64,000 nucleotides of DNA from a bacterium (GTDB taxonomy: Bacteria; Actinomycetota; Acidimicrobiia; Spongiisociales; ZC4RG35): positions 48,173-112,172 of the forward strand of contig JAPPFC010000035.1 of NCBI GenBank assembly GCA_028824015.1, read 5' to 3'. Under the pieces are notes generated by a model. The model was not told where the DNA came from, did no database searches, and saw only the letters and a program-made list of their open reading frames with translations. Of the stretch, positions 1 through 64,000 are shown in pieces; the stretch's first letter is position 1, and each line of letters starts with the position of its first letter. Both the position numbers and the translations under genes were made by a program.

Positions 1-92
1 AAGGGGAAGCGGATGGTGGTGGCCGCCCCCCGCACCTTCACCCTGGGCTCCTCGGCCCGGGGCGCTCCCGAGTCAGACTCGGTGGTGGTCAT
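1..92 (-). CDS. ABC transporter permease, second subunit (partial, N-terminus only)
   Basis: Only the first 30 codons lie in the window; the gene runs off the left edge. The ATG overlaps the stop of the upstream permease gene in an ATGA arrangement, so the two are translationally coupled. The visible residues form a polar, charged N-terminal tail beginning MTTTESDSGAPR, as is common before the first membrane helix of DppC/OppC-type permeases. The DppC/OppC assignment rests on position directly after a DppB-type permease in a peptide-importer operon. No catalytic or membrane motif can be seen in the fragment itself. Confidence 0.5.
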   Translation of the reverse strand, partial: MTTTESDSGAPRAEEPRVKVRGAATTIRFP

Positions 93-1012
93 CGGGTGTA
101 CCTGATCTTGGGATTGATCCATGCGTACGCCAGGTCGGCCAGGAAATTACAGAGCACGAAGGCCGACCCGATGAGGATCACCGACCCCTGGATGACCGGG
201 AAGTCCCGCTGTATCACCGCCCGGATCAGGAGGCTCCCCAGACCCGGCCAGGCGAACACGTACTCGGTGACGATGGCGCCGCCGATCACCGCCGCGAAGA
301 TGACGGTGGCGTAGGTGATCACCGGCAGGGCGGCGTTCTTGAAGGCATGCTTCCAGATCACGACCGACTCGCGGACCCCTTTGATGCGAGCCAGTTTCAC
401 ATAGTCTCCGTACAGGGACTCCAGCATGGAGGAGCGGGTGAGTCGCATGATCCCCGCCGATACGAACCAGCCCAGGGTGAAGGTGGGCAGTACAACGGAC
501 CAGAGGCCCTCCCTCCCCCCGGTTGGAAACCACTGCAATTGCACCGAGAAGATTCGCAGCATCACCAGCCCGACCAGGAACGACGGCGCCGCCCCTCCCA
601 GGATGGAGAAGATCCGAGCCACATAGTCACTCCCCCGTCCCCGGTATTTGGCGGCATAGACCCCCAGGGGCAACGCGATCAGCAAGGCGAACACCATCGA
701 GAAGAACGACAGTTCCAGGCTGGGGAGGATCCGAAGCGACATGAGTTCGCCGACGGTGCGCCCCCGGAAATACAGCGAGGTCCCCAGGTCTCCGGTCACC
801 AATCCTCCCAGGAACACCCCGTACTGGACGATGAGAGGCTTGTCCAGCCCGTAGGCAGCCTTCAGTTGGTTGGCCATCTCCTCGGTCACCTGGGGCGGAA
901 TCATCCTCTCCACCGGGTCCCCGGTCAGCCTGACCAGGAAGAACAACACCGTGATCAGGACGAAGATCGAGACGACCGCCTGGGCCAGCCTCGCCAGTAC
1001 GAAGCGCCTCAT
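89..1012 (-). CDS. Dipeptide/oligopeptide-type ABC transporter permease (DppB/OppB family)
   Basis: A 307-residue inner-membrane permease of the binding-protein-dependent peptide/nickel importer class. The N-terminus (MRRFVLARLAQAVV) leads straight into a hydrophobic helix, followed by the family's conserved early soluble segment (TGDPVERM; Gln-Leu-x-x-x-x-Gly-Leu-Asp-Lys-Pro) and about five more membrane helices. The EAA-type loop is visible near residues 205-225 (DYVKLARIKGV...), where the ATPase would dock. The stop overlaps the next permease start by four bases, and the cyclase gene ends 99 bases upstream. A matching ATPase lies three genes upstream at 2975-4000. The solute-binding protein is not in the window, so the substrate is unknown. 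Confidence 0.9.
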   Translation of the reverse strand: MRRFVLARLAQAVVSIFVLITVLFFLVRLTGDPVERMIPPQVTEEMANQLKAAYGLDKPLIVQYGVFLGGLVTGDLGTSLYFRGRTVGELMSLRILPSLELSFFSMVFALLIALPLGVYAAKYRGRGSDYVARIFSILGGAAPSFLVGLVMLRIFSVQLQWFPTGGREGLWSVVLPTFTLGWFVSAGIMRLTRSSMLESLYGDYVKLARIKGVRESVVIWKHAFKNAALPVITYATVIFAAVIGGAIVTEYVFAWPGLGSLLIRAVIQRDFPVIQGSVILIGSAFVLCNFLADLAYAWINPKIRYTR

Positions 1013-1111
1013 CTTTTCATCACTCTCCGGGATTCCCGCTCTTCTCCGAAACCAACCACTTTCAGACTAGGGGACCGCTCGGGCCGAATGGGAATAATCA
1101 TCGCCGCCATC

Positions 1112-1996
1112 TCAGAAAATGCATAGGGGATTGACAGCCGATCCGGTCCCTCCCTTGAGGCGCAGCGGCGACATCATCAGCACGAACTCTGCCCGGCCCT
1201 CCGCGGAGCACACCGCCCTGAGCGCCTCGGTGTCCGGCCAGTCCAGGAGTGCGAGGCCCATCCCCGCCAGACCGAGGGAGTGGAGGGGGAGTTCGAGACC
1301 CGGGTAGGGAGAGGGCATCCGCTCGATGCAGTCTCCCCCGTACACCGCCACCTCCCGGCGATGAAGCCAGCGGATGGCGTCGATGTCGAGACCCGCCCGC
1401 CGTCCAGGCTCGGGGGGGTCGTCCTGCGCTTCGTGGACCATCCGCCCCGAGCGGACCAGCACCGCGTCACCGGACTCCGCTTCGACCCCCCAATACTCCT
1501 CGGCGGCCTCCAACTCGGCGGGGCCGATGGTGGCGGTCGGTTCGAGGTAGTCCACCCCCAGGGCCGAGGCCACATCCAGGAACACCCCCCTGGTCACCAC
1601 CCCCTCCGCCATCGCCTCTATCGACCCGAACCTCATCCCGGAGCGATCCACCTCCTCCGCCGCCTGGCGGCCGTTGTACATCTCGCCCTCGAAGTAGACA
1701 TGACCGACCGCGTCGAGATGGGTCACCGAGAGGCCGTGGGGTGCGATCCCCACGAAGTCCATGGTCGCCTCGGCGTGATGCGCGGCGTAGAGGAGGTAGT
1801 GGACCACCGGCCGGGGATTGGAGGGCCCCGACACGGTGTCGAGGTCCCTTCCTATCGAGACCACCCGGCCCGATCGCACCAGGGAGAGCGCCTCCTTCAC
1901 CTTGGCGGGCGTTATGTAGTTGAGCGTCCCACGCTGATCGTCGGCGCCCCACCGGCCCCGGTTGGAGAGTTCTGAGAAGATCTCCCGGTAATTCAA
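1112..1996 (-). CDS. Cyclase family protein (kynurenine-formamidase-like metal hydrolase)
   Basis: About 294 residues. It resembles the cyclase/putative polyketide hydrolase family, which includes bacterial kynurenine formamidases. The family metal-binding segment appears as THLDAVGH near the middle, followed by GEMYNG. It starts RGRWGADDQRGTLNYIT, typical of the actinobacterial branch. I chose a TTG start at 1996 because GAGAGGGG lies about eight bases upstream and the TTG overlaps the stop of the LLM gene (TTGA). An ATG seven codons further upstream has no ribosome site. Its place between an LLM oxidoreductase and a peptide-type permease suggests a role in breaking down an amide- or lactone-bearing substrate, but that is inference. 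The exact substrate is unknown. Confidence 0.8.
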   Translation of the reverse strand: MNYREIFSELSNRGRWGADDQRGTLNYITPAKVKEALSLVRSGRVVSIGRDLDTVSGPSNPRPVVHYLLYAAHHAEATMDFVGIAPHGLSVTHLDAVGHVYFEGEMYNGRQAAEEVDRSGMRFGSIEAMAEGVVTRGVFLDVASALGVDYLEPTATIGPAELEAAEEYWGVEAESGDAVLVRSGRMVHEAQDDPPEPGRRAGLDIDAIRWLHRREVAVYGGDCIERMPSPYPGLELPLHSLGLAGMGLALLDWPDTEALRAVCSAEGRAEFVLMMSPLRLKGGTGSAVNPLCIF

Positions 1997-2970
1997 GTGC
2001 CCGCCCCTCTCACCCATGAGAGCCTGGGGCGGATCTCGGTCACGAACAGTTCCAACTGCTCCAGGATGTCCTCGGTCTCCGGGCCGGGCGGGGTGGCGAT
2101 CTGGAGGTGGGTGGTCCCCGCCTCTGCGTACCTCTCCATCGAATCGACGATCCGCTCCACCGACCCCCGGCACGGGTGTTCCGGGTCGGAGCGGTCCGTA
2201 ACCTCCAGGTTCACCCGGTTCGAGTACACGAACCCCTCCGGATCCCGCCCGTACCCTGCCAGCCTCTCCTCGATGTCCTCCCGGACTCTGGGGATCCGGT
2301 CGTGGGGAACGAACGCTCCGTGCCAACCGGTGCCTATCCGGGCGGCCCGCCGGCGAGCCGGCAGGCTGTTCCCCCCCACCCAGATGGGGATGGTGCGCTG
2401 AACAGGCTTGGGGAAGAAACAGATGTCGGGCGGGAGGCTGTAGAAGCGTCCCTGGAAGCCGGGATGGTCCTCTCGCCACAACAGGGTCATCACGTCCAGG
2501 TACTCGTCGGTGACCGCTCCCCGGTCCGACCAGGAGGCGTCCACCGCCGCATACTCCTCGGGGATCCATCCCACCCCCACGCCCAGGATCAACCGCCCGC
2601 CGCACAGCACGTCGAGGGTGGAGAGCATCTTGGCCGCCACCACCGGGTGCCGGAGGGGCACCACCAGCGTCCCCAGGGCCAGCCGGATCCGCCGGGTGAG
2701 CGCCGAGAGGAATCCGAGCAGCGTCAACGGTTCGTACACCGGTTCGTCGGCATCCATGTCCCCGATCCCCGCTTCGCTCCACGGCCGGAGGCCGCTCATC
2801 TCTCCCTTCCCGCTGTAGGGATGGGGAGAGGTGATGTTCCTGGCCAGCACGATGTGGTCTCCTATCCACACATCGTCCAACCCCGCCTCCTCGGCCGCTT
2901 CGGCGACCCTGCGAAAGGTCCCGACATGGGCGGCTCCCCTGAAATTGGGGATACTGATTCCGAATTCCAT
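1993..2970 (-). CDS. LLM-class F420-dependent oxidoreductase
   Basis: A 325-residue luciferase-like TIM-barrel oxidoreductase. It begins MEFGISIPNFRG and has typical family segments: DDVWIGDHI, LALGTLVVPLRHP and LILGVGVGW near residue 140, then PIWVGGNS. These are the phosphate/F420-binding loops of the family. The start at 2970 has GGAG upstream and lies four bases after the ATPase stop. The next gene overlaps by four bases, so the gene sits inside the operon running from 8771 down to the left edge. F420 use is inferred from the close similarity to actinobacterial LLM proteins; an FMN-dependent monooxygenase is the alternative. Substrate unknown. Confidence 0.85.
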   Translation of the reverse strand: MEFGISIPNFRGAAHVGTFRRVAEAAEEAGLDDVWIGDHIVLARNITSPHPYSGKGEMSGLRPWSEAGIGDMDADEPVYEPLTLLGFLSALTRRIRLALGTLVVPLRHPVVAAKMLSTLDVLCGGRLILGVGVGWIPEEYAAVDASWSDRGAVTDEYLDVMTLLWREDHPGFQGRFYSLPPDICFFPKPVQRTIPIWVGGNSLPARRRAARIGTGWHGAFVPHDRIPRVREDIEERLAGYGRDPEGFVYSNRVNLEVTDRSDPEHPCRGSVERIVDSMERYAEAGTTHLQIATPPGPETEDILEQLELFVTEIRPRLSWVRGAGT

Positions 2971-2974
2971 CGAC

Positions 2975-4000
2975 CTATCGGCTCCCCACGGCCACCTGTT
3001 GCCACGACCGGGTGCCCGATCCCGGATAGAGATGGCATGAGACCCCGTGACCCGGCTCCAACTCACCATGCTCGGGGGCCAGGTCGGAGCACTGCTCCAT
3101 CACATAGGGACAGCGCGGGTGGAAGGTGCATCCGCCCGGGGGGTCGATGGGGCTCGGGACCTCTCCCTCCAGAATGATCTCCTGGCTCTCTATGTCGGGA
3201 TGGGCCGGCGGGACCGCCGACAGGAGTGCCTCGGTGTACGGATGGGCGGGGGTGGAGAACAACGACTCGGCGCCGGCCAACTCGATCACCCTGCCCACGT
3301 ACATCACCATCACCCGGTCGGAGAGGTGAGCCACCCCGCTCAGGTCGTGGGAGATGAGCAGGTAGGCCAGGTCGAAGCGCTCCTGGAGATCGGCCAGCAG
3401 GTTCATCACCTGGGCTCGGATGGAGACGTCCAGGGCGGAGACCGGCTCGTCCAGGATCACCACCTTCGGGTTGGGCGCCAGGGCGCGGGCGATGGCGATC
3501 CGCTGTCGCTGCCCCCCGCTGAACTCGTGGGGGTAGAGGTCGGCGTGCGCCCCGTAGTCCAGTCCCACCTGGCTCATCACCTCCCCCACCCGGTCGTAGG
3601 CCTCCTCGCGGGTCCGGTCACCGGCCGACTGGATCGGCTCGGCGATGATGTCGCGAATCCTCATGCGGGGAGAGAGCGAGGAGAAGGGATCCTGGAAGAC
3701 CACCTGGACGTTCCGGCGGTAGTCCACCAGTTGCTCTCTCGGGTAGTCGATGCTCACCTCGTCGCCCTGGAAGAAGATCCGCCCCTCGGTGGGAGACTCC
3801 AGGAGCAGGAGCAGGCGGGCCAATGTGGTCTTGCCGCATCCCGACTCGCCCACCACCCCCAGCGTCTCCCCGGGCCACAGCCGCAGATCGATCCCGTTCA
3901 CCGCCTTCACCACCCCCTGGCCGCCGAATCCCAACGCTCCGGTCATGGCGAAGTGCTTGTGGAGGCCCTCGGCCTCCAGCAGGGGCCTGGCTTCGGTCAT
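2975..4000 (-). CDS. Peptide-type ABC transporter ATP-binding protein (OppF/DppF family)
   Basis: A 341-residue cytoplasmic ATPase. It shows Walker A (GESGCGKTT, about residue 53), the signature SGGQRQRIAIARAL, Walker B (VVILDEPVSALD) and the switch histidine (LLISHDLSG). The C-terminal oligopeptide extension is present, with PAHPYTEALLSAVP and a cysteine cluster (CTFHPRCPY...C) that in this family often carries an Fe-S cluster. AGGAGAG lies five to six bases before the ATG. The first four bases overlap the acyl-CoA ligase stop. It would power the permeases at 1-1012. A second ATPase (OppD type) and the binding protein are not in view. Confidence 0.93.
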   Translation of the reverse strand: MTEARPLLEAEGLHKHFAMTGALGFGGQGVVKAVNGIDLRLWPGETLGVVGESGCGKTTLARLLLLLESPTEGRIFFQGDEVSIDYPREQLVDYRRNVQVVFQDPFSSLSPRMRIRDIIAEPIQSAGDRTREEAYDRVGEVMSQVGLDYGAHADLYPHEFSGGQRQRIAIARALAPNPKVVILDEPVSALDVSIRAQVMNLLADLQERFDLAYLLISHDLSGVAHLSDRVMVMYVGRVIELAGAESLFSTPAHPYTEALLSAVPPAHPDIESQEIILEGEVPSPIDPPGGCTFHPRCPYVMEQCSDLAPEHGELEPGHGVSCHLYPGSGTRSWQQVAVGSR

Positions 4001-5628
4001 ACTCTCTCTCCTGGCGGGCGCGAACGCCGACGATCTCCCAGCATCTGTCTCAACTCGCGCTTGCGGACCTTGCCCTGGGAATCGATCGGCAGATCAGAGA
4101 CGAACTCTACACGCTTAGGCGTCTTGTAACCGGCCAGGCGCGCCCGGCAGAACTCGATCAAATCCGCTTCGGAGACGCCGGCATCCCGGCCCAGCACCAC
4201 CGCCGCGGTCACCGCCTCGGTCCACTCCGGGTGAGCCATCCCGACCACGGCCGCCTCCATCACGCCGGGGTGGGTCCGGATCGTCTCCTCGACCTCGGCC
4301 GAGGAGACGTTCATCCCTCCCGTCTTGATCATGTCCTTCAGCCGGTCGTGGAAGAACAGGTTTCCGACCGAGTCGAGGCGGACCACGTCGCCGGTGTGCA
4401 GCCAGCCGTCCCGGAGCACGGCGGCGGTGGCCCGGGGGTTCCGGTAGTAGCCCTCCATCACCCCCGGAGAGCGGCACAGCAACTCGCCCACCTCGCAGTC
4501 GGCGCCACTTTCGTCCACCACCCGCACCTCCACGTGGGGAGTCGGTCTGCCGATCCAGCGGGAGTCCCTCTCCGGAATCTCCGAGGGGTCTCTGAAGAAC
4601 CCGATCACCCCCAGTTGGCTGAGTTCGGACTGTCCCCAGTAGGTGGCCCAGGTCACCCCCCGAGCCCGCTTGGACAACTCCGAGACCACCCCGAAGGGGA
4701 TCGGGCCGCCGTACACGTGCGCCTGGCGAAGGGAGGAGAGGTCCCTCCACCCGAAGTCGGGGTGGCGGATCATGCGGTGATAGAAGGTGGGGGTCTGGGA
4801 GGTGTTGGTCACCCCCTCGGTCTCGATGGCCACCAGCACCGCCCCCGGCTCGGTGCGGGGAATCATCACCAGCGTCGCCCCCATCGAGATCAGATTGGTC
4901 ACCGCTCCCGTGCCGGCCATGGTGTAGACGGGGGCCAGCAGCAGGAACACATCCGACGCCTCCACGTACCTCTCATAGGACCAGGAGGGGGTGGTGGAGA
5001 TCATCATCGCCCGGTGGGTGACCATCACCCCCTTGGGGACGCTCTCGGTGCCGCTCGTGTACATCACCATCGCCAGGTCGTTCTCCTCCACCAGCGCCTC
5101 GGGCATTTCCTCGGAGACGCCGTCCAGCATCTCGGAGAAGCTGATCTCGCCCGGCCGGGGGGTCCCGTCCATGACCACCAGGCGGGGATTGCCCCGGGCT
5201 CTCGCCACACCCTCCCCGGCCCGCCCGGCCATTCCCGGCCCGGCGATCACCATCCGGGGAGTGGAGTGATCGACTTGGCGCGCCACTTCCGCCGGGGTGT
5301 AGGAGGGGTTCAGGGAGGTGAACACCGCACCCTGTTTCAGGATGCCGTAATAGACGCCCACCGCCTCGGCCACGTTGTGGCTCATCAGCGCCACCAGGTC
5401 GCCCCGGCCCACCCCCAGGCGGGCCAGCCCGCCAGCCACCCGGTTGGAGAACCGGTCCAGGTCCCGGTAGGTGATCACCCGCCGGTTCCCGCTCCCCGAT
5501 CGGGCGATGATCGCCGGCTTGTCCCCCTGTCGAGCCGCCTGCCTCCGGACCATGTCTCCCAGGGCGGCCCGTCGCAACAGGTTCTCGACCAGATCATCCC
5601 CGCGTCGAGCGGACCCGTCCGAGGTCAT
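3997..5628 (-). CDS. AMP-dependent acyl-CoA synthetase/ligase
   Basis: A 543-residue ANL-superfamily ligase that activates a carboxylic acid to its acyl-adenylate and then the CoA thioester. The P-loop-like motif is MYTSGTESVPKGV, with Glu where Thr is usual. The A5-type motif YWGQSELSQLG, the GWLHTGD motif, the hinge DRLKDMIKTGGMNVS and the C-terminal catalytic lysine region (DSQGKVRKREL) are all visible. It lies 13 bases after the E2 gene and overlaps the OppF-type ATPase by four bases, so uptake, CoA activation and 2-oxoacid oxidation appear co-transcribed. Chain length and specificity cannot be judged from the sequence. Confidence 0.9.
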   Translation of the reverse strand: MTSDGSARRGDDLVENLLRRAALGDMVRRQAARQGDKPAIIARSGSGNRRVITYRDLDRFSNRVAGGLARLGVGRGDLVALMSHNVAEAVGVYYGILKQGAVFTSLNPSYTPAEVARQVDHSTPRMVIAGPGMAGRAGEGVARARGNPRLVVMDGTPRPGEISFSEMLDGVSEEMPEALVEENDLAMVMYTSGTESVPKGVMVTHRAMMISTTPSWSYERYVEASDVFLLLAPVYTMAGTGAVTNLISMGATLVMIPRTEPGAVLVAIETEGVTNTSQTPTFYHRMIRHPDFGWRDLSSLRQAHVYGGPIPFGVVSELSKRARGVTWATYWGQSELSQLGVIGFFRDPSEIPERDSRWIGRPTPHVEVRVVDESGADCEVGELLCRSPGVMEGYYRNPRATAAVLRDGWLHTGDVVRLDSVGNLFFHDRLKDMIKTGGMNVSSAEVEETIRTHPGVMEAAVVGMAHPEWTEAVTAAVVLGRDAGVSEADLIEFCRARLAGYKTPKRVEFVSDLPIDSQGKVRKRELRQMLGDRRRSRPPGERV

Positions 5629-5641
5629 CTCAAAGGCTCAC

Positions 5642-6820
5642 CTACTCCGATTCCAGGACAGCGCCGAGCGCCCGGAGGAAACGGGCCCCCGTGGCCCCGT
5701 CCACCACCCGGTGATCGAAGGCGCCCGACACATAGCAGGTGGGCCCGGCCACCACCTGGCGGTCCACCACCATGGGCCGCTCCGCAATCGTCCCGAAGTA
5801 GATGGTGGCCGCCGTGTTCAGGCTGATGATCGGGGTCCCGAAGTCGACGCCTCTCGGGCCCAGATTGGAGGTGGTGATGGTGGCGCCCCCGATGTCGGAG
5901 AAGGTGAGCTTTCTTCGACGGGCGGCATCGGCGAGGCGGCGTATCTCCCCGGACAGTTCCTCCAGCCCCATCCGGTCGGCGCCCTGCACCACCGGGGCCG
6001 CCAAGCCGTGCGGGGTGTCGACCCCTATGGCCACGTTCACTTCGTCGTACACGATCACCGATTTGTCGGACAAGGCGGCATTCACCTCCGGGACCTCGCG
6101 ACAGGCTTCGACCACCGCCGCCACCATCAGGTCGTTGAGAGAGACCTCCAGGCCTTCGGACCGGCAAGCCGCCAGACGGATGATGAGAGGACCGGCCCAC
6201 ACCGACACCGTCTGGGAGAAGTGGGGGATCTCCGTCCAGTTGCGCGCCATGGCGGCCGCCATCGCCCGGGGATATCCGCGCAGGGGACGCCGTTCCCTCA
6301 CCCGGGGACCGGAAGGGCCCGCCTCGGCGGCGGCCGCCTCCACGTCGTCGGGCGTGATGATCCCCGCCCGGCCGGTGCCCTGCACGCCGGCCAGGTCGAT
6401 CCCGAGGCTCTTGGCCAGGGCCCGGGCCTTGGGCATGGCCCTGATACGTTCCTTTGCAGCCGGTTCCGTCCTCCCCGGCCTCGGCGCGGGGCTCGGACCG
6501 GGCGCCGCCGGCCCCCCGGACGGAGCGCCGGGAACCGTCTCCCCCGAGAGGAGTTCGGCGATCTGCTCGGGGGTGGGCGTGCTGCCCACCTCGGCCATGA
6601 CCGCCACCGGCGCGCCCACCCGGACTTCGGTGGATACCGGAGCGACGATCTTCGCCAGCAGGCCCGCCCCCATCGCCTCCACCACGATGGCGCTCTTCTC
6701 GTTCTCCACCTCATAGAGGGCGTCGCCGACCGCCACTTCCTCTCCCTCGGCCTTGTACCAGGCGATGATGGTGCCCATCTCCATGGTTTCCCCCAGTGCG
6801 GGGAGTCGCAGGACGTGCAT
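5642..6820 (-). CDS. 2-oxoacid dehydrogenase complex E2 (dihydrolipoamide acyltransferase)
   Basis: A 392-residue E2 core. An N-terminal lipoyl domain (about residues 1-75) carries the modified lysine as Lys42 in ENEKSA, a variant of the usual ETDKA. A proline/alanine-rich linker follows, then a peripheral subunit-binding domain (RAMPKARALAKSLGID... GTGRAGIITPDDV, about 128-165). The C-terminal acyltransferase domain ends with the catalytic HRVVDG near residue 373. It lies five bases after the E1 beta stop. With E1 alpha and beta it would build a pyruvate, acetoin or branched-chain 2-oxoacid dehydrogenase. E3 is not in the window, so a shared dihydrolipoamide dehydrogenase elsewhere is expected. 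Confidence 0.92.
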   Translation of the reverse strand: MHVLRLPALGETMEMGTIIAWYKAEGEEVAVGDALYEVENEKSAIVVEAMGAGLLAKIVAPVSTEVRVGAPVAVMAEVGSTPTPEQIAELLSGETVPGAPSGGPAAPGPSPAPRPGRTEPAAKERIRAMPKARALAKSLGIDLAGVQGTGRAGIITPDDVEAAAAEAGPSGPRVRERRPLRGYPRAMAAAMARNWTEIPHFSQTVSVWAGPLIIRLAACRSEGLEVSLNDLMVAAVVEACREVPEVNAALSDKSVIVYDEVNVAIGVDTPHGLAAPVVQGADRMGLEELSGEIRRLADAARRRKLTFSDIGGATITTSNLGPRGVDFGTPIISLNTAATIYFGTIAERPMVVDRQVVAGPTCYVSGAFDHRVVDGATGARFLRALGAVLESE

Positions 6821-6825
6821 GAGAG

Positions 6826-7812
6826 TCAGTCGAGCCTCCTCACCGCTTCGGTCACCGAGGCGGCCGTCGGTATCAGGAACTGCTGGAGATAACGGCTCTG
6901 GGGGATGGGGACGTCGGCGGAAGCCACCCGGATGATCGGCGACTCCAGGTACTCGAGCGCCTCCTCGGCGATGATGGCCGCCACCTCCCCTCCGGCGCCG
7001 CCGGTCTTGGGCGCCTCGTGGGCGATCACCACCCGGCCGGTCTTGGCCACCGACTCCAGGATGGTGTCGAGGTCCAGCGGACGAAGGCCCCGGGGATCGA
7101 CCACCTCCACGTCTATTCCCTCCGCCTCCAACTGCGCGGCGGCCCGAAGCGACTCGCCCACCATACGCGACCAGGCGATCACCGTGACGTCGCTCCCCTC
7201 CCGCTTCACCGCAGCCTCGCCCAGGGGCACCAGGTGGTCGCCGGCGGGGACCTCCCCCCGGTGGGCGTACAGACCGGCATGCTCGAAGAACAGCACCGGG
7301 TTGTCGTCCCGGATGGACGACTTCATGAGCCCCAGCGCATCGGCGGGGTCAGACGGGATCACCACATACGCTCCCGACGCGGAGAGGAACAGGGCCTCGG
7401 GGCTGACGTCGTGCTCGGGACCGGCCCCCTTGGCGCCTTCGGGAAGCCTTATCACCAACGGGACGGTGAAGACGCCCCCGTGCATGTACCGCCAACGCGC
7501 CGCCTTGTGGTAGATCTCGTCCATGGCGATCCCGAAATACCCGCTCGACTGCAACTCCGCCACCGGCCGCAGCCCGGTGATGGCGGCGCCGACCGCCGCT
7601 CCCACGATCATCGTCTCCGAGATGGGGGTGTCGATCACCCGCCCGGGGCCGAACTGCTCCAGCAACCCGGCGGTCGCCCCGTAAATACCTCCGTAGACGG
7701 CCACGTCCTCTCCCCAGACGAACACCCGGTCGTCGCGTTCCATCTCCTCGCGGAGCGCCTCCCGGATTGCCTGGGAGAAAGTGAGGGTGCGGGTGGCGGT
7801 GGCCTGGCTCAT
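6826..7812 (-). CDS. 2-oxoacid dehydrogenase E1 component, beta subunit
   Basis: A 328-residue transketolase-fold subunit. The start MSQATATRTLTFSQAIREAL overlaps the E1 alpha stop by four bases (ATGA). Family hallmarks include VFVWGEDVAVYGG, the conserved ETMIVGAAVGAA, AMDEIYHKAA and the C-terminal domain DVTVIAWSRMV. Open frame continues upstream of this ATG, but that stretch is a shadow of E1 alpha. The beta subunit completes the thiamine-diphosphate active site at the alpha/beta interface. Similarity is to the acetoin/branched-chain/pyruvate dehydrogenase beta family; substrate cannot be fixed. Confidence 0.93.
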   Translation of the reverse strand: MSQATATRTLTFSQAIREALREEMERDDRVFVWGEDVAVYGGIYGATAGLLEQFGPGRVIDTPISETMIVGAAVGAAITGLRPVAELQSSGYFGIAMDEIYHKAARWRYMHGGVFTVPLVIRLPEGAKGAGPEHDVSPEALFLSASGAYVVIPSDPADALGLMKSSIRDDNPVLFFEHAGLYAHRGEVPAGDHLVPLGEAAVKREGSDVTVIAWSRMVGESLRAAAQLEAEGIDVEVVDPRGLRPLDLDTILESVAKTGRVVIAHEAPKTGGAGGEVAAIIAEEALEYLESPIIRVASADVPIPQSRYLQQFLIPTAASVTEAVRRLD

Positions 7813-8771
7813 ACGTAGAGACCCTCGAAGAGCCGCTCGGGACCGGGCATGGGCGCCGACGACGCTTCCTCCACCGCCCGGTCTATCGTGTCCTGGACCC
7901 TCGCCTCCAGCTCGTCGAGGCCCTCCTCGGTGGCGATCCCGTCGGCCACCAATCGGGCCGCCAGGTTGGTGATCGGGTCCAGGGCCAGCAAGCGCTCGGT
8001 CTCCTCCTCGGTGCGGTAAACCTGTGGGTCTCCCTCGTAGTGTCCCCGGAAGCGATGGCACATGGCCTCAATCAGGGTGGGGCCCTCCCCGGCCCTGGCC
8101 CGGTCCACCGCCTCGCAAGTGGCCCGGTAGACCTCGGTCACGTCCATGCCGTTGATGCGAACCCCAGGCATCCCGTATCCCGCCGCCCGGTCCACTATCC
8201 GGCCGGCGGTGGAATCGGCAGCCGGCACCGACACCGCATACCCGTTGTTCTCGCATATCCACACCACCGGCAGCTTCCAGGCCGCGGCGGCGTTGACCGA
8301 TTCATGAAAGGCCCCCCGGTTGGCGGTCCCGTCCCCGAAGAAGCACACCACCACCTGGTCGGTCCCCCGGTACCTGGCGCTGAACGCCGCCCCGGTGGCG
8401 ATGCCGAAGCAACTCCCCAGGGTGCCCCCCTGGCCGAGTATCCCCAACTCGGGGTCGGCGAAGTGAGGTATCCCCGCTCCCAGCCCGCCGGTGGCGCCGG
8501 CGGTGTTGGCCATCAGGTCGCCGAACATGGCGGCCAAAGACATCCCCTTGGCGATGGTGTACCCGAACCCCCGGTGGGCGTACATCAGATAGTCGTCGCG
8601 GCGCAACGGCGCCACGCCGCCCGCCGGTATCGCCTCCTGTCCCCGTCCGGAGTGGTACCCGGCCAGGACTCTCCCCTCCTGCAGCAGACGCAGGGCGGTC
8701 TGGTCCCAGAGCTTCATGGTCACCATCGACTCGTAGAGTTCCAGGAGCGTTGCGGGAGTGATCGCGGTCAT
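7809..8771 (-). CDS. 2-oxoacid dehydrogenase E1 component, alpha subunit
   Basis: A 320-residue thiamine-diphosphate-dependent subunit that decarboxylates a 2-oxoacid and passes the acyl group to E2. The TPP/magnesium motif starts FFGDGTANRGAFHES and ends ICENNGY, the classic GDG(x~28)NN pattern, near residues 145-177. Other hallmarks are YHSGRGQEA, YAHRGFGYTIAKG and the RFRGHYEGDP loop, which in regulated complexes carries phosphorylation serines. It is the first gene of the complex; the SDR gene ends 77 bases upstream on the same strand. The alpha2-beta2 architecture resembles acetoin dehydrogenase and branched-chain complexes more than the single-chain AceE type. Confidence 0.93.
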   Translation of the reverse strand: MTAITPATLLELYESMVTMKLWDQTALRLLQEGRVLAGYHSGRGQEAIPAGGVAPLRRDDYLMYAHRGFGYTIAKGMSLAAMFGDLMANTAGATGGLGAGIPHFADPELGILGQGGTLGSCFGIATGAAFSARYRGTDQVVVCFFGDGTANRGAFHESVNAAAAWKLPVVWICENNGYAVSVPAADSTAGRIVDRAAGYGMPGVRINGMDVTEVYRATCEAVDRARAGEGPTLIEAMCHRFRGHYEGDPQVYRTEEETERLLALDPITNLAARLVADGIATEEGLDELEARVQDTIDRAVEEASSAPMPGPERLFEGLYV

Positions 8772-8848
8772 TTGCTGCTCACTTCGTTCTTGCCAAAACC
8801 ATCACCTTACTCAGAGCGCCCGGCCGGCCTCCTCGCCGGGGTCCGGGG

Positions 8849-9616
8849 TCAGTACATCACTATCCCGCCGTTGACGTTCAGGTCCTCTCCGTTGATGAAC
8901 ACCGCGGCCGGGCTGAGCAGGAACAACACCGCCGAGGCGATCTCCTCGGGCCGGGCGGGCCTGCCCAACTGGGCGGTGGCCGCCGCTGCGTCGAGGTCCA
9001 CTCCCTCCACCAGTTGGCCCGCCTCCTCGCCGAACCCGCTCCTCATGGGGGTGTCGACGTGTCCGGGACAGATGGAGTTGACCGCGATGTCGGGCGCTAG
9101 GGCCTTGGCCGAGGATCGGGTCAGGCTGATCACCGCCGCCTTGGAGGAGTTGTATGGGGCGGAGTAGGGGCCGGGGACCTTCGCTGCGTTGGAGGCGATG
9201 TTGACGATCCGACCCCCTCCGGCGGCGCGCAGCAGGGGGGCGGCGTACTTGGTCATCAGATAGGTCCCGAACACGTTCACCTTAAACTCCACCTCCCAGT
9301 CCTCCCAGGTCATCTCCTCGAACAGGTAGGCCCGTCCGATCGCCGCGCAGTGAGCCAAGCCTGACAGCACTCCTCCGGTTGCCTCCGAGACCTGTCGGTA
9401 GCCTTCGGCCACCGACCCCTCGTCGGAGATGTCGGCCACCACGGGTACCGCTGCTCCCGGTCCCTCCATGCCATCGGTGGCCTCCCGGAGACGGTCCTCA
9501 GCCAGGTCGAAACACCAGACCTTCCCTCCCTCGGCCACCAACTGCTCCGCCGTGGCCAGACCGATCCCCCGCCCTGCTCCGGTTACTACGAAATGTTTGC
9601 CTGCAAAATAGCTCAT
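8849..9616 (-). CDS. SDR family oxidoreductase (3-ketoacyl-ACP reductase-like)
   Basis: A 255-residue classical short-chain dehydrogenase. The nucleotide motif is TGAGRGIG near residue 12. The structural element is NIASNAAKVPG, and the catalytic pair is YNSSK (Tyr-x-x-x-Lys) near residue 157. The family's late SICPGHVDTPM and C-terminal GEDLNVNGGIVMY are present. It precedes the dehydrogenase complex operon by 77 bases and may share its transcript. Glycine spacing fits the classical subfamily; NADP versus NAD preference cannot be decided. Substrate unknown. Confidence 0.88.
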   Translation of the reverse strand: MSYFAGKHFVVTGAGRGIGLATAEQLVAEGGKVWCFDLAEDRLREATDGMEGPGAAVPVVADISDEGSVAEGYRQVSEATGGVLSGLAHCAAIGRAYLFEEMTWEDWEVEFKVNVFGTYLMTKYAAPLLRAAGGGRIVNIASNAAKVPGPYSAPYNSSKAAVISLTRSSAKALAPDIAVNSICPGHVDTPMRSGFGEEAGQLVEGVDLDAAAATAQLGRPARPEEIASAVLFLLSPAAVFINGEDLNVNGGIVMY

Positions 9617-9688
9617 ACCGGCCAGACTACCGGCCCCTCCAAGCCCTGTTGCCAGGCGCCTTCTCCGGCCGAGGCGTACCTGGTGGGT

Positions 9689-10795
9689 CTATCCGATCCG
9701 GGGATCGCCAATGTGGGAAGGAGACGGCCCGGCGGGCTTGCGGGCCAGGAAACAGTACAGGGGCGTGAAGATTCCGGTTTTCCCGCCCGCGACATAGGCG
9801 TCTGCGGTCCGGTCCAGCAGCCTTACGACGCCCGCCGATCCCTTGGGGAACATCCTCAGCACCTCAGCCGCCTTCAACACCATGCCGATCGCTCTACGAC
9901 CCACCGGAATCCGGTACAGGGCCCCGCCCCTTATCTTGTGCGGGGTCTCCATGGGCTGGTACCACGGTGTCGTCCGGCCGTTCTCCCCCACGGCCCGATC
10001 GATCCCTTCGAGGACCTCGAATCCCGCCGCCGCAAGGTCTCGGTCAACCTGACCCGTTGTGGCGATGTCCGCCAGCGCGATGCCGCGCATCAACTCCCGC
10101 TTGATGGCCCGGTGCCGTTTGTCGTCAGGATCGAAGCGGTCCGTCATGCACATTTCCTGGCCCCAGAAGAGCGCTCCGGGTTTCAGCACCCGGTATATCT
10201 CGGTGAACGCCCCCACCTTGTCCGGCGCATGGCAAGTCGACTCGATGGCGTAACCCCGGTCGAAGGCGTCGTCCGGAACGGCGCCCATGTCCATGAAGCT
10301 GCACTCCAGGTAGTCGACCATGTGGTCGAGCCCCGCCTCTGCGTTCAACGACTTCGCCTTGTCAAGCTGGACCTTGCTGGTGTTGACCCCGACCACTCTG
10401 ACGCCGGCCTCACGGACCACGCGGCGCATCGGGCCTCCGATCCCGCAACCCACATCCACCACGTTCATGCCCTCGCGCAGGTCCAGCTTGTCGATCATCA
10501 GGCGCTGATGCCGGATCTTGGACTCCTCCAAGCTCTCATGGGGCGACAGCGGAGCGAAGTGCAGGGACTCACCCCAGCCGAACACCATGAGATCGCTGCA
10601 AAGGTCGTAGTACTCCTCGACCGTTTCGGTGTGGTCGTAGTCTTTCCCGTCGGTCTCGCTGGATGACGTTCTGTCGATCCAGCCGTCGAAGCGTTGCAAC
10701 CGACGGACCACATCCGACCCGCGGTAGGCGGTCTGCAACCCCCTGGACAATTTGCGGAGTCTCATAAACGCCGACCGCCGACCGAGAAAGGGCAT
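9689..10795 (-). CDS. Sterol 24-C-methyltransferase-like SAM-dependent methyltransferase (SMT/ERG6 family)
   Basis: A 368-residue class I methyltransferase that matches the sterol methyltransferase plan rather than generic methylases. Around residues 62-82 it has EYYDLCSDLM then FGWGESLHFAP, the sterol-binding region I. The SAM loop is VDVGCGIGGP (113-122). YAIESTCHAP (182-191) closely matches the SMT region III hallmark YAIEATCHAP. A C-terminal segment GGKTGIFTPLYCFLARKP matches the end of eukaryotic and known bacterial SMTs. The first two starts (10795 and 10765) both lack a good ribosome site; the longer is given. Known enzymes methylate C24 of the sterol side chain. No other sterol-synthesis gene lies in the window, so substrate origin is open. 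Confidence 0.82.
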   Translation of the reverse strand: MPFLGRRSAFMRLRKLSRGLQTAYRGSDVVRRLQRFDGWIDRTSSSETDGKDYDHTETVEEYYDLCSDLMVFGWGESLHFAPLSPHESLEESKIRHQRLMIDKLDLREGMNVVDVGCGIGGPMRRVVREAGVRVVGVNTSKVQLDKAKSLNAEAGLDHMVDYLECSFMDMGAVPDDAFDRGYAIESTCHAPDKVGAFTEIYRVLKPGALFWGQEMCMTDRFDPDDKRHRAIKRELMRGIALADIATTGQVDRDLAAAGFEVLEGIDRAVGENGRTTPWYQPMETPHKIRGGALYRIPVGRRAIGMVLKAAEVLRMFPKGSAGVVRLLDRTADAYVAGGKTGIFTPLYCFLARKPAGPSPSHIGDPRIG

Positions 10796-11037
10796 CCAAC
10801 CCGACGGTCGCCCCGGCTACCGGATAGCCATGATTTGGTGATCATCCCGCCTCGACTGCGGGCCGAACCGAGAGGCCCTGCAGGCATGGGAACCGACGAC
10901 CCGGCAGGAGCGCCGGCCTCCCCCCGAGCATCAATGCGGGAGTTGATGGGTGAAACGACCTCCATCTGTTTGCCGTGTGGCTCCTGCCAACGGCAGGCAT
11001 CATAGAAGGTCTTTCGCCAAAGAGCAGGATCAGCCAT
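10762..11037 (-). CDS. Possible small ORF coupled to the sterol methyltransferase homologue
   Basis: A 91-codon frame begins at an ATG with GAGGAG eight bases upstream. It stops with TGA overlapping the second in-frame ATG of the methyltransferase gene (ATGA at 10762-10765). That layout is what a real coupled gene would show. Against it, the product (starting MADPALWRKTFYDAC) matches no family I know, is low in hydrophobic residues, and its codons favour T and A in third position early on, unlike neighbouring genes. It could be a decayed gene or a leader ORF. It fills most of the otherwise empty 10796-11159 interval. Confidence 0.25.
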   Translation of the reverse strand: MADPALWRKTFYDACRWQEPHGKQMEVVSPINSRIDARGEAGAPAGSSVPMPAGPLGSARSRGGMITKSWLSGSRGDRRVGCPFSVGGRRL

Positions 11038-11159
11038 ATAAGACTCCTCACTGTACCCATTCCGGAGAACCGCAGAACGGCACGGTCGAAATGTAGCCTT
11101 ACCTTCCGCCATCACGCCGGGTAGCCGCGCACGGCACCCGCCACTCCCCCAGCTTTGGG

Positions 11160-11633
11160 CTACCTCCGGGGTCGGCGAGGCAGCCACCGGCCCACCTGCG
11201 CTTTGTATGCCTCGTATTCGTCCCCGAACTGCCGTTGTAGATGCGGCTCTTCATAGAGACGCACGAACAGCGAGAAGAAGACGAACAAGAACAATGCGCA
11301 CCACGCCAGGATCACAGACCCGAACATGATGGCCCACCCGGCGATCAGAGTTATCAACCCCACGTACATGGGATTGCGGGAGTACCGGTAGAGACCCCGA
11401 ATGACGAGTCGCTCAGGAGCGTCGATGGGAGAGGGCGTCCCCTTCCCGAACACCACGAAGTCCCACACGCAACGCAGGTACATGGCCGATCCGATCGCCA
11501 TCAGGCAGGCAGCCAGCACCAGCCGCGCCCCATCGGCCGCCTCCTGACCCCGCACCAGCAGGGCGGGCACCAGGACCCCGAACCCACCCGGCACCACCAG
11601 GGTGAACACCGCTGCCTTCACATAGAGCTTCAT
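11160..11633 (-). CDS. Isoprenylcysteine carboxyl methyltransferase (ICMT)-like membrane methyltransferase
   Basis: About 157 residues with four hydrophobic helices. The C-terminal half carries the ICMT/phospholipid-methyltransferase signature: GLYRYSRNPMYVG, then an EEP...FGDEYEAYKAQVGRWLP tail that binds SAM and the carboxylate. I start at MKLYVKAAVF; the open frame upstream has no membrane or family character. It lies on the same strand as acetate kinase (52 bases upstream) and the sterol-methyltransferase homologue. Bacterial members act on isoprenoid or small hydrophobic substrates, mostly unknown. Confidence 0.8.
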   Translation of the reverse strand: MKLYVKAAVFTLVVPGGFGVLVPALLVRGQEAADGARLVLAACLMAIGSAMYLRCVWDFVVFGKGTPSPIDAPERLVIRGLYRYSRNPMYVGLITLIAGWAIMFGSVILAWCALFLFVFFSLFVRLYEEPHLQRQFGDEYEAYKAQVGRWLPRRPRR

Positions 11634-11685
11634 TCGTCCCAATGTACCGCTGATGGCCCGATTCCATACCCGGAACGGCCCATCC

Positions 11686-12879
11686 TCAAACCTGGCCGCC
11701 AACCACCAACCGCACGGTGTCGCGGGCTATCAGCGACTCCTCGTCGGTGGGGATCACCCACGCAGAGATCGGGCTCCCGGCGGCGGAGATCCGCCGTTCC
11801 CCCTCACCCCCGTTCCGGGACAGGTCCAGCGCCAGGCCCAGGTCCTCCAAGCCTTCGAGCGCCCTTCGCCGGACCTCGGGACTGTTCTCTCCGATCCCGC
11901 CGGAAAAGACCACGCCATCGCACGGCGCCGCCTGCACCAGGAACGCCCCCAGGTAGCGGCGGATGCGGTGGACGAAGACCTCCACCGCCAGGGCGGCGGA
12001 GGGATCCCCGGCGCGGGTCGCCTCGGCCAGCCTCCGGAAGTCCGACGAGATCCCGCTCAGGCCCAACAGGCCTCCCTCTCTCTCCAGGCCCCGGCGGATC
12101 TCGGATGCCGACAGGCCCGCCTCCAGGAGGTGAAACACCACGGCTGGGTCGAGGTCGCCGCTCCGGGTGCCCATCACCAACCCCTCCAGGGGGGTCATCC
12201 CCATCGAGGTGTCCACGGCCCTCCCCCGGCGGACCGCGCAGGCCGAGGCGCCCGCGCCCAGGTGGAACGTCACCAGGTTGGGGCGGGGCTTGCCCAGCAC
12301 CTCGGAAGCCCGCTCCACGAGATAGCGGTGGCTGATCCCGTGAAAGCCGTAGCGGCGCACACCGTGGCGTCTCCACCAGTGCGCCGGGACCGCGTACCGG
12401 TAGGCGCGCTCTGGAAGCGTCGAGAAGAAGGCGGTGTCGAAGACCGCCACGCCGGTCGCCCCCGGCAGCAGTGCCCCCGCAGCCTCGATGCCGGCCCGGT
12501 TGGCAGGATTGTGAAGGGGCGCCAGGGAGTCCAAGCCTTCGATCGTCTCCATCACCGCGGGGTCGATGATCACCGACGCCGAGAAGCGTTCCCCGCCGTG
12601 CACCACCCGATGACCCACCCCCACGATCTCCCGGGAGTCGGCCACCGGGGGGACCGGCCCCCACTCCAGCAGCGCCTCGACTATGCGTGCCACCCCGGAG
12701 TGGTAATCGGTGACCGAGACCTCCACCGCGGTCTCCCAGTCGCCCACCCGGTGCCGGTGCCGGGCGTTCGGCGCGCCGATCCCCTCAATGATCCCCTCCG
12801 CCAGACAGTCGCCCACCTCCACTCCGTACAGCTTGTACTTGATAGACGAACTGCCGCAGTTGATGACCAGTATGCGCAT
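11686..12879 (-). CDS. ackA: Acetate kinase
   Basis: A 397-residue ASKHA-fold kinase that interconverts acetyl phosphate plus ADP and acetate plus ATP. It starts MRILVINCGSSSIKYK, with the NxGSSSxK phosphate-1 motif. Other hallmarks are GHRVVHGGE, FDTAFF, YGFHGISHRYL, HLGAGAS, DTSMGMTPLEG and the late FSGGIGEN. These match AckA over its whole length (usual length about 400). Phosphotransacetylase is not next to it here. The Xsc gene at 21592-23325 makes acetyl phosphate directly, so this kinase could recover ATP from taurine-derived acetyl phosphate (inference). Propionate kinase activity is possible. Confidence 0.95.
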   Translation of the reverse strand: MRILVINCGSSSIKYKLYGVEVGDCLAEGIIEGIGAPNARHRHRVGDWETAVEVSVTDYHSGVARIVEALLEWGPVPPVADSREIVGVGHRVVHGGERFSASVIIDPAVMETIEGLDSLAPLHNPANRAGIEAAGALLPGATGVAVFDTAFFSTLPERAYRYAVPAHWWRRHGVRRYGFHGISHRYLVERASEVLGKPRPNLVTFHLGAGASACAVRRGRAVDTSMGMTPLEGLVMGTRSGDLDPAVVFHLLEAGLSASEIRRGLEREGGLLGLSGISSDFRRLAEATRAGDPSAALAVEVFVHRIRRYLGAFLVQAAPCDGVVFSGGIGENSPEVRRRALEGLEDLGLALDLSRNGGEGERRISAAGSPISAWVIPTDEESLIARDTVRLVVGGQV

Positions 12880-12913
12880 CGGCCCCAACCCTACGGCATC
12901 CCGGCCCTGGCCT

Positions 12914-14035
12914 CTACTTGAGAAGCGGCTCCCGCGGGAGCCCCAGCATCCGCTCGGCTATCACGTTGAGAAGGATCTGTGACGTGCCCCCTCCGATGGT
13001 GAGCGCCGGGGAGAACAGAAACCCCCAGTTCCACTCACCGGTCTCCTCTCCGAAGGGACCCCGGTCGGTGCGCATCCCGTCGGCCCCGGACAGGTCCTTG
13101 GCCAGGTTCATGATCCGCTGACCGGCGCGGTCTGCCATCAGCTTCTTGACCTCGGCAATCGCTCCCGGCTCCCGCCCGGCCACCAGGTCGGTGAGGATCC
13201 GCAGGCCGATGAGATGGATGATCTTGTCCTCGGTGTACAGCCGGGCAAGCTCCTGGCGGTGGGCCTTTCGCTCGACCCCGGCGGCGCGGGCCCGCTGCAG
13301 GAGATCATGGACGCTCGGTCCCATCCCCCAGATCGCTCCTCCCCCCGAGAGCGCCACCCGCTCGTTGGCCAGGGTGTAGCGGGCGGCCCGCCATCCGGCG
13401 TGGAGTTCTCCCACCACGTTCTCGGCGGGAATCCGCACGTCGGTGAAGAACACCTCGTTGAAGTGCCGGTTCCCGGTCATCTCGATTATCGGGCGGATCT
13501 CGATCCCGGGTTGTTCCATCGGGCAGATGAACCAGGTGATCCCCCGATGCTTGGGCGCGTCGGAATCGGTCCGAGCCAGCAGCATCCCGTACCGGGAGAT
13601 CTCCGCCCCGCTGGTCCAGATCTTCTGGCCGTTGATGACCCACTCGGCCCCGTCCCGCTCCGCCCGGGTCTGGAGGGAGGCCAGGTCGGAACCGGAGTTG
13701 GGCTCCGAGAAGAGCTGGCACCACTGCTCCTCGCCGGTGAGAATCGGCCACAGGTGCTTGTGCTGCTGGGCGGCGTTGCCGAAGGTGAGGAGCGTGGGAG
13801 CCGCCCAACCCAGGGCGATGGCGTTGTCGGGGCGACTCACGCCCGCCGAGGCCAACTCCTCGTCGATGATCAACTCCTCGAGGACATCGGCGCCCTGGCC
13901 GTACGGCTCGGGGAAACGGGGTTTCACGTATCCGGCCCTGGCCAACTGCTCCGGACTGGGATCGGGATGATCGGAGAGCCATTCGCGGACCCGCAGGCGC
14001 CTGGGATCATCGGCAGAGGCCAGAGCGAAGTCCAC
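12914..14035 (-). CDS. Acyl-CoA dehydrogenase family protein
   Basis: A 373-residue flavoprotein. It shows the FAD/substrate motif LFSEPNSGSD, the WVINGQKIWTSGA strand and the C-terminal GGTSQILLNVIAERMLGLPRE. The start is GTG, chosen because GGAAGGAG lies about eight bases upstream. It oxidises an acyl-CoA at the alpha-beta bond, passing electrons to ETF; chain length and type are unknown. It lies 34 bases upstream of ackA on the same strand. The N-terminal helical domain is somewhat short for the family but the frame is intact. Confidence 0.9.
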   Translation of the reverse strand: MDFALASADDPRRLRVREWLSDHPDPSPEQLARAGYVKPRFPEPYGQGADVLEELIIDEELASAGVSRPDNAIALGWAAPTLLTFGNAAQQHKHLWPILTGEEQWCQLFSEPNSGSDLASLQTRAERDGAEWVINGQKIWTSGAEISRYGMLLARTDSDAPKHRGITWFICPMEQPGIEIRPIIEMTGNRHFNEVFFTDVRIPAENVVGELHAGWRAARYTLANERVALSGGGAIWGMGPSVHDLLQRARAAGVERKAHRQELARLYTEDKIIHLIGLRILTDLVAGREPGAIAEVKKLMADRAGQRIMNLAKDLSGADGMRTDRGPFGEETGEWNWGFLFSPALTIGGGTSQILLNVIAERMLGLPREPLLK

Positions 14036-14179
14036 CGTTAGCGCTCCTTCCTTCGTTGTCCGCCTGTGTCGCTGGTGATTGTAGAGACGAAGGAGGGGGA
14101 TGGAAGATTACCGGCCATTCCGACCTTAACTTCTTGTACGAGAGGCAGAATGGGAGTGTCGAAAAGCACACATCTTTCC

Positions 14180-14614
14180 ATGACGCGGTCAAGGAGGTGC
14201 CTGATAAATCCTGAAGAGATCACCCGGCGGCTGACCGAGGCCCGGTCGGCCACTCTGGGAACCCTCGACCACACAGGCCGGCCTCACCTGGTTCCGATCG
14301 TCTTCGCCTACCGCGATGGGCGCCTCTATACCGCCGTGGACCGCAAGCCCAAGTCCACACTCCGACTGAAGCGTCTCCGCAACATCGAGGCCAATTCCAA
14401 TGTCTCGGTGCTGCTGGACCACTACGACGACGACTGGACACGGCTGTGGTGGATAAGGATCGACGGAGAGGCGAGGGTGATCGACTCCGGCCCGGCCTTC
14501 CAGGAAGGACTCGCCCTACTCACCCGCAAGTACCAGCCCTATGGCGCCCAACCCCCACCAGGACCGGTCATAGAGATCCGAGTCGAGACGATCCGGGCCT
14601 GGTCGGCCACCTGA
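14180..14614 (+). CDS. F420/PPOX-class flavin-binding protein (pyridoxamine-5'-phosphate-oxidase fold)
   Basis: About 144 residues of split-barrel fold. It contains SATLGTLDHTGRPHLVPIVFAYRDGRLYTAVD and ends near VIEIRVETIRAWSA, as in the TIGR03668-type F420 proteins. The start is uncertain. The ATG at 14180 has no good ribosome site, while a strong AAGGAGG at 14191-14197 lies just before a CTG (14201) and an ATA codon in the same frame. The protein may therefore begin at a rare start near INPEEITRRL, where homologues begin. It converges with the next gene; a hairpin lies between them. Confidence 0.8.
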   Translation: MTRSRRCLINPEEITRRLTEARSATLGTLDHTGRPHLVPIVFAYRDGRLYTAVDRKPKSTLRLKRLRNIEANSNVSVLLDHYDDDWTRLWWIRIDGEARVIDSGPAFQEGLALLTRKYQPYGAQPPPGPVIEIRVETIRAWSAT

Positions 14615-14624
14615 CAGAACAACG

Positions 14625-14654
14625 GCGCCCCACCCCGGTCGCTCGCCGGGGCGC
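14625..14654. terminator. Hairpin between convergent genes
   Basis: GCGCCCC and GGGGCGC form a seven-base-pair perfect stem around a 16-base spacer. It sits in the 41-base gap between two genes facing each other, so it could stop transcription from both sides. There is no long T-run; only TCTATT follows on the plus strand. Confidence 0.45.
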
Positions 14655-14655
14655 T

Positions 14656-14961
14656 CTATTCAGGTAGGCCCTTGGCCATCAGCGGCCTGCAGAAGGAGAC
14701 CTCCGGCGGCGAAGCCAGCAGTTCGGCCATCTCCTCCACCGCCCCCGCCGCCCACTCGGCATGGGCCGCCAGCGCCTCCCGGCTGGCATAAACCTCGTAT
14801 GCCCAGAAGGCGTCGGGATTGCGGAAGTCGACCTGCCAGGAGAAAACCAGTGTCCCCTCCTCATCCTGCACCCGCTCAAAGTGCTCCGTGAGGCGAGCCT
14901 GGAGTTCCTCCCGCCTCCCCTCGGCGGCCACCAGCTTGGCAACAACGGCAATTCGGCCCAT
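14656..14961 (-). CDS. Antibiotic-biosynthesis-monooxygenase (ABM) domain protein
   Basis: A 101-residue ferredoxin-like-fold protein starting MGRIAVVAKLVA. It has the family pattern of an N-terminal strand, a helix (RREELQARLTEHFERV), the DEEGTLVFSWQVD strand pair, and FWAYEVYASREALAAHAEW, with the conserved late H-x-x-x. Members are small monooxygenases or quinol/heme-handling dimers such as YgiN. It stands alone, divergent from the L,D-transpeptidase gene. Substrate unknown. Confidence 0.8.
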   Translation of the reverse strand: MGRIAVVAKLVAAEGRREELQARLTEHFERVQDEEGTLVFSWQVDFRNPDAFWAYEVYASREALAAHAEWAAGAVEEMAELLASPPEVSFCRPLMAKGLPE

Positions 14962-15070
14962 GAACCCACAGCCTAGAGGATCTCGCCCACCCCACCTCGG
15001 CTTGGCGGTGACCACACTGGAACGGTCCGGACCCGTGGACACATCCGAAACGTCCGTGAGCCCAATAATG

Positions 15071-15099
15071 TTCACACGTTTTTCACACTTTTCTTTACA
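15071..15099 (+). promoter_or_regulatory. Possible promoter of the L,D-transpeptidase gene
   Basis: TTCACA and TTTACA are 17 bases apart in an AT-rich patch within otherwise GC-rich sequence. Transcription would begin only a few bases before the ATG at 15110, so the mRNA could be leaderless. Both boxes are partial matches to the -35 and -10 consensus. Confidence 0.3.
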
Positions 15100-15109
15100 C
15101 TGCCAGGAA

Positions 15110-15886
15110 ATGCTCGGTCATTTCTCGCGAAAATCGGCATTAACCCTGGCGGCAACGCTCACGATTTGCATGGCCCCATTGTCCGGCCTGGCCCTGGCGG
15201 ACCCGGGTCACAACGTTCCCGACGACTACCTGATCGACTTCGAAGTGGTCCGGATCCAAGCCCTGCTGGCCGACAAAGGGTTCTACCGGGGACCGGTGGA
15301 CGGATTCCAGAGGGGGGAGATACGACACTCCATCATGGCCTTCCACAAGGCGGCCGACCTGGATCGCGTCCCCACCCTGATGCCGGGTGACATGGAGGTC
15401 CTGGCGGCATGGGAACCGCAGATTCCAGAACTGCCGGATCAGCCCGACAGGGTGGAAGTCGACCTCGAAAGGCAGGTGCTGCACCTCGTTGAGCAGGGAC
15501 GGGTGGTGGCTACCCTGCCGATATCCAGCGGGAGCGGAAGGAGGTACTTCAGCTCCATCCCCGGGTTCGGGTGGGCCTGGGCGTTCACCCCTCAGGGAAG
15601 TTTTCGCATCGAGGCACACATACCCGGATGGCGTTACGCAGGTCTCGGCGCCTTGTATCGGCCCTGGTATTTCAAAGGAGGGTTCGCCATACACGGCTCG
15701 ACCAGCGTTCCCACCTTTCCCGCTTCCTACGGGTGCATCAGGGTCACCATCGAGGACGCCGACTGGCTGTCCGAGCGCCTGTCCATCGGATTCCGGGTCA
15801 ACGTGAGAAGCACCATTCCCCGAGAGGACCCGCCGCCCGCGCCGGTCATGCCATCTTTTACCTTCCCTCCGAGTATGTATTCCTGA
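15110..15886 (+). CDS. Secreted L,D-transpeptidase (YkuD domain) with peptidoglycan-binding region
   Basis: About 258 residues. The N-terminus (MLGHFSRKSALTLAATL) is a classic signal peptide with likely cleavage after GLALA. Residues about 35-90 form a short peptidoglycan-binding-like helix bundle (VVRIQALLADKGFYRGPVDG). The C-terminal YkuD domain carries the catalytic motif as HGS...SYGCIRV, with the nucleophilic cysteine and a tyrosine in place of the usual histidine before Gly-Cys. It would form 3-3 crosslinks in the cell wall. An ATG 14 codons upstream would add residues before the signal peptide, so I chose 15110. Confidence 0.88.
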   Translation: MLGHFSRKSALTLAATLTICMAPLSGLALADPGHNVPDDYLIDFEVVRIQALLADKGFYRGPVDGFQRGEIRHSIMAFHKAADLDRVPTLMPGDMEVLAAWEPQIPELPDQPDRVEVDLERQVLHLVEQGRVVATLPISSGSGRRYFSSIPGFGWAWAFTPQGSFRIEAHIPGWRYAGLGALYRPWYFKGGFAIHGSTSVPTFPASYGCIRVTIEDADWLSERLSIGFRVNVRSTIPREDPPPAPVMPSFTFPPSMYS

Positions 15887-16027
15887 TGAAGTGACCGGGA
15901 ACGGCCACGACGCCTCCACCCTCTCAAGGCCCGGCCGGCCACCGTTTGCCTGTCCCTCGATCGAACCCAGGCCGAGGCTTCCGACACCCGGCGCCGACCC
16001 ATCACGGGGACGGGACGACTCGCAGGT

Positions 16028-17224
16028 TCAGGTGGTGAGGATGCAGGCCGAGTTGTTGGCCTGAGCTCCGTAAACCTCGGTGATGGCCTTGCGGGCGCCT
16101 TCCACCTGGCGGGCGCCGGCCGTGCCGCGGAGTTGCCAGGTCACCTCGACGATCTGGAGGATGCCCTGGGCCATGGTCGCCTCGCCGAAGGAGGAGAATC
16201 CGCCGCTGGGGCACACCGGCAACCGTCCTCCCAGCGCGGTCTCTCCCGCATCCAGGAGCTTTTCGGACTCGCCCTCCCCGCAGAACCCCATGGTCTCCAG
16301 GTACTGCAACTCGTGCCAGGAGGAATTGTCTGGAAGTTCTACGAAATCCATGTCCTCGGGTCCCAGGCCGGCCTGCTCGTAGGCCATCTGGGCGGCCAGG
16401 CGGCTCTCGGAGAGGAGCGGCGCGGTGGCGGCCCCGTCGGAGGCGGCCGCCAGGAGCGGGATGCGGATGGTGGGATCGCCGAACTCGCCAGAGGCCAGGG
16501 AGCACGCCGCCACCTTGACCAGGGGGCGGACTCCCAACCGGCGGGCCTTCTTGTCGCTGACCAGCATCACCGCCGCCGCACCGTCGGAGGTGGCGCAGAT
16601 CTCCAGCAGGCGGAGGGGATCGCACACCATAGGTGAGGCCAGCACCTGCTCCAGGGTGAAGGCCTTCCGGTAGCGGGCGTAGGGATTGAGCGAGCCGTGG
16701 CGGGAGTTCTTCACCTTCACCTGGGCGAGATGCTCCTCGGTGGACCCGTAGGCTTCCATGCGCTTTCGCATCTCGAGCGCCCAGTAGGCCGGATTGGGCA
16801 CCCCCACCTGCCAGCGCACCATGTCGACGGGAGGACGAGGCTCGTCGGCCAGCACCGGCACGCTCGGGAAGTACCCCTTGGGGGACTTGTCCGTCCCGAT
16901 CACCAGCACCGAATCGTGCATCCCCGAGGTGATCATGGCGTACGCCGCCCTCATCAGGGACCCTCCCGAGGCGCAGGCGTTGTTGATGTTGGCGATGGGG
17001 ACCCCGGTCTCCCCCAATGCCGCCGCGATGGTGTTGCCCGACCGCATGCCCGTGGACCCTCCCCACTGCATGGCGCCCGAGACCATCGCCTCCACGTCCG
17101 TCCACTCCATGCCGGCGTCGGCCACCGCCCCCATCGCCACCTCGGCGCCCATCTCGACCCAGCTCTTCTCGGGGAACTTCCCCCAGGGGTGGAGTCCCAC
17201 GCCGGCCACTATCACATCACTCAT
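16028..17224 (-). CDS. Thiolase-fold lipid-transfer/acyl-CoA acetyltransferase-like protein
   Basis: A 398-residue thiolase-superfamily protein of the SCP-x/Ltp type. The active-site cysteine lies in NNACASGGS near residue 84. The motif TSDGAAAVML (about 215) and C-terminal CPSGGFSSFGEATMAQG are typical of these non-decarboxylating members. Its start overlaps the DUF35 gene by eight bases. In known systems such thiolase/DUF35 pairs act together, for example the Ltp2-ChsH2 retro-aldolase of steroid side-chain degradation. It ends the long operon that starts with the B12 mutase. It could instead be a true thiolase; the substrate is unknown. Confidence 0.83.
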   Translation of the reverse strand: MSDVIVAGVGLHPWGKFPEKSWVEMGAEVAMGAVADAGMEWTDVEAMVSGAMQWGGSTGMRSGNTIAAALGETGVPIANINNACASGGSLMRAAYAMITSGMHDSVLVIGTDKSPKGYFPSVPVLADEPRPPVDMVRWQVGVPNPAYWALEMRKRMEAYGSTEEHLAQVKVKNSRHGSLNPYARYRKAFTLEQVLASPMVCDPLRLLEICATSDGAAAVMLVSDKKARRLGVRPLVKVAACSLASGEFGDPTIRIPLLAAASDGAATAPLLSESRLAAQMAYEQAGLGPEDMDFVELPDNSSWHELQYLETMGFCGEGESEKLLDAGETALGGRLPVCPSGGFSSFGEATMAQGILQIVEVTWQLRGTAGARQVEGARKAITEVYGAQANNSACILTT

Positions 17225-17648
17225 CGCCGCCGCCTTCGGCGGGACGGAACTTCCAGCCGATCACCTCTCCGGAGTCGTCGGTGTAGTAGGGCTCCACCAC
17301 CGTCTCCATCGCCATCCCCGTCCGGAGGCGGTCCGGCGAAGCGCCGGTCAGGGGCCCCACCACCTGGATCCCCTCGGAGGTGAACTCCACCTCCACCACG
17401 GTGATCGGCACGAATGGATCGGGCGCCACGAAGGGCGGCGGGGGCGGGAAGTGGACGGTGGTCCAGGAGGCCAGCCGTCCGGTGCGGGAGATGGGAGCCG
17501 CCACCACGTCCTTTCGGGAACAGCGGGGATTCGGGCATGTGAAGCTGGCCGGGAAGGCCACCGTATCACAGGAGCGGCAACAGCTTCCCACCAGGGCAGG
17601 CTCGGGATCGGAGACGAACGCGCCCTCCAGCACCGGTGTCTGTTTCAT
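17217..17648 (-). CDS. Zn-ribbon/OB-fold protein (DUF35 family), thiolase partner
   Basis: A 143-residue protein. An N-terminal rubredoxin-like zinc ribbon has cysteines in GSCCRSCDTVAFP and FTCPNPRCSR. The OB-fold with the PPPPFVAPDPFVPITVVEVE segment binds acyl-CoA in homologues. The ATG at 17648 has GAGGA six bases upstream, better than a start four codons earlier. The overlap with the thiolase gene indicates a complex. In ChsH2-type proteins this domain is needed for the partner enzyme's activity. Confidence 0.85.
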   Translation of the reverse strand: MKQTPVLEGAFVSDPEPALVGSCCRSCDTVAFPASFTCPNPRCSRKDVVAAPISRTGRLASWTTVHFPPPPPFVAPDPFVPITVVEVEFTSEGIQVVGPLTGASPDRLRTGMAMETVVEPYYTDDSGEVIGWKFRPAEGGGDE

Positions 17649-17690
17649 CGAGTTCCTCAATCTAGCTGGCTCGCCTCCCGGCAGATCGAA

Positions 17691-18608
17691 TCACCCGCCG
17701 CTCCGGTAGGCCGCCATGAAGTCCTCCATGGCCGAAAGGTGCTGATCGACGGTGAAGTCGTATCCCATGGTCCCCAGGAAGGCGTGGGTGACCCCGGCGC
17801 CTCCCCACACCCTGGTGCGCTCGGCGTATTCGGCGGGATCCCATCCCACCCGGCCGGTGAACCCCACCTCGCCCACCAGCATCCCCAGCCCGATCTCGGA
17901 GGGGTCCCGGCCCTTTTCCCGGGCGGCCTCCTCCACCAGTTCGAACCGTTTGCGAAGCCCTTCGGTGTTGCCGGTCCGGTCGGGAAGATGGGCGGTCTTG
18001 AGGGACCCGGCGGAGGCCAGCCAGCCGTCGGCCCACCAGCCGATCCGCTTCATCACCGGGTCGGCCCATCCGCCGATCCACAGGGGGATGCGCCGGTTGG
18101 GAAGGTGGTTGATCCCCGCTCCCTCCACGGTGTCGAACTCGCCGTCGAAGTCGACCAGTTCCCGGGCCCAGAGTTCGTTCAGCAGCTGGACCTGCTCCTC
18201 GAAGCGACGGCCGCGGGTGCGGAAGTCCTGGCCGAGCGCCTGGTACTCGACCTGGTTCCACCCCACTCCCACCCCCAGGGTGAACCTCTCGCCCGACAGA
18301 AGGTCCAGGGTGGCGGCCTGCTTGGCCACCAGCGCGGTCTGTCGCTGGGGGAGCACCAGCACTCCCAGCCACAGCTCGATCCGGGTGGTGATCCCCGCCA
18401 TGTACCCGAACAGCACGAACGGCTCGTGAAAGCCGTCCTCATGGGTGTAGGGACCGGTCAGCACATGCCGGGAGGGGTCCGCTCCCAGGACGTGTTCGTA
18501 CACGAGGACCGAGTCGAATCCCAGCCCTTCGGCGGTCTCCGTCCAGGCGCGGACCGCCGCCCGGTCGGAGCCGATCTCGATTTGAGGGAATACCGCACCA
18601 ATGTGCAT
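17691..18608 (-). CDS. LLM-class F420-dependent oxidoreductase
   Basis: A 305-residue luciferase-like protein, distinct from the one at 1993-2970. It starts MHIGAVFPQIEIGSD and has SVLVYEHVLG, LGVLVLPQRQTALVAKQ, FTLGVGVGW and RIPLWIGGW. An AGGAGGAGAG ribosome site precedes the ATG. It lies 12 bases after the acyl-CoA ligase. Such proteins often oxidise or reduce acyl-CoA or alcohol intermediates with F420 in actinobacteria; the substrate is unknown. Confidence 0.85.
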   Translation of the reverse strand: MHIGAVFPQIEIGSDRAAVRAWTETAEGLGFDSVLVYEHVLGADPSRHVLTGPYTHEDGFHEPFVLFGYMAGITTRIELWLGVLVLPQRQTALVAKQAATLDLLSGERFTLGVGVGWNQVEYQALGQDFRTRGRRFEEQVQLLNELWARELVDFDGEFDTVEGAGINHLPNRRIPLWIGGWADPVMKRIGWWADGWLASAGSLKTAHLPDRTGNTEGLRKRFELVEEAAREKGRDPSEIGLGMLVGEVGFTGRVGWDPAEYAERTRVWGGAGVTHAFLGTMGYDFTVDQHLSAMEDFMAAYRSGG

Positions 18609-18620
18609 GGCTCTCTCCTC

Positions 18621-20171
18621 CTAACCCTGGGAGGCCAGGTACATGTCCCGCAGGTCTCCCTTGAGGATCTTTCCGGACGGGTTGCGGGGGATGACGTCGA
18701 TGGTCCCCACCGAGGTGGGGCACTTGTAGTGGGCGATGCGGCTCCGGCAGAACTCGATGATCTCGGCTTCGGTGGGCGCCTCGTCGCCGGCGGCCACGAT
18801 CACCGCCCGGGGCGTCTCGCCCCACTTGGCGCTGGGCACGCCGATCACGGCCACGTCGGCCACTCCGGGATGCTCCATCAGGGCGTTCTCCACCTCGGCG
18901 GGGTAGATGTTCTCCCCGCCGGAGATGATCATGTCCTTGATCCGGTCCCGGATGTACACGAACCCGTCGGCGTCCACCGACCCGGCGTCCCCGGTGCGCA
19001 TCCAACCCTCGGCATTGACCGTCTCCGCGGTGGCCTCGGGGTTCTTCCAGTAGCCGCTCATCAACTGGGGGGAACGCAGCCAGATCTCGCCCACGTCGTC
19101 GGTGGCGAGTTCCTCGGTGGAGACCGGGTCGACGATCTTCAGTTCCACGTTGGGATGGGGACGGCCCACCGACAGCATCCGGTAGGCATAGGGCCCGCCG
19201 GGATCGTGCTCGTCGGGAAACAGCGTGGTCACCCCGTTGCAGGACTCGGTCAGCCCGTAGGCGCCCGCAAACTCACAGCCCAGCACCTCGATGGACTGGT
19301 TGAGCACCTCCTCGGAGATGGGAGAGCCACCGTAGACGATGGTGCGGAGCGCCGAGAAGTCCGCGTCCTCCACTCCCGGGACGGTCAGCATGAACTGCAA
19401 CAGCACCGGCACCAGGAAGGCGTTGGAGACCCGGTGGTTAACGGTCAGGTCCACCAGCAACTGCGGGATGTTGTCCCGGGCGACGATCGAGGTGTTGCCG
19501 TTGTACAACCCCAGACAGGACCAACCGACCCCGCCGATGTGGAACATGGGGAGGTTGACCAGGTTCACCGAGTCGCCGTCGAAGCCCCACATCGGCGAGC
19601 ACATCTTCTTCAGTTCCATGAAGGCGTCGTTGGGGATCATCACGCCCTTGGGGAATCCGGTGGTGCCCGAGGAGTACAGCAAGAAGACCGTGTCGTTCCT
19701 TTGAGCTCCTCCTCCCGGATCGGTGTCGGGGTGGCTGTCGCGCCACTCCTCGAAGGACTGGTGGCTCTCGTGGCCGCCCACCACCAGGATCTTCTCCACC
19801 GTGTTCAGGTCACCGGCGATCTCGTCCAGGATCGGCACGTACTCCTCCCCCACGATCAACAGCTTGATCTCGGCGTCGTTCACCACGCCGGTGATCTCCC
19901 GGGGCGCCAGCCGCCAGTTGATGCCGGCATGCACAGCCCCCAGCTTGGCCGCGCCGAACAGGAAGTCGAAGAACTCCATGCAGTTCTTGTCCAGGAAACC
20001 GACATGGTCGCCGTGCCCCACCCCGGCCGCCGCCATGGCGTTGGCGGTCCGGGATGAACGGGAGTCGAGTTCGGCGAAAGTGACCTCTTCGTCTCCGTAG
20101 ACCAGTGCGGTCTTGTCAGGCTGTGTGGCGGCGTGGCGCCGGACTACCCCGGCGATGTTGCTGATGCTCAT
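18621..20171 (-). CDS. AMP-dependent acyl-CoA synthetase/ligase
   Basis: A 516-residue ANL ligase. It has the P-loop LYSSGTTGFPKGV, the A5 region GAYGLTESCNG, GWMRTGD, the hinge DRIKDMIISGGENIYP and the lysine region NPSGKILKGDLRDMY. It belongs to the medium/long-chain or aromatic FadD-like group. It sits 60 bases after the aminotransferase and 12 before the LLM gene, within a probable operon. It would supply the CoA thioester that the mutase, DUF35/thiolase and LLM proteins act on (inference). Confidence 0.92.
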   Translation of the reverse strand: MSISNIAGVVRRHAATQPDKTALVYGDEEVTFAELDSRSSRTANAMAAAGVGHGDHVGFLDKNCMEFFDFLFGAAKLGAVHAGINWRLAPREITGVVNDAEIKLLIVGEEYVPILDEIAGDLNTVEKILVVGGHESHQSFEEWRDSHPDTDPGGGAQRNDTVFLLYSSGTTGFPKGVMIPNDAFMELKKMCSPMWGFDGDSVNLVNLPMFHIGGVGWSCLGLYNGNTSIVARDNIPQLLVDLTVNHRVSNAFLVPVLLQFMLTVPGVEDADFSALRTIVYGGSPISEEVLNQSIEVLGCEFAGAYGLTESCNGVTTLFPDEHDPGGPYAYRMLSVGRPHPNVELKIVDPVSTEELATDDVGEIWLRSPQLMSGYWKNPEATAETVNAEGWMRTGDAGSVDADGFVYIRDRIKDMIISGGENIYPAEVENALMEHPGVADVAVIGVPSAKWGETPRAVIVAAGDEAPTEAEIIEFCRSRIAHYKCPTSVGTIDVIPRNPSGKILKGDLRDMYLASQG

Positions 20172-20231
20172 TGGGGACGGCCTCCCGTTAACTAAAGGCG
20201 TTTGCTTGCGTGTCGATTGTCGATCCGGGGA

Positions 20232-21572
20232 TCACCACTCCATGGCGCCGGCCCGCTCCAGGCTCCGGTCGACCATCGAGACCATCTCGTCGATGTCCGA
20301 CCGGGTGGAGATGAGAGGCGGGCACAGGAGAATCTTGGGTTCACCGCGGTCGTCGGCGCGGGTGTAGAGGCCCTCGTCCATCATGATGGGAGGGAGCGTC
20401 TCCTTCAGTAGCACGGCCTCCTGCTCGGGAGTCAGGCGCCGTCCGGTCTCCCGGTCGGCGGTCAGTTCCACGGCGTAGAAGAACCCCATGCCCCGCACCT
20501 CGCTCACCATCCGGTGCCCCGAGGCCATGCGGTCCAGTTGCTCCCGGAAGTGTCCGGCCAGGCTGCGCACGTTGCCCACGACGTCCTCGTCGCGCAGAGC
20601 GGTGAGATTGGCGACCGAGGTGGCGGCCACCACCGGATGGCCTCCCCAGGTGGCCCCGTGGTTGAACATCCCGATGTGGGAGTCCAGCAGTTCGTCGAAG
20701 ACGGGTTGGCGGATCAGGAGCCCTCCGATCGGCGCGTATGACGAGGTGGCGCCCTTGGCGAAGGTGAGGAGGTCGGGGACCACTCCCATCACCTCCGAGC
20801 CGAACCACTCACCCAGGCGTCCGAACCCGTTGATCACCTCGTCCGCGCAGAGCAGCACTCCGTACTTGTCACATATGCGGCGCAGTTCCTTCCAGTAGCC
20901 GGCGGGGGGCACGATCGAGCCTCCCCCGTTCTGCACCGGCTCGGCCAGCACCATGGCCACCGACTCGGGGCCCTCCTCGATGATGGCTTCCTCCACGCGG
21001 GCGGCCGCCTCCACCCCGTCGTCGAACCCCAGTGTGTTGGGGACCTTGCGGAACCCGTAGAGCAGCGGCCCGTAGGCCTCCCGGATGCCGGTCAGCCCGG
21101 TGGCCGACAGCGCCCCCATGGTGGTCCCGTGATAGGACAGGTTCCGGCTGATCACCTTCACCCGCTGCGGCTCGCCGCGGGCCGAGTGGTACTGGCGGGA
21201 GAATTTGATTGCCGACTCCACGGCCTCCGAGCCCGAGGAGACCAGGAACACCACATCCAGGTCCCCCGGCGCCAGGGAGGCGATCAGGTTGGACGCCTCG
21301 ATGGTGGGAGGGGTGGTGGCTGACCATGACGGCATGTAGGCGAGCGTCTTCATCTGCTCTCCGGCCGCGGCGGCGATGTCCGCCCGGCCGTGGCCGATCT
21401 GGACCGAGAACAATCCGGCCAGTCCGTCGATGTAGGAGTTCCCCTCCTGGTCCCAGATGCGGATGCCCTCCCCGCGTACGAAGACCGGGGCCGCTCCGCT
21501 CCTCAGCAGCTTCCCTGGGGTGAAGTGCAGAACAGTGTGCGCCAGGGCGCTGGTGGTGAGAGTGGTGGTCAT
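20232..21572 (-). CDS. tpa: Class III PLP aminotransferase, probable taurine:pyruvate aminotransferase
   Basis: A 446-residue fold-type I, class III (omega) aminotransferase. It has SSGSEAVESAIKFSRQYH, LSYHGTTMGA, the PLP-phosphate region LLCADEVINGFGR and the Schiff-base lysine in TFAKGATSSYAPIG. The next gene downstream of Xsc is this one, 19 bases apart, and a good AGAGGAGAAG site precedes its ATG. That linkage with sulfoacetaldehyde acetyltransferase is the basis for calling taurine:pyruvate activity, giving sulfoacetaldehyde and alanine. By sequence alone, beta-alanine or other omega-amino-acid substrates cannot be excluded. Confidence 0.7.
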   Translation of the reverse strand: MTTTLTTSALAHTVLHFTPGKLLRSGAAPVFVRGEGIRIWDQEGNSYIDGLAGLFSVQIGHGRADIAAAAGEQMKTLAYMPSWSATTPPTIEASNLIASLAPGDLDVVFLVSSGSEAVESAIKFSRQYHSARGEPQRVKVISRNLSYHGTTMGALSATGLTGIREAYGPLLYGFRKVPNTLGFDDGVEAAARVEEAIIEEGPESVAMVLAEPVQNGGGSIVPPAGYWKELRRICDKYGVLLCADEVINGFGRLGEWFGSEVMGVVPDLLTFAKGATSSYAPIGGLLIRQPVFDELLDSHIGMFNHGATWGGHPVVAATSVANLTALRDEDVVGNVRSLAGHFREQLDRMASGHRMVSEVRGMGFFYAVELTADRETGRRLTPEQEAVLLKETLPPIMMDEGLYTRADDRGEPKILLCPPLISTRSDIDEMVSMVDRSLERAGAMEW

Positions 21573-21591
21573 AGAAGACTTCTCCTCTTTG

Positions 21592-23325
21592 CTAGGTTGT
21601 GTCAGCGGCTAGATGCCGGTAGCGGTCCAGGTGCCGGACGGGCTGCTGAAGGGCGTCGCGGCGGAAGGGCTCAGCCAACTCCTCGGGGTCGACCATCACC
21701 TCCACCACTGTGGCCACCTCCGGATCCAGGGACTCACCGAAGGCGTCCTTCAGGTCGGCTGGGTCGGTCACCCTGATCCCCCGGCCGCCCATAGCTGTCG
21801 CTATCTCGGCGAAATTGAACCCTCCCAGGTCGTGCCCGATGTTGGTCCCCACGTAGCGGTCGTCGTAGAAGTCGATCTGGTTGCGCTTCTCCGCTCCCCA
21901 CTGCTGGTTGTTGAAGACCACCGCGGTCACCGGCAGGTCCTCCTCCACCGCGGTCATCACCTCGGCGAGGCTCATCCCCCACGCACCGTCGCCGATGATC
22001 GCCACCACCGGCGACCCCGGCGAGGCCAGCTTGGCGCCCAGCGCACCGGGATAGGCGAACCCGCAGTTCCCGAACCCCATGGCGGCCATGAACCGGCGGG
22101 GCTTGGTGAAGCGGAGGTAGCCGTTGGAGACCGAGCAGATGTTGCCTATGTCGGTGGTGACGAAGGTGTCGTCGGTGAGTTGGGCCGCCAACTCGCTGAG
22201 CGCCCGGCGGGGGCTGATGGGAGCCGAGTAGGAGGCCGAGCGGGCCGACAGTTCCTTCTCCCAGCGGGCCTTGGCGTCGGCGATGTGGTCGAGCCGCGCC
22301 CCGTTCACCGGGCGTTCGCCGGCTGCGGCCAGACGGGCCGAGATCGCCTCGGCGGCCTGGCGGGCGTCGCCGATGATCCCCAACTCGATGGGCTTGGAAC
22401 GGCCCAGCTGCTCGGGATCTATGTCGATCTGCACCACCTTTGCCGAGTGGGGATAGAAGTCCAGGCCGTACTGGGGGACCGTCCCGAACACGTTGATCCG
22501 ACAGCCCAGCATCAGCACCACGTCGGCCTCGGACAGAAGCTCCATGGCGGCCTTCGATCCCATGTATCCCAGGGGACCCACCGAGAGGGGGTGGGTGTAG
22601 GGGAAGGCGTCGTTGTGCAGGTAGGAAGTGGCCACCGGGGCGCCGAGTTGCTCGGCCAACCGGGCAGTCTCTTCGTAGGCGCCGGACAGCACCGCTCCGT
22701 AGCCGGCCACGATCACCGGGTTGCGGGCTTCCGACAGGATGGCGGCGGCCCGGTCCAACCGGGCGGGATCGCCCGCACCCCGCTCTTCGGAGCGGTACTG
22801 GCTGGGTTCGAGGATGTCCTCGTGGGATTCGCCGTAGAAGAAGTCGCGGGGGATGTCCACCTGCACGGGGCCGAGGTGGGCCATGGCCATCCGGAAGGCG
22901 GTCCGGACCGACTCGGCCATGCGATCGGGGCGGGGGACCTGCAGTTGGAACTTGGTGATGGAGCGAAAGATGGAGAGCTGTTCCACTTCCTGGAACCCGT
23001 CCAGTCCCACCGAGCCCGAGGTCGCCGACGGGGTGAGGATCACCACCGGGGAGTGGGCGTGATAGGCGGCGGCGATGCCGGTGACCATGTTGGTGATCCC
23101 CGGCCCGTTCTGGGCGGTGCAGACCGAGGGGCGGCCGGTCGCCCGGGCGTAGGTGTCGGCCATGTGGGCGGCGTTCTGCTCGTGGCGGACCGGGACGAAC
23201 CGGATGCCGGCCGCCGGGAACAGGTCGAGGGCGTCCATGAAGGCCGATCCGACTATCCCGGGAATATCGGTGACTCCCTCGATGCGGAGAGTCTCTACCA
23301 AAGCCTCGCTGGGGGTCATCACCAT
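21592..23325 (-). CDS. xsc: Sulfoacetaldehyde acetyltransferase
   Basis: A 577-residue thiamine-diphosphate enzyme that converts sulfoacetaldehyde plus phosphate to sulfite and acetyl phosphate. It matches Xsc from end to end rather than acetolactate synthase. The start is TPSEALVETL, with GIVGSAFMDALDLFPAAGI near residue 23, the TPP glutamate region RHEQNAAHMAD, GDGAWGM and FNNQQWGAEKRNQIDFY, and a C-terminal PFRRDAL...PVRHLD. AGGAG lies nine bases before the ATG. Neighbours are the B12-binding protein upstream and the aminotransferase downstream. The product acetyl phosphate could feed AckA (11686-12879) or an unseen Pta. No sulfite exporter or taurine importer is visible here. Confidence 0.9.
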   Translation of the reverse strand: MVMTPSEALVETLRIEGVTDIPGIVGSAFMDALDLFPAAGIRFVPVRHEQNAAHMADTYARATGRPSVCTAQNGPGITNMVTGIAAAYHAHSPVVILTPSATSGSVGLDGFQEVEQLSIFRSITKFQLQVPRPDRMAESVRTAFRMAMAHLGPVQVDIPRDFFYGESHEDILEPSQYRSEERGAGDPARLDRAAAILSEARNPVIVAGYGAVLSGAYEETARLAEQLGAPVATSYLHNDAFPYTHPLSVGPLGYMGSKAAMELLSEADVVLMLGCRINVFGTVPQYGLDFYPHSAKVVQIDIDPEQLGRSKPIELGIIGDARQAAEAISARLAAAGERPVNGARLDHIADAKARWEKELSARSASYSAPISPRRALSELAAQLTDDTFVTTDIGNICSVSNGYLRFTKPRRFMAAMGFGNCGFAYPGALGAKLASPGSPVVAIIGDGAWGMSLAEVMTAVEEDLPVTAVVFNNQQWGAEKRNQIDFYDDRYVGTNIGHDLGGFNFAEIATAMGGRGIRVTDPADLKDAFGESLDPEVATVVEVMVDPEELAEPFRRDALQQPVRHLDRYRHLAADTT

Positions 23326-23386
23326 TGGGGCATCTCCTGTGTGCTAGTCGAGAATACGGGTTTAAAGTTACCAGTGCCCGGCGCCG

Positions 23387-23812
23387 CTAAACCCTGTGAG
23401 CGGGGGAATCTCGGCCGGTGAGGCGGCGGGCCTCGTCCACGATCGCCGAGAGGGAACTTCCCGGAGGGAACACCCCCACCCCCCGGTCGGTGAGGCGGGG
23501 AACGGCCTGGGGAGGGACGGTGCCCCCCACGAACACCGGGACGTCGCCCAGTCCGGCCGCCTCCATCTCGTCCAGGGCTCTCTCCACCACCTCCACCCGG
23601 CCGCCGACGTTGATGCCCACCAGGTCCACGTCCTCTGCGGCGGCCACGCTCGCCATCTCGCTGGGACGGAGCATCCCTCCCAGGATCACCTCGAACCCCG
23701 CCTCCCGGAGTGCCCGGGCCACCACCGCCACTCCCCGCCAGTGGCCGTCCAGGCTGCTCTTGGCCACCAGCACCCTGGCCGGGGGAAGAGGGCTCGGTCC
23801 GAACTCAGACAC
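23387..23812 (-). CDS. B12-binding subunit of a split acyl-CoA mutase
   Basis: About 141 residues, matching the C-terminal cobalamin domain of methylmalonyl-CoA-mutase-type enzymes. The cobalt-ligand motif DxHxxG is DGHWRG, set in RVLVAKSSLDGHWRGVAVVARALREAGFEV. The later GG motif is FVGGTVPP. The usual SxL motif is replaced by NVG. The GTG start at 23812 overlaps the large-subunit stop (GTGTCTGA); an upstream GTG at 23833 is possible. Separate small subunits occur in isobutyryl-CoA and 2-hydroxyisobutyryl-CoA mutases. It would bind adenosylcobalamin base-off and pair with the 23805-25436 product. Confidence 0.85.
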   Translation of the reverse strand: MSEFGPSPLPPARVLVAKSSLDGHWRGVAVVARALREAGFEVILGGMLRPSEMASVAAAEDVDLVGINVGGRVEVVERALDEMEAAGLGDVPVFVGGTVPPQAVPRLTDRGVGVFPPGSSLSAIVDEARRLTGRDSPAHRV

Positions 23813-25436
23813 TGATCGGGACCTGCCAGTCACCGAAGGTCTCCCGCAGCACGCTCCCGATCTCCCCGATGGACGCGTCGGCGCTCACCGCCTCCATGAA
23901 GGCGGGGATGGCGTTGACCGAGTCGTTCCGGCAAACCTCCTCCAGGTTGCGCAGGGCCTCGACGGCGCCCCGGCCGTGGCGGGTGCGACGCAAATCGGCC
24001 AGACGCTCCATCGCCATCTCCCAGGTCTCGGCGCCCGACCGCCCCTCGAAGGCTTCGACTTCCATGATGGGATCGTCGATGGTGTGGGTGTTGACTCCCA
24101 CGATGGCCCGTTCGCCCGACTCCATCCCCACCGCGATCCGTTGGTTGTTCTCCTCGGCGCACTCGAGCAGGAACCCGTCGTCCAGCACCGCCAGAAAGCC
24201 CCCGCGGTCCTGGATCTGGCGGAAGAACTCCCAGCCCCTCTCCTCCAGTTCCCCGGTGAGCGATTCGACGTAGTAACTCCCGCCCAGCGGGTCGGCGACC
24301 TCCCGCAGGTTTATCTCGTTCTGGAGAATCTGCTGGATGCGGATGGACATCAGGTGGGCGTGGTCGGACGGGATCGACATGGCCTCGTCGTAGCCGGAGA
24401 CTCCCAGCGACTGGGTGCCTCCCAGCACCGAGAACAGCGCCATCAGCGTGCCTCGCACGATGTTGTTGAACGGCTCCTGGTAGGTCATGGCGCTACCGGC
24501 GGTCACCACGTGGATTCTCATCTGCCGGGCCTTCTCGTCGGTGATCCCGTAACGCTGCCCCAGCAGGTCCGACCACATCTTGCGGGCCGCCCGCAGCTTG
24601 GCGGCGTCCTCGAAGACCTCCATCGAGACCCGGAAGTTCATCCCGCCGATCCGGTGGGCCAGTCGTTCCACGTCCACCTTTCCCCGGGCGGCGATCATGT
24701 CGAGGTACTGGACGGCGTTGGCCATCACCGCTCCCAGTTCCTGGTGGGCCGAGAGCCCGCTGTCGGCTGCGTTGTAACCGGCGATGGAGACCGGGACCCA
24801 GCGGGGCATTCGCTCCGAGCACCACTCGATGAGATCCAGGTTGAACCGGATCGCCGCCTCGGGCGGGATCTGCTCCTTGGTGGGACACCCCAGGTAGGTC
24901 AGGAAGAAGTCGCTCTGGCCGGTCCCGGCCAGTTTCTCGAGCGGGATCCCCCGGCGAGCGGCAACCGACCAGTACGACGGGAGGGTGTAAACCGCCGACT
25001 GGGGCACCCCTCCCCCCGGCTTGGCGTAGATGGAGTCGAGAGGCAGGTCGGAGAGGATGGTCTCGTAGTCCCGCAGGCCAACCGTGACCGTGCCGGTCAG
25101 GCCGACGTCCTCCCGGCGCTCCACGATCTCGGGGTGATCGACGTCGTAGAGATGGTCGTCGGTCATCCGGTCGTGCTTGATGATGATCCCCGTCTCCCCC
25201 GCCTCGAACAGGAGGAATTTGAGCCGCTCGTTCATGTCCTCGGGATTCCCGTACCCCGAGAGCTGGAAGATCCTCCACGGCCGGTCCCGGTACATGCGGG
25301 GGTAGGCGCCCCGCAGGTAGGGCGCCCGCCCGGGCGGGGCGCCAAGGGCCTCCCGGATGTCGGCGGGGACGTCATCGGGCCCGTACAGGAGCTTGAGAGG
25401 AATGCCGGAAGTTGTCTCTGGCTGGTGTTCGATCAT
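23805..25436 (-). CDS. Acyl-CoA mutase large subunit (methylmalonyl-CoA mutase family), divergent
   Basis: A 543-residue TIM-barrel subunit of the B12-dependent acyl-CoA mutases. The family frame is clear: YPRMYRDRPWRIFQLSGYGN, GGTQSLGVSGYDEAMSIPSD, LQNEINLREVADPLGGSYYVE. By gap-free alignment from memory to the P. shermanii enzyme, three key positions differ. Tyr89 becomes Leu59 (in RIFQL), Arg207 becomes Pro185 (in GCPTKEQIPP) and His244 becomes Asn222 (in AGYNAADSG). Arg207 binds the carboxylate of methylmalonyl-CoA and His244 is a catalytic acid in known members. The substrate is therefore probably not methylmalonyl-CoA. I start at MIEHQPE; a GTG start 25 codons upstream is possible. It heads the operon through 16028. 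Confidence 0.87.
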   Translation of the reverse strand: MIEHQPETTSGIPLKLLYGPDDVPADIREALGAPPGRAPYLRGAYPRMYRDRPWRIFQLSGYGNPEDMNERLKFLLFEAGETGIIIKHDRMTDDHLYDVDHPEIVERREDVGLTGTVTVGLRDYETILSDLPLDSIYAKPGGGVPQSAVYTLPSYWSVAARRGIPLEKLAGTGQSDFFLTYLGCPTKEQIPPEAAIRFNLDLIEWCSERMPRWVPVSIAGYNAADSGLSAHQELGAVMANAVQYLDMIAARGKVDVERLAHRIGGMNFRVSMEVFEDAAKLRAARKMWSDLLGQRYGITDEKARQMRIHVVTAGSAMTYQEPFNNIVRGTLMALFSVLGGTQSLGVSGYDEAMSIPSDHAHLMSIRIQQILQNEINLREVADPLGGSYYVESLTGELEERGWEFFRQIQDRGGFLAVLDDGFLLECAEENNQRIAVGMESGERAIVGVNTHTIDDPIMEVEAFEGRSGAETWEMAMERLADLRRTRHGRGAVEALRNLEEVCRNDSVNAIPAFMEAVSADASIGEIGSVLRETFGDWQVPISV

Positions 25437-25532
25437 CTTGGAGAGGTTCGCTCCTGGGATCCTGCCAAAGACTCTACCGTCCCCCCGCCCTCTCTCACCA
25501 TAAACCGTCACTCACGGGCCCGCAAATACGCC

Positions 25533-25561
25533 TTGGTGAGGGGTCTGAGTCGGGGTACAAT
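25533..25561 (+). promoter_or_regulatory. Probable promoter of the DUF3800 gene
   Basis: TTGGTG and TACAAT are separated by exactly 17 bases, a good match to the housekeeping consensus. Transcription would start near 25568, leaving a leader of about 90 bases that contains the palindrome at 25615-25642. Confidence 0.5.
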
Positions 25562-25614
25562 AGGAGCAGCTAACAGTTAACGGCCGTCGGCGCCTCAGGC
25601 TCCGTCGGCGAGTC

Positions 25615-25642
25615 CTACGGCCACCCCGCGGGGTGGCCGTAG
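25615..25642. repeat. Perfect 28-base palindrome in the DUF3800 leader
   Basis: Fourteen-base arms with no spacer, reading CTACGGCCACCCCG and its exact complement. It ends eight bases before the ribosome-binding GGAGG of the DUF3800 gene. No T-run follows, and the flanking genes are divergent, so a terminator makes little sense. An operator, an RNA hairpin near the start site or a mobile-element end are possible. Confidence 0.75.
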
Positions 25643-25659
25643 TTGTGATGGGAGGAATA

Positions 25660-26487
25660 GTGAGGATCTGCTACATCGATGAGTCTGGTGACGGTCGGCG
25701 TCCAGACCGGAGCAAACCGGACCTTCCCCCCGCATTCGTGATCTGTGGTTTGGTTGTCGAAGGTGGGTCGCTGGCAGACTTGACCACTGGTTTCTTGCAG
25801 GTGAAAGAGCGATTCCATCCCGGGAAGGCTGGCCAAAGGTCCCTGGACGGGATTCTCAACGAGGTAAAAGGCAGCGAAATCCGGCGGGACATTCGCTCCG
25901 GTTCCCGGCGGCGTACCCGCGCTGCATTCGGCTTCCTTGATCAGATCACCGATCTGCTTTCGACATGTGATGTCGGAATCCTTGGGCGGATTTGGATCAA
26001 GGATCGAACTACCGATTCGGACGAGCGTTCGATGTACACCTTTTCGATTCAAAATATCGTTGAGCACTTCCAGCACGATCTGGAGAAAACATCGGCCTCA
26101 GGCTTGGTCATCTGTGACAGCCGCTCCAACTCGTTGAACGAGAACGTGGCTCACTCAGTCTTCACGAAGATGTTCAAGCAGTCTGGCAACGCCTACCCAA
26201 ACATGGTTGAGATGCCGGTGTTCGGCCATAGCAAGAATCACGCCGGTCTTCAACTCGCTGATCTCATAACATCAGCCTTGGTATTCCCTCTGGCATGTCG
26301 TACCTACAGCCAGGGATACACAACAGGGCCTCACGTTGACCCGGCTTACGACAAGCTGAAGGGCAGATATGGATTATGGTTGCGGAATCATCAGATTCGA
26401 TATCCCAATGCCGATGGGAAGTGGGTCGGAGGGCTAACGGTTAGCGATCCCGTGGGACGTCGGAGCGGCGCCGACCTCTTCCGTTAG
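25660..26487 (+). CDS. DUF3800 domain protein
   Basis: About 275 residues. It begins with the DUF3800 signature CYIDESGDG and has the late HAGLQLADLITSALVF helix. The family is predicted to have an RNase H-like fold with the Asp-Glu of DESG and later acidic residues as a metal site, and members often lie in defence or mobile regions; function is not established. The GTG start at 25660 is preceded by GGAGGA; an ATG four codons upstream lacks a ribosome site. Codon use is visibly less GC-rich than in neighbours, hinting at transfer. Confidence 0.82.
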   Translation: MRICYIDESGDGRRPDRSKPDLPPAFVICGLVVEGGSLADLTTGFLQVKERFHPGKAGQRSLDGILNEVKGSEIRRDIRSGSRRRTRAAFGFLDQITDLLSTCDVGILGRIWIKDRTTDSDERSMYTFSIQNIVEHFQHDLEKTSASGLVICDSRSNSLNENVAHSVFTKMFKQSGNAYPNMVEMPVFGHSKNHAGLQLADLITSALVFPLACRTYSQGYTTGPHVDPAYDKLKGRYGLWLRNHQIRYPNADGKWVGGLTVSDPVGRRSGADLFR

Positions 26488-26709
26488 CACCAATCCTCTC
26501 GCCGGGCTGATCCGGGGCCGGTCTTGGGAGTTCGTCTATCTGCTGTCCAAACCAATGTTTGAATCCTGGTGTTTTACAGGATATGCGGGACGCGGCGAAG
26601 GGTAACCTGTCCCGGATGGGGGCTCGACGCTTGGGATCTTCACAGCTTCTGTGGTTACGGTCGGCCCTCGCGCACAGACCACAGTGGCCCGGTTGAACCT
26701 GTCCCGCCC

Positions 26710-27525
26710 GTGACCCAGGAGCGAGGGGCGCCCGATGCCTGGAGCGGTTCGGAGTACCGGGAGAACACTGCCCACCACCGGGCCTTCGACCCGCCGGCCC
26801 TGTGGGACTTCGGCCTGGGCGCCGGAGACTTCCTCCTGGACGTGGGGTGCGGCGCCGGCGATCTGACCGCGGCCTTGGCGGACCACTACCCCCGAACCGA
26901 GGTGATCGGGATCGACGCCTCGCCGAGCCAGATCGAACAGGCCCGGCGCCATGAGGGCCCCCGGCTCCGCTTCGAGGTGCGCCGGGTCCAGGACCTCTGC
27001 TGGGAGAAGCGCTTCGCGGCGGTGGTCTCGATCGCCTGCCTGCACTGGATCCCCATCCCCGAACACCCGCTGGTGCTGGAGAGGATCTTCCATGCCCTGG
27101 TCCCCGGCGGCAGGTTGGTGGCCAGCTTCGCCGGCGAGACCAACATCGAAGAGATCCGGAGGATCATCTTCTCCGTCGCGGATCGGGCGCCCTACCGTCA
27201 GTACCTCCAAGGCCGCCTGCCCCATCACCCGTGGCCCTCCCTCCGCCGCTACCGGGAGATGATGGCCGACTCCCCCTTCGGCGGCGCCGAGGAACTGCGG
27301 ACCGAGACCCAGCCTCGCCCCTTTTCCCGCGCCGGGCTGACCGGCTGGCTTCGCACCCAGACCCTGACCGGGTACCGACCCAGGCTGCCCCCTCCGGTGT
27401 TCGAGGACCTGGTGGCCGAGGTGTCGGAGAAGGTGGCCGACCTCACCCGGGCCGACGACTGCGTCTATGTCGTACCCTTTGTGCGACTGCAACTTCAGGC
27501 CCGCCGAGCCCGAACCTCCACATGA
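26710..27525 (+). CDS. Class I SAM-dependent methyltransferase
   Basis: About 271 residues. Motif I is LLDVGCGAGDLTAAL, followed by EVIGIDASPSQIEQAR (motif post-I), ACLHWIP (motif II) and LVPGGRLVASF (motif III). This resembles trans-aconitate-methyltransferase-like proteins. The GTG at 26710 is the first sensible start; no clear ribosome site is seen. The stop overlaps the next start (ATGA), so it is coupled to the hydratase-like gene. Substrate unknown. The 222-base gap before it holds no recognisable feature. Confidence 0.8.
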   Translation: MTQERGAPDAWSGSEYRENTAHHRAFDPPALWDFGLGAGDFLLDVGCGAGDLTAALADHYPRTEVIGIDASPSQIEQARRHEGPRLRFEVRRVQDLCWEKRFAAVVSIACLHWIPIPEHPLVLERIFHALVPGGRLVASFAGETNIEEIRRIIFSVADRAPYRQYLQGRLPHHPWPSLRRYREMMADSPFGGAEELRTETQPRPFSRAGLTGWLRTQTLTGYRPRLPPPVFEDLVAEVSEKVADLTRADDCVYVVPFVRLQLQARRARTST

Positions 27526-28370
27526 ACACCCCGAACCTGACCGATTGGATCGGAAACTCCGAGGTCCGCCACCAGCGTCTGGACCCCTGGCCGGTCGCCG
27601 CTCTCTCCGCCCTCTTTGATCTACCTGCACCTGCCGCGCAGGCGGGAGGGCCCCTTCCCCCCATGTGGCACTGGCTCTACTTCCTCCCCTCGGCCCGGCG
27701 ATCCGAGACCGGTGAGGACGGCCATCCCCGCCGGGGAGGGCTTCTTCCCCCCGTGCCGGAGCGTAGGAGGATGTTCGCGGGCGGGACCACCGTCTTTAAC
27801 CGCCCGTTGGTGGTGGGAGAGGAGGCCCGGCAGGAGGGGACCGTGAAGAGTGTGGCCCGAAAGGAGGGCCGGAGCGGCCCCCTGGTGGTGGTGACGGTGG
27901 AGTACCGGATCTGGGGAGAGAAGGGACCGGCGCTCACCGAGTCCCAGAACCTGATCTACACCGACGCCGCGCCCTCGGTTCCCCGAGATCCCGCCTCGAG
28001 CCCCGGCCCGCCCGCCAGGCCGTGGAGCCAGGAGGTCGCCACCGATCCGGTCCTCCTGTTCCGGTTCTCGGCCCTGACCAACAACTCCCACCGCATCCAC
28101 TACGACCACTCCTACGCCACCGGGGTGGAGGGATACCCGGGCCTGGTGGTGCAGGGCCCGCTCACCGCCCTGCTGCTGGCCGACCTGGGCCGGCGCAACG
28201 GCGTGAACGGACCGGCGCGCTTTTCCTTCCGGGCGCGTTCGCCGTTCTTCTGCGGCGACACCCTGCACTTGCGGGGAGGGCCCGACGGAGAGGCCGCAGA
28301 GGGTCGATGGACCATGGGGGCGTACTCGAGGAACGGTCGGTTGGGCGTGGAAGCGGAGTTGTCCGCCTGA
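27522..28370 (+). CDS. Mesaconyl-C4-CoA hydratase-like / FAS1-like dehydratase-domain protein
   Basis: A 282-residue double-hotdog protein. The N-terminal half has MWHWLYFLP and MFAGGTTVFNRPLVVGE, as in mesaconyl-C4-CoA hydratase (Meh) and 3-methylfumaryl-CoA-type hydratases. The C-terminal half carries the hydratase motif FSALTNNSHRIHYDHSYA then EGYPGLVVQGPL, with the catalytic Asp/His region. It would add water to an enoyl-CoA-type C4/C5 thioester. It is coupled to the methyltransferase upstream and lies 52 bases before aacS, suggesting a short-chain acyl-CoA pathway (inference). Confidence 0.82.
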   Translation: MNTPNLTDWIGNSEVRHQRLDPWPVAALSALFDLPAPAAQAGGPLPPMWHWLYFLPSARRSETGEDGHPRRGGLLPPVPERRRMFAGGTTVFNRPLVVGEEARQEGTVKSVARKEGRSGPLVVVTVEYRIWGEKGPALTESQNLIYTDAAPSVPRDPASSPGPPARPWSQEVATDPVLLFRFSALTNNSHRIHYDHSYATGVEGYPGLVVQGPLTALLLADLGRRNGVNGPARFSFRARSPFFCGDTLHLRGGPDGEAAEGRWTMGAYSRNGRLGVEAELSA

Positions 28371-28422
28371 TCCTGTCCCGGCCCTCCGGGCCGACTGCCG
28401 GGGAGCGATACCCTCTAGGGCC

Positions 28423-30381
<1,959 letters not shown>

Positions 30382-30705
30382 CGGCGTGCCTACCGGATCC
30401 TGCGGTTCCCTCCCGGGGTCCGGGGATGAGACTGGGAAGAAAACCGGGCCTCGGGCGTTGCTTCTGTCCCATGAGGGTCTCACATTGAGAGGTAGCCAAG
30501 TACTGAGACGGTCCGTTCCGGCGTCGTTCGGGCCGCGTCGAGGGATCAAATTGCGCCGGTGGAAACCCCTGACTCGGGGCTGGGCGGAAGCCTGCCCAAC
30601 CGGCGGTGGTGGTGGCGGGGGTGGGCCCACTTTGGGGGATTTTCGCGACTTTTCGATGGTCCGGCCCGGTGGGGAGGGACCTGGAAGATCAGCGGGCGCG
30701 CCGGG
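30382..30705. other. Intergenic stretch, no gene seen
   Basis: About 324 bases between aacS and the Gfo/Idh/MocA gene. It is GC-rich with G-runs near 30600-30640 (GGTGGTGGTGGCGGGGGTGGG) that could form a G-quadruplex. The frame of the next gene stays open through part of it but lacks coding character. No promoter boxes, hairpin with T-run or RNA motif were recognised. Confidence 0.6.
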
Positions 30706-31830
30706 ATGAGGCGTGTCTCGGTGGGGGTGGTTGGTCTGGGGGTCATCGCCCAGACCCAGCACCTGCCGAACCTCGCCCTGTTGGACAGCCTCTTCCGGGT
30801 GGCGGCGGTGGCGGATCTCTCACCTCGGCTCACCGCCGCGATCGCCGACCGGCTGCCCGGTCCGGTCTTCACCTCCACGGATTGGCGGGAGGTCTGCCGC
30901 CACCCCGACGTGGAGGCAGTGCTGCTGCTCACCCCGGGTGCTCACCAGCGAATGGCCGGCGAGGCCCTGTGTGAAGGAAAGCACGTCTTCTCCGAAAAGC
31001 CCCTCTCCCTGACGGTGGCAGGCGCAGAGCGCCTAGCGTCGGTCGCCCAGAAGACGCAACGTGTGTTGCAGGTCGGATACATGAAGATCCACGAGCAGGT
31101 TTTCGGAGACCTTTTGCGCGGATTGGAGAGGATCGGCGAGCAACGGTTGATCCGACACTCGGTATATCACCCGAGCCACCATTCCCAACTCTCCCACGCC
31201 GAGATTCTCCGCTTTGACGACGGCGACCAGGAGGTTCTCGATGCTGCCGAGTCCTACGAGCGCCAGCGCGCCGTCGAGGCCATCGGGGATCTCCCCCACC
31301 CGTGGGAACGCATATACCGCAAGTTCCTGGTGGGGTCCCTCATCCACACCGTCTCCGTCCTGCGCACCGCTTTCGCAGAACTCCCCCGGATCACCTTCGC
31401 CGAGGTGTGGCCGCTCGACTCCGGCCCTCCCCGGAGCGATCCTCCCAGCCTCTTCGCACGGGGAGAGTTCTCCAATCACGTCCGCGTCGAGATGAGCTGG
31501 TTGTGGCTTCCCTCCTACCCCGCCTACCGGGAAGTGCTCGAGGTCTACGGTACCGAGGGGTCCGTGGAACTCCTGTTTCCCCAGCCCTATCTGCGGCGCC
31601 GGACCGCCGAACTCACCGTCCGCCACCGCCACGAGCCGGCGCGCCGCCGAGGCGGTACCGAGTCGGCCTTCATACGAGAGTTGCGCGCCTTCCACCAAAC
31701 CATCACCACCGGCGCCCTTCCCCGGGACGCCATGGACGCAGCCGCCGACGTAGCCTGGCTCCAGGGGATGCTGGCCGCCCTGGCTCTTAGAGCGCGTCTA
31801 GCCCCGGATGGTGAAGCTGGGAGGCTTTGA
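30706..31830 (+). CDS. Gfo/Idh/MocA family oxidoreductase
   Basis: A 374-residue NAD(P)-dependent dehydrogenase. The Rossmann motif is VGVVGLGVIAQTQHLPNL at the start. The conserved EKP motif is VFSEKPLSL near residue 98, followed by VGYMKIH. The C-terminal domain has EVYGTEGSVELLFP. Members act on sugars, inositols or other cyclic polyols. The ATG is taken at 30706 because the Rossmann strand begins there; no ribosome site is obvious. It stands alone, with 145 bases to the next gene. Confidence 0.85.
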   Translation: MRRVSVGVVGLGVIAQTQHLPNLALLDSLFRVAAVADLSPRLTAAIADRLPGPVFTSTDWREVCRHPDVEAVLLLTPGAHQRMAGEALCEGKHVFSEKPLSLTVAGAERLASVAQKTQRVLQVGYMKIHEQVFGDLLRGLERIGEQRLIRHSVYHPSHHSQLSHAEILRFDDGDQEVLDAAESYERQRAVEAIGDLPHPWERIYRKFLVGSLIHTVSVLRTAFAELPRITFAEVWPLDSGPPRSDPPSLFARGEFSNHVRVEMSWLWLPSYPAYREVLEVYGTEGSVELLFPQPYLRRRTAELTVRHRHEPARRRGGTESAFIRELRAFHQTITTGALPRDAMDAAADVAWLQGMLAALALRARLAPDGEAGRL

Positions 31831-31975
31831 TGCCGCGTACAGATTGTTCTCCAGAACCACCAGCAAGCGGAGCACATCGTGGATGCCCGAACCGGCCGAT
31901 CCTCCGGCCTGCAACCGCCGCATCGCGCCCCAGTGACCGCGACAGCGACACTGGGAGAACCTGAGGGCGACGGGA

Positions 31976-32923
31976 ATGGCCAGGAGACCCAGGTGGACAT
32001 CCGAACAGATCCCTGACCTGGCAGGCAGGGTGGCGGTGGTCACCGGCGCCAACAGCGGCATCGGGTTGGAGACCGTCCGGGAACTGGCCCGCCGGGGCGC
32101 CCGCACCATCCTGGCCTGCCGATCCGAAGAACGCGGCCGGCGGGGGATCGGAGAGTTGCAGGCCGAGATGCCTGACTCGTCGGTGGAGTTGATGAAGCTG
32201 GATCTGGGGAGTCTCTCGTCCATCCAGGCTTTCGCCCACGACTTCGCAAGAGGCCACACGCGCCTCGACATGTTGATCAACAACGCAGGCGTCATGGCGG
32301 TCCCTCACTCGCTGACCGAGGACGGTTTCGAGAGCCAGATGGGCGTCAACCACCTGGGGCACTTCGCCCTGACCGGAAGGTTGCTGGAACCGCTGCTGGC
32401 CACCCCCGGAGCCAGGGTGGTGACCGTCAGCAGCGTCGGCCACCGCGGCGCCACCATGGACTTCGAGAACCTGCTCTTCGAGAACGGCGGATACACGCCC
32501 TTCCGGCCCTACTGGCGCTCCAAGCTGGCCAACCTGCTATTCACCTACGAACTCGAGAGGCGCCTCCGGTCCGCCGGCGCACGGGTGTCCGCTCTCGCCG
32601 CCCATCCGGGGTTCTCCTCCACCAACATCGGCGGGCATCTGAGCCGCCACTGGTATTCCCGGATACAGGAACCCCTGATGTCCGCGTTCATCCAGAGCGC
32701 GGCGATGGGCGCACTGCCCACCCTGCGAGCCGCGGTCGATCCGGATGCCGAAGGTGGACAGTTCTACGGGCCGAGCGGGTTGGGAGGCCTGCGGGGACAC
32801 CCGGTGGTGGTCTCATCCAATGCCGCCTCCCACAACTCCGAATACTCCCGCCGACTCTGGCGAGTCTCCGAGGAACTCACCGGAGTCCATTACGAACTGG
32901 GGTCATCCGGCGCCGCCGGATAG
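31976..32923 (+). CDS. SDR family oxidoreductase (retinol dehydrogenase-like)
   Basis: A 315-residue short-chain dehydrogenase of the retinol-dehydrogenase/WWOX-like group. The cofactor motif is TGANSGIG near residue 24; ACRSEERGR follows the second strand and favours NADP. NNAGVM, VTVSSVGHRG and the catalytic YWRSKLANLLF are all present. Length and the extended C-terminus fit this subgroup. Substrate unknown. A hairpin lies between its stop and the convergent SulP gene. Confidence 0.87.
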   Translation: MARRPRWTSEQIPDLAGRVAVVTGANSGIGLETVRELARRGARTILACRSEERGRRGIGELQAEMPDSSVELMKLDLGSLSSIQAFAHDFARGHTRLDMLINNAGVMAVPHSLTEDGFESQMGVNHLGHFALTGRLLEPLLATPGARVVTVSSVGHRGATMDFENLLFENGGYTPFRPYWRSKLANLLFTYELERRLRSAGARVSALAAHPGFSSTNIGGHLSRHWYSRIQEPLMSAFIQSAAMGALPTLRAAVDPDAEGGQFYGPSGLGGLRGHPVVVSSNAASHNSEYSRRLWRVSEELTGVHYELGSSGAAG

Positions 32924-33001
32924 ACCTCCTTCGACCTCACCCGGACCTCGGGCATCTCCGCAGACACCTTCGAAGCCTCCGAGGAGATCCTCCGTAGTGC
33001 G

Positions 33002-33020
33002 CCGCCGGGTGCCCCGGCGG
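33002..33020. terminator. Hairpin between convergent SDR and SulP genes
   Basis: CCGCCGGG and CCCGGCGG form an eight-base-pair stem with a three-base loop immediately before the SulP stop. No T-run follows on either strand, so termination efficiency is uncertain. Confidence 0.4.
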
Positions 33021-34790
33021 TCAGATCCCCAGTATCCGTTTGGCGATCACCTTGGCCTCATCCATGTCCTCGACGTAGCGATCCTTGGGGACGCTGCGCA
33101 GAATGTCGAGCTTTTGGAGGCTGGCGCCCACCGCGCCCCCCAGGCCCATCACTATGCACTCGGTCTCTTCCTCGATGGCGACATCCACCAACCTCTCCAC
33201 CACGAACGCGGCGCTGTCGTCCATGTAGTCGGTCTGGGAGAAGTCGAGGATCACCACCTCGTGGTCCCGGATGTCCACACTGATGGTGCTGAACATCCGG
33301 TTGGAGGAGGCCACGGTGAAACTTCCCCGGAACGAGACCAGGCCGCACCGGGCGGAGAAGGGATCGAATTCATCCTCGTCGTCGTCATCATCGCCCAGCA
33401 GCGCCAGCATGCTATCGAGCGCGTCAGCTTCGTCCTCCTCCTCCTCCTCTTCTTCGTCGTCGCCTCCCAGAAGACTCAGCATCCCGTCCAGGTCCGGCTC
33501 ATCGTCCTCCTCGTCGGCCAGGAAGCTGATGTCGAGCAGCGGCGCGGAGATCACGCTGTCCAACTCCAGGTACTCGAACTGGCGGGCGCTCACCAACGCC
33601 GCCACGATCAGGCCCAGCATGATGGCGCTCAGCAGGTCGGCGAACACGGTGAGCCCCAGGGTGATGACCATCACCACCAGGTGTTCGCGCTGCACCCGGT
33701 GGATCCGGGTGATGAATCTCCAGTCGATGATGTCCCAGCCCACCTTCATCAGGATGCCGGCCAGGACCGCATGGGGGATCTCGCCGACGTACTCTCCCAG
33801 TCCCAGGACCAGCGACATGAGGACCAGAGCGCAGAGCACGCCGGACACCGGAGTCCGCCCGCCGATCCGGGCGTTCACCACGGTGGCGGGTATGTTCCCC
33901 GCGCCCGGCATGCCGCCGAAGAGTCCCGAGAAGATGTTCCCCACCCCCTGGCCCATCAACTCCCGGTTCGGGTTGTGGGTGCCGCGGGTCAGAGAGTCGG
34001 CGATCAGGGACATGAGGAGGGTGTTGATCGAAGCCAGCAGGGCAAGCACCAGGGCGGGCTGGAAGGAACCCACCGCATGCTGGAGGACGGTGTGAGTGTC
34101 GATGATGTCCGGAAAGCCGGTGGGAACCGTCCCGATGAGCGGCGCATCCTTCAACCACAGCACTCCCAGGAGGGTGCCGGCCACCAGAGCGGCCAGGGTG
34201 GGCGGCAACGCCCTGGCGAGTTTCGTCGGCCAGACCACCGTCACCATCAGGGTCACCAGGGCGATCGCCAGTGCGTGGTAGTTGATCGACCCCACCGCGT
34301 CTGGCATGGCGCGGATCGCTCCCACGGTTCCCCCGCCCGGCGACGAGGCGCCCAGGAAGGGCAACACCTGGAGCAGGACGATGATCACGCCCACACCGGA
34401 CGTGAACCCCGAGATCACCGAATACGGCGTGTAGGCCACGTAGCGACCCATCTTGATCAGTCCCAGGATGATCTGGATGACCCCGGCCATGATCACGATC
34501 GTGAACGCCTCGATGATGTTCTCCGCATAGCTGCCCACCACCACCGCCATGGCCACCGCCATCGGACCGGTAGGACCCGAAATCAGCGCCTTGGTGCCCC
34601 AGAAGAGGGACGCGAACAGCCCCACCGCCACCGCGCCGTACAGGCCGGCAATCACCCCCAGGCCGGAGACCACCCCGTAGGCCAGGGCCATCGGCAACAG
34701 GACAACGGCCGATGTGAGCCCACCGAGAAAATCCCCTCGGAGAGTTTGCAGGTCGTAGTTGATCAATACCCCCTCGTCCCGTTCTAGCAC
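33021..34790 (-). CDS. SulP-family anion transporter with acidic insert and STAS domain
   Basis: About 589 residues. Residues about 20-405 carry the SulP transmembrane core (GDFLGGLTSAVVLLPMALAYG, SGPTGPMAV, GFTSGVGVII, GNIFSGLFGGMPGAG). SulP proteins move sulfate, bicarbonate or other anions. Residues about 426-476 are a strongly acidic linker. It contains two similar units, LDGMLSLLGGDDE(n) and LDSMLALLGDDD(n). A STAS domain follows (DFSQTDYMDDSAAF). The insert lies where the STAS domain normally starts. The GTG at 34790 is the chosen start; TTG at 34764 with GAGGGGG nearby is an alternative. Substrate unknown; sulfonate-derived sulfite or sulfate is a speculative possibility. Confidence 0.87.
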   Translation of the reverse strand: MLERDEGVLINYDLQTLRGDFLGGLTSAVVLLPMALAYGVVSGLGVIAGLYGAVAVGLFASLFWGTKALISGPTGPMAVAMAVVVGSYAENIIEAFTIVIMAGVIQIILGLIKMGRYVAYTPYSVISGFTSGVGVIIVLLQVLPFLGASSPGGGTVGAIRAMPDAVGSINYHALAIALVTLMVTVVWPTKLARALPPTLAALVAGTLLGVLWLKDAPLIGTVPTGFPDIIDTHTVLQHAVGSFQPALVLALLASINTLLMSLIADSLTRGTHNPNRELMGQGVGNIFSGLFGGMPGAGNIPATVVNARIGGRTPVSGVLCALVLMSLVLGLGEYVGEIPHAVLAGILMKVGWDIIDWRFITRIHRVQREHLVVMVITLGLTVFADLLSAIMLGLIVAALVSARQFEYLELDSVISAPLLDISFLADEEDDEPDLDGMLSLLGGDDEEEEEEEDEADALDSMLALLGDDDDDEDEFDPFSARCGLVSFRGSFTVASSNRMFSTISVDIRDHEVVILDFSQTDYMDDSAAFVVERLVDVAIEEETECIVMGLGGAVGASLQKLDILRSVPKDRYVEDMDEAKVIAKRILGI

Positions 34791-34839
34791 CGAAAGAGTA
34801 CCACTCTGCGGGACTCCGGCTCGGAATCCCGAACTTCGC

Positions 34840-35130
34840 TCAGCCGATCGCGTCCACCTTTTCCACAAAACGGCGGTCCCGGGAGGTGAGCCCGCCCACG
34901 TCGTGGCTGGTGATCGCCAACTCCACCCGGTTGTAGACGTTCGACCACTCCGGGTGATGGAACAACCGCTCGGCTATCAGCGCCACGTGGGTCATGAAGG
35001 CGAAGGCGGCCCGGAAGTCGGAGAACTCATAGGAGCGCCGCAGCACCTCCCCATCCCGCTGCCAGCCCGGATGGGCCTCCAGCAAGCCGGTGATCTCCTC
35101 TTCGGTCAAGAGGACCTTGGAACCGGTCAT
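34840..35130 (-). CDS. phhB: Pterin-4a-carbinolamine dehydratase
   Basis: A 96-residue protein matching PCD/PhhB in length. The start [16 protein letters not shown] and the catalytic segment [29 protein letters not shown], with its two histidines and the Thr-x-x-Asp end, are diagnostic. It removes water from 4a-hydroxytetrahydropterin during aromatic amino-acid hydroxylation, or takes part in molybdopterin-type metabolism. It overlaps the VOC gene by four bases (ATGA). No pterin-dependent hydroxylase is next to it. Confidence 0.92.
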
Positions 35131-35576
35131 CGCGGCGGCTGGAGCAGTTCGATCCGGAAGCCGTCGGGATCGAGCATCAGCACGGTCCTGCCCCCCTTGT
35201 TGGGACCGATGGTTGGTGTTACGGGCTCGGAGACCGACTTGACTCCCTTCCGGGTCAACTCCTCGTACACCGCGTCGCAATCGTCCACCCGGAAGGCTAC
35301 GTGGGCCGTCCCGGGATTGGCGGTGCCCGGGTCGATGGCCTGGCGCTCCACGTTGCGATACTCCAGGATCTCCAGGACACTGTCGGAGTTGGGCATCCGC
35401 ATGACCACCCCGTGCATGTCCACGCCCGGATACCCCAGCAACTCCTCGATGTAGGGTGCCTGGCGGTTCCACACATGCACCACTTCCAGTCCTAACAGGT
35501 CCCGGTAGAACCGCAGGGACCTCTCCAGGTCGGTGACCTGTATCCCCGTGTGATGGTGGCCGGTTATCGCTCCCAC
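35127..35576 (-). CDS. VOC (vicinal oxygen chelate) family protein, glyoxalase/epimerase-like
   Basis: About 149 residues with two beta-alpha-beta-beta-beta modules. It has [24 protein letters not shown], with the first metal histidine, then [20 protein letters not shown] and [13 protein letters not shown], which supply the second histidine and the glutamate. The GTG start at 35576 has a near-perfect AAGGAGGTG site five bases upstream; the frame stays open further but without coding character. Family members include glyoxalase, methylmalonyl-CoA epimerase and dioxygenases. Which one this is cannot be told. Confidence 0.85.
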
Positions 35577-35636
35577 TGGCACCTCCTTGCAGAATCTGGG
35601 GAATGTCACTCCCGAAACATACAGGAGAACCCTCCC

Positions 35637-36782
35637 CTACGCCTGGTAGCCGTCGATCCGGGACAGCACCTCCAGCATGGTCTCGTCGGAACCGCCGCCG
35701 ATCGAGACCAGCCGGCTGTCGCGGAAGAACCGGGCGGTCCAGGTCTCCTCCATGTAGCCGATCCCTCCATGGAACTGGAGCACCCAATCGGCCGTCTCCC
35801 GCACGAGCCGCCCCGACTTGAGCTTGGCGATGGTGGCGAACCTGGTGGGGTCTTCTCCTCGCATGTAGGTCTCGGCGGTCGCGTAGTTGTAGTGGCGGAG
35901 CAGGTCCACTTCGGCGGCGAGCTCCGCCAGCCGGAAACGCACGTACTGATGGCCCAGCAGCGGCTTTCCGAACACTCTCCGCTCCCGCAGGTAGCGGGCG
36001 GTGCGTTCCAGGGCCCTCTCGCAGGACCCCACCGCCGAGTAGGCGGCCCACATCCGCTCCACCACGAACTGCGACATCTGCTGCTGGAAGCCCTTCCCCA
36101 CCTCGCCGATGGTGTTGGAGACCGGTACCGCCATGTCGGAGAAGGTCAGAAGGCCGGTGTCCGAGGCGCGCATCCCCAGCTTGTCGAGCTTGCGGGAGAC
36201 CTCGAAGCCTGCCACGTCGGTGGGGACCAGGATCTGGCTCATCCCGTCGTACCCGCCCTCGTCGGAGGTCCTGGCCAGGAGGCACAGCCAGTCGGCCTGC
36301 AAGCCGTTGGTTATGTACATCTTCGATCCGTTGATGATCCAGTGGTCCCCGTCACGGACCGCCCGGGTCTTGATGGCGGCCACGTCCGATCCGGCGTCGG
36401 GCTCTGTCACCGCTATGGAGGTCACCATCTCGCCCCGGAGCGCCGGCGCCAGGTAGCGGCGCTTGAGTTCCTCGGAGCCGTGCTGGTGCAAAGAAGGGGT
36501 GGCCATGTCGGTCTGCACTCCCACCGCCATTCCGATAGCCCCGTGATCGGCCCGTCCCAGTTCCTCCGCCAGCACCACCGTGAACAGGTGGTCGGCACCC
36601 TGCCCTCCGTAGGCGGGGTCGTACTCCAGGCCCAGAAAGCCCAGGTCGGCCATCTGGGAGAACACCTCGTGCAGGGGCATCTCACCGGCCTCCTCCCATC
36701 CGTCGACCCGCGGATTGATCTCCTCCTCCACGAACCTGCGGACCACTTGACGAAACATCCGGTGCTCTTCGGAAAACGGCAT
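35637..36782 (-). CDS. Acyl-CoA dehydrogenase
   Basis: A 381-residue flavoprotein of standard length. Motifs include [14 protein letters not shown] (flavin/substrate), [13 protein letters not shown], and the C-terminal [10 protein letters not shown] then ARFFRDSR that carries the catalytic glutamate region. It resembles the long-chain/isovaleryl branch. It starts 15 bases after the helicase stop on the same strand, so it might be co-transcribed with the cassette upstream, though functionally it looks like ordinary core metabolism. The two acyl-CoA dehydrogenases in the window are not recent duplicates. Confidence 0.92.
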
Positions 36783-36797
36783 GATCCCTGGCTTGGT

Positions 36798-39700
36798 TCA
36801 GTTTACGGGTGGGGGCGAGAGATCGATGCGGAGTTGCGAGAGCCAACGGGACAAGTGGTCGGGGCTGACCCGATCACCCAGGAACTCGACCAGTTCCTCC
36901 TGGCGGGGCTGGCCGAAGGCGAGGCGATAAACAGCCAAGGACTTCCGCAACCGGGGCAGACTCACCGACTCACGGCTGAACGGCAGCAGCGGAACGAGGC
37001 GCTCGATCTTCGCCCGGCCCTGATGAAAGACCCAATACGGCACCATTTCCCCGTCGCCGGACCCTCTCTCGGAAGCTGCTCGCTCAAAGAGGACCTGCCA
37101 TGGGTCACCCTCCGGAATCCCCTCTCTCAACAGATCGGACCCCAGTTTCTCAGCGATGTTGCGGCGAACCGCGTGACATTTGTACCGGTGGACGCGACCC
37201 TCCCGCTGCTCCAAATCAACCGGACTGGCCGGAAGATTCCAGTGCACCACCGCATGGCACCACAGATGAAAGTCCAGTCCTTCCTGACCGACCGAGGTCG
37301 AGGTCAGCACAAACGGCCAGAAGGGTGAGTTGAAGGCGACCGAGACCGCCCCCACCCGGGCTTGACCACCTTCGGCGAGCGCCTGATCGCCAAACGCCAC
37401 CGCAAAGCGGGTGCGCATACGGTGCGCCTGCAGTATGTCGGCGTTGTCGTCCTCATTGCGACCAGGGATGTCCACCCGCAGCGCAGAGGTACGAAGCCTG
37501 AGCGCCTCCCCGATCTTGGAGGCGATCTTCCTGGCGGCCCTTGTCCGCTGGCTGGCGGCATCGAGGCTTACATAACCGAGCCAGTCGCGCAGCACATGAG
37601 CGTGCTCATCCAGCACGGACTGCAGGTTGCCGTCGACGCAATGACGTACCACCTCGCGCCAGTACGGGACGCTTCCCTCGGATTCGGCTTGAGGTGCGAC
37701 TATTGCAGTTACCTCCGGGGCGTTGAAAAAGCTCCTGAACGCCTCGGCGGCCCGAGCCGCGCTCGAAAGTACCGTCTTGTCAACGCCGGGAAGCCCCGCG
37801 ACCCTTCCGACTGCCCGCAGCGCACACTGGGCCGGTCCTCCGAGAGCCAGTTCCGCAAGCGCCTCATAAAGGTCCTCGGGAGGTCGGCCGAGAGGTTTCA
37901 AGGGATCCTCGGAAGTCTGGTGAGGAGCATTGGCGCCGTACTCGACCATCGCACGGGCCTCGGCGAGATGCGCCCGCAAGTTGCGATCGTCCCGATCTCC
38001 CACCCAAAACTCCGCCGCCCGATCAGCCAGCATCCGGTCGACCTGCGAAGAGTGCCCCAGGTGGTCGAGCAAAAGCGGCGCCGCCCAGTACCAACGCTGA
38101 TCAACCGGTCCGTCGGAACCCCTGTTGCCGGTCAAAGGCGCCAAAGCAGCCTCTATTCGCTTTGAGATAGCGGCGACCACCGCGTCGCGATCAGGCCGCG
38201 CGGGTCCCAGTTGTCGCGGGTCACCCAACTCGGCGAGGCTGGGACTCGGCCATACCAGCAGGAAGGTCGTCATGGCGGCGGCGCGACGACGACCCGTATC
38301 CTCCCCTCCGTCGCTCTCCGAGTCTGTCTGCTCCCTGGTGCGGAAAGCCAGTCGCCTGCCGCCGCGGCGCCGGTATTCGGTTGTGTAACCGTGATCGCGG
38401 CTCGCGTAGGCACGGCGTTCGGCTTCGAAGCTCACCAATGACGAAACCACCTTCGGCACTACCCGCCAACCGGAGAAGATCAAACGCTTGGTGAACCCGA
38501 GGGCCTCCGGAGTTTCATAGACCGAGCCGGTGTCGTAGTAGCGGATCGATGGCGGCACCCACAGAAGATCGAAGGCCCGGCGGCGTTCCAGGTCATCGAG
38601 CAGCCAGCGCAGCCGCCCGTTCTGGGGGTCGACCCGCTGGTAACGCTCCACCTCCTGCCAGCTAAGCAGCCCTGGACCCGGATCGAGCCCCAGGTCCTCG
38701 ACGAGTTGGCCTTCCGCGACGGCTCGCTCTATCGCTCGCTTGAGCTTGTAGTGCTCCATGAAGTTGACCAAGTACGGAGCGGACTTCCAGTACTCAGTGG
38801 GATCGTGGTGCCCGACCGCCCGCGCCAGATCGGCCAGGCGCAGATACGAGCGGAGGTCGGCGGACGCCAACGACACCGGGACTTTGGGTTCGGTGAGCAT
38901 CCCGTCCCGGTCGGGGGTGGCCGCTAGCCGTTCCGTCCTCGCCATGACCTGCCGCAGGTCCGATCCGATCTCACGGCAGATACCCGCCGCAGTGGCCAAC
39001 GGCGTCTCGGGGTCGGCGAAAGCAACCGACGCGGTGAGAGCCTGGCGGAGATCAACGAAACGACTCTCGAGTCTTTCGACCCCGGCCTCGTCCCCGTAGA
39101 GGAAACGACAGGTTTCCAAGAAGTCCCGGTAGTGGTCGGCGTCGGTGTCGTCGGCTGTCGTGTACATGCGGTAGGGAGTGGCCGACAGCAGCAGAGTACG
39201 GGTCGGCTGGCCGGTTTCGGGGTCGCAGTAGTCGAAGAGAGCCCGGGCTAGTTCCGCGGCCAGGTTTCCCGGTTCGGGCCGCAGCAGGTCCTTGAAGCGC
39301 TGAAACTCATCGAGCACCACCAGGTCGGGGCGAAGCGCGTCGATGCCGACGATCGCCATGACCCGGCGCACCTCCGCAATCAACTCCACCCGCAACCACC
39401 ATGTGCGGCCCCGGAAGCCATCCCCGCCGGCCAGGCGTTCGACGATCTCGTCGAACAGTTGGCGCAGGGGTCGCTTGCCTGCCCGTTCCCTCTCGGCGTC
39501 CACCTGTTTCATTCGGTCCGCGAACTCTTGGCGCGACACTTTGACCTGTGGGCGATACCACTCTTCCCACCTGCGAAGCCGCCTGTCCCGGTCAGCGCGA
39601 CTGCCCGCTCTAAGGCCGAACCAGAAAATCCAGCGGGCCCGTTTGCCCATGACCTCGGTGCCCCAATGTCTGCGGAGCAACGTGTAGGCGAGAGCCCGTT

Positions 39701-40139
39701 CTGAGAATCTGCCGGTGCTGGCGCCGAAGTTCAAGGATGTACCCGGAGTGATCGCCAGCAGATTGATGCCCGGACGGCCGTCCCGGTAGCCTTTGAGTTT
39801 CACCAGAGGGAGCATGGTCAGCCGGTCCACGTTCACGGGCGTCGGCTCGATGCCCTCGGGAACCAGCTTTCTCAGGTTCTGGCGGGCGATGGCCCCATTG
39901 GAGCACACGTAAACGATGTCATGACGCTTGTCGCCGGTTCGTCCCAGGTGGTCGATGACCTGCGCTATCACCCCCTTGGCGACATGGGTCTTGCCGAGAC
40001 CCACTTCGTCCGCCACCAGGAACCGGAGCGCGGGGTCGTTATCCGCGAACATACGCTGGAACGCCCATTCGGCCGTGCGTCGCTGAAAGTCCTTCAGATC
40101 GGCCATCGTGGTGGCCACGTCAACGCGCGACGCGGTCAC
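36798..40139 (-). CDS. Large SF2/SNF2-like helicase (DUF6361-PLD cassette)
   Basis: A 1,113-residue protein. The N-terminal motor has motif I DEVGLGKT (44-51), motif II as DEFQ (277-280) instead of DEAH, and motif III LLLSATPYR (317-324). The C-terminal motor has TSVGQEGLDF (about 948-957) and motif VI QREGRVHRY (about 978-986). In between is a roughly 600-residue insert of unknown fold. The layout resembles RapA/DrmD-like translocases. The GTG start overlaps the PLD stop by four bases. With DUF6361 and PLD it forms a compact cassette likely to act on foreign nucleic acid (inference). Restriction-type helicase is the main alternative description. Confidence 0.85.
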   Translation of the reverse strand: MTASRVDVATTMADLKDFQRRTAEWAFQRMFADNDPALRFLVADEVGLGKTHVAKGVIAQVIDHLGRTGDKRHDIVYVCSNGAIARQNLRKLVPEGIEPTPVNVDRLTMLPLVKLKGYRDGRPGINLLAITPGTSLNFGASTGRFSERALAYTLLRRHWGTEVMGKRARWIFWFGLRAGSRADRDRRLRRWEEWYRPQVKVSRQEFADRMKQVDAERERAGKRPLRQLFDEIVERLAGGDGFRGRTWWLRVELIAEVRRVMAIVGIDALRPDLVVLDEFQRFKDLLRPEPGNLAAELARALFDYCDPETGQPTRTLLLSATPYRMYTTADDTDADHYRDFLETCRFLYGDEAGVERLESRFVDLRQALTASVAFADPETPLATAAGICREIGSDLRQVMARTERLAATPDRDGMLTEPKVPVSLASADLRSYLRLADLARAVGHHDPTEYWKSAPYLVNFMEHYKLKRAIERAVAEGQLVEDLGLDPGPGLLSWQEVERYQRVDPQNGRLRWLLDDLERRRAFDLLWVPPSIRYYDTGSVYETPEALGFTKRLIFSGWRVVPKVVSSLVSFEAERRAYASRDHGYTTEYRRRGGRRLAFRTREQTDSESDGGEDTGRRRAAAMTTFLLVWPSPSLAELGDPRQLGPARPDRDAVVAAISKRIEAALAPLTGNRGSDGPVDQRWYWAAPLLLDHLGHSSQVDRMLADRAAEFWVGDRDDRNLRAHLAEARAMVEYGANAPHQTSEDPLKPLGRPPEDLYEALAELALGGPAQCALRAVGRVAGLPGVDKTVLSSAARAAEAFRSFFNAPEVTAIVAPQAESEGSVPYWREVVRHCVDGNLQSVLDEHAHVLRDWLGYVSLDAASQRTRAARKIASKIGEALRLRTSALRVDIPGRNEDDNADILQAHRMRTRFAVAFGDQALAEGGQARVGAVSVAFNSPFWPFVLTSTSVGQEGLDFHLWCHAVVHWNLPASPVDLEQREGRVHRYKCHAVRRNIAEKLGSDLLREGIPEGDPWQVLFERAASERGSGDGEMVPYWVFHQGRAKIERLVPLLPFSRESVSLPRLRKSLAVYRLAFGQPRQEELVEFLGDRVSPDHLSRWLSQLRIDLSPPPVN

Positions 40140-41971
40140 TGCGAAGCCTCATCCCGTGGCCGGACGCCTTCGGCCGTCACATCGCGTATGGCGTCCCAGA
40201 GTTCAGCAAAGCCCGGCGGCAGCGCATCGTCCCCCCGCAGGTCGGCGATGAGCGGGTGGAGTCCGACGAGTCTCAGCGGATCGCTTCTCATGGTTCGTAG
40301 CAACCGTTCCAACACCGCAAAGCTGATCGAGCCAGTTCCATCCGACGCCGACCGGTCTAGAGCCCTGGAGATTTCTCGGATGTCGAGTTGATAGGAGTCG
40401 TCGTAGAGGAGAGCCATCAGGTATCGCAGGAATCGCTCGGCGTTTCCGATCAGCGCCTTCAGAATCGCTCCGTCCCGGTGTTCGGGCACTCCGTCCAGAG
40501 GCACGGGGACCGCGAACCCGGTCCGCTCGCCGCTTTCGTGGGTTAATTCGAAGGCTAGGAACCCACTGAGTGCCTCAAGGCTTGTCTCGAAGCTCACCTC
40601 CAATGGCTCGGCCGGTTCGACCTGCCGCCGGTTGCCCGGGGTGGTGAACGGCCAGCAGTGAATCTCCACACCTTCGATGGCAGGCAGAGGCTTCTGAGAG
40701 TGGTATGTGACGGCCCACCCCTGGCTCTCGTCACCGCTTTCCTTCACCGTACCCTTCATCGCGAGACCGGCGATCTTCCGGCGCATTTGGTCAAGAGTCG
40801 AATCACCAGGGCCGTCAATGGCGGGTGGCTCGGGGGGAGGATGGTAGAGGTGGAGCAAGACACGCAAACCAGGATCGTCTCCATCGCCGTCCAGGAGTCG
40901 ATCGATACCCAACTCGGCGACCGGCCCTCGGAGTTCGGCCAGGATCTCCACGCCGCTGTTGAAGGCGGCCCAGGTGGCGTTAGCCGAACCCACGAACAGG
41001 CGGGCTTCATCCCCCGTCTCGAAGGCGAAGACTTTGGCGTGGACTCCGACCAGGGGCCTGCCGGGGTCTTCAGGGGAGGAAGTTGACCCCGACGCACCTT
41101 CCTGTTCAAACGGGCTGCCGTCGTCGAAGACGTACTTTTCGGTGTTGGAATCGAGAGGGCTGGGCGACAGTCCGTCCAGCGCTCCCTGCCGGCTCACCAA
41201 GGTGTCCACTCGCGCGGTATGCACCTGCGTGAAGAAGTTATCGGACAGGAAAGGCGAGATGATCAGCGAACGCCGAGGGTTGTCCGGAAACGGAGATCTG
41301 ACCTGCTTGAGCCCGAACACATGGATGGTGAGGTCATCGACGCCGGCGGGTAGCTCGAACCGTGCTGCTTGGAGGGTTCTTGTCAGCCACTCCACCCGTT
41401 TCACGTGGTCAGGCGTTACCTCCCCAACGGCGTTGTTCAGCAGTCCCTCGAACAGTTCCCCGACCGCGTTGACCGCTGCGCCGCGACCATCTGGCGTCTC
41501 GTCAAGTCTCAGCAACGTGTCCCAACTCTCGTCGAACGTCAGGTTGCGACTGGCGATGAGCACTCGATGACGCTCAGCCGTCTCATTTTTACCTGAATCG
41601 CCGGATGGTTGGTAGCGCAGCACCCATACCTTGGGATGAACGATCCCTCCTTTTGGGGCCGTCACCGGGACCACCACTCCCTCGAGGAATGCGAATGCCC
41701 TGCTGGGCGGTGGCAGGCTGATCTCTCCGGCCTCGCTAAAGACGGTGATCTTGTGGGCATGCGCCCGTAGTGCGTGGATCAACTCCACCGGCGTCTGACC
41801 GCCGGCCTCAGCGGTGGTGTCCCGCAGGCCGGCCAGGGCGAATGCGGCGGGCGCCGCCAACAGCGCCCCCAGGTTGAGGGTAAAGGTCACCGCCATGGCG
41901 GACTCCAGCTGGAACCCGGCCGGGGGGCGCATCGCATCGATCAGCGTCAGCCGGTTGGTCGGAAGGAGCAT
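40136..41971 (-). CDS. Phospholipase D-like (HKD) nuclease-type protein
   Basis: A 611-residue protein with two HKD half-sites. The first is VHPKVWVL (His112, Lys114) followed by SRN at 141-143. The second is VHAKVFAF (His311, Lys313) followed by SAN at 329-331, the standard H-x-K ... S-x-N pattern. The C-terminal 250 residues match nothing I recognise. No signal peptide is present, so a cytoplasmic nuclease is more likely than a secreted lipase. ATG overlaps the DUF6361 stop by one base (TGATG) and the gene overlaps the helicase by four. PLD-type nucleases pair with helicases in DISARM and related systems. Confidence 0.85.
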   Translation of the reverse strand: MLLPTNRLTLIDAMRPPAGFQLESAMAVTFTLNLGALLAAPAAFALAGLRDTTAEAGGQTPVELIHALRAHAHKITVFSEAGEISLPPPSRAFAFLEGVVVPVTAPKGGIVHPKVWVLRYQPSGDSGKNETAERHRVLIASRNLTFDESWDTLLRLDETPDGRGAAVNAVGELFEGLLNNAVGEVTPDHVKRVEWLTRTLQAARFELPAGVDDLTIHVFGLKQVRSPFPDNPRRSLIISPFLSDNFFTQVHTARVDTLVSRQGALDGLSPSPLDSNTEKYVFDDGSPFEQEGASGSTSSPEDPGRPLVGVHAKVFAFETGDEARLFVGSANATWAAFNSGVEILAELRGPVAELGIDRLLDGDGDDPGLRVLLHLYHPPPEPPAIDGPGDSTLDQMRRKIAGLAMKGTVKESGDESQGWAVTYHSQKPLPAIEGVEIHCWPFTTPGNRRQVEPAEPLEVSFETSLEALSGFLAFELTHESGERTGFAVPVPLDGVPEHRDGAILKALIGNAERFLRYLMALLYDDSYQLDIREISRALDRSASDGTGSISFAVLERLLRTMRSDPLRLVGLHPLIADLRGDDALPPGFAELWDAIRDVTAEGVRPRDEASQ

Positions 41972-43212
41972 CAGCGATCAGCCGCCAACGCGTCGGCGAT
42001 CTCGCCGACGTAGTTCTTGGCGATGGACCACCGGTATCCAAGCTGGCCGCCGACCGCGCGTTGGTTCCAGTTCTCGAGCGCGGTTAGGTAGGCCAGGCGG
42101 GCCCGGTTCCCCTTCAGGCGGATCTCCCTCAGGCGGATCTGTTCGTGAACGCTCGGATCTTCCCCAAAACCCTCAGGATTCTCAACCGCGGAACGGACGA
42201 TCCCGGCTATGAAGTCCCGCGTGCTCCGCCTAATGCGGTACCTGTGGAGAAGCGCCCAGCAGGCTGGTAGGTCATCGGCCCACAATCGAAGTTCCTCCTG
42301 CCGACTTCTGACCATCTTGACCCAACGCTGTAGGCGACCATGTTGGCTCTCCTCTAGCCTGGAGGTGTCCCATCTGAGTTTCTTATGAGCCCGGCGCGCT
42401 ACCAGGACGTTGTATACGTACTGCGGACCGGCGGTCAACTCGGAGAAGCACCGGGCGTGCTGTACCACTTCCGTTAATTTCTCGGGCATGCCTTGCCTGG
42501 ACACGTCCCACGGATATTCGCAGGGGGCGGCGAGGTCGGGCTGTGCGCACAACCAGGCAAGAAGGGTGCCCGGCTGTTTTAGCTGAACGTTGCCGCGCAG
42601 AGTCTCTGCTTCGTCTCGGCTCAATTCGAAGGTGATGTCAGCCTCCAGGAAGCGTTCAGGAGGATCAGGCAGCGGAGCCCACATCGAACTGCTCGGGTCA
42701 GTAACGCTGCCGTCGTCATCGAGAGCCGCCGGGATACCGGCCCCGGCCGCCCGCTGGGCATACTCGCCGAGACTGAGGGGAATTCGCCGCAATCCCCACT
42801 CCCCGAGACCTCCCCAGTAGATGTCACTGGGCATGCGCTTCAAGTTCCGACCGGCCTGGTAGCCGATGACACCCTTACCGGGCCCCAGATGGCGCAAACG
42901 TTCGATGAGCAGCGCCTCGTAGTGGCGAAGACGCCGGAAGAAGTCCGCGGGTGCAACCCGCTCTGCCTCGAGACGCTGGAAGATCCACGGCAGGAACATG
43001 AAATATCGCAGCCTGGTGTGGATGTAGGAGGTACCGGGGTGCAGCATCTCGGAGAAGGCGTCGCGCACCGACCCCAGACCCAGGACATCGAGGGTGGCGG
43101 GCTCCTGGAGTGAGCGCAACAGCGTGGCGACTCGCTCCGTGGCGGCGGCGTCAAAGTCAAGCCACCCAAGCGAAGAGGCGGGGGAGTAGGAGGAGGGGGA
43201 GTAGGTGGTCAG
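41971..43212 (-). CDS. DUF6361 family protein, first gene of the cassette
   Basis: About 413 residues. The N-terminus reads SLGWLDFDAAATERV and continues into LGLGSVRDAFSEMLHPGTSYIHTRLRYFMFLPWIF, which I recognise as DUF6361. No ATG, GTG or TTG lies between the upstream in-frame stop and GWLDF; the next TTG (43119) would remove that conserved motif. I therefore take a CTG at 43212, which has GAGGT four bases upstream. No catalytic motif is known for the family. The gene is coupled to PLD by TGATG. Codon use is less GC-rich than in the metabolic operons, suggesting transfer. Confidence 0.72.
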   Translation of the reverse strand: MTTYSPSSYSPASSLGWLDFDAAATERVATLLRSLQEPATLDVLGLGSVRDAFSEMLHPGTSYIHTRLRYFMFLPWIFQRLEAERVAPADFFRRLRHYEALLIERLRHLGPGKGVIGYQAGRNLKRMPSDIYWGGLGEWGLRRIPLSLGEYAQRAAGAGIPAALDDDGSVTDPSSSMWAPLPDPPERFLEADITFELSRDEAETLRGNVQLKQPGTLLAWLCAQPDLAAPCEYPWDVSRQGMPEKLTEVVQHARCFSELTAGPQYVYNVLVARRAHKKLRWDTSRLEESQHGRLQRWVKMVRSRQEELRLWADDLPACWALLHRYRIRRSTRDFIAGIVRSAVENPEGFGEDPSVHEQIRLREIRLKGNRARLAYLTALENWNQRAVGGQLGYRWSIAKNYVGEIADALAADR

Positions 43213-43229
43213 GCAGACCTCATGCGACC

Positions 43230-43254
43230 GTCACACTAACAACGGAGGTGTGAC
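43230..43254. promoter_or_regulatory. Inverted repeat upstream of the DUF6361 cassette
   Basis: GTCACAC and GTGTGAC are exact complements separated by 11 bases, ending 18 bases before the CTG start. A ten-base palindrome ACAGTACTGT begins at 43253. The position fits an operator for the cassette. No regulator gene is adjacent. Confidence 0.45.
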
Positions 43255-43318
43255 AGTACTGTGTTGTCGCCAAGGACCGCAGAGTCACAGGCTTATGGCA
43301 ACCCCAAAAGGGCCAGAT

Positions 43319-44515
43319 TCACAGTTCGGCCGAGCGGAACGCCTCTCTGATCCCCACCCTGCTCCCGAAACGCAGCAGACCGCCCAGGTACACCCGGCCT
43401 GCCAGGCGGGTCATCACCACCACGGTAAGGATCATCAGCGCCACGGACACCGCCATCTGCCAGAGCGGGATCGCCTGGAAGGCGAAGCGCACCGGCGCCA
43501 CGAAGGGAGCCGTGGGCGGGATGAAGGTGGTCACCACCGCCAGGGTGCTGGTGGGGTTGCCCACCGCCTGGATGGCGATGAAGAACCCGGCCACGGCCAC
43601 CAGGGAGATGGGCGCCACCACGGTCTGTGCGTCCTCCGCCCGGGAGACGAGCGCGCCGGCCGCGCCGAACATCACCGCGAACAGCGAGTATCCGAGGATG
43701 AACCAGAGCATCAGGACCAGGAGGCTGTCGACCGGGAACGCCGGCAGATCGACGATGCCGGTCAGGTTGATTCCCACTAGGGCGATCACCACCGTTCCGA
43801 CGAACTGGCACAGTCCCAGGAGTCCGATGCCCAGGATCTTTCCCGCCAGCAGTTGCCAGGGCTCGAAGGCGGCCAGCAGCACCTCCACCACCCGGTTGGT
43901 CTTCTCCTCTGTGACGCCGCTCAGGATCAGCGACCCGTACAGGAGCACCGCCATGTAGAGCAGCATCAGCCCCCCGAAGGCAATCAGGGATCGCTCGCTG
44001 TTCTCCTCGGCATCGGCGCCCGACAGGGACCTCACCGAAAGCGGCGCGGAGGTGAGGATCTCAACCACCTCCCCGGAGCCCGAGGCCACCAGGCTTTCGA
44101 TCTGCACCGAGCGGGCGCCCCGCTGGAGGAGGGATTCGAGAGCGCCGCCCGCTTCGCCCCCGGCGCCCCGGACCACTATCTCCCTGCCGTCCATCAACAC
44201 CCCGTCCACGTCCTCGGAATCGGCTGCCTGCTCGGCCGCCTCCGGGGAGGCGAACGGGATCACCTCGACGCTAGTTCTCACATCCCGTCCGGGGGGATTG
44301 GCCAGCGCCACCGCCGCGTCGATCACCGCCTGGTTGCCGTCGCCAACCACCCCAACCCGGTAATTCACGTCGTCATCGGCGAAGATCAGGGGCAGGAACA
44401 GGGCTGCCGCCACCAGCAGCAGGGTTAGCGCCACCGAGACGATGAAGGCCCCCGATCGGGACCTCTCCCGGATCTCGCGTCCCATGACCAGCCGGATCGC
44501 CTGCCAGGAGGTCAT
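43319..44515 (-). CDS. ABC-2 type exporter permease (NatB-like)
   Basis: A 398-residue membrane protein. An N-terminal helix follows the family start WQAIRLVMGREIRERSRS. A large extracytoplasmic loop (about residues 50-175) precedes five to six C-terminal helices, with the hallmark SGVTEEKTNRVVEVLLAAFEPWQLLAGKILG. The gene overlaps its ATPase by four bases. Homologues export sodium, antibiotics or lipids; this one's substrate is unknown. Confidence 0.9.
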   Translation of the reverse strand: MTSWQAIRLVMGREIRERSRSGAFIVSVALTLLLVAAALFLPLIFADDDVNYRVGVVGDGNQAVIDAAVALANPPGRDVRTSVEVIPFASPEAAEQAADSEDVDGVLMDGREIVVRGAGGEAGGALESLLQRGARSVQIESLVASGSGEVVEILTSAPLSVRSLSGADAEENSERSLIAFGGLMLLYMAVLLYGSLILSGVTEEKTNRVVEVLLAAFEPWQLLAGKILGIGLLGLCQFVGTVVIALVGINLTGIVDLPAFPVDSLLVLMLWFILGYSLFAVMFGAAGALVSRAEDAQTVVAPISLVAVAGFFIAIQAVGNPTSTLAVVTTFIPPTAPFVAPVRFAFQAIPLWQMAVSVALMILTVVVMTRLAGRVYLGGLLRFGSRVGIREAFRSAEL

Positions 44516-45402
44516 CCCATCACCGCTTCCCGGAAGAGTTCCGACAGGGAGGGTGCGGAGAAGGTGAAGTGGCGGACATCGCCGCCCAGGTCGAGCCGGG
44601 ACACCAGTTCGCTCAAGTCCCCGCCCTTCCGGACGACGATCCGGTGCCGGTACCCGTCGAAGTCAACCGAGACCACCGCATCGAGTCGACTCAGCCGCTC
44701 GGTGTCTGCGGTGCGCATCTCCACTTCGATCACCCAGTAGGGAGAGTCCATCTTAAGTTGGCGGACTTCTCCTCCCATGACCACCCTGCCCCGGTTGATG
44801 ATCGCCACGTCCTGGCAGAGGTCCTCCACCATGTCCAACTGGTGGCTGGAGAACACCACCGCCGCTCCCGCCGCGGCCCGCGAGCGGAGTATCTCTGCCA
44901 TGGTCTCCACTCCGAAGGGGTCCAGGCCGCTGAAGGGCTCGTCCAGCACCAGAAGTTCGGGATCATGGATCAGGGCGGCCGCCAACTGCACCCGCTGCTG
45001 GTTCCCGTGTGACAGCTTCTCGAGGGGATCCCCGATCCGGTCGGAGAGTCCCAACTCCTCCAGCCACCGCTCCGCCGCCGCGCCGGCCTCGGCAGCGCTC
45101 ATGCCGTGGATTCGTCCCAGATAGGTGAGTTGCTTGCCGATCTTCATCTTCGGGTACAGGCCCCGCTGCTCGGGCATGTACCCGAACCGCAGGCGCTCGG
45201 ACTGCCCCACCGGCCTGCCCCTCCAGGTGACCGACCCTTCATCGAGACGCACCAGATTGAATACCGACCGCATGGCGGTGGTCTTCCCCGCTCCGTTGGG
45301 TCCGAGAAAGCCCAGCATCCGCCCCCGCTCCACCCTGAAGGTGCATTTGTCCAGGGCCAGAACCTCCCCGTAACGCTTGGAGAGGCGGCTGAGTTCTAGC
45401 AC
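44512..45402 (-). CDS. ABC exporter ATP-binding protein (NatA-like)
   Basis: A 296-residue ATPase. It has Walker A GPNGAGKTT, signature LSHGNQQRVQLAAAL (the variant with HGN found in NatA-like exporters), Walker B LLVLDEPFSGLDP and switch SSHQLDMV. The GTG start has AAGGG six bases upstream. It pairs with the permease downstream (ATGA overlap). It is transcribed away from the ArsR fusion gene, with 119 bases between the two starts. Confidence 0.93.
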   Translation of the reverse strand: MLELSRLSKRYGEVLALDKCTFRVERGRMLGFLGPNGAGKTTAMRSVFNLVRLDEGSVTWRGRPVGQSERLRFGYMPEQRGLYPKMKIGKQLTYLGRIHGMSAAEAGAAAERWLEELGLSDRIGDPLEKLSHGNQQRVQLAAALIHDPELLVLDEPFSGLDPFGVETMAEILRSRAAAGAAVVFSSHQLDMVEDLCQDVAIINRGRVVMGGEVRQLKMDSPYWVIEVEMRTADTERLSRLDAVVSVDFDGYRHRIVVRKGGDLSELVSRLDLGGDVRHFTFSAPSLSELFREAVMG

Positions 45403-45483
45403 CCGGTCCCTTTCATCGTCACCTTCGCATCATATTTTGGGCCCGAGGATATGCAAAAGCCGCATCCGGGTGCGTCAGGGCGT

Positions 45484-45512
45484 TTATTCAAAATATTTTG
45501 TATCAGTATACT
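45484..45512 (+). promoter_or_regulatory. ars promoter with ArsR-type operator
   Basis: TATACT at 45507-45512 is a good -10, with a weak -35 (TTATTC) 17 bases upstream. Between them lies a perfect 12-base palindrome CAAAATATTTTG (45489-45500), well placed for repression by the ArsR domain encoded just downstream. Transcription would start about three bases before the ATG at 45522, so the mRNA is probably leaderless. The patch is strikingly AT-rich. Confidence 0.55.
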
Positions 45513-45521
45513 TTGATTTGT

Positions 45522-46877
45522 ATGCCAACCTTGGAGGAAAGAGCCGGTCTCCACGCCGCCCTGGGCGATCCCGTCCGGCTGGCGGTGGTGGACGCCCTCT
45601 CGCTGGGCGATCTGGGAGTGGAGGAACTCAGAGGGATCACCGGCGTGGAGGGGAACCTGTTGGCACACCACCTCGGAGTCCTCGAGGACGCGGGACTGGT
45701 GCGGCGCCGCCCCTCAGAGGGGGACCGGCGTCGCCGGTACGTCTCCCTGCGCCCCGAGAGCCTCGCCGGCCTGGTGGCCTCCCCCGTGCTGGAGGCCGGC
45801 CGCGTGTTGTTCGTGTGCGTCCACAACTCGGCGCGCTCGCAGTACGCGGCCTCCCTGTGGAGCGAAATGACCGGCCGCCGGGGTCTCAGCGCCGGCACCC
45901 GGCCGGCCGAGACGGTCCACCCCCTGGCGGTGAAGGCGGCCGCCCAACTCGGAATAGATCTCAGCCGGGCGGTTCCCAAGGGATACGACCGGATCGACCC
46001 ACCCCCGGACCTGGTGGTCTCGGTCTGCGACCGAGCCTGGGAATCGGGGAACCGCTTCAACGCCCGGCGCCTCCATTGGTCGGTGCCGGATCCGGTTGCA
46101 CGGGGCGATCCGTCGGCCTTCCTGGGATCGTTCAGGGAGATCACCGCCCGGATGGAACGGCTCATCCAAGCAACCGGACGCCCGCCCACCCCAAACCGCA
46201 CGATTAGCCGACCCCCAAGACAAGGAGCACCCACCGTGGCAGCCGAACTCTCGACCGAAGATAAATTCCTGCTTCGCCAGGCGGCAGTCAGGTTGCAGGA
46301 GAGGTTCAAGGGCAAACTCAACACCGAGACCATCGAGCGGTTCATGACCGACTCCCTCGACCAACTGATGGAGAAGGCCACCACCACCACCTGGATAGTG
46401 CTACTCGCCGAGCGGTTCGCCTCCGAGCGGTTGCGGGCCCTGGTGCGCCTCCAGACCAATCCCACCCTCCTGAACCCCAGCGTTCTCTTCCTGTGCGTGC
46501 ACAACGCCGGACGGTCCCAGATGGCAGCCGGGTACATGCGCCTTCTTTCGGGAGGAAAGGTGGACGTGTTCACCGGCGGCTCGGAGCCTGCCGAGGACAT
46601 CAACCAGACCGCCGCCCAAGCCATGCTGGAGAAGGGGATCAACATCAGAGGTGAGATCCCCCAGCCGTGGTCGGACGAGATCGTCCGGTCCGCCGACGTG
46701 GTGGTGACCATGGGGTGCGGCGACGCCTGCCCGATCTATCCCGGTAAGCGCTATGTCGACTGGGAGGTGGACGACCCTGCCGGCCGCACACTGGAGGAGA
46801 TCCGTCCCATCCGCGACCACCTCGAACAACGGGTCCGGGGCCTCCTGGCCGACCTGGAGATCGAAACGGTCTGGTGA
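45522..46877 (+). CDS. ArsR regulator fused to two arsenate reductase/LMW-phosphatase domains
   Basis: A continuous 451-codon frame with four parts. Residues about 1-75 are an ArsR winged helix (LGDPVRLAVVDAL, LAHHLGVLEDAGLVRRR). Residues about 95-220 are a low-molecular-weight phosphatase/ArsC domain with CVHNSAR as the P-loop and WSVPDP as the acid loop. Residues about 245-300 are a three-helix segment typical of actinobacterial ArsC. A second ArsC domain follows with CVHNAGRSQ and TMGCGDACPIYPGKRYVDW. An internal GTG at 46235 is preceded by AAGGAG eight bases upstream, so the second half may also be made alone. It would reduce arsenate and sense arsenite; no arsenite exporter is nearby. 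Confidence 0.85.
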   Translation: MPTLEERAGLHAALGDPVRLAVVDALSLGDLGVEELRGITGVEGNLLAHHLGVLEDAGLVRRRPSEGDRRRRYVSLRPESLAGLVASPVLEAGRVLFVCVHNSARSQYAASLWSEMTGRRGLSAGTRPAETVHPLAVKAAAQLGIDLSRAVPKGYDRIDPPPDLVVSVCDRAWESGNRFNARRLHWSVPDPVARGDPSAFLGSFREITARMERLIQATGRPPTPNRTISRPPRQGAPTVAAELSTEDKFLLRQAAVRLQERFKGKLNTETIERFMTDSLDQLMEKATTTTWIVLLAERFASERLRALVRLQTNPTLLNPSVLFLCVHNAGRSQMAAGYMRLLSGGKVDVFTGGSEPAEDINQTAAQAMLEKGINIRGEIPQPWSDEIVRSADVVVTMGCGDACPIYPGKRYVDWEVDDPAGRTLEEIRPIRDHLEQRVRGLLADLEIETVW

Positions 46878-46895
46878 TCCGACCTGCCGAGTCCG

Positions 46896-48182
46896 CTACG
46901 GGCCCAGAACCGCCAAGGGAACCACCCGCACACCATCAGGGCGGCTGTAGCTGTATCGGCCTCCTGTGATCACCAACATCTGGGCAAGGCTGGTGGCCCG
47001 TCGTTCGGTAACCCGATCCCGCAACTTCAGCAAAGCCGCCGCCGCCTGGTCGATGGCCTTGGCCCCGCCTAGTTTGACTTCCGCCGCGATCCAGCCCCCC
47101 TCCCGAGTCTCGATCACTGCGTCCACCTCCAGACCGCCATAGTCCCGGTAGTAATAAACCGAGGCGTCGTGAGCCTGAGCGTAGATGCGCAGGTCGCGCA
47201 CCGCCATCGACTCGAACAGGAAACCGAAGGCTTCCAAGTCTTCCAGGTACCTTTGTGGACCGACTCCCAGCGCGGCAGGCGCCAGGGAGGGGTCCACGAA
47301 GTGCCGTTTCGGTTTCTGCAGGAGACCCTCCCTCGACCGAAGATGGACATTCCATACGGGTAGATCTTCTACCACGAACAGGCGGCTCAATGCCTCCATG
47401 TAAGTCTTGACCGTGCCCCTGTCAAGCGGAGTTTGCCCTTCGGTCTCTTTGGCCAGCTTGTCAAGACCGACATGATTCGAGACGTTGCGCGCCAATGACT
47501 GCATCAGACGCATAACTCTGTCGGGGCTCCGACGGACGCCATCCACCGCTGACACATCCACACGACAGATGTTGTCCACATAACTGCGGACTTGTCTCAT
47601 GGCGTCCCCCACTGGCAACTCGATGAACTGCGGCCAGCCGCCGCGACATGCGGCATCCACCAAGTCCGCCACATCCACATCTGTCTCCACTACCGGGCAT
47701 TCCCAAGCTTGGAGCATCTTAAACATTACGCCGAGGGACGCCTCTCCCGTTGACAGTCCGATTTCGTGGAGAGACATCGGCCGCATTCGCACGCGGCTGA
47801 TGCGCCCTGCCCCCGAGTGTCTGGTGAATTCGTCAGGGGGAACCGCGGAACCGGTGAGAATGAACTGCCCGGGCAACCCCCGTCGATCGCATGCCGCGCG
47901 CACCAAGTGCCACAGATCGGGAACCCTTTGCCATTCGTCGATGAGACGAGGAGTGGGGCCATCGAGTAACAACCCGGTGGCCTGGGTCGCTATCTGCCAG
48001 AGGTCGGGACGTTCCTCCAGGTACACCTCGCTTTGAGCGAAGTGCTGTCCGGTCCAAGTCTTACCGCATGCCTTGGGACCTTCGATGAGGACGGCCCGTG
48101 CAGCCTTCAGGACACTCGGGATTTCATGGTCGACAACCCGATCACGATAAGTCGGCAGAGGAGAAGAATTTGTCGAAAACAT
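46896..48182 (-). CDS. AAA ATPase with DUF4143 domain
   Basis: A 428-residue protein. The N-terminal ATPase has Walker A as GPKACGKTWTG and Walker B-like RLIDEWQRVP, then FILTGSA. The C-terminal DUF4143 nuclease-like domain has FGFLFESMAVRDLRIYA, GLEVDAVIE and AAEVKLG, the D-x(n)-E-x-K pattern. The start is GTG with no ribosome site, close to an AT-rich TATAAA, so the message may be leaderless. Such proteins are common in accessory DNA; some are thought to act in toxin-antitoxin or DNA-damage contexts, but no function is established. Tandem repeats lie just upstream. Confidence 0.85.
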   Translation of the reverse strand: MFSTNSSPLPTYRDRVVDHEIPSVLKAARAVLIEGPKACGKTWTGQHFAQSEVYLEERPDLWQIATQATGLLLDGPTPRLIDEWQRVPDLWHLVRAACDRRGLPGQFILTGSAVPPDEFTRHSGAGRISRVRMRPMSLHEIGLSTGEASLGVMFKMLQAWECPVVETDVDVADLVDAACRGGWPQFIELPVGDAMRQVRSYVDNICRVDVSAVDGVRRSPDRVMRLMQSLARNVSNHVGLDKLAKETEGQTPLDRGTVKTYMEALSRLFVVEDLPVWNVHLRSREGLLQKPKRHFVDPSLAPAALGVGPQRYLEDLEAFGFLFESMAVRDLRIYAQAHDASVYYYRDYGGLEVDAVIETREGGWIAAEVKLGGAKAIDQAAAALLKLRDRVTERRATSLAQMLVITGGRYSYSRPDGVRVVPLAVLGP

Positions 48183-48220
48183 ACTTTATAGAAGTGCTTT
48201 CCCAAAGAAGATAGGAGATA

Positions 48221-48368
48221 TCCTACATTATTCGGGAGATCTATCCAACAAAAATAATGGAATATATCCTACACTTTTCGAGGAAAGACAAACATCCGAC
48301 ATTATTCGGGAGATCTATCCAACAAAATTAATGATATCTATCCTACATTTCTAAAAATTTTCGTCTCT
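48221..48368. repeat. AT-rich 74-base tandem duplication with internal half-repeats
   Basis: Two 74-base units (48221-48294 and 48295-48368). The 29 bases 48227-48255 are repeated exactly at 48301-48329. Inside each unit a TATCCTACA-TT(n)TTCG motif appears twice, giving starts near 48221, 48267, 48295 and 48341 (spacing 46, 28, 46). TAGGAGATATCCTA near 48214 is itself an inverted repeat. The region lies between the DUF4143 start and the acyltransferase stop and contrasts sharply in base content with its surroundings. Iteron-like protein-binding sites are one reading. Confidence 0.8.
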
Positions 48369-48463
48369 CGGCATTCCGACGAGGAACAAATCCCAACTGT
48401 TCCGGAGAAACTCCCTACCAAATGGCAGATCTCTCCCGTCTGTGCCGCCCGCAGCGCCTTCTT

Positions 48464-49942
48464 CTAGCGAGAGGCTCCGGACCGGGCGGGACGGGCCTTC
48501 TTGCCGTTGAGCATCGTGCCGATCGGCGTGTAGCGGACGAACGCCTGGTAGGAGAGGAGCGAGACGGCCGTGACCACCCCACAGATCAGGAGGAACTTGA
48601 CGCCGGCGAAGAGATCCCAGTCGTACAGGAATGCCTGGGCTGCGACCACCAGGGGGAGATGCACCAGGTAGACCCAGTAGGCGGAGTCGGACAGGTACCG
48701 GATCCCCCGGCGTTCGCGGGGAAGCAGCACCCGGAACAGCCCCATCAGGCCGAAGCACATGCCCCAGGCGTACAGCACCTGCAGGACCGACGCCAGCGGC
48801 CATTGGAACTTAACGAAGGTGAAGTGCAGCCCCGTCGGCAACAGGACCATGACGGAGACCGGCAGGAACAGCCACCAGGGTTTCCCGATCGTGTCGACCA
48901 GGAGCTTTCCCTTCCCGCTCCGGCGACCGTACATCAACGCTCCGAACGTGAAGAACGTGGCGTAGTAGGCCAGAACGTGGGGAAGGGGCAGGAGGGCATC
49001 GGAGGTGTCCGACCCGAAGATGGGGTAGGACCCACTGCCACCCATCTCCAACTGCGGGATGAGGGTCAGCGGGATCATCAGCCACATGACCCTCCCCGGC
49101 CACACCCCCCGACCGGGCTCCCGCCGATCGGCGATCGCCGCCACCGCGGCGAATCCCGCCACCAGCCACAGGAGGAACCAGAGGAACCACAGGTGATGGA
49201 GGTGCTCGATCTGCGTCAACCGGTCCTCCTCGGAGTCCTTCGCGCCCTCCGCCCAGCCGGGAATGTCCGACCACTCCATCGACTCGGGAAGAGGATCCCT
49301 TCCCTCGTGGGCGACCAGCAGATCGGTCGCCTCCTCGTGACCGAAGTGGAAGGCAAGCCCCAGGGGAGTCTCCCCCTCGGAGGCGTCAGCCGTAACCGCC
49401 GGCTCCGCACCCCGGGAAATGAGCAACTCCACCATCTCGGCGTGGCCGGTGAAGGCGGCGGCATGCAGAGGGGTCCACCCGCCGGGCTCGGTCCGCGTCT
49501 CGATGTCCACGCCCCGGTCCAGCAATCGCTCCACCCCCGAGAGGTCTCCAACGAACACCAACCCGATGATGTCCCCGGACTCCACCATCGGCTCGACCTG
49601 CGCGATCGCCGCCCTCTCCCCCACCCAGTCCACCGCCGGCACCAGGGTCACCAGACCGATCAGGAGCGGCAGGGCCACCCGCCGGAGACGATGGCCGAGA
49701 AGCGACCGCAGCCCGCGCCGCCGCCACAGAAGGGCGGTGAAAAACCCACTCATCAGGAAGAACACCGGCATGCGGAACCCGTGCACCGCCCACAGGAACT
49801 CATCGTAGGGACCGTTGAGGCTTGAGGTCCGGTCCTGCACCCACCACGGCGCCGGGAAGAAGGAGAGGGCCGCGTGCAGCCCCACCCCCAGCAACATCGC
49901 AAAACCCCTCAGCGCGTCAAGGTCGTGCCGGCGACCCTCCAT
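48464..49942 (-). CDS. Acyltransferase-3 (OpgC-like) membrane protein with embedded ankyrin repeats
   Basis: A 492-residue protein. It begins RRHDLDALRGFAMLLGVGLHA and RMPVFFLMSGFFTALL, the AT3/OpgC opening with its catalytic-region histidine. After three helices, residues about 129-213 form about two and a half ankyrin repeats (DLSGVERLLDRGVDIE, GWTPLHAAAFTGHAEMVELLISRGAEP, GETPLGLAFHFGHEEATDLLV). The remaining helices of the AT3 core follow, ending near SYQAFVRYTPIGTMLNG. AT3 proteins transfer acyl groups to sugars or lipids. The ankyrin segment sits in a loop, not at an end. ATG at 49942 is preferred over a TTG six codons upstream. Confidence 0.85.
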   Translation of the reverse strand: MEGRRHDLDALRGFAMLLGVGLHAALSFFPAPWWVQDRTSSLNGPYDEFLWAVHGFRMPVFFLMSGFFTALLWRRRGLRSLLGHRLRRVALPLLIGLVTLVPAVDWVGERAAIAQVEPMVESGDIIGLVFVGDLSGVERLLDRGVDIETRTEPGGWTPLHAAAFTGHAEMVELLISRGAEPAVTADASEGETPLGLAFHFGHEEATDLLVAHEGRDPLPESMEWSDIPGWAEGAKDSEEDRLTQIEHLHHLWFLWFLLWLVAGFAAVAAIADRREPGRGVWPGRVMWLMIPLTLIPQLEMGGSGSYPIFGSDTSDALLPLPHVLAYYATFFTFGALMYGRRSGKGKLLVDTIGKPWWLFLPVSVMVLLPTGLHFTFVKFQWPLASVLQVLYAWGMCFGLMGLFRVLLPRERRGIRYLSDSAYWVYLVHLPLVVAAQAFLYDWDLFAGVKFLLICGVVTAVSLLSYQAFVRYTPIGTMLNGKKARPARSGASR

Positions 49943-50238
49943 GGCCACCGGGGATGTCAAAGGGGGCCTGCTCCGGATGATCTAGTCCACCATCGTACTA
50001 ACAACGGAGACTCATTGACAGGGGCAGCACCAGACCCTATCCTCCCTTTGTCCCTTGGCTCTACGCCGCTGACGGACGAGACAGAGCACGGGCAATCCAC
50101 GTCAAATGACTGTCAGTCGGCCTGATGTCAAGGCACCTCTGCCCGGCATGTTCTAAGGCTCCGTTGATCCTCGAAATCACAGAACGCTGCTGATTCAATC
50201 GCTCGGACACAGCCATTTCTTTTAGCATTTCCTAGCCA
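49943..50238. other. Intergenic stretch between acyltransferase and toxin-antitoxin genes
   Basis: About 300 bases, less GC-rich towards the right. It carries no convincing ORF, hairpin with T-run or RNA motif. It forms the divergent control region of the AT3-ankyrin gene and the RES-Xre module. Confidence 0.6.
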
Positions 50239-50257
50239 TATAATGTAACATACATTA
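50239..50257 (+). promoter_or_regulatory. Autoregulatory promoter/operator of the RES-Xre module
   Basis: A consensus -10 box TATAAT (50239-50244) overlaps a 17-base inverted repeat TAATGTAACATACATTA (50241-50257) with seven-base arms. This is the expected layout for repression by the Xre antitoxin encoded 35 bases downstream. The -35 region is weak. Confidence 0.6.
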
Positions 50258-50291
50258 GACGTAAGAGTACACATGAGAGGCGACATGCAAA

Positions 50292-50627
50292 ATGGTTAGC
50301 TTTCCACACCTCTTGAACCACTTATATGAGGGCGCGGTTGTTGACACTGCAGATCTGGCGAGGGTCAGCGCCACCCATCCCCGCAGTGTTGTCCGCTGGC
50401 GTGCCAACAACGCCACCCCCCGACGGCAAACCGAAGAACGCCTGCTGGAATTGCGGGCTGTAGTAGACCTAACCAGGGATGTCATGCGGGATGACGCGGC
50501 CCGTTCCTGGATGCGTGCACCCAACCCCGATCTGGGCTATGAGAAGCCTCTCGATCTTGTAGCCACTGGCCAATATAAGCGCGTGATCGACCTGTTGCTG
50601 GCGCTGGCTGAGGGTGTTACAACTTGA
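50292..50627 (+). CDS. Xre/MbcA/ParS-family antitoxin
   Basis: A 111-residue protein. An N-terminal helix-turn-helix region (VDTADLARVSATHPRSVVRWRANN) is followed by the toxin-binding C-terminal domain with the family end SWMRAPNPDLGYEKPLDLVATGQYKRVIDLLLAL. The gene overlaps the RES gene, as is usual for these pairs. It would bind and block the RES enzyme and, with it, the operator at 50241-50257. It is shorter than many Xre antitoxins but looks intact. Confidence 0.85.
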   Translation: MVSFPHLLNHLYEGAVVDTADLARVSATHPRSVVRWRANNATPRRQTEERLLELRAVVDLTRDVMRDDAARSWMRAPNPDLGYEKPLDLVATGQYKRVIDLLLALAEGVTT

Positions 50628-51159
50628 GGTGAACGTTTTTGATCCAAAATCGGTGGCCCAGGCGCCGCCGCGCTCGCTGGCAGCTACCGGTTATCGCAAT
50701 CAGACCCCGGGTTATGAAGTCCGGAGCGGGGAGGGCGCCAGGCGCTTTGGAGGCCGATTCAACCCGCCGGACAGTTTCCCTGTCCTTTATCTCTGCACGA
50801 CTCGAAGATGTGCTTCTGCTGAACTGAAACGGAACGCCTACCGGCAGCGGGTGCCTCTCGACCAGATCCTCCCCCGGGAGTTGTGGCGCATTGACGTCGA
50901 GGTGGGCCGAGTGCTGGATCTTACCGACCTCTTTACTCGTGACCAGCTTGGGATCGAGTGGCAGGATCTGATCCCCGATGAATACCGGCTGACCCGAGCC
51001 ATCGGAGAAGCTGCTTACGAACAGCAATTCCAGGCTGTTCTCACACCATCCGCGACTGGTGTTGACAATGTGGTTGCAGTCTTCCCTGAGAATCTTGGAG
51101 GATCGGTACTACGAGTCCAGCTAGTGGAGGTCTGGAAAACCTCGGGGGACCTTCCATAA
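50614..51159 (+). CDS. RES-domain toxin (NAD+-degrading family)
   Basis: A 181-residue RES-family protein. The conserved arginine-containing segment GEGARRFGGRFNPP and VLYLCTTRRCASAELKRN match the RES active-site region. Members such as MbcT consume NAD+ by phosphorolysis. The start is GTG at 50614 (overlapping the antitoxin) or GTG at 50629; neither has a strong ribosome site, consistent with coupling to antitoxin translation. The 3' end lies next to a truncated acyltransferase copy, so the module may have entered at that site. Confidence 0.85.
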   Translation: MLQLEVNVFDPKSVAQAPPRSLAATGYRNQTPGYEVRSGEGARRFGGRFNPPDSFPVLYLCTTRRCASAELKRNAYRQRVPLDQILPRELWRIDVEVGRVLDLTDLFTRDQLGIEWQDLIPDEYRLTRAIGEAAYEQQFQAVLTPSATGVDNVVAVFPENLGGSVLRVQLVEVWKTSGDLP

Positions 51160-51232
51160 TCAACATTGCATCGCATAGAAGATCCGCAGGGCAAGTTAAG
51201 CCAGGGCCGACTACAGACAAGGCCGCCGAAAC

Positions 51233-51373
51233 CTTCAAACTCGAAGCGCGGTCCTGCACCCCCCACAGCGCCGGAAAGAAGGCCAGCGCGGCGTGCAACC
51301 CCACCCCCCGAAGTATGGCGAAACCCCTCAGCGCGTCAAGATCGTGCCGGCGTCTCCTCCCGGGCTCCCTCAT
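51233..51373 (-). pseudogene. Truncated second copy of the acyltransferase-3 N-terminus
   Basis: The first 47 codons encode RRRHDLDALRGFAILRGVGLHA and AFFPALWGVQDRASSL, nearly the same as the start of the intact gene at 49942. Similarity stops abruptly after SSL, just before the RES gene's 3' end; the frame then runs into unrelated residues. Its ATG overlaps the phosphatase stop (TAATG), so it was once coupled to that gene. It is a duplication remnant cut off at the toxin-antitoxin module. Confidence 0.8.
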
Positions 51374-51900
51374 TACCGGCGCAACCCGGCCTCATCGGTC
51401 CAATCGCGGACGTACGCGCACTGCTCGGGGGTCTGGGGCGAGTTGGGGAGGCGGTAGGCCTTTTCCACTCCCCGCCACCACTCCGCAACCTGTTCCAGGG
51501 CCTCGTCTCCGGTCCTGCCGTGGCGGACCAGCCAGCATCCGACCATGGTGCCGGTCCGGCCGACGCCGCCCCAGCAGTGCAGGTAAACGGTCCTGCCCTC
51601 ATCCAGCGCCGCATCGACGGCGTCCAGGATGCCTGCCGCCTCCCGTCGACTGCGGGGCACCCTCATATCGACGATGGGATGCCGTTCATACACCACCTCG
51701 GTGCCCAGTCGCAGGCCTTCTCGCACCGCCATCTCCGCGTAGGGCTCCAGCCAGTCCCTTTCCGTGGTCAGGTCGATGAAGTGATCTATGCCCGCTCGGA
51801 GCAGGGTTCGCAACCTGGCGGCGGCGACCCGAGGGTTCGGGTGGCCCGGATACTCGCCCGCTGCGAAACGGCCCGGGATGACCCAGTAGCTGTTCGCCAT
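51373..51900 (-). CDS. Dual-specificity/tyrosine phosphatase-like protein
   Basis: A 175-residue cytoplasmic phosphatase. The catalytic loop HCWGGVGRTG fits H-C-x-x-G-x-x-R-T. The general acid probably lies in PIVDMRVP, and FIDLTTERDW precedes it. The start MANSYWVIPGRFAAGEYPG is typical of bacterial members of this family. The frame is open 54 codons further upstream, without coding character. Target unknown. Its stop overlaps the acyltransferase remnant. Confidence 0.85.
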   Translation of the reverse strand: MANSYWVIPGRFAAGEYPGHPNPRVAAARLRTLLRAGIDHFIDLTTERDWLEPYAEMAVREGLRLGTEVVYERHPIVDMRVPRSRREAAGILDAVDAALDEGRTVYLHCWGGVGRTGTMVGCWLVRHGRTGDEALEQVAEWWRGVEKAYRLPNSPQTPEQCAYVRDWTDEAGLRR

Positions 51901-51993
51901 CGGCCCATGACTCTTTTCAGTTGCGTTCACTGAGTTTGCAAGCGTACCGGACTGCTCGGAACCTGTTTGGGGGCGAAGCGCCCGCTCTGGGTT

Positions 51994-52013
51994 TGGTGGC
52001 CTGTGGGCCACCA
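51994..52013. other. Hairpin in the gap before typA
   Basis: TGGTGGCC and GGCCACCA form an eight-base-pair stem with a TGTG loop within the 260-base interval between the divergent phosphatase and typA genes. It could be a leader structure of typA. The rest of the interval holds no recognised feature. Confidence 0.4.
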
Positions 52014-52160
52014 CCCTGACCTGCACTGCAGCAGGGGGTGCCAAGGGGACGTCACATTTCAAGGAGGGGGGACTTCAGCGTATCATCGATTCCACCGGGC
52101 TCTCAGCCTCACTCAATCCGATGAGCCTGCAATCCAACCCTTGATCGGCACCATCTTTAG

Positions 52161-54134
52161 ATGAGACTCACAATGGATGAATCCCCCCGCCTCGTCGCGC
52201 GCTCAGACCTGCGCAATGTGGCGATCATCGCGCATGTCGACCACGGCAAGACCACCCTTGTCGATGCCATGTTGTGGCAATCGGGCGCCTTTCGCTCCAA
52301 CGAAAACGTGGCCGAGCGGGTTATGGATTCAATGGACATCGAGAGGGAAAAGGGCATCACGATCCTCGCCAAGAACACCGCAGTTCGCTATGTCCGCGAC
52401 AGCGGCGAAGAGATCAAGATCAACATTGTCGACACCCCGGGCCACTCCGACTTCGGCGGCGAGGTCGAGCGGGCCCTGACCATGGTCGACGGTGTCCTTC
52501 TCTTGGTTGACTCGAGCGAGGGCCCCTTGCCACAGACACGCTTCGTCCTTCGCAAGGCGCTGGCCCTCGGGCTGCCCGTCGTGTTGGTGATCAACAAGAT
52601 CGACCGGCCTGACGCACGCATCCCCGAAGTCGTCGACGAAGTCTACGAACTGTTCTTCGAGCTGGACGCAACCGCAGATCAGGTCAACTTCCCGATCGTC
52701 TACACCAACGCTCGAAGAGGCGCCGCGACACTCGATCCGCGGCAGGAAGGCGCCGACCTGCGTCCCATGTTCGAAACATTGATCGACACCGTTCCGGCGC
52801 CACGGCACAATCCGGAGCATCCACTCCAAGCCTGGATCACCAACCTCGATTCCAGCCCATACGTTGGTCGCATTGCAATTTGCCGTGTCATGCACGGAAC
52901 GATCAAAAAGGGCCAGAATGTCGCATGGTGCCGCACTGACAGAACCATCACCACGGCCAAAGTCACCGACCTCTATGTAACCGAGAGTCTCAACCGGGTA
53001 GATGCAGATGAAGCCAGCGCAGGCGAGATCATCGCCATCGCGGGTATCCCGGATATCACCATCGGGGAAACAGTCGCCGATCTCGCCGACCCCACTCCGC
53101 TACCGATTATCACGGTGGATGAGCCAAGTCTCTCGATGACAATGGGAATCAACGTCTCACCCATGGCAGGGCTCGACGGCGACAAGGTCACCGCCCGCCT
53201 CATCAAGAACCGCCTGGACTCCGAACTAGTCGGCAACGTATCGATCCGAGTCTTGGACACCGACCGTCCCGACACCTGGCAGATCCAGGGACGAGGAGAG
53301 CTTCAACTGGCAGTGTTGGTGGAAATCATGCGTCGCGAGGACACGTTCGGAGCGGTCGAGGACAAGGCGATCGATCAACTGGCAGTGTTGGTGGAAATCA
53401 TGCGTCGCGAGGGCTTCGAGATGACCATCGGAAAGCCCAAGGTCGTCACCCGCATCATCGACGGACATCTCCACGAGCCCACCGAGCGCGTCACCATTGA
53501 CATCCCCGAAGAGTACGTCGGTGCCGTGATCCAACTCCTCGGTGAGCGCAAAGCAAACATGGTGAACATGTCGAACCACGGCGCCGGCTGGGTTCGGCTT
53601 GATTACATAGTGGCGGCCCGCGGCCTTATCGGGTTCCGTACCGCATTCCTCACCGAGACTCATGGCACCGGCCTCATGGCCAATGTGTTCGAGGGATTCA
53701 CCCCGTGGCTGGGCGAGCTTCGGGTCCGCCGCTCGGGCTCGATTGTCGCCTCCCGTCCAGGCATGGTCACCGGTTACGCCGTGGCCGCCCTGCAGGACCG
53801 GGCTTGGCTGTTTGTCGCCCCGGGCGAAGAGGTTTATGAAGGCATGATCGTAGGTGAGAACCCGCGTCCCGAGGACATGGACGTCAACATCTGCCGAGAG
53901 AAGAAGCTGACCAACGTTCGCGCGGGCGGATCCGACAACACGCTTCGTCTGACCCCACCCCGCATCCTGTCACTGGAACAGGCTCTCGAATTCATCGCCG
54001 ATGACGAGTGCGTTGAGGTCACTCCGAACGCCCTTCGCCTCCGCAAGCTTGTTTTCGATGCCGGCGTTCGAGCCCGCAACAAAAAGAGGCTTCGCCACTT
54101 TTCGGGGAGCGGGGTCGACGGGGTCGTTGGATAG
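52161..54134 (+). CDS. typA: Ribosome-associated GTPase TypA/BipA
   Basis: A 657-residue translational GTPase (usual length about 610). G1 is [10 protein letters not shown]3 is DTPGHSDFG and G4 is NKID, followed by EF-Tu-like and EF-G-like domains and the TypA C-terminal domain. Near residues 381-416 there is an in-frame insertion: the block [12 protein letters not shown] occurs twice, separated by [12 protein letters not shown]. The second copy continues normally into [14 protein letters not shown]. At DNA level 38 bases (53303-53340) recur exactly at 53375-53412. Codons are less GC-rich than in neighbours. Start is ATG 52161 or 52173. Confidence 0.93.
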
Positions 54135-54267
54135 GAATTGGAGGCCTCGCTGATGCTCCTATTCATGAGTGGTGACAACGACGAGCCAACCTCTCGCGGC
54201 TTTGGGTGCCGGACAGAGATCTGACCGGGACCACCGGGGGCCCAAGAGGGACCATGCACGACGAAAG

Positions 54268-54294
54268 CCCAAGCCGACTGGGCTCCGGCTTGGG
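54268..54294. terminator. Bidirectional terminator between typA and tRNA-fMet
   Basis: CCCAAGCCG and CGGCTTGGG form a nine-base-pair stem with a nine-base loop. CCTTTTGT-like sequence follows on the plus strand (CCTTTGTG) and CTTTCGT on the minus strand. It lies downstream of both typA and the tRNA gene. Confidence 0.65.
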
Positions 54295-54304
54295 CCTTTG
54301 TGAT

Positions 54305-54381
<77 letters not shown>

Positions 54382-54436
54382 GTGTGTGGGCCGATGATAG
54401 AGGCCGGCTCGGAGGTTCGCAACCCCGAATCGGAGC

Positions 54437-57358
54437 TCAGCCGGTGGTGCGCAGGGCCCTCTCCACCAGTCGGGCGGCCTCTTCGATGAGCCTCTGGTAC
54501 TCGGCGAGGTCCCCCGACCGGAGCGCCTCGTTCGCCCGGTCGAAAGCGTCGGAGGCATCCGACAGCAAGTCCCTCACCGTCCTCGGCAACGGCGCAGGCT
54601 CGTCGGGGTCGGGGGCGGCCCCGGGGTCATCCACATCGTCGTCGGGGGCGGGAGCCGCCAGGTCGGCCGAGCCGAAGATCTTGGCCAGCGCGCCGTCAAG
54701 GGTGTCGTCCCATTCGATGTCGTCGCCGTGCACGACCACCACCCGGCGGAACTCGGGAAGTCCTCCCTGCTCGGCCTCCAGGTACACGGGCTGCACGTAC
54801 AGGACCGACCCGTCGATCGGCACCACCAGCATGTCGCCCAGCACCACCGAGGAACCCTGGCCGCGCCAGAGGGTGAACTGCTGGGAGATCTCATCGTCCT
54901 GGTCGATCCGGTTGCCCACCTGACCGGTGCCCTCGACGAGCGACCCCTGGGGCATCCGGTAGTCGATGAGCCGCCCGTAGCGGTCGGGCGTCGAGTCGGC
55001 TATCAGGAAAGCCGACATGTTGGGCTTCTCCAGGGGGTTGTAGGGCTGGAGCAGCACATAGGAGGTGTCTTCCTCGCCGGGAAGGGTCATCAGCAGGTAG
55101 TAGGGAAGCATCTCCCGCAGGTACTGGACGATGGATCCGTCCGGTCCCCCGATCAGGTCCCCCCGCAACAACTCGATGCGCCGGATGGTGGAGGGATCGG
55201 AGGGGATCGACCAGGCGTCGTTGCGCTGGAAGAACTGGGTCACGTCCACCATGTGGTAGTCGAGGTACAACTCGCTCTGGATCTTGAACAGGTCCTGGGG
55301 ATAGCGGAAGTGCTCCCGGAGTCCCTCGGGTATCTCGCTCTCATCCGAGAACAGGTCCGGGTAGACCCTCTGCCAGGCGGCCACCAGCGGGTCGGTCTCG
55401 TCCACCACGTACAGGCGGATGGTGCCGTCGAAGGCGTCGACCGTGGCCTTCACCGAGTTCCTTATGTAGTTGAACCCCGATAGCGGGAGCTGGGAGGCGC
55501 TGGACACCCGGGCGGTGTCGAAGCCCCGCAACCCCACCCCGATCGGCTGCGAGTAGGGGTAGTTCTGGCTGATGGCGTACATGTCGACCACCCAGATGAT
55601 CCGTCCATCCAGCACCACCGGGTAGGGATCGGCGTCGGCCACCAGGAAGGGCGCCACGGTCTCCACCCGGCTCAGGATGTTCCTCTGCATCAGGACCCGG
55701 CTGTCGGGATTGATCTGGCTGGAGATCAGGATGTTCAGGTCCCCGTAGCGGAGGGCGAAAGCCAACCGGTGGAGTATCCCCGAGATCTCGACTCCCGCCT
55801 CTCCGTCGTAGTCGTTGACGCGGTTGTCCGCCGCTCCTCCTCCCTCTTCGGTGGCGGGAAAGTCGATCTCCTGGGGCTGGGCGCCCGACCGCACGATCAC
55901 CGGGCGATCCCGCTCGTACGTCTCCCCGAAGTAGATCCGGGGTTGGGTCAGGTCCACGATCGGCTCGGTGGTCTCGGGCGGTATGTCGCGGAGCAGAAAG
56001 TCCGGCTGCCCGTCGACCGCCACCACGTTGGCGGGGCTGAGCACCGCCCCGAAGCCGTGGGTGTACACCAGCCTCTGGTTCTGCCAGTCCTGGGCGGGGA
56101 TGTTGGGCTCGTCCAGTTCGCGGAGCGCCAGCATCACCTGGGTGTCGGTGCCGCCGATCGGGTAACGGTCGGTGTCCACGTGATCCACCCGGTAGTAGGT
56201 GCGGATCTCCTGGAGCTGCTGGTAGGTGCGGTTGAGGACGTCGGGGTCCCAGAGCCGGATGTTGTCGACGGTGGGAGCGTTGCGGGCAATGTCGGACGCA
56301 TCGAGTTCGAAGGAGGCGCCGAAGGGCCGCACCTCCACCGAGTCCAGGCCGTAGGCGGCCCGGGTGGCGGCGATGTTGCGCTCTATGTAGGGCCCCTCCC
56401 TCACCAGTTCGTTGGGCTGGACCTGGAAGCGCTGGACGATGGCCGGATAGGCCACCCCGGCGGCCAGGGAGACGAAGACCCAGGCGGCCACCGACACCGC
56501 CACCAGCACCCACCCCCGGCGCCAGATATTGATCACGAACAGGATGGCGGAGAAGACCGAGACCGCGATCAGCAGGTTGAGGGCCGGCAGCCGGGCGTTG
56601 ACGTCGGCGTACCCGGCGCCGAACACGCTGTTGTCCGCGTACAGCAACTGGTAGGTGTCGATCCGATAGGAGAACGCCCGCAGGATGGCGATCACGGCCG
56701 CCAGCGCCGAGAGGTGCGCCTTGGCCTGGGTGTCGAATCTCGGGAGGCGGCGCGCCGGGAATTTGACCGCGCCCAGGGCGAAGTAGCTCAAAGCCACGGT
56801 GATCAGGACCGCGATCGCCAACCCGGTCAGCCAACTGACCATTGTCGACCAGAGCGGCAGCCGGAACATGTAGAAGGCCAGGTCCAAGCCGAACTGGGGG
56901 TCGGTGACGCCGAAGGGCTCGGAGTTCAAAAACAGCAGCGCCTGGTCCCGCCACGCGGAGACTCCCAGCCCCAGCACAACCGCCGAGCCGATGGCCGCCG
57001 CCCATTCCAAGAGCCCCACCCTGGCGCCCACGGCCTGCCGTATCTGAACCACGGCCGGGTCCTCGGGGACGGTGCTGAACGAGGCGTAACGCACCGACAG
57101 GTACCGGGCGAGCCGCATGTTCCCCCAGATCACCCCGAAGACGACGATCGCCCCGGCGAGGCCCAGCGCGGCCAGCCACACCCACCGGATCCACCAGACG
57201 CCCGTCTGGTCCACCGAGGAGAACCACAGATAATCGGTCCAGACCCTGGACAGGGCGGTGAACCCACCGTAGAGGAGGGCGATCCCCGTAAACACCCATA
57301 CCAGGCGGCGACGTCGGGGGGGTTGTTGTTGGCGGCCGGTGCCTACCGGGAAGAACAT
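54437..57358 (-). CDS. UPF0182 family membrane protein
   Basis: A 973-residue protein of the size and plan of actinobacterial UPF0182. About seven transmembrane helices fill residues 20-320 (LVWVFTGIALLYGGFTALS, then the DYLWFSSV loop typical of the family). A very large extracytoplasmic domain follows, with YVEPVYLEAEQGGLPEFRRVVV-type sequence near the end and an acidic, proline-rich stretch (APAPDDDVDDPG). Function is not established for the family. It is monocistronic, converging on the tRNA gene. Confidence 0.92.
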   Translation of the reverse strand: MFFPVGTGRQQQPPRRRRLVWVFTGIALLYGGFTALSRVWTDYLWFSSVDQTGVWWIRWVWLAALGLAGAIVVFGVIWGNMRLARYLSVRYASFSTVPEDPAVVQIRQAVGARVGLLEWAAAIGSAVVLGLGVSAWRDQALLFLNSEPFGVTDPQFGLDLAFYMFRLPLWSTMVSWLTGLAIAVLITVALSYFALGAVKFPARRLPRFDTQAKAHLSALAAVIAILRAFSYRIDTYQLLYADNSVFGAGYADVNARLPALNLLIAVSVFSAILFVINIWRRGWVLVAVSVAAWVFVSLAAGVAYPAIVQRFQVQPNELVREGPYIERNIAATRAAYGLDSVEVRPFGASFELDASDIARNAPTVDNIRLWDPDVLNRTYQQLQEIRTYYRVDHVDTDRYPIGGTDTQVMLALRELDEPNIPAQDWQNQRLVYTHGFGAVLSPANVVAVDGQPDFLLRDIPPETTEPIVDLTQPRIYFGETYERDRPVIVRSGAQPQEIDFPATEEGGGAADNRVNDYDGEAGVEISGILHRLAFALRYGDLNILISSQINPDSRVLMQRNILSRVETVAPFLVADADPYPVVLDGRIIWVVDMYAISQNYPYSQPIGVGLRGFDTARVSSASQLPLSGFNYIRNSVKATVDAFDGTIRLYVVDETDPLVAAWQRVYPDLFSDESEIPEGLREHFRYPQDLFKIQSELYLDYHMVDVTQFFQRNDAWSIPSDPSTIRRIELLRGDLIGGPDGSIVQYLREMLPYYLLMTLPGEEDTSYVLLQPYNPLEKPNMSAFLIADSTPDRYGRLIDYRMPQGSLVEGTGQVGNRIDQDDEISQQFTLWRGQGSSVVLGDMLVVPIDGSVLYVQPVYLEAEQGGLPEFRRVVVVHGDDIEWDDTLDGALAKIFGSADLAAPAPDDDVDDPGAAPDPDEPAPLPRTVRDLLSDASDAFDRANEALRSGDLAEYQRLIEEAARLVERALRTTG

Positions 57359-57681
57359 CAGCCACCTAGTCTATACGCCGCCCGGTTCCGCATCTCCGGG
57401 GGTCATCGCGACTTTCGAAACCTCGGCGGAGTCCACATCGAAGTTTGGCAAAAATTGCCCGGAAGTCGCGGAAAAAAGTGACCCATAATTCTCCGAGGCA
57501 GGGTTCCCGGAAGTCTTATATGCCATTTGTGTCCAACCCGTTGACGCCAAATACCAGCTAGGACACCGGATAGGACGGGGACACCGCCGGGAAACCGGAT
57601 GTTGGCCGAAAATGGCCGGCCTACATCAGAATCCCGTCTGACCTGGGCCTTCTTTGGGCCCAAGCGCCCAAGGGAAAAGGC
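57359..57681. other. Intergenic stretch between UPF0182 and nrdJ promoter
   Basis: About 320 bases of divergent upstream region. I looked for a cobalamin riboswitch because nrdJ uses B12, but saw no B12-box-like sequence or conserved core. No small ORF has coding character. Confidence 0.6.
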
Positions 57682-57717
57682 TTGGTCGCCCACAGGGGCT
57701 TTGTTACATTAATGTAA
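57682..57717 (+). promoter_or_regulatory. Possible nrdJ promoter with overlapping palindrome
   Basis: TTGGTC (57682-57687) and TACATT (57705-57710) are 17 bases apart. The -10 overlaps a perfect 14-base palindrome TTACATTAATGTAA (57704-57717), a likely operator. The palindrome does not closely match the NrdR box as I know it, so the regulator is unknown. Confidence 0.45.
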
Positions 57718-57795
57718 TTCCCTGATGGGGGGCGAACCGGGAATCCTCCGGCGGGCAAGGCAAGAGTGATCCAAGGAACAAGAGGAGGCAGGCAA

Positions 57796-60700
57796 GTGAC
57801 CAAGGGACTCAAGGTAGACAGGCGGTTCACGCGTCTGGGAGAGGATCCCTATGAGACCCTGACCTGGGAGAAGAGGGATTCTCGGATAACAAACCCCGAC
57901 GGGTCGGTGGTGTTCGAGATGAGGGACGCCGAGGTGCCGGCCCACTGGTCGCAGGTGGCTGCCGACATCGTGGTGTCCAAGTACTTCCGCAAGGCGGGAG
58001 TGCCGCTCTCCGACGAGAACGGGCCTCTCCTGGATGAGAACCGCCAACCCCGGCTGGGCTCGGAGCGCTCCGCCCGCCAGGTCTTCGACCGGCTGGCGGG
58101 CACCTGGCGGTGGTGGGGCGAGACGCATGGCTACTTCGACTCACCCGAGGACGCCCAGGCGTTCGAGGACGAGATGAAGTACATGCTCTGTCACCAGATG
58201 GGCTCGCCCAACTCTCCGCAGTGGTTCAACACCGGCCTCAACTGGGGCTACGGGCTGACCGGCCCCGCACAGGGCTTCTGGTACGTCGACCCCGACACCG
58301 GGGAGTTGGCCGTCTCCCCCGATTCCTACTCCCGCCCCGCACCGCATGCCTGCTTCATTCTCAAGGTCGAGGACGACCTGGTCAACCCGGGGGGGATCAT
58401 GGACCTGTGGCTCCGCGAGGCGCGTATCTTCAAGTTCGGCTCGGGCGCCGGCTCCAACTTCTCCGAAATCCGGGCCGAGGGCGAGAAGCTCTCGGGCGGC
58501 GGCAGTTCGTCCGGAGTTATGTCCTTCCTCAAGATCGGCGACCGGGCGGCAGGCGCCATCAAGTCGGGGGGGACCACCCGCCGGGCGGCCAAGATGGTGA
58601 TCCTCGACATCGATCATCCCGACGTGGAGGAGTTCATCAACTGGAAGAAGGTGGAGGAGGACAAGGCCCGCCTCCTGATCGAGAAGGGAGGCTTCCCCGC
58701 CGACTTCAACGGTGAGGCGTACGCCACCATCTCCGGGCAGAACTCCAACAACTCCGTCCGGGTCACCGACGACTTCGTCAGGGCGGTGGAGAACCGCGAC
58801 GACTGGGAGTTGACCGAGCGGACCACCGGGCGGGTGATGAAGACCGTCTCCGCTGAGCACCTGTGGGACCAGATCGCCGAGGCGGCGTGGGCCTGCGCCG
58901 ACCCGGGAGTGCAGTTCGACACCACCATCAACGAGTGGCACACCTCCCCCGCCGGGGGCCGGATCCGCGGTTCCAACCCCTGCTCGGAGTACATGTTCTT
59001 GGACAACACCGCCTGCAACCTCGCCTCTGTGAACCTGGTTGCCTTCTACAACGACCGCACGGGCGTATTCGACGTCGACAGCTACCTGCACGCCGTCCGC
59101 CTGTGGACCCTGGTGTTGGAGATCTCGGTGGCCATGGCCCACTTCCCCTCCCGAGCCATCGCCCAGGGCTCCTATGACTATCGCACCCTGGGACTGGGCT
59201 ATGCCAATCTCGGGTCGCTACTGATGCGGATGGGCATCCCCTACGACTCCCGGCGGGGACGCTCCATAGCCGGAGCGCTCACCTCCGTCCTCAGCGGCCA
59301 GGCTTACGCCACCTCCGCCGAGATGGCCTCGGTGACCGGTCCCTTCCCGCGCTTCGAGGAGAACCGGGAAGCCATGCTGCGGGTCATCCGCAACCACCGG
59401 CGCGCCGCCTACGACGCTCCGGCCTCCGAGTACGAAGGCGTCTCCCAGGCGGTGATGGGCATCAGCAGCAGGCTCTGCCCCTTGGACCTTTCCCAGGCCG
59501 CCCGCGAGGTCTGGGATGCGGCCCTGGAACTGGGAGCCCGCCACGGCTTCCGGAACGCACAGATAAGTTGCATTGCGCCTACCGGAACAATCGGCCTTCA
59601 AATGGATTGTGACACCACCGGCGTGGAACCCGATTTCGCCCTGGTCAAGTTCAAGAAACTGGCGGGAGGCGGGTACTTCAAGATCGTCAACCAGTCGGTG
59701 GGACCGGCACTGGACACCCTGGGTTACACCCCCGAACAGAAACGGGAGATCATCGACTACGTGGTGGGCGCCTCCTCTCTCGAGGGGTCTCCCCACATCA
59801 ACCGGAGGAGCCTGCGGGCCCATGGCTTCACGGACGAGGAACTCGACCCGATCGAGGAGTCCCTTCCGGGAATGTTCGAACTGCGGCATGCATTCAACGT
59901 GCTGGCGGTGGGCGAACCGGCCCTGCGGCGTCTGGGGGTGGAACCATCCCAGTCCCAGCGGCTCGACTTCGACCTCCTTTCATTCCTGGGCTTCAGCTCC
60001 GACCAGATAGACGCGGCCGGCGATTACATCTGCGGCCGCCAGACCATCGAGGGCGCTCCCCACCTGAGAGAAGAGCACCTTCCGGTGTTCGACACCGCCA
60101 ACCGCAACGGCCGTCACGGACGGCGGTTCATCCATCACAACGGGCACATCCGGATGATGGCCGCCGCCCAGCCGTTCATCTCCGGCGCCATCTCGAAGAC
60201 CATCAACATGCCCAGCGACGTAAGCCCCGACGACATCAAGGACGCCTACGACCTGTCCTGGAAGCTGGGCCTCAAGTCGATGGCCCTGTACCGGGACGGC
60301 TCCAAGGCCTCCCAGCCTCTCTCGTCGTCCGGCGACGACTCCTCCGGCGAGGACGAGCCGGAACTCGATGAGGCGATCGGCATCGAGCATCGGCTGGCCT
60401 ACGGCCCCCTTCCGGAGGGGACCTCTCCCTCCCAGGCTTATTCCAACGGCATGAAGCCGCCCCGGTTCCTGCTTTCCTCCAGGAGGAGGGGCTGGACCCG
60501 GGAGGCCCGGGTGGGCGGGCACAAGCTGTTCATCCGCACAGGCGAGTACGAAGACGGCACCCTGGGCGAGTTGTTCATCGACCTGGCCAAGGAGGGCGCC
60601 ACCCTGCGGGGCATCCTCTCCTGTTTCGCCATCGCGGTCTCAAAGGGTCTCCAGTACGGGGTCCCCCTCGAGGAGTTCGTGGACACCTTCATGTACCAGA

Positions 60701-61164
60701 CCTTCGAGCCCCGGGGGATGGTTCAGAACCATCCCAACATCAAGATGGCTTCCTCCATGGTCGACTACATCTTCCGGGCCCTGGCCATCGAGTACCTGGA
60801 CCGAGAGGACCTGGGCCAGGTCAGGACCCCGGAGTTGCGAGAGCTCCCCGAGGAACCCCACCCGGCCGTCTCGGACCGTGGACAGCAGTTGGCCCTCGCC
60901 GCCGCCCAGGAGGAGGACAACCTCCAAGCGGTGAAGGAAGCCGCCGAGTTCGCCGACTCCCCGGCGACCGCCGACCTGATATCCCAGCTCTTTCCCGAGA
61001 CCGAAGGCGGAGGCGGGACCGCCGTGATGCCCTCCTCGGCGCAGGTCCTCTTGAGCAAGATGATGGGAGACGCTCCCATGTGCGACGAGTGCGGGCACAT
61101 GACGGTCCGCAACGGGAGTTGCTACCGCTGCCTCAACTGCGGGGCCTCGCTCGGCTGCAGCTAG
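57796..61164 (+). CDS. nrdJ: Adenosylcobalamin-dependent (class II) ribonucleotide reductase
   Basis: A 1,122-residue enzyme that reduces ribonucleotides using a B12-generated thiyl radical. Visible motifs include PNSPQWFNTG, the catalytic region APHACFILKV, FGSGAGSNFSEIRAEGE, GGTTRRAAKMVILD and the active-site NPCSEYMFLDNTACNLASVNL. The C-terminus has a zinc-ribbon-like CDECGHM...CYRCLNCGASLGCS carrying the shuttle cysteines. The GTG start at 57796 has AGAGGAGG seven bases upstream. No class Ia genes are in the window. Length fits the actinobacterial NrdJ with its extended C-terminal region. Confidence 0.95.
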   Translation: MTKGLKVDRRFTRLGEDPYETLTWEKRDSRITNPDGSVVFEMRDAEVPAHWSQVAADIVVSKYFRKAGVPLSDENGPLLDENRQPRLGSERSARQVFDRLAGTWRWWGETHGYFDSPEDAQAFEDEMKYMLCHQMGSPNSPQWFNTGLNWGYGLTGPAQGFWYVDPDTGELAVSPDSYSRPAPHACFILKVEDDLVNPGGIMDLWLREARIFKFGSGAGSNFSEIRAEGEKLSGGGSSSGVMSFLKIGDRAAGAIKSGGTTRRAAKMVILDIDHPDVEEFINWKKVEEDKARLLIEKGGFPADFNGEAYATISGQNSNNSVRVTDDFVRAVENRDDWELTERTTGRVMKTVSAEHLWDQIAEAAWACADPGVQFDTTINEWHTSPAGGRIRGSNPCSEYMFLDNTACNLASVNLVAFYNDRTGVFDVDSYLHAVRLWTLVLEISVAMAHFPSRAIAQGSYDYRTLGLGYANLGSLLMRMGIPYDSRRGRSIAGALTSVLSGQAYATSAEMASVTGPFPRFEENREAMLRVIRNHRRAAYDAPASEYEGVSQAVMGISSRLCPLDLSQAAREVWDAALELGARHGFRNAQISCIAPTGTIGLQMDCDTTGVEPDFALVKFKKLAGGGYFKIVNQSVGPALDTLGYTPEQKREIIDYVVGASSLEGSPHINRRSLRAHGFTDEELDPIEESLPGMFELRHAFNVLAVGEPALRRLGVEPSQSQRLDFDLLSFLGFSSDQIDAAGDYICGRQTIEGAPHLREEHLPVFDTANRNGRHGRRFIHHNGHIRMMAAAQPFISGAISKTINMPSDVSPDDIKDAYDLSWKLGLKSMALYRDGSKASQPLSSSGDDSSGEDEPELDEAIGIEHRLAYGPLPEGTSPSQAYSNGMKPPRFLLSSRRRGWTREARVGGHKLFIRTGEYEDGTLGELFIDLAKEGATLRGILSCFAIAVSKGLQYGVPLEEFVDTFMYQTFEPRGMVQNHPNIKMASSMVDYIFRALAIEYLDREDLGQVRTPELRELPEEPHPAVSDRGQQLALAAAQEEDNLQAVKEAAEFADSPATADLISQLFPETEGGGGTAVMPSSAQVLLSKMMGDAPMCDECGHMTVRNGSCYRCLNCGASLGCS

Positions 61165-61168
61165 GCCG

Positions 61169-61615
61169 ATGGCCTCGGTGACCCACCTCCACCTGGCGCC
61201 GCTCCACAAGGCCGACCCGATCGAGGTCAACGAGGTGTTGGCGGTGGAGGGAGCGGGCCTGGAAGGCGACCGCTACCTGGGCACCATCCGCAACGTGACG
61301 ATGGTCGCCGAGGGCGAGCTGGACGAGGCCGCCGGCCGGTTGGGATACCCCATACCGGCGGGCGCAACCCGCCGCAACATCACCGTGGACGCTGATCGCC
61401 TCCCCCGCACCACCGGCACCCTGATCCATCTCGGCGAGGCCGTCCTGTCGGTGTGGCGGGACTGCCCGCCCTGCGAGCGGATGTACCAGACCGTCGGCCC
61501 CCAGGCGCGGGAGGCCCTCCAGGGAAGGTCCGGCATCTCAGCCCAGGTGGTGAAGGGCGGGATCATCCGGGTGGGCGACCCGGTCAGGATCGAGCCCTCC
61601 CCGGGCGATATGTGA
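61169..61615 (+). CDS. MOSC domain protein
   Basis: A 148-residue protein of the molybdenum-cofactor sulfurase C-terminal (MOSC) family. It shows GLEGDRYLGTIRNVTMVAEGELDE, ATRRNITVD and the conserved cysteine in RDCPPCERMYQ. It starts four bases after the nrdJ stop and overlaps the methyltransferase gene by one base. Stand-alone MOSC proteins are predicted to carry sulfur or bind Mo-cofactor; a specific partner is not visible. Confidence 0.85.
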   Translation: MASVTHLHLAPLHKADPIEVNEVLAVEGAGLEGDRYLGTIRNVTMVAEGELDEAAGRLGYPIPAGATRRNITVDADRLPRTTGTLIHLGEAVLSVWRDCPPCERMYQTVGPQAREALQGRSGISAQVVKGGIIRVGDPVRIEPSPGDM

Positions 61616-62535
61616 TGACGGAGGCGGGCCTCGGCGGGCTCGAATTTCGCAACGGCCGTCTGGACGGTCCGAACCTCGCGGTACTCGGGGACAACCTTCC
61701 GGTGCTCCGACAGATCCCTGATGAGACCGTAACCCTGGTGTACATCGATCCTCCGTTCAACACCGGTAGGCGCCAGACCCGCCGGACCCTGCGCACCACC
61801 GCCGACCCCGACGGTGACCGGAGAGGTTTCAAGGGAGCTTCATACCGGACCGTGGCGGGTCATACTTCCGCCTACGACGACTCCTTCGACGACTACTGGG
61901 CGTTCATCGAGCCCCGTCTGGTCGAAGCCCGGCGCCTCCTGGCCGCCCACGGCACCCTGTATTTGCACCTCGACTACCGGGAGGTCCACTACGCCAAGGT
62001 GCTCCTGGACTCGATGTTCGGGCGGGAGTGCTTCCTGAACGAGATCATCTGGGCCTACGACTACGGCGCCCGGGCCCGCCGCCGCTGGCCGACCAAGCAC
62101 GACAACATCCTGGTGTACGTCAAGGACCCCCGCCGCTATCACTTCGACAACGAGGCCGTCGACCGGGTGCCCTACATGGCGCCCGGGCTGGTCACCGCCG
62201 AGAAGGCCGAGCGGGGAAAGCTCCCCACCGACGTGTGGTGGCACACCATCGTGTCGCCCACCGGCCGCGAGAAGACCGGCTATCCCACCCAGAAACCGGA
62301 GGGGATTCTGCGCCGCATAGTTCAGGCCTCCAGCCGGGAGGGCGACTGGGTGCTGGACTTCTTCGCGGGAAGCGGCACCACCGGGGCGGTCGCCTCCGAA
62401 CTCGGCCGCCGCTTCATCCTGGTGGACAACAACCCCGAGGCCCTGGCGGTGATGCGCCACCGCCTCACGGCCGGCACCGGTCCGATCTCCTTCGTGGATG
62501 CATCGGAAGAAGGAATCGAGGCTCTGGGCGCCTAG
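61615..62535 (+). CDS. Site-specific DNA methyltransferase (beta-class adenine/cytosine-N4)
   Basis: A 306-residue amino-methyltransferase. The catalytic motif IV (YIDPPFNTG) precedes the SAM-binding FFAGSGTTG, the beta-class order, with YPTQKPEGILRRIV between. Target-recognition sequence lies around residues 150-215. The ATG overlaps the MOSC stop (TGATG). No restriction endonuclease gene is adjacent, so it is a solitary or regulatory methylase, or its partner lies elsewhere. Recognition sequence unknown. Confidence 0.87.
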   Translation: MTEAGLGGLEFRNGRLDGPNLAVLGDNLPVLRQIPDETVTLVYIDPPFNTGRRQTRRTLRTTADPDGDRRGFKGASYRTVAGHTSAYDDSFDDYWAFIEPRLVEARRLLAAHGTLYLHLDYREVHYAKVLLDSMFGRECFLNEIIWAYDYGARARRRWPTKHDNILVYVKDPRRYHFDNEAVDRVPYMAPGLVTAEKAERGKLPTDVWWHTIVSPTGREKTGYPTQKPEGILRRIVQASSREGDWVLDFFAGSGTTGAVASELGRRFILVDNNPEALAVMRHRLTAGTGPISFVDASEEGIEALGA

Positions 62536-62564
62536 ATTCTCATCCCGCGGGGAGAGAGCGCGGC

Positions 62565-63785
62565 CTATTTTCGTTGTTTGGCTGGGTGGAGCGTTCGGTG
62601 TTGTGCTCGGTGTTGGTGGTTCTGGCGGGTTGGGTGTGTCCGTTTGGTGGGTGGTGGGTGTAGTCGGTAGGCGCCGGTGGGGGTTCGTTGGACCTGCCAG
62701 TTGCGGTCGTGGACGTTGTGGTGGCATCGGGAGCAGAGCAGGCACATGTTGTCCACGTTGGTGGGCCCTCCGTCCTGCCAGTGAACAATATGGTGCGACT
62801 GGCACCATGCTGCTTTGGCGCCGCACCCTATGCATGCCCGGTCGCGGGCGATGAGAGCCGCGCGTTGGGTGGGACTGGCTTTCCGCCGGGCCATGCCCAT
62901 GTCCATCGGTACCGACGGTCCCCCGAAGATGGCGGGGAGGATCTGCGCGTCGCATGCCAACCGGCGTAGTTCCCCCGCCGGGATGGGAGTCCCGTTCTCC
63001 AAACGGGCATTGCGCAACTGTTGGCTCACCACGTCATAGTCGGCGATCACCAACAGTTTCACGTCCTGGGACGCTCCGTCCTTGTCGCCTCCGGGGCGGG
63101 TGAGCAACAGAGCAAGGGCGTCGGCCATTCTCTGGGCGGGTGTGGCCCGATGGTTCGGGTCTTCTTCCTGCCAGAGTTCGTTCATCTTGCGGGACAGGGC
63201 GGTCTCTATCCGCGCTCCGGTGATCGGATCGAACCGCCCATAGAGAACCGTCATCCCATCTTCGATGCTGGTGCGGATCTTGGCGTACCTACGCGAACGT
63301 TGATGCTCCAACTTGGAGACCCCGTCGTCTTCGGAGCGTTGTTGTTCGTGTTTGCGGACCGTGGCCGCGAACTTGTCCGGAGACTGGTTACGGGCGTCGT
63401 CCAGGAGTTCTTTTTCGTCTATGGTGCCCCGTTGGTTGGCGTCGGCCAGGATACGCGCGTTGTCATAACAGATGTCCCCCTCTCGGAGTCCCTTGGACGT
63501 CTCCGGTAGCTTCTCCAGTTCCCGAGCGGTTTCCACTTCCAACCTGGCCCGCCGCCGGGGCTTCTTGCCCCTCTCGCGTAGTTCCACTTCGGTGAGAGCG
63601 GTTCCCGCCCGGCGTTGCAGTTCGGCCAGGGCGTCGGCGCGGATCCCCGCCAACTGGTTCTCCCCACGGATAGTGGACTGCACCCGATCCCGAAGCTCTG
63701 TCACCGTGGCGTCGCCCACCGCCACGGTGGGTGCCAGGACCACGGCTTCGTTCAGTGCCTGTCCGTTCGTACCTGTTTTGTTCAT
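62565..63785 (-). CDS. HNH endonuclease with DUF222 domain (13E12 repeat family)
   Basis: A 406-residue protein. The N-terminal DUF222 region (about 30-270) leads to an HNH motif CIGCGAKAAWCQSHHIVHW, GGPTNVDNMCLLCSRCHHNVHD with paired cysteines and histidines. The C-terminus is short, basic and histidine-rich. The ATG at 63785 follows an extra open frame without coding character. Such genes occur in many copies in actinobacterial genomes and behave like dispersed repeats. Function is unknown; nuclease activity is presumed from the motif. Confidence 0.88.
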   Translation of the reverse strand: MNKTGTNGQALNEAVVLAPTVAVGDATVTELRDRVQSTIRGENQLAGIRADALAELQRRAGTALTEVELRERGKKPRRRARLEVETARELEKLPETSKGLREGDICYDNARILADANQRGTIDEKELLDDARNQSPDKFAATVRKHEQQRSEDDGVSKLEHQRSRRYAKIRTSIEDGMTVLYGRFDPITGARIETALSRKMNELWQEEDPNHRATPAQRMADALALLLTRPGGDKDGASQDVKLLVIADYDVVSQQLRNARLENGTPIPAGELRRLACDAQILPAIFGGPSVPMDMGMARRKASPTQRAALIARDRACIGCGAKAAWCQSHHIVHWQDGGPTNVDNMCLLCSRCHHNVHDRNWQVQRTPTGAYRLHPPPTKRTHPTRQNHQHRAQHRTLHPAKQRK

Positions 63786-64000
63786 GTCTCTACCAGTATG
63801 CCCAGGGGGTGTGACAAACCACCCTCCAATATCCCGAAGTTGGTAAAACAAACACCAAAACCCTTCGCCAAGGCGCAACGCCTGAACCGTAGGAGTGCAG
63901 CAGCCCGGATCCCGAACCCGCGAAAACGAAGGTCCCCCTACGGGTTTCCCTCCCCCACCACCATGCGTGGTTCAATGTGGGGTTGGTGCCGGTGGGGATG
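63786..64000. other. Right edge, no gene seen
   Basis: About 215 bases upstream of the HNH gene. Nothing coding or structured was recognised; the HNH promoter should lie here. Confidence 0.5.

Follow-up and report, generated by a model that had tools for sequence, protein, structure and literature searches.

Organization of the Locus

Within the window, i.e., the whole stretch of 64,000 nucleotides that was analysed, three genes of the minus strand follow each other in the order zacA-zacB-zacC (Table 1). Their tight coupling, already pointed out in the first-pass annotation, is visible in the overlapping junctions, which read TGATG between zacA and zacB and GTGA between zacB and zacC, and the leading position is indeed held by a DUF6361 protein (Pfam: 185.3 bits; cut-off 25). 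For the other two proteins, the Helicase_C match lies just above its cut-off (25.9 bits; cut-off 23.5), while those to DEAD (18.4; cut-off 26) and PLDc_2 (15; cut-off 27) remain below theirs.

Table 1. Coordinates of the features at the locus (positions in the window).
Feature	Coordinates	Strand	Basis
zacA, DUF6361 protein, 413 aa	41971..43212	-	PADLOC ZacA, Pfam DUF6361; probable CTG start at 43212
zacB, phospholipase-D-like, two HxK half-sites, 611 aa, ATG start	40136..41971	-	PADLOC ZacB, invariant residues
zacC, SNF2-type helicase/ATPase with helical insert, 1113 aa, GTG start	36798..40139	-	PADLOC ZacC, predicted model, fold matches
Region upstream of zacA: 7-bp inverted repeat and conserved block	43213..43318	-	Alignment of three same-site relatives
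Whole block missing from the same site in genome G001	36783..43307		blastn block ends and empty-site sequence

Two other features had been reported for the cassette, and each stands in part. Codon use is less GC-rich than in the five nearest flanking genes (GC3: 0.74–0.76 for the three zac genes vs. 0.83–0.89), but two further genes of the window, those for DUF4143 (0.69) and BipA (0.75), are equally low. Likewise, the inverted repeat upstream of zacA exists (arms at 43230–43236 and 43248–43254), but the three same-site relatives do not retain it as a palindrome; what they conserve is a neighbouring block. The upstream region as a whole is a possible promoter region. In genome G005, the conserved block occurs as a tandem duplication (L086, near 12440–12500).

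The zacA frame contains no ATG, GTG or TTG from the upstream stop to the TTG at 43119, and homology runs upstream of this TTG, the listed start, whose use would remove conserved N-terminal residues of ZacA. The closest ZacA homologue among the matches listed (P0001, 91% identity) begins MTTYSPASSLGW, and at the corresponding point the window reads CTG-ACC-ACC-TAC, preceded by GAGG and five bases. At the same site, the copy of genome G002 has CTG as well, with GAGG five bases upstream, and those of G003 and G005 have ATG. Because of the homology to P0001 and of these relatives, we placed the start of zacA at an unusual but probable CTG codon (43210–43212).

Identification of the Cassette as Azaca

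The cassette had been proposed as a candidate defence system, uncharacterised and matching no named one in gene set or order. To the contrary, PADLOC-DB profiles of the Azaca system align almost from end to end with the three proteins: ZacC with the helicase (1043.3 bits; positions 4–1016 of 1019), ZacB with the phospholipase-D-like (PLD-like) protein (464.7 bits; 1–582 of 586) and ZacA with the DUF6361 protein (348.5 bits; 3–394 of 396). The three genes are adjacent, on the same strand and in the order A-B-C, so that every sequence feature of Azaca membership is present and both set and order speak against novelty. Owing to these near full-length matches and to the gene order, the cassette is almost certainly Azaca (ZacA-ZacB-ZacC), an already named phage-defence system, judging from sequence comparison, an outcome that the first-pass annotation had itself listed as refuting its proposal. 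No essential difference between the two was seen, the CTG start of zacA and the chromosomal site being local details. The original Azaca paper is reportedly that of Millman et al. (2022), in which anti-phage activity is said to be reported. Elsewhere, ZacC is given as the Azaca helicase in a passage of PMC12278908 and placed among SNF2 helicases in one of PMC10925250, while a table of PMC10952713 enters Azaca with a PLD-like domain. A search of the open-access literature returned no paper naming DUF6361.

The resemblance to DISARM noted in the first-pass annotation is real, inasmuch as both combine a PLD-like protein with an SNF2-like helicase, and so is the distinction drawn there. DrmA, DrmB and the methylase of DISARM are absent from the scanned neighbours in the window, as judged by Pfam names, the genes adjoining the cassette being named acyl-CoA dehydrogenase, glyoxalase, sulfate permease and ABC transporter. 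Moreover, the NCBIfam scores for DrmD (40.3 bits vs. a cut-off of 610, local match only) and DrmC (25.2 vs. 133) fall far short. These faint local matches, which fall near motif VI and near the second HxK site, respectively, are what a DISARM derivative stripped of DrmA, DrmB and the methylase might leave, but with such scores, and with Zac models matching end to end, that origin is scarcely credible.

Other named systems share single traits with the cassette. A PLD-like domain is also given for Mokosh in the table of PMC10952713; no Mokosh model appears among the PADLOC matches to the three proteins (E up to 10), in a library that may hold none. Hachiman (HamAB) likewise combines a helicase and a nuclease, but it has two proteins and its helicase is of the Ski2 type, according to passages of PMC10925250 and PMC12278908. 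Finally, the PADLOC matches of ZacC include no Zorya family (ZorD).

Features of the Three Proteins

The DEFQ motif II announced for the helicase is found at D277-Q280 of ZacC and is invariant across 58 aligned ZacC sequences; the Walker lysine is K50. Structure prediction, which had been suggested for both the helicase insert and DUF6361, yielded for ZacC an SNF2-type ATPase with a large helical insert, which is nearer 480 residues (about 405–885) than the roughly 600 first estimated and is present in the family profile too. This model is of moderate quality (pLDDT 79.7, and below 50 for residues 949–985, including motif VI; fold-match TM-scores near 0.2). The RNA-polymerase-associated SNF2 protein RapA is both the best PDB sequence match of the ZacC profile (E 3e-5) and the best Foldseek match of the model.

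In ZacB, the residues H112, K114, N143, D151, H311, K313, N331 and E342 are invariant in 44 sequences. For the second HxK half-site, there is a weak alignment to the segment of the PLD restriction enzyme BfiI that contains its active site, a match that is not significant alone.

These data bear on a reading in which ZacB would cut RNA, destroying transcripts, while ZacC, like RapA, would act on transcription complexes. The two RapA matches speak for it, but the sequence match is confined to one stretch around motifs V–VI and many chromatin SNF2 proteins score equally in the VIA fold comparison; as the alignments of ZacB to solved proteins include the DNA restriction enzymes BfiI and NgoVII, an RNA target is quite improbable.

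The predicted model of ZacA is all-helical, possibly with a new fold, and has no usable structural match, so that its role is a guess.

Distribution and Genomic Context of Azaca

In a genome collection, we retrieved 63 ZacC loci, of which 17 near a contig end were left out of the co-occurrence count. The search for the three genes together, proposed as a check, shows a firmly linked set: zacA and zacB lie upstream of zacC in 44 of the 46 remaining loci (those with at least 3.4 kb upstream), the exceptions being L024, with a piece of zacA only, and L038, with neither gene. Even among the 17 end-near loci, both genes are still found in three and zacB in two. These counts come from tblastn, because the ORF table lacked Zac genes at several loci, including all three at L039.

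At the phylum level, DUF6361 occurs in eight of 396 sampled genomes. Four have the full set (the window's own, L111, L112 and L115), two are interrupted by contig ends (L113 and L110, the latter with A and B) and two hold lone truncated pieces (L114 and L116). In L114 (8138–10483), a truncated zacA (query residues 21–138 only) adjoins a PIN_8-domain gene, a cytosine-methylase-like ORF is located farther along, and the locus looks like a decayed Azaca remnant. As for mobile elements, three plasmids, one archaeal and two alphaproteobacterial, are annotated with the order DUF6361-PLD-helicase, and ZacC relatives were detected in 45 of 72,556 plasmid records (tblastn, E up to 1e-30), in six of which one place covers at least 80% of the ZacC query, and in one of 50,697 phage records (tblastn, E up to 1e-10). 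On two alphaproteobacterial plasmids (L126, 1–5789; L127, 1–5282), zacA is immediately preceded by genes for a PD-(D/E)XK nuclease and a UvrD-type helicase; on L126, a DNA methyltransferase gene follows zacC after about 30 bases.

Enrichment near known defence genes, another check that had been put forward, was scored on the neighbours of 29 Azaca loci (at most two ORFs from the low-coordinate side and three from the other, 150–900 aa), i.e., 127 proteins, some of which may be spurious because ORF calling was greedy. These match 89 PADLOC models (E up to 1e-20), a figure that counts models rather than distinct proteins, since one family may answer to several models. The matches listed, which cover 25 of the 89 models with one or two proteins each, include SoFic, a type I restriction enzyme and methylase, a type IIG enzyme, BrxH, DrmD and PsyrT, as well as DarG, a cyclase, a reverse transcriptase, DpdF, HmaA, AbiE and candidate families. 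In contrast, 108 control proteins, drawn from five actinobacterial genomes (nine stretches), match only two models, mad3 (three proteins) and a CARF protein (one). Enrichment is thus apparent, although the contrast is indicative rather than exact, the test loci being mostly from other phyla.

In the window itself, the direct neighbours of the cassette are metabolic and transport genes (Pfam), the nearest candidate defence gene encoding a DUF4143/AAA_14 ATPase (46896–48182; PDC-S01, 229.2 bits). Relatives of this ATPase lie near Azaca in nine of 75 compared loci. Three other ORFs of the window were noted: 45498–46877 encodes a single chain in which an ArsR-type HTH is joined to two stretches of low-molecular-weight phosphatase (LMWPc), 48464–49960 unites acyltransferase and ankyrin-repeat matches in a single frame, an unusual pairing, and 50614–51159 encodes a RES-domain protein (75.3 bits), RES being a toxin-type domain.

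Variation at a Fixed Chromosomal Site

Using the flanking ABC permease, we located the site in five genomes of the same genus and read the stretch beyond. In G001, the cassette is cleanly absent, 77 bp standing in place of 6525 bp (Table 1), and the rest of the genome gave no hit in the ZacC search. In G002, G003 and G005, the genes A-B-C occupy the same place, with 67–81% protein identity to the window, compared to 90–95% for the flanking acyl-CoA dehydrogenase and 89–92% for the permease. The zacC copy that G002 has here contains a TAG codon in frame; elsewhere, the same genome has another ZacC locus, accompanied by A and B. In G004 (L087, 8805–11401), only a C-terminal piece of ZacC remains, followed by ORFs for a C5-cytosine methylase (132.9 bits) and a Vsr-like endonuclease (52 bits); the acyl-CoA dehydrogenase gene was not found in this stretch. 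Pieces of another Azaca, which may be one copy, lie at two contig ends of G004.

Between the window and G003, synonymous divergence amounts to 0.28–0.33 in the genes for SulP, acyl-CoA dehydrogenase and the permease vs. 0.56–1.03 in the Zac genes. In addition, the zacC of the window is closest to that of G002 (82% of bases), while its zacA is closest to that of G003 (82%). We read this as a fixed site that would exchange whole or partial alleles, the alternative being a locally raised substitution rate. The ratio of dN to dS is roughly a fifth to a quarter in the Zac genes, compared to under a tenth for the acyl-CoA dehydrogenase, which indicates that the Zac genes are constrained but evolve faster than their flanks; these values leave out SulP vs. 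G005 and GlyoxI vs. G003 and G002, whose extracted frames were broken (6–27 stops), and are rough for ZacC vs. G002 (four stops in the extracted frame). With its diverged, mosaic, absent and replaced versions at one fixed site, the genus offers a natural series.

This variation also bears on the function of the cassette. Helicase-nuclease pairs serve DNA repair too, and the metabolic and transport genes around the cassette in the window would suit a housekeeping repair operon, but its absence or remnant state in two of the five same-genus genomes, the low frequency of DUF6361 in the phylum and the defence-rich neighbourhoods of Azaca elsewhere make such an operon very improbable. Along with the near full-length PADLOC matches, the same neighbourhoods and the absence or replacement at one site argue for a defence system, as originally proposed.

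Proposed Mechanism

For the mode of action, we favour, at about an even chance, the destruction of invading phage DNA, with ZacC as a double-stranded DNA motor and ZacB cutting that DNA. As its SNF2-type fold suggests, ZacC would move along double-stranded DNA by ATP hydrolysis, whereas ZacB, by analogy with BfiI-like PLD enzymes, would be a metal-independent nuclease whose two half-sites form one active site within a single chain. ZacA might be the adaptor or sensor that licenses the cutting. If ZacC translocates and ZacB cuts, phage DNA would likely be destroyed, and because the conserved set contains no methylase, self would be told from non-self by the state of the DNA rather than by a dedicated methyl mark.

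At face value, the helicase-nuclease pairing without a conserved methylase would also fit abortive infection, in which ZacA and ZacC would detect damaged DNA or the replication of a phage, whereupon ZacB would cut all DNA in the cell, including that of the host. The Hachiman sensor helicase, which frees its nuclease upon DNA damage (as described in part of PMC12278908), provides a precedent, but it is of the Ski2 type, whereas the relevant passage of PMC10925250 assigns ZacC to the SNF2 helicases, and we regard this analogy-based alternative as unlikely.

Returning to the destruction of phage DNA, its full version, i.e., a methylation-independent DNA shredder made of an SNF2 translocase with the family-specific ~480-residue insert, which would draw DNA past a single-chain, metal-independent BfiI-like PLD nuclease with two half-sites, and a ZacA licence, is put forward tentatively, as one possibility. 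If true, it would be of a kind that has no mechanistic description in the corresponding entries of PMC12926258, a 2026 review in which Azaca is entered with mechanism unknown, and PMC10482375, a 2023 survey that lists it among Actinobacteria-enriched systems with unknown mechanism. Altogether, naming the cassette as Azaca strikes a false “new system” off the list, while the conserved residues, the predicted metal-independence and the fixed site with its empty, allelic and replaced states provide handles on how Azaca works.
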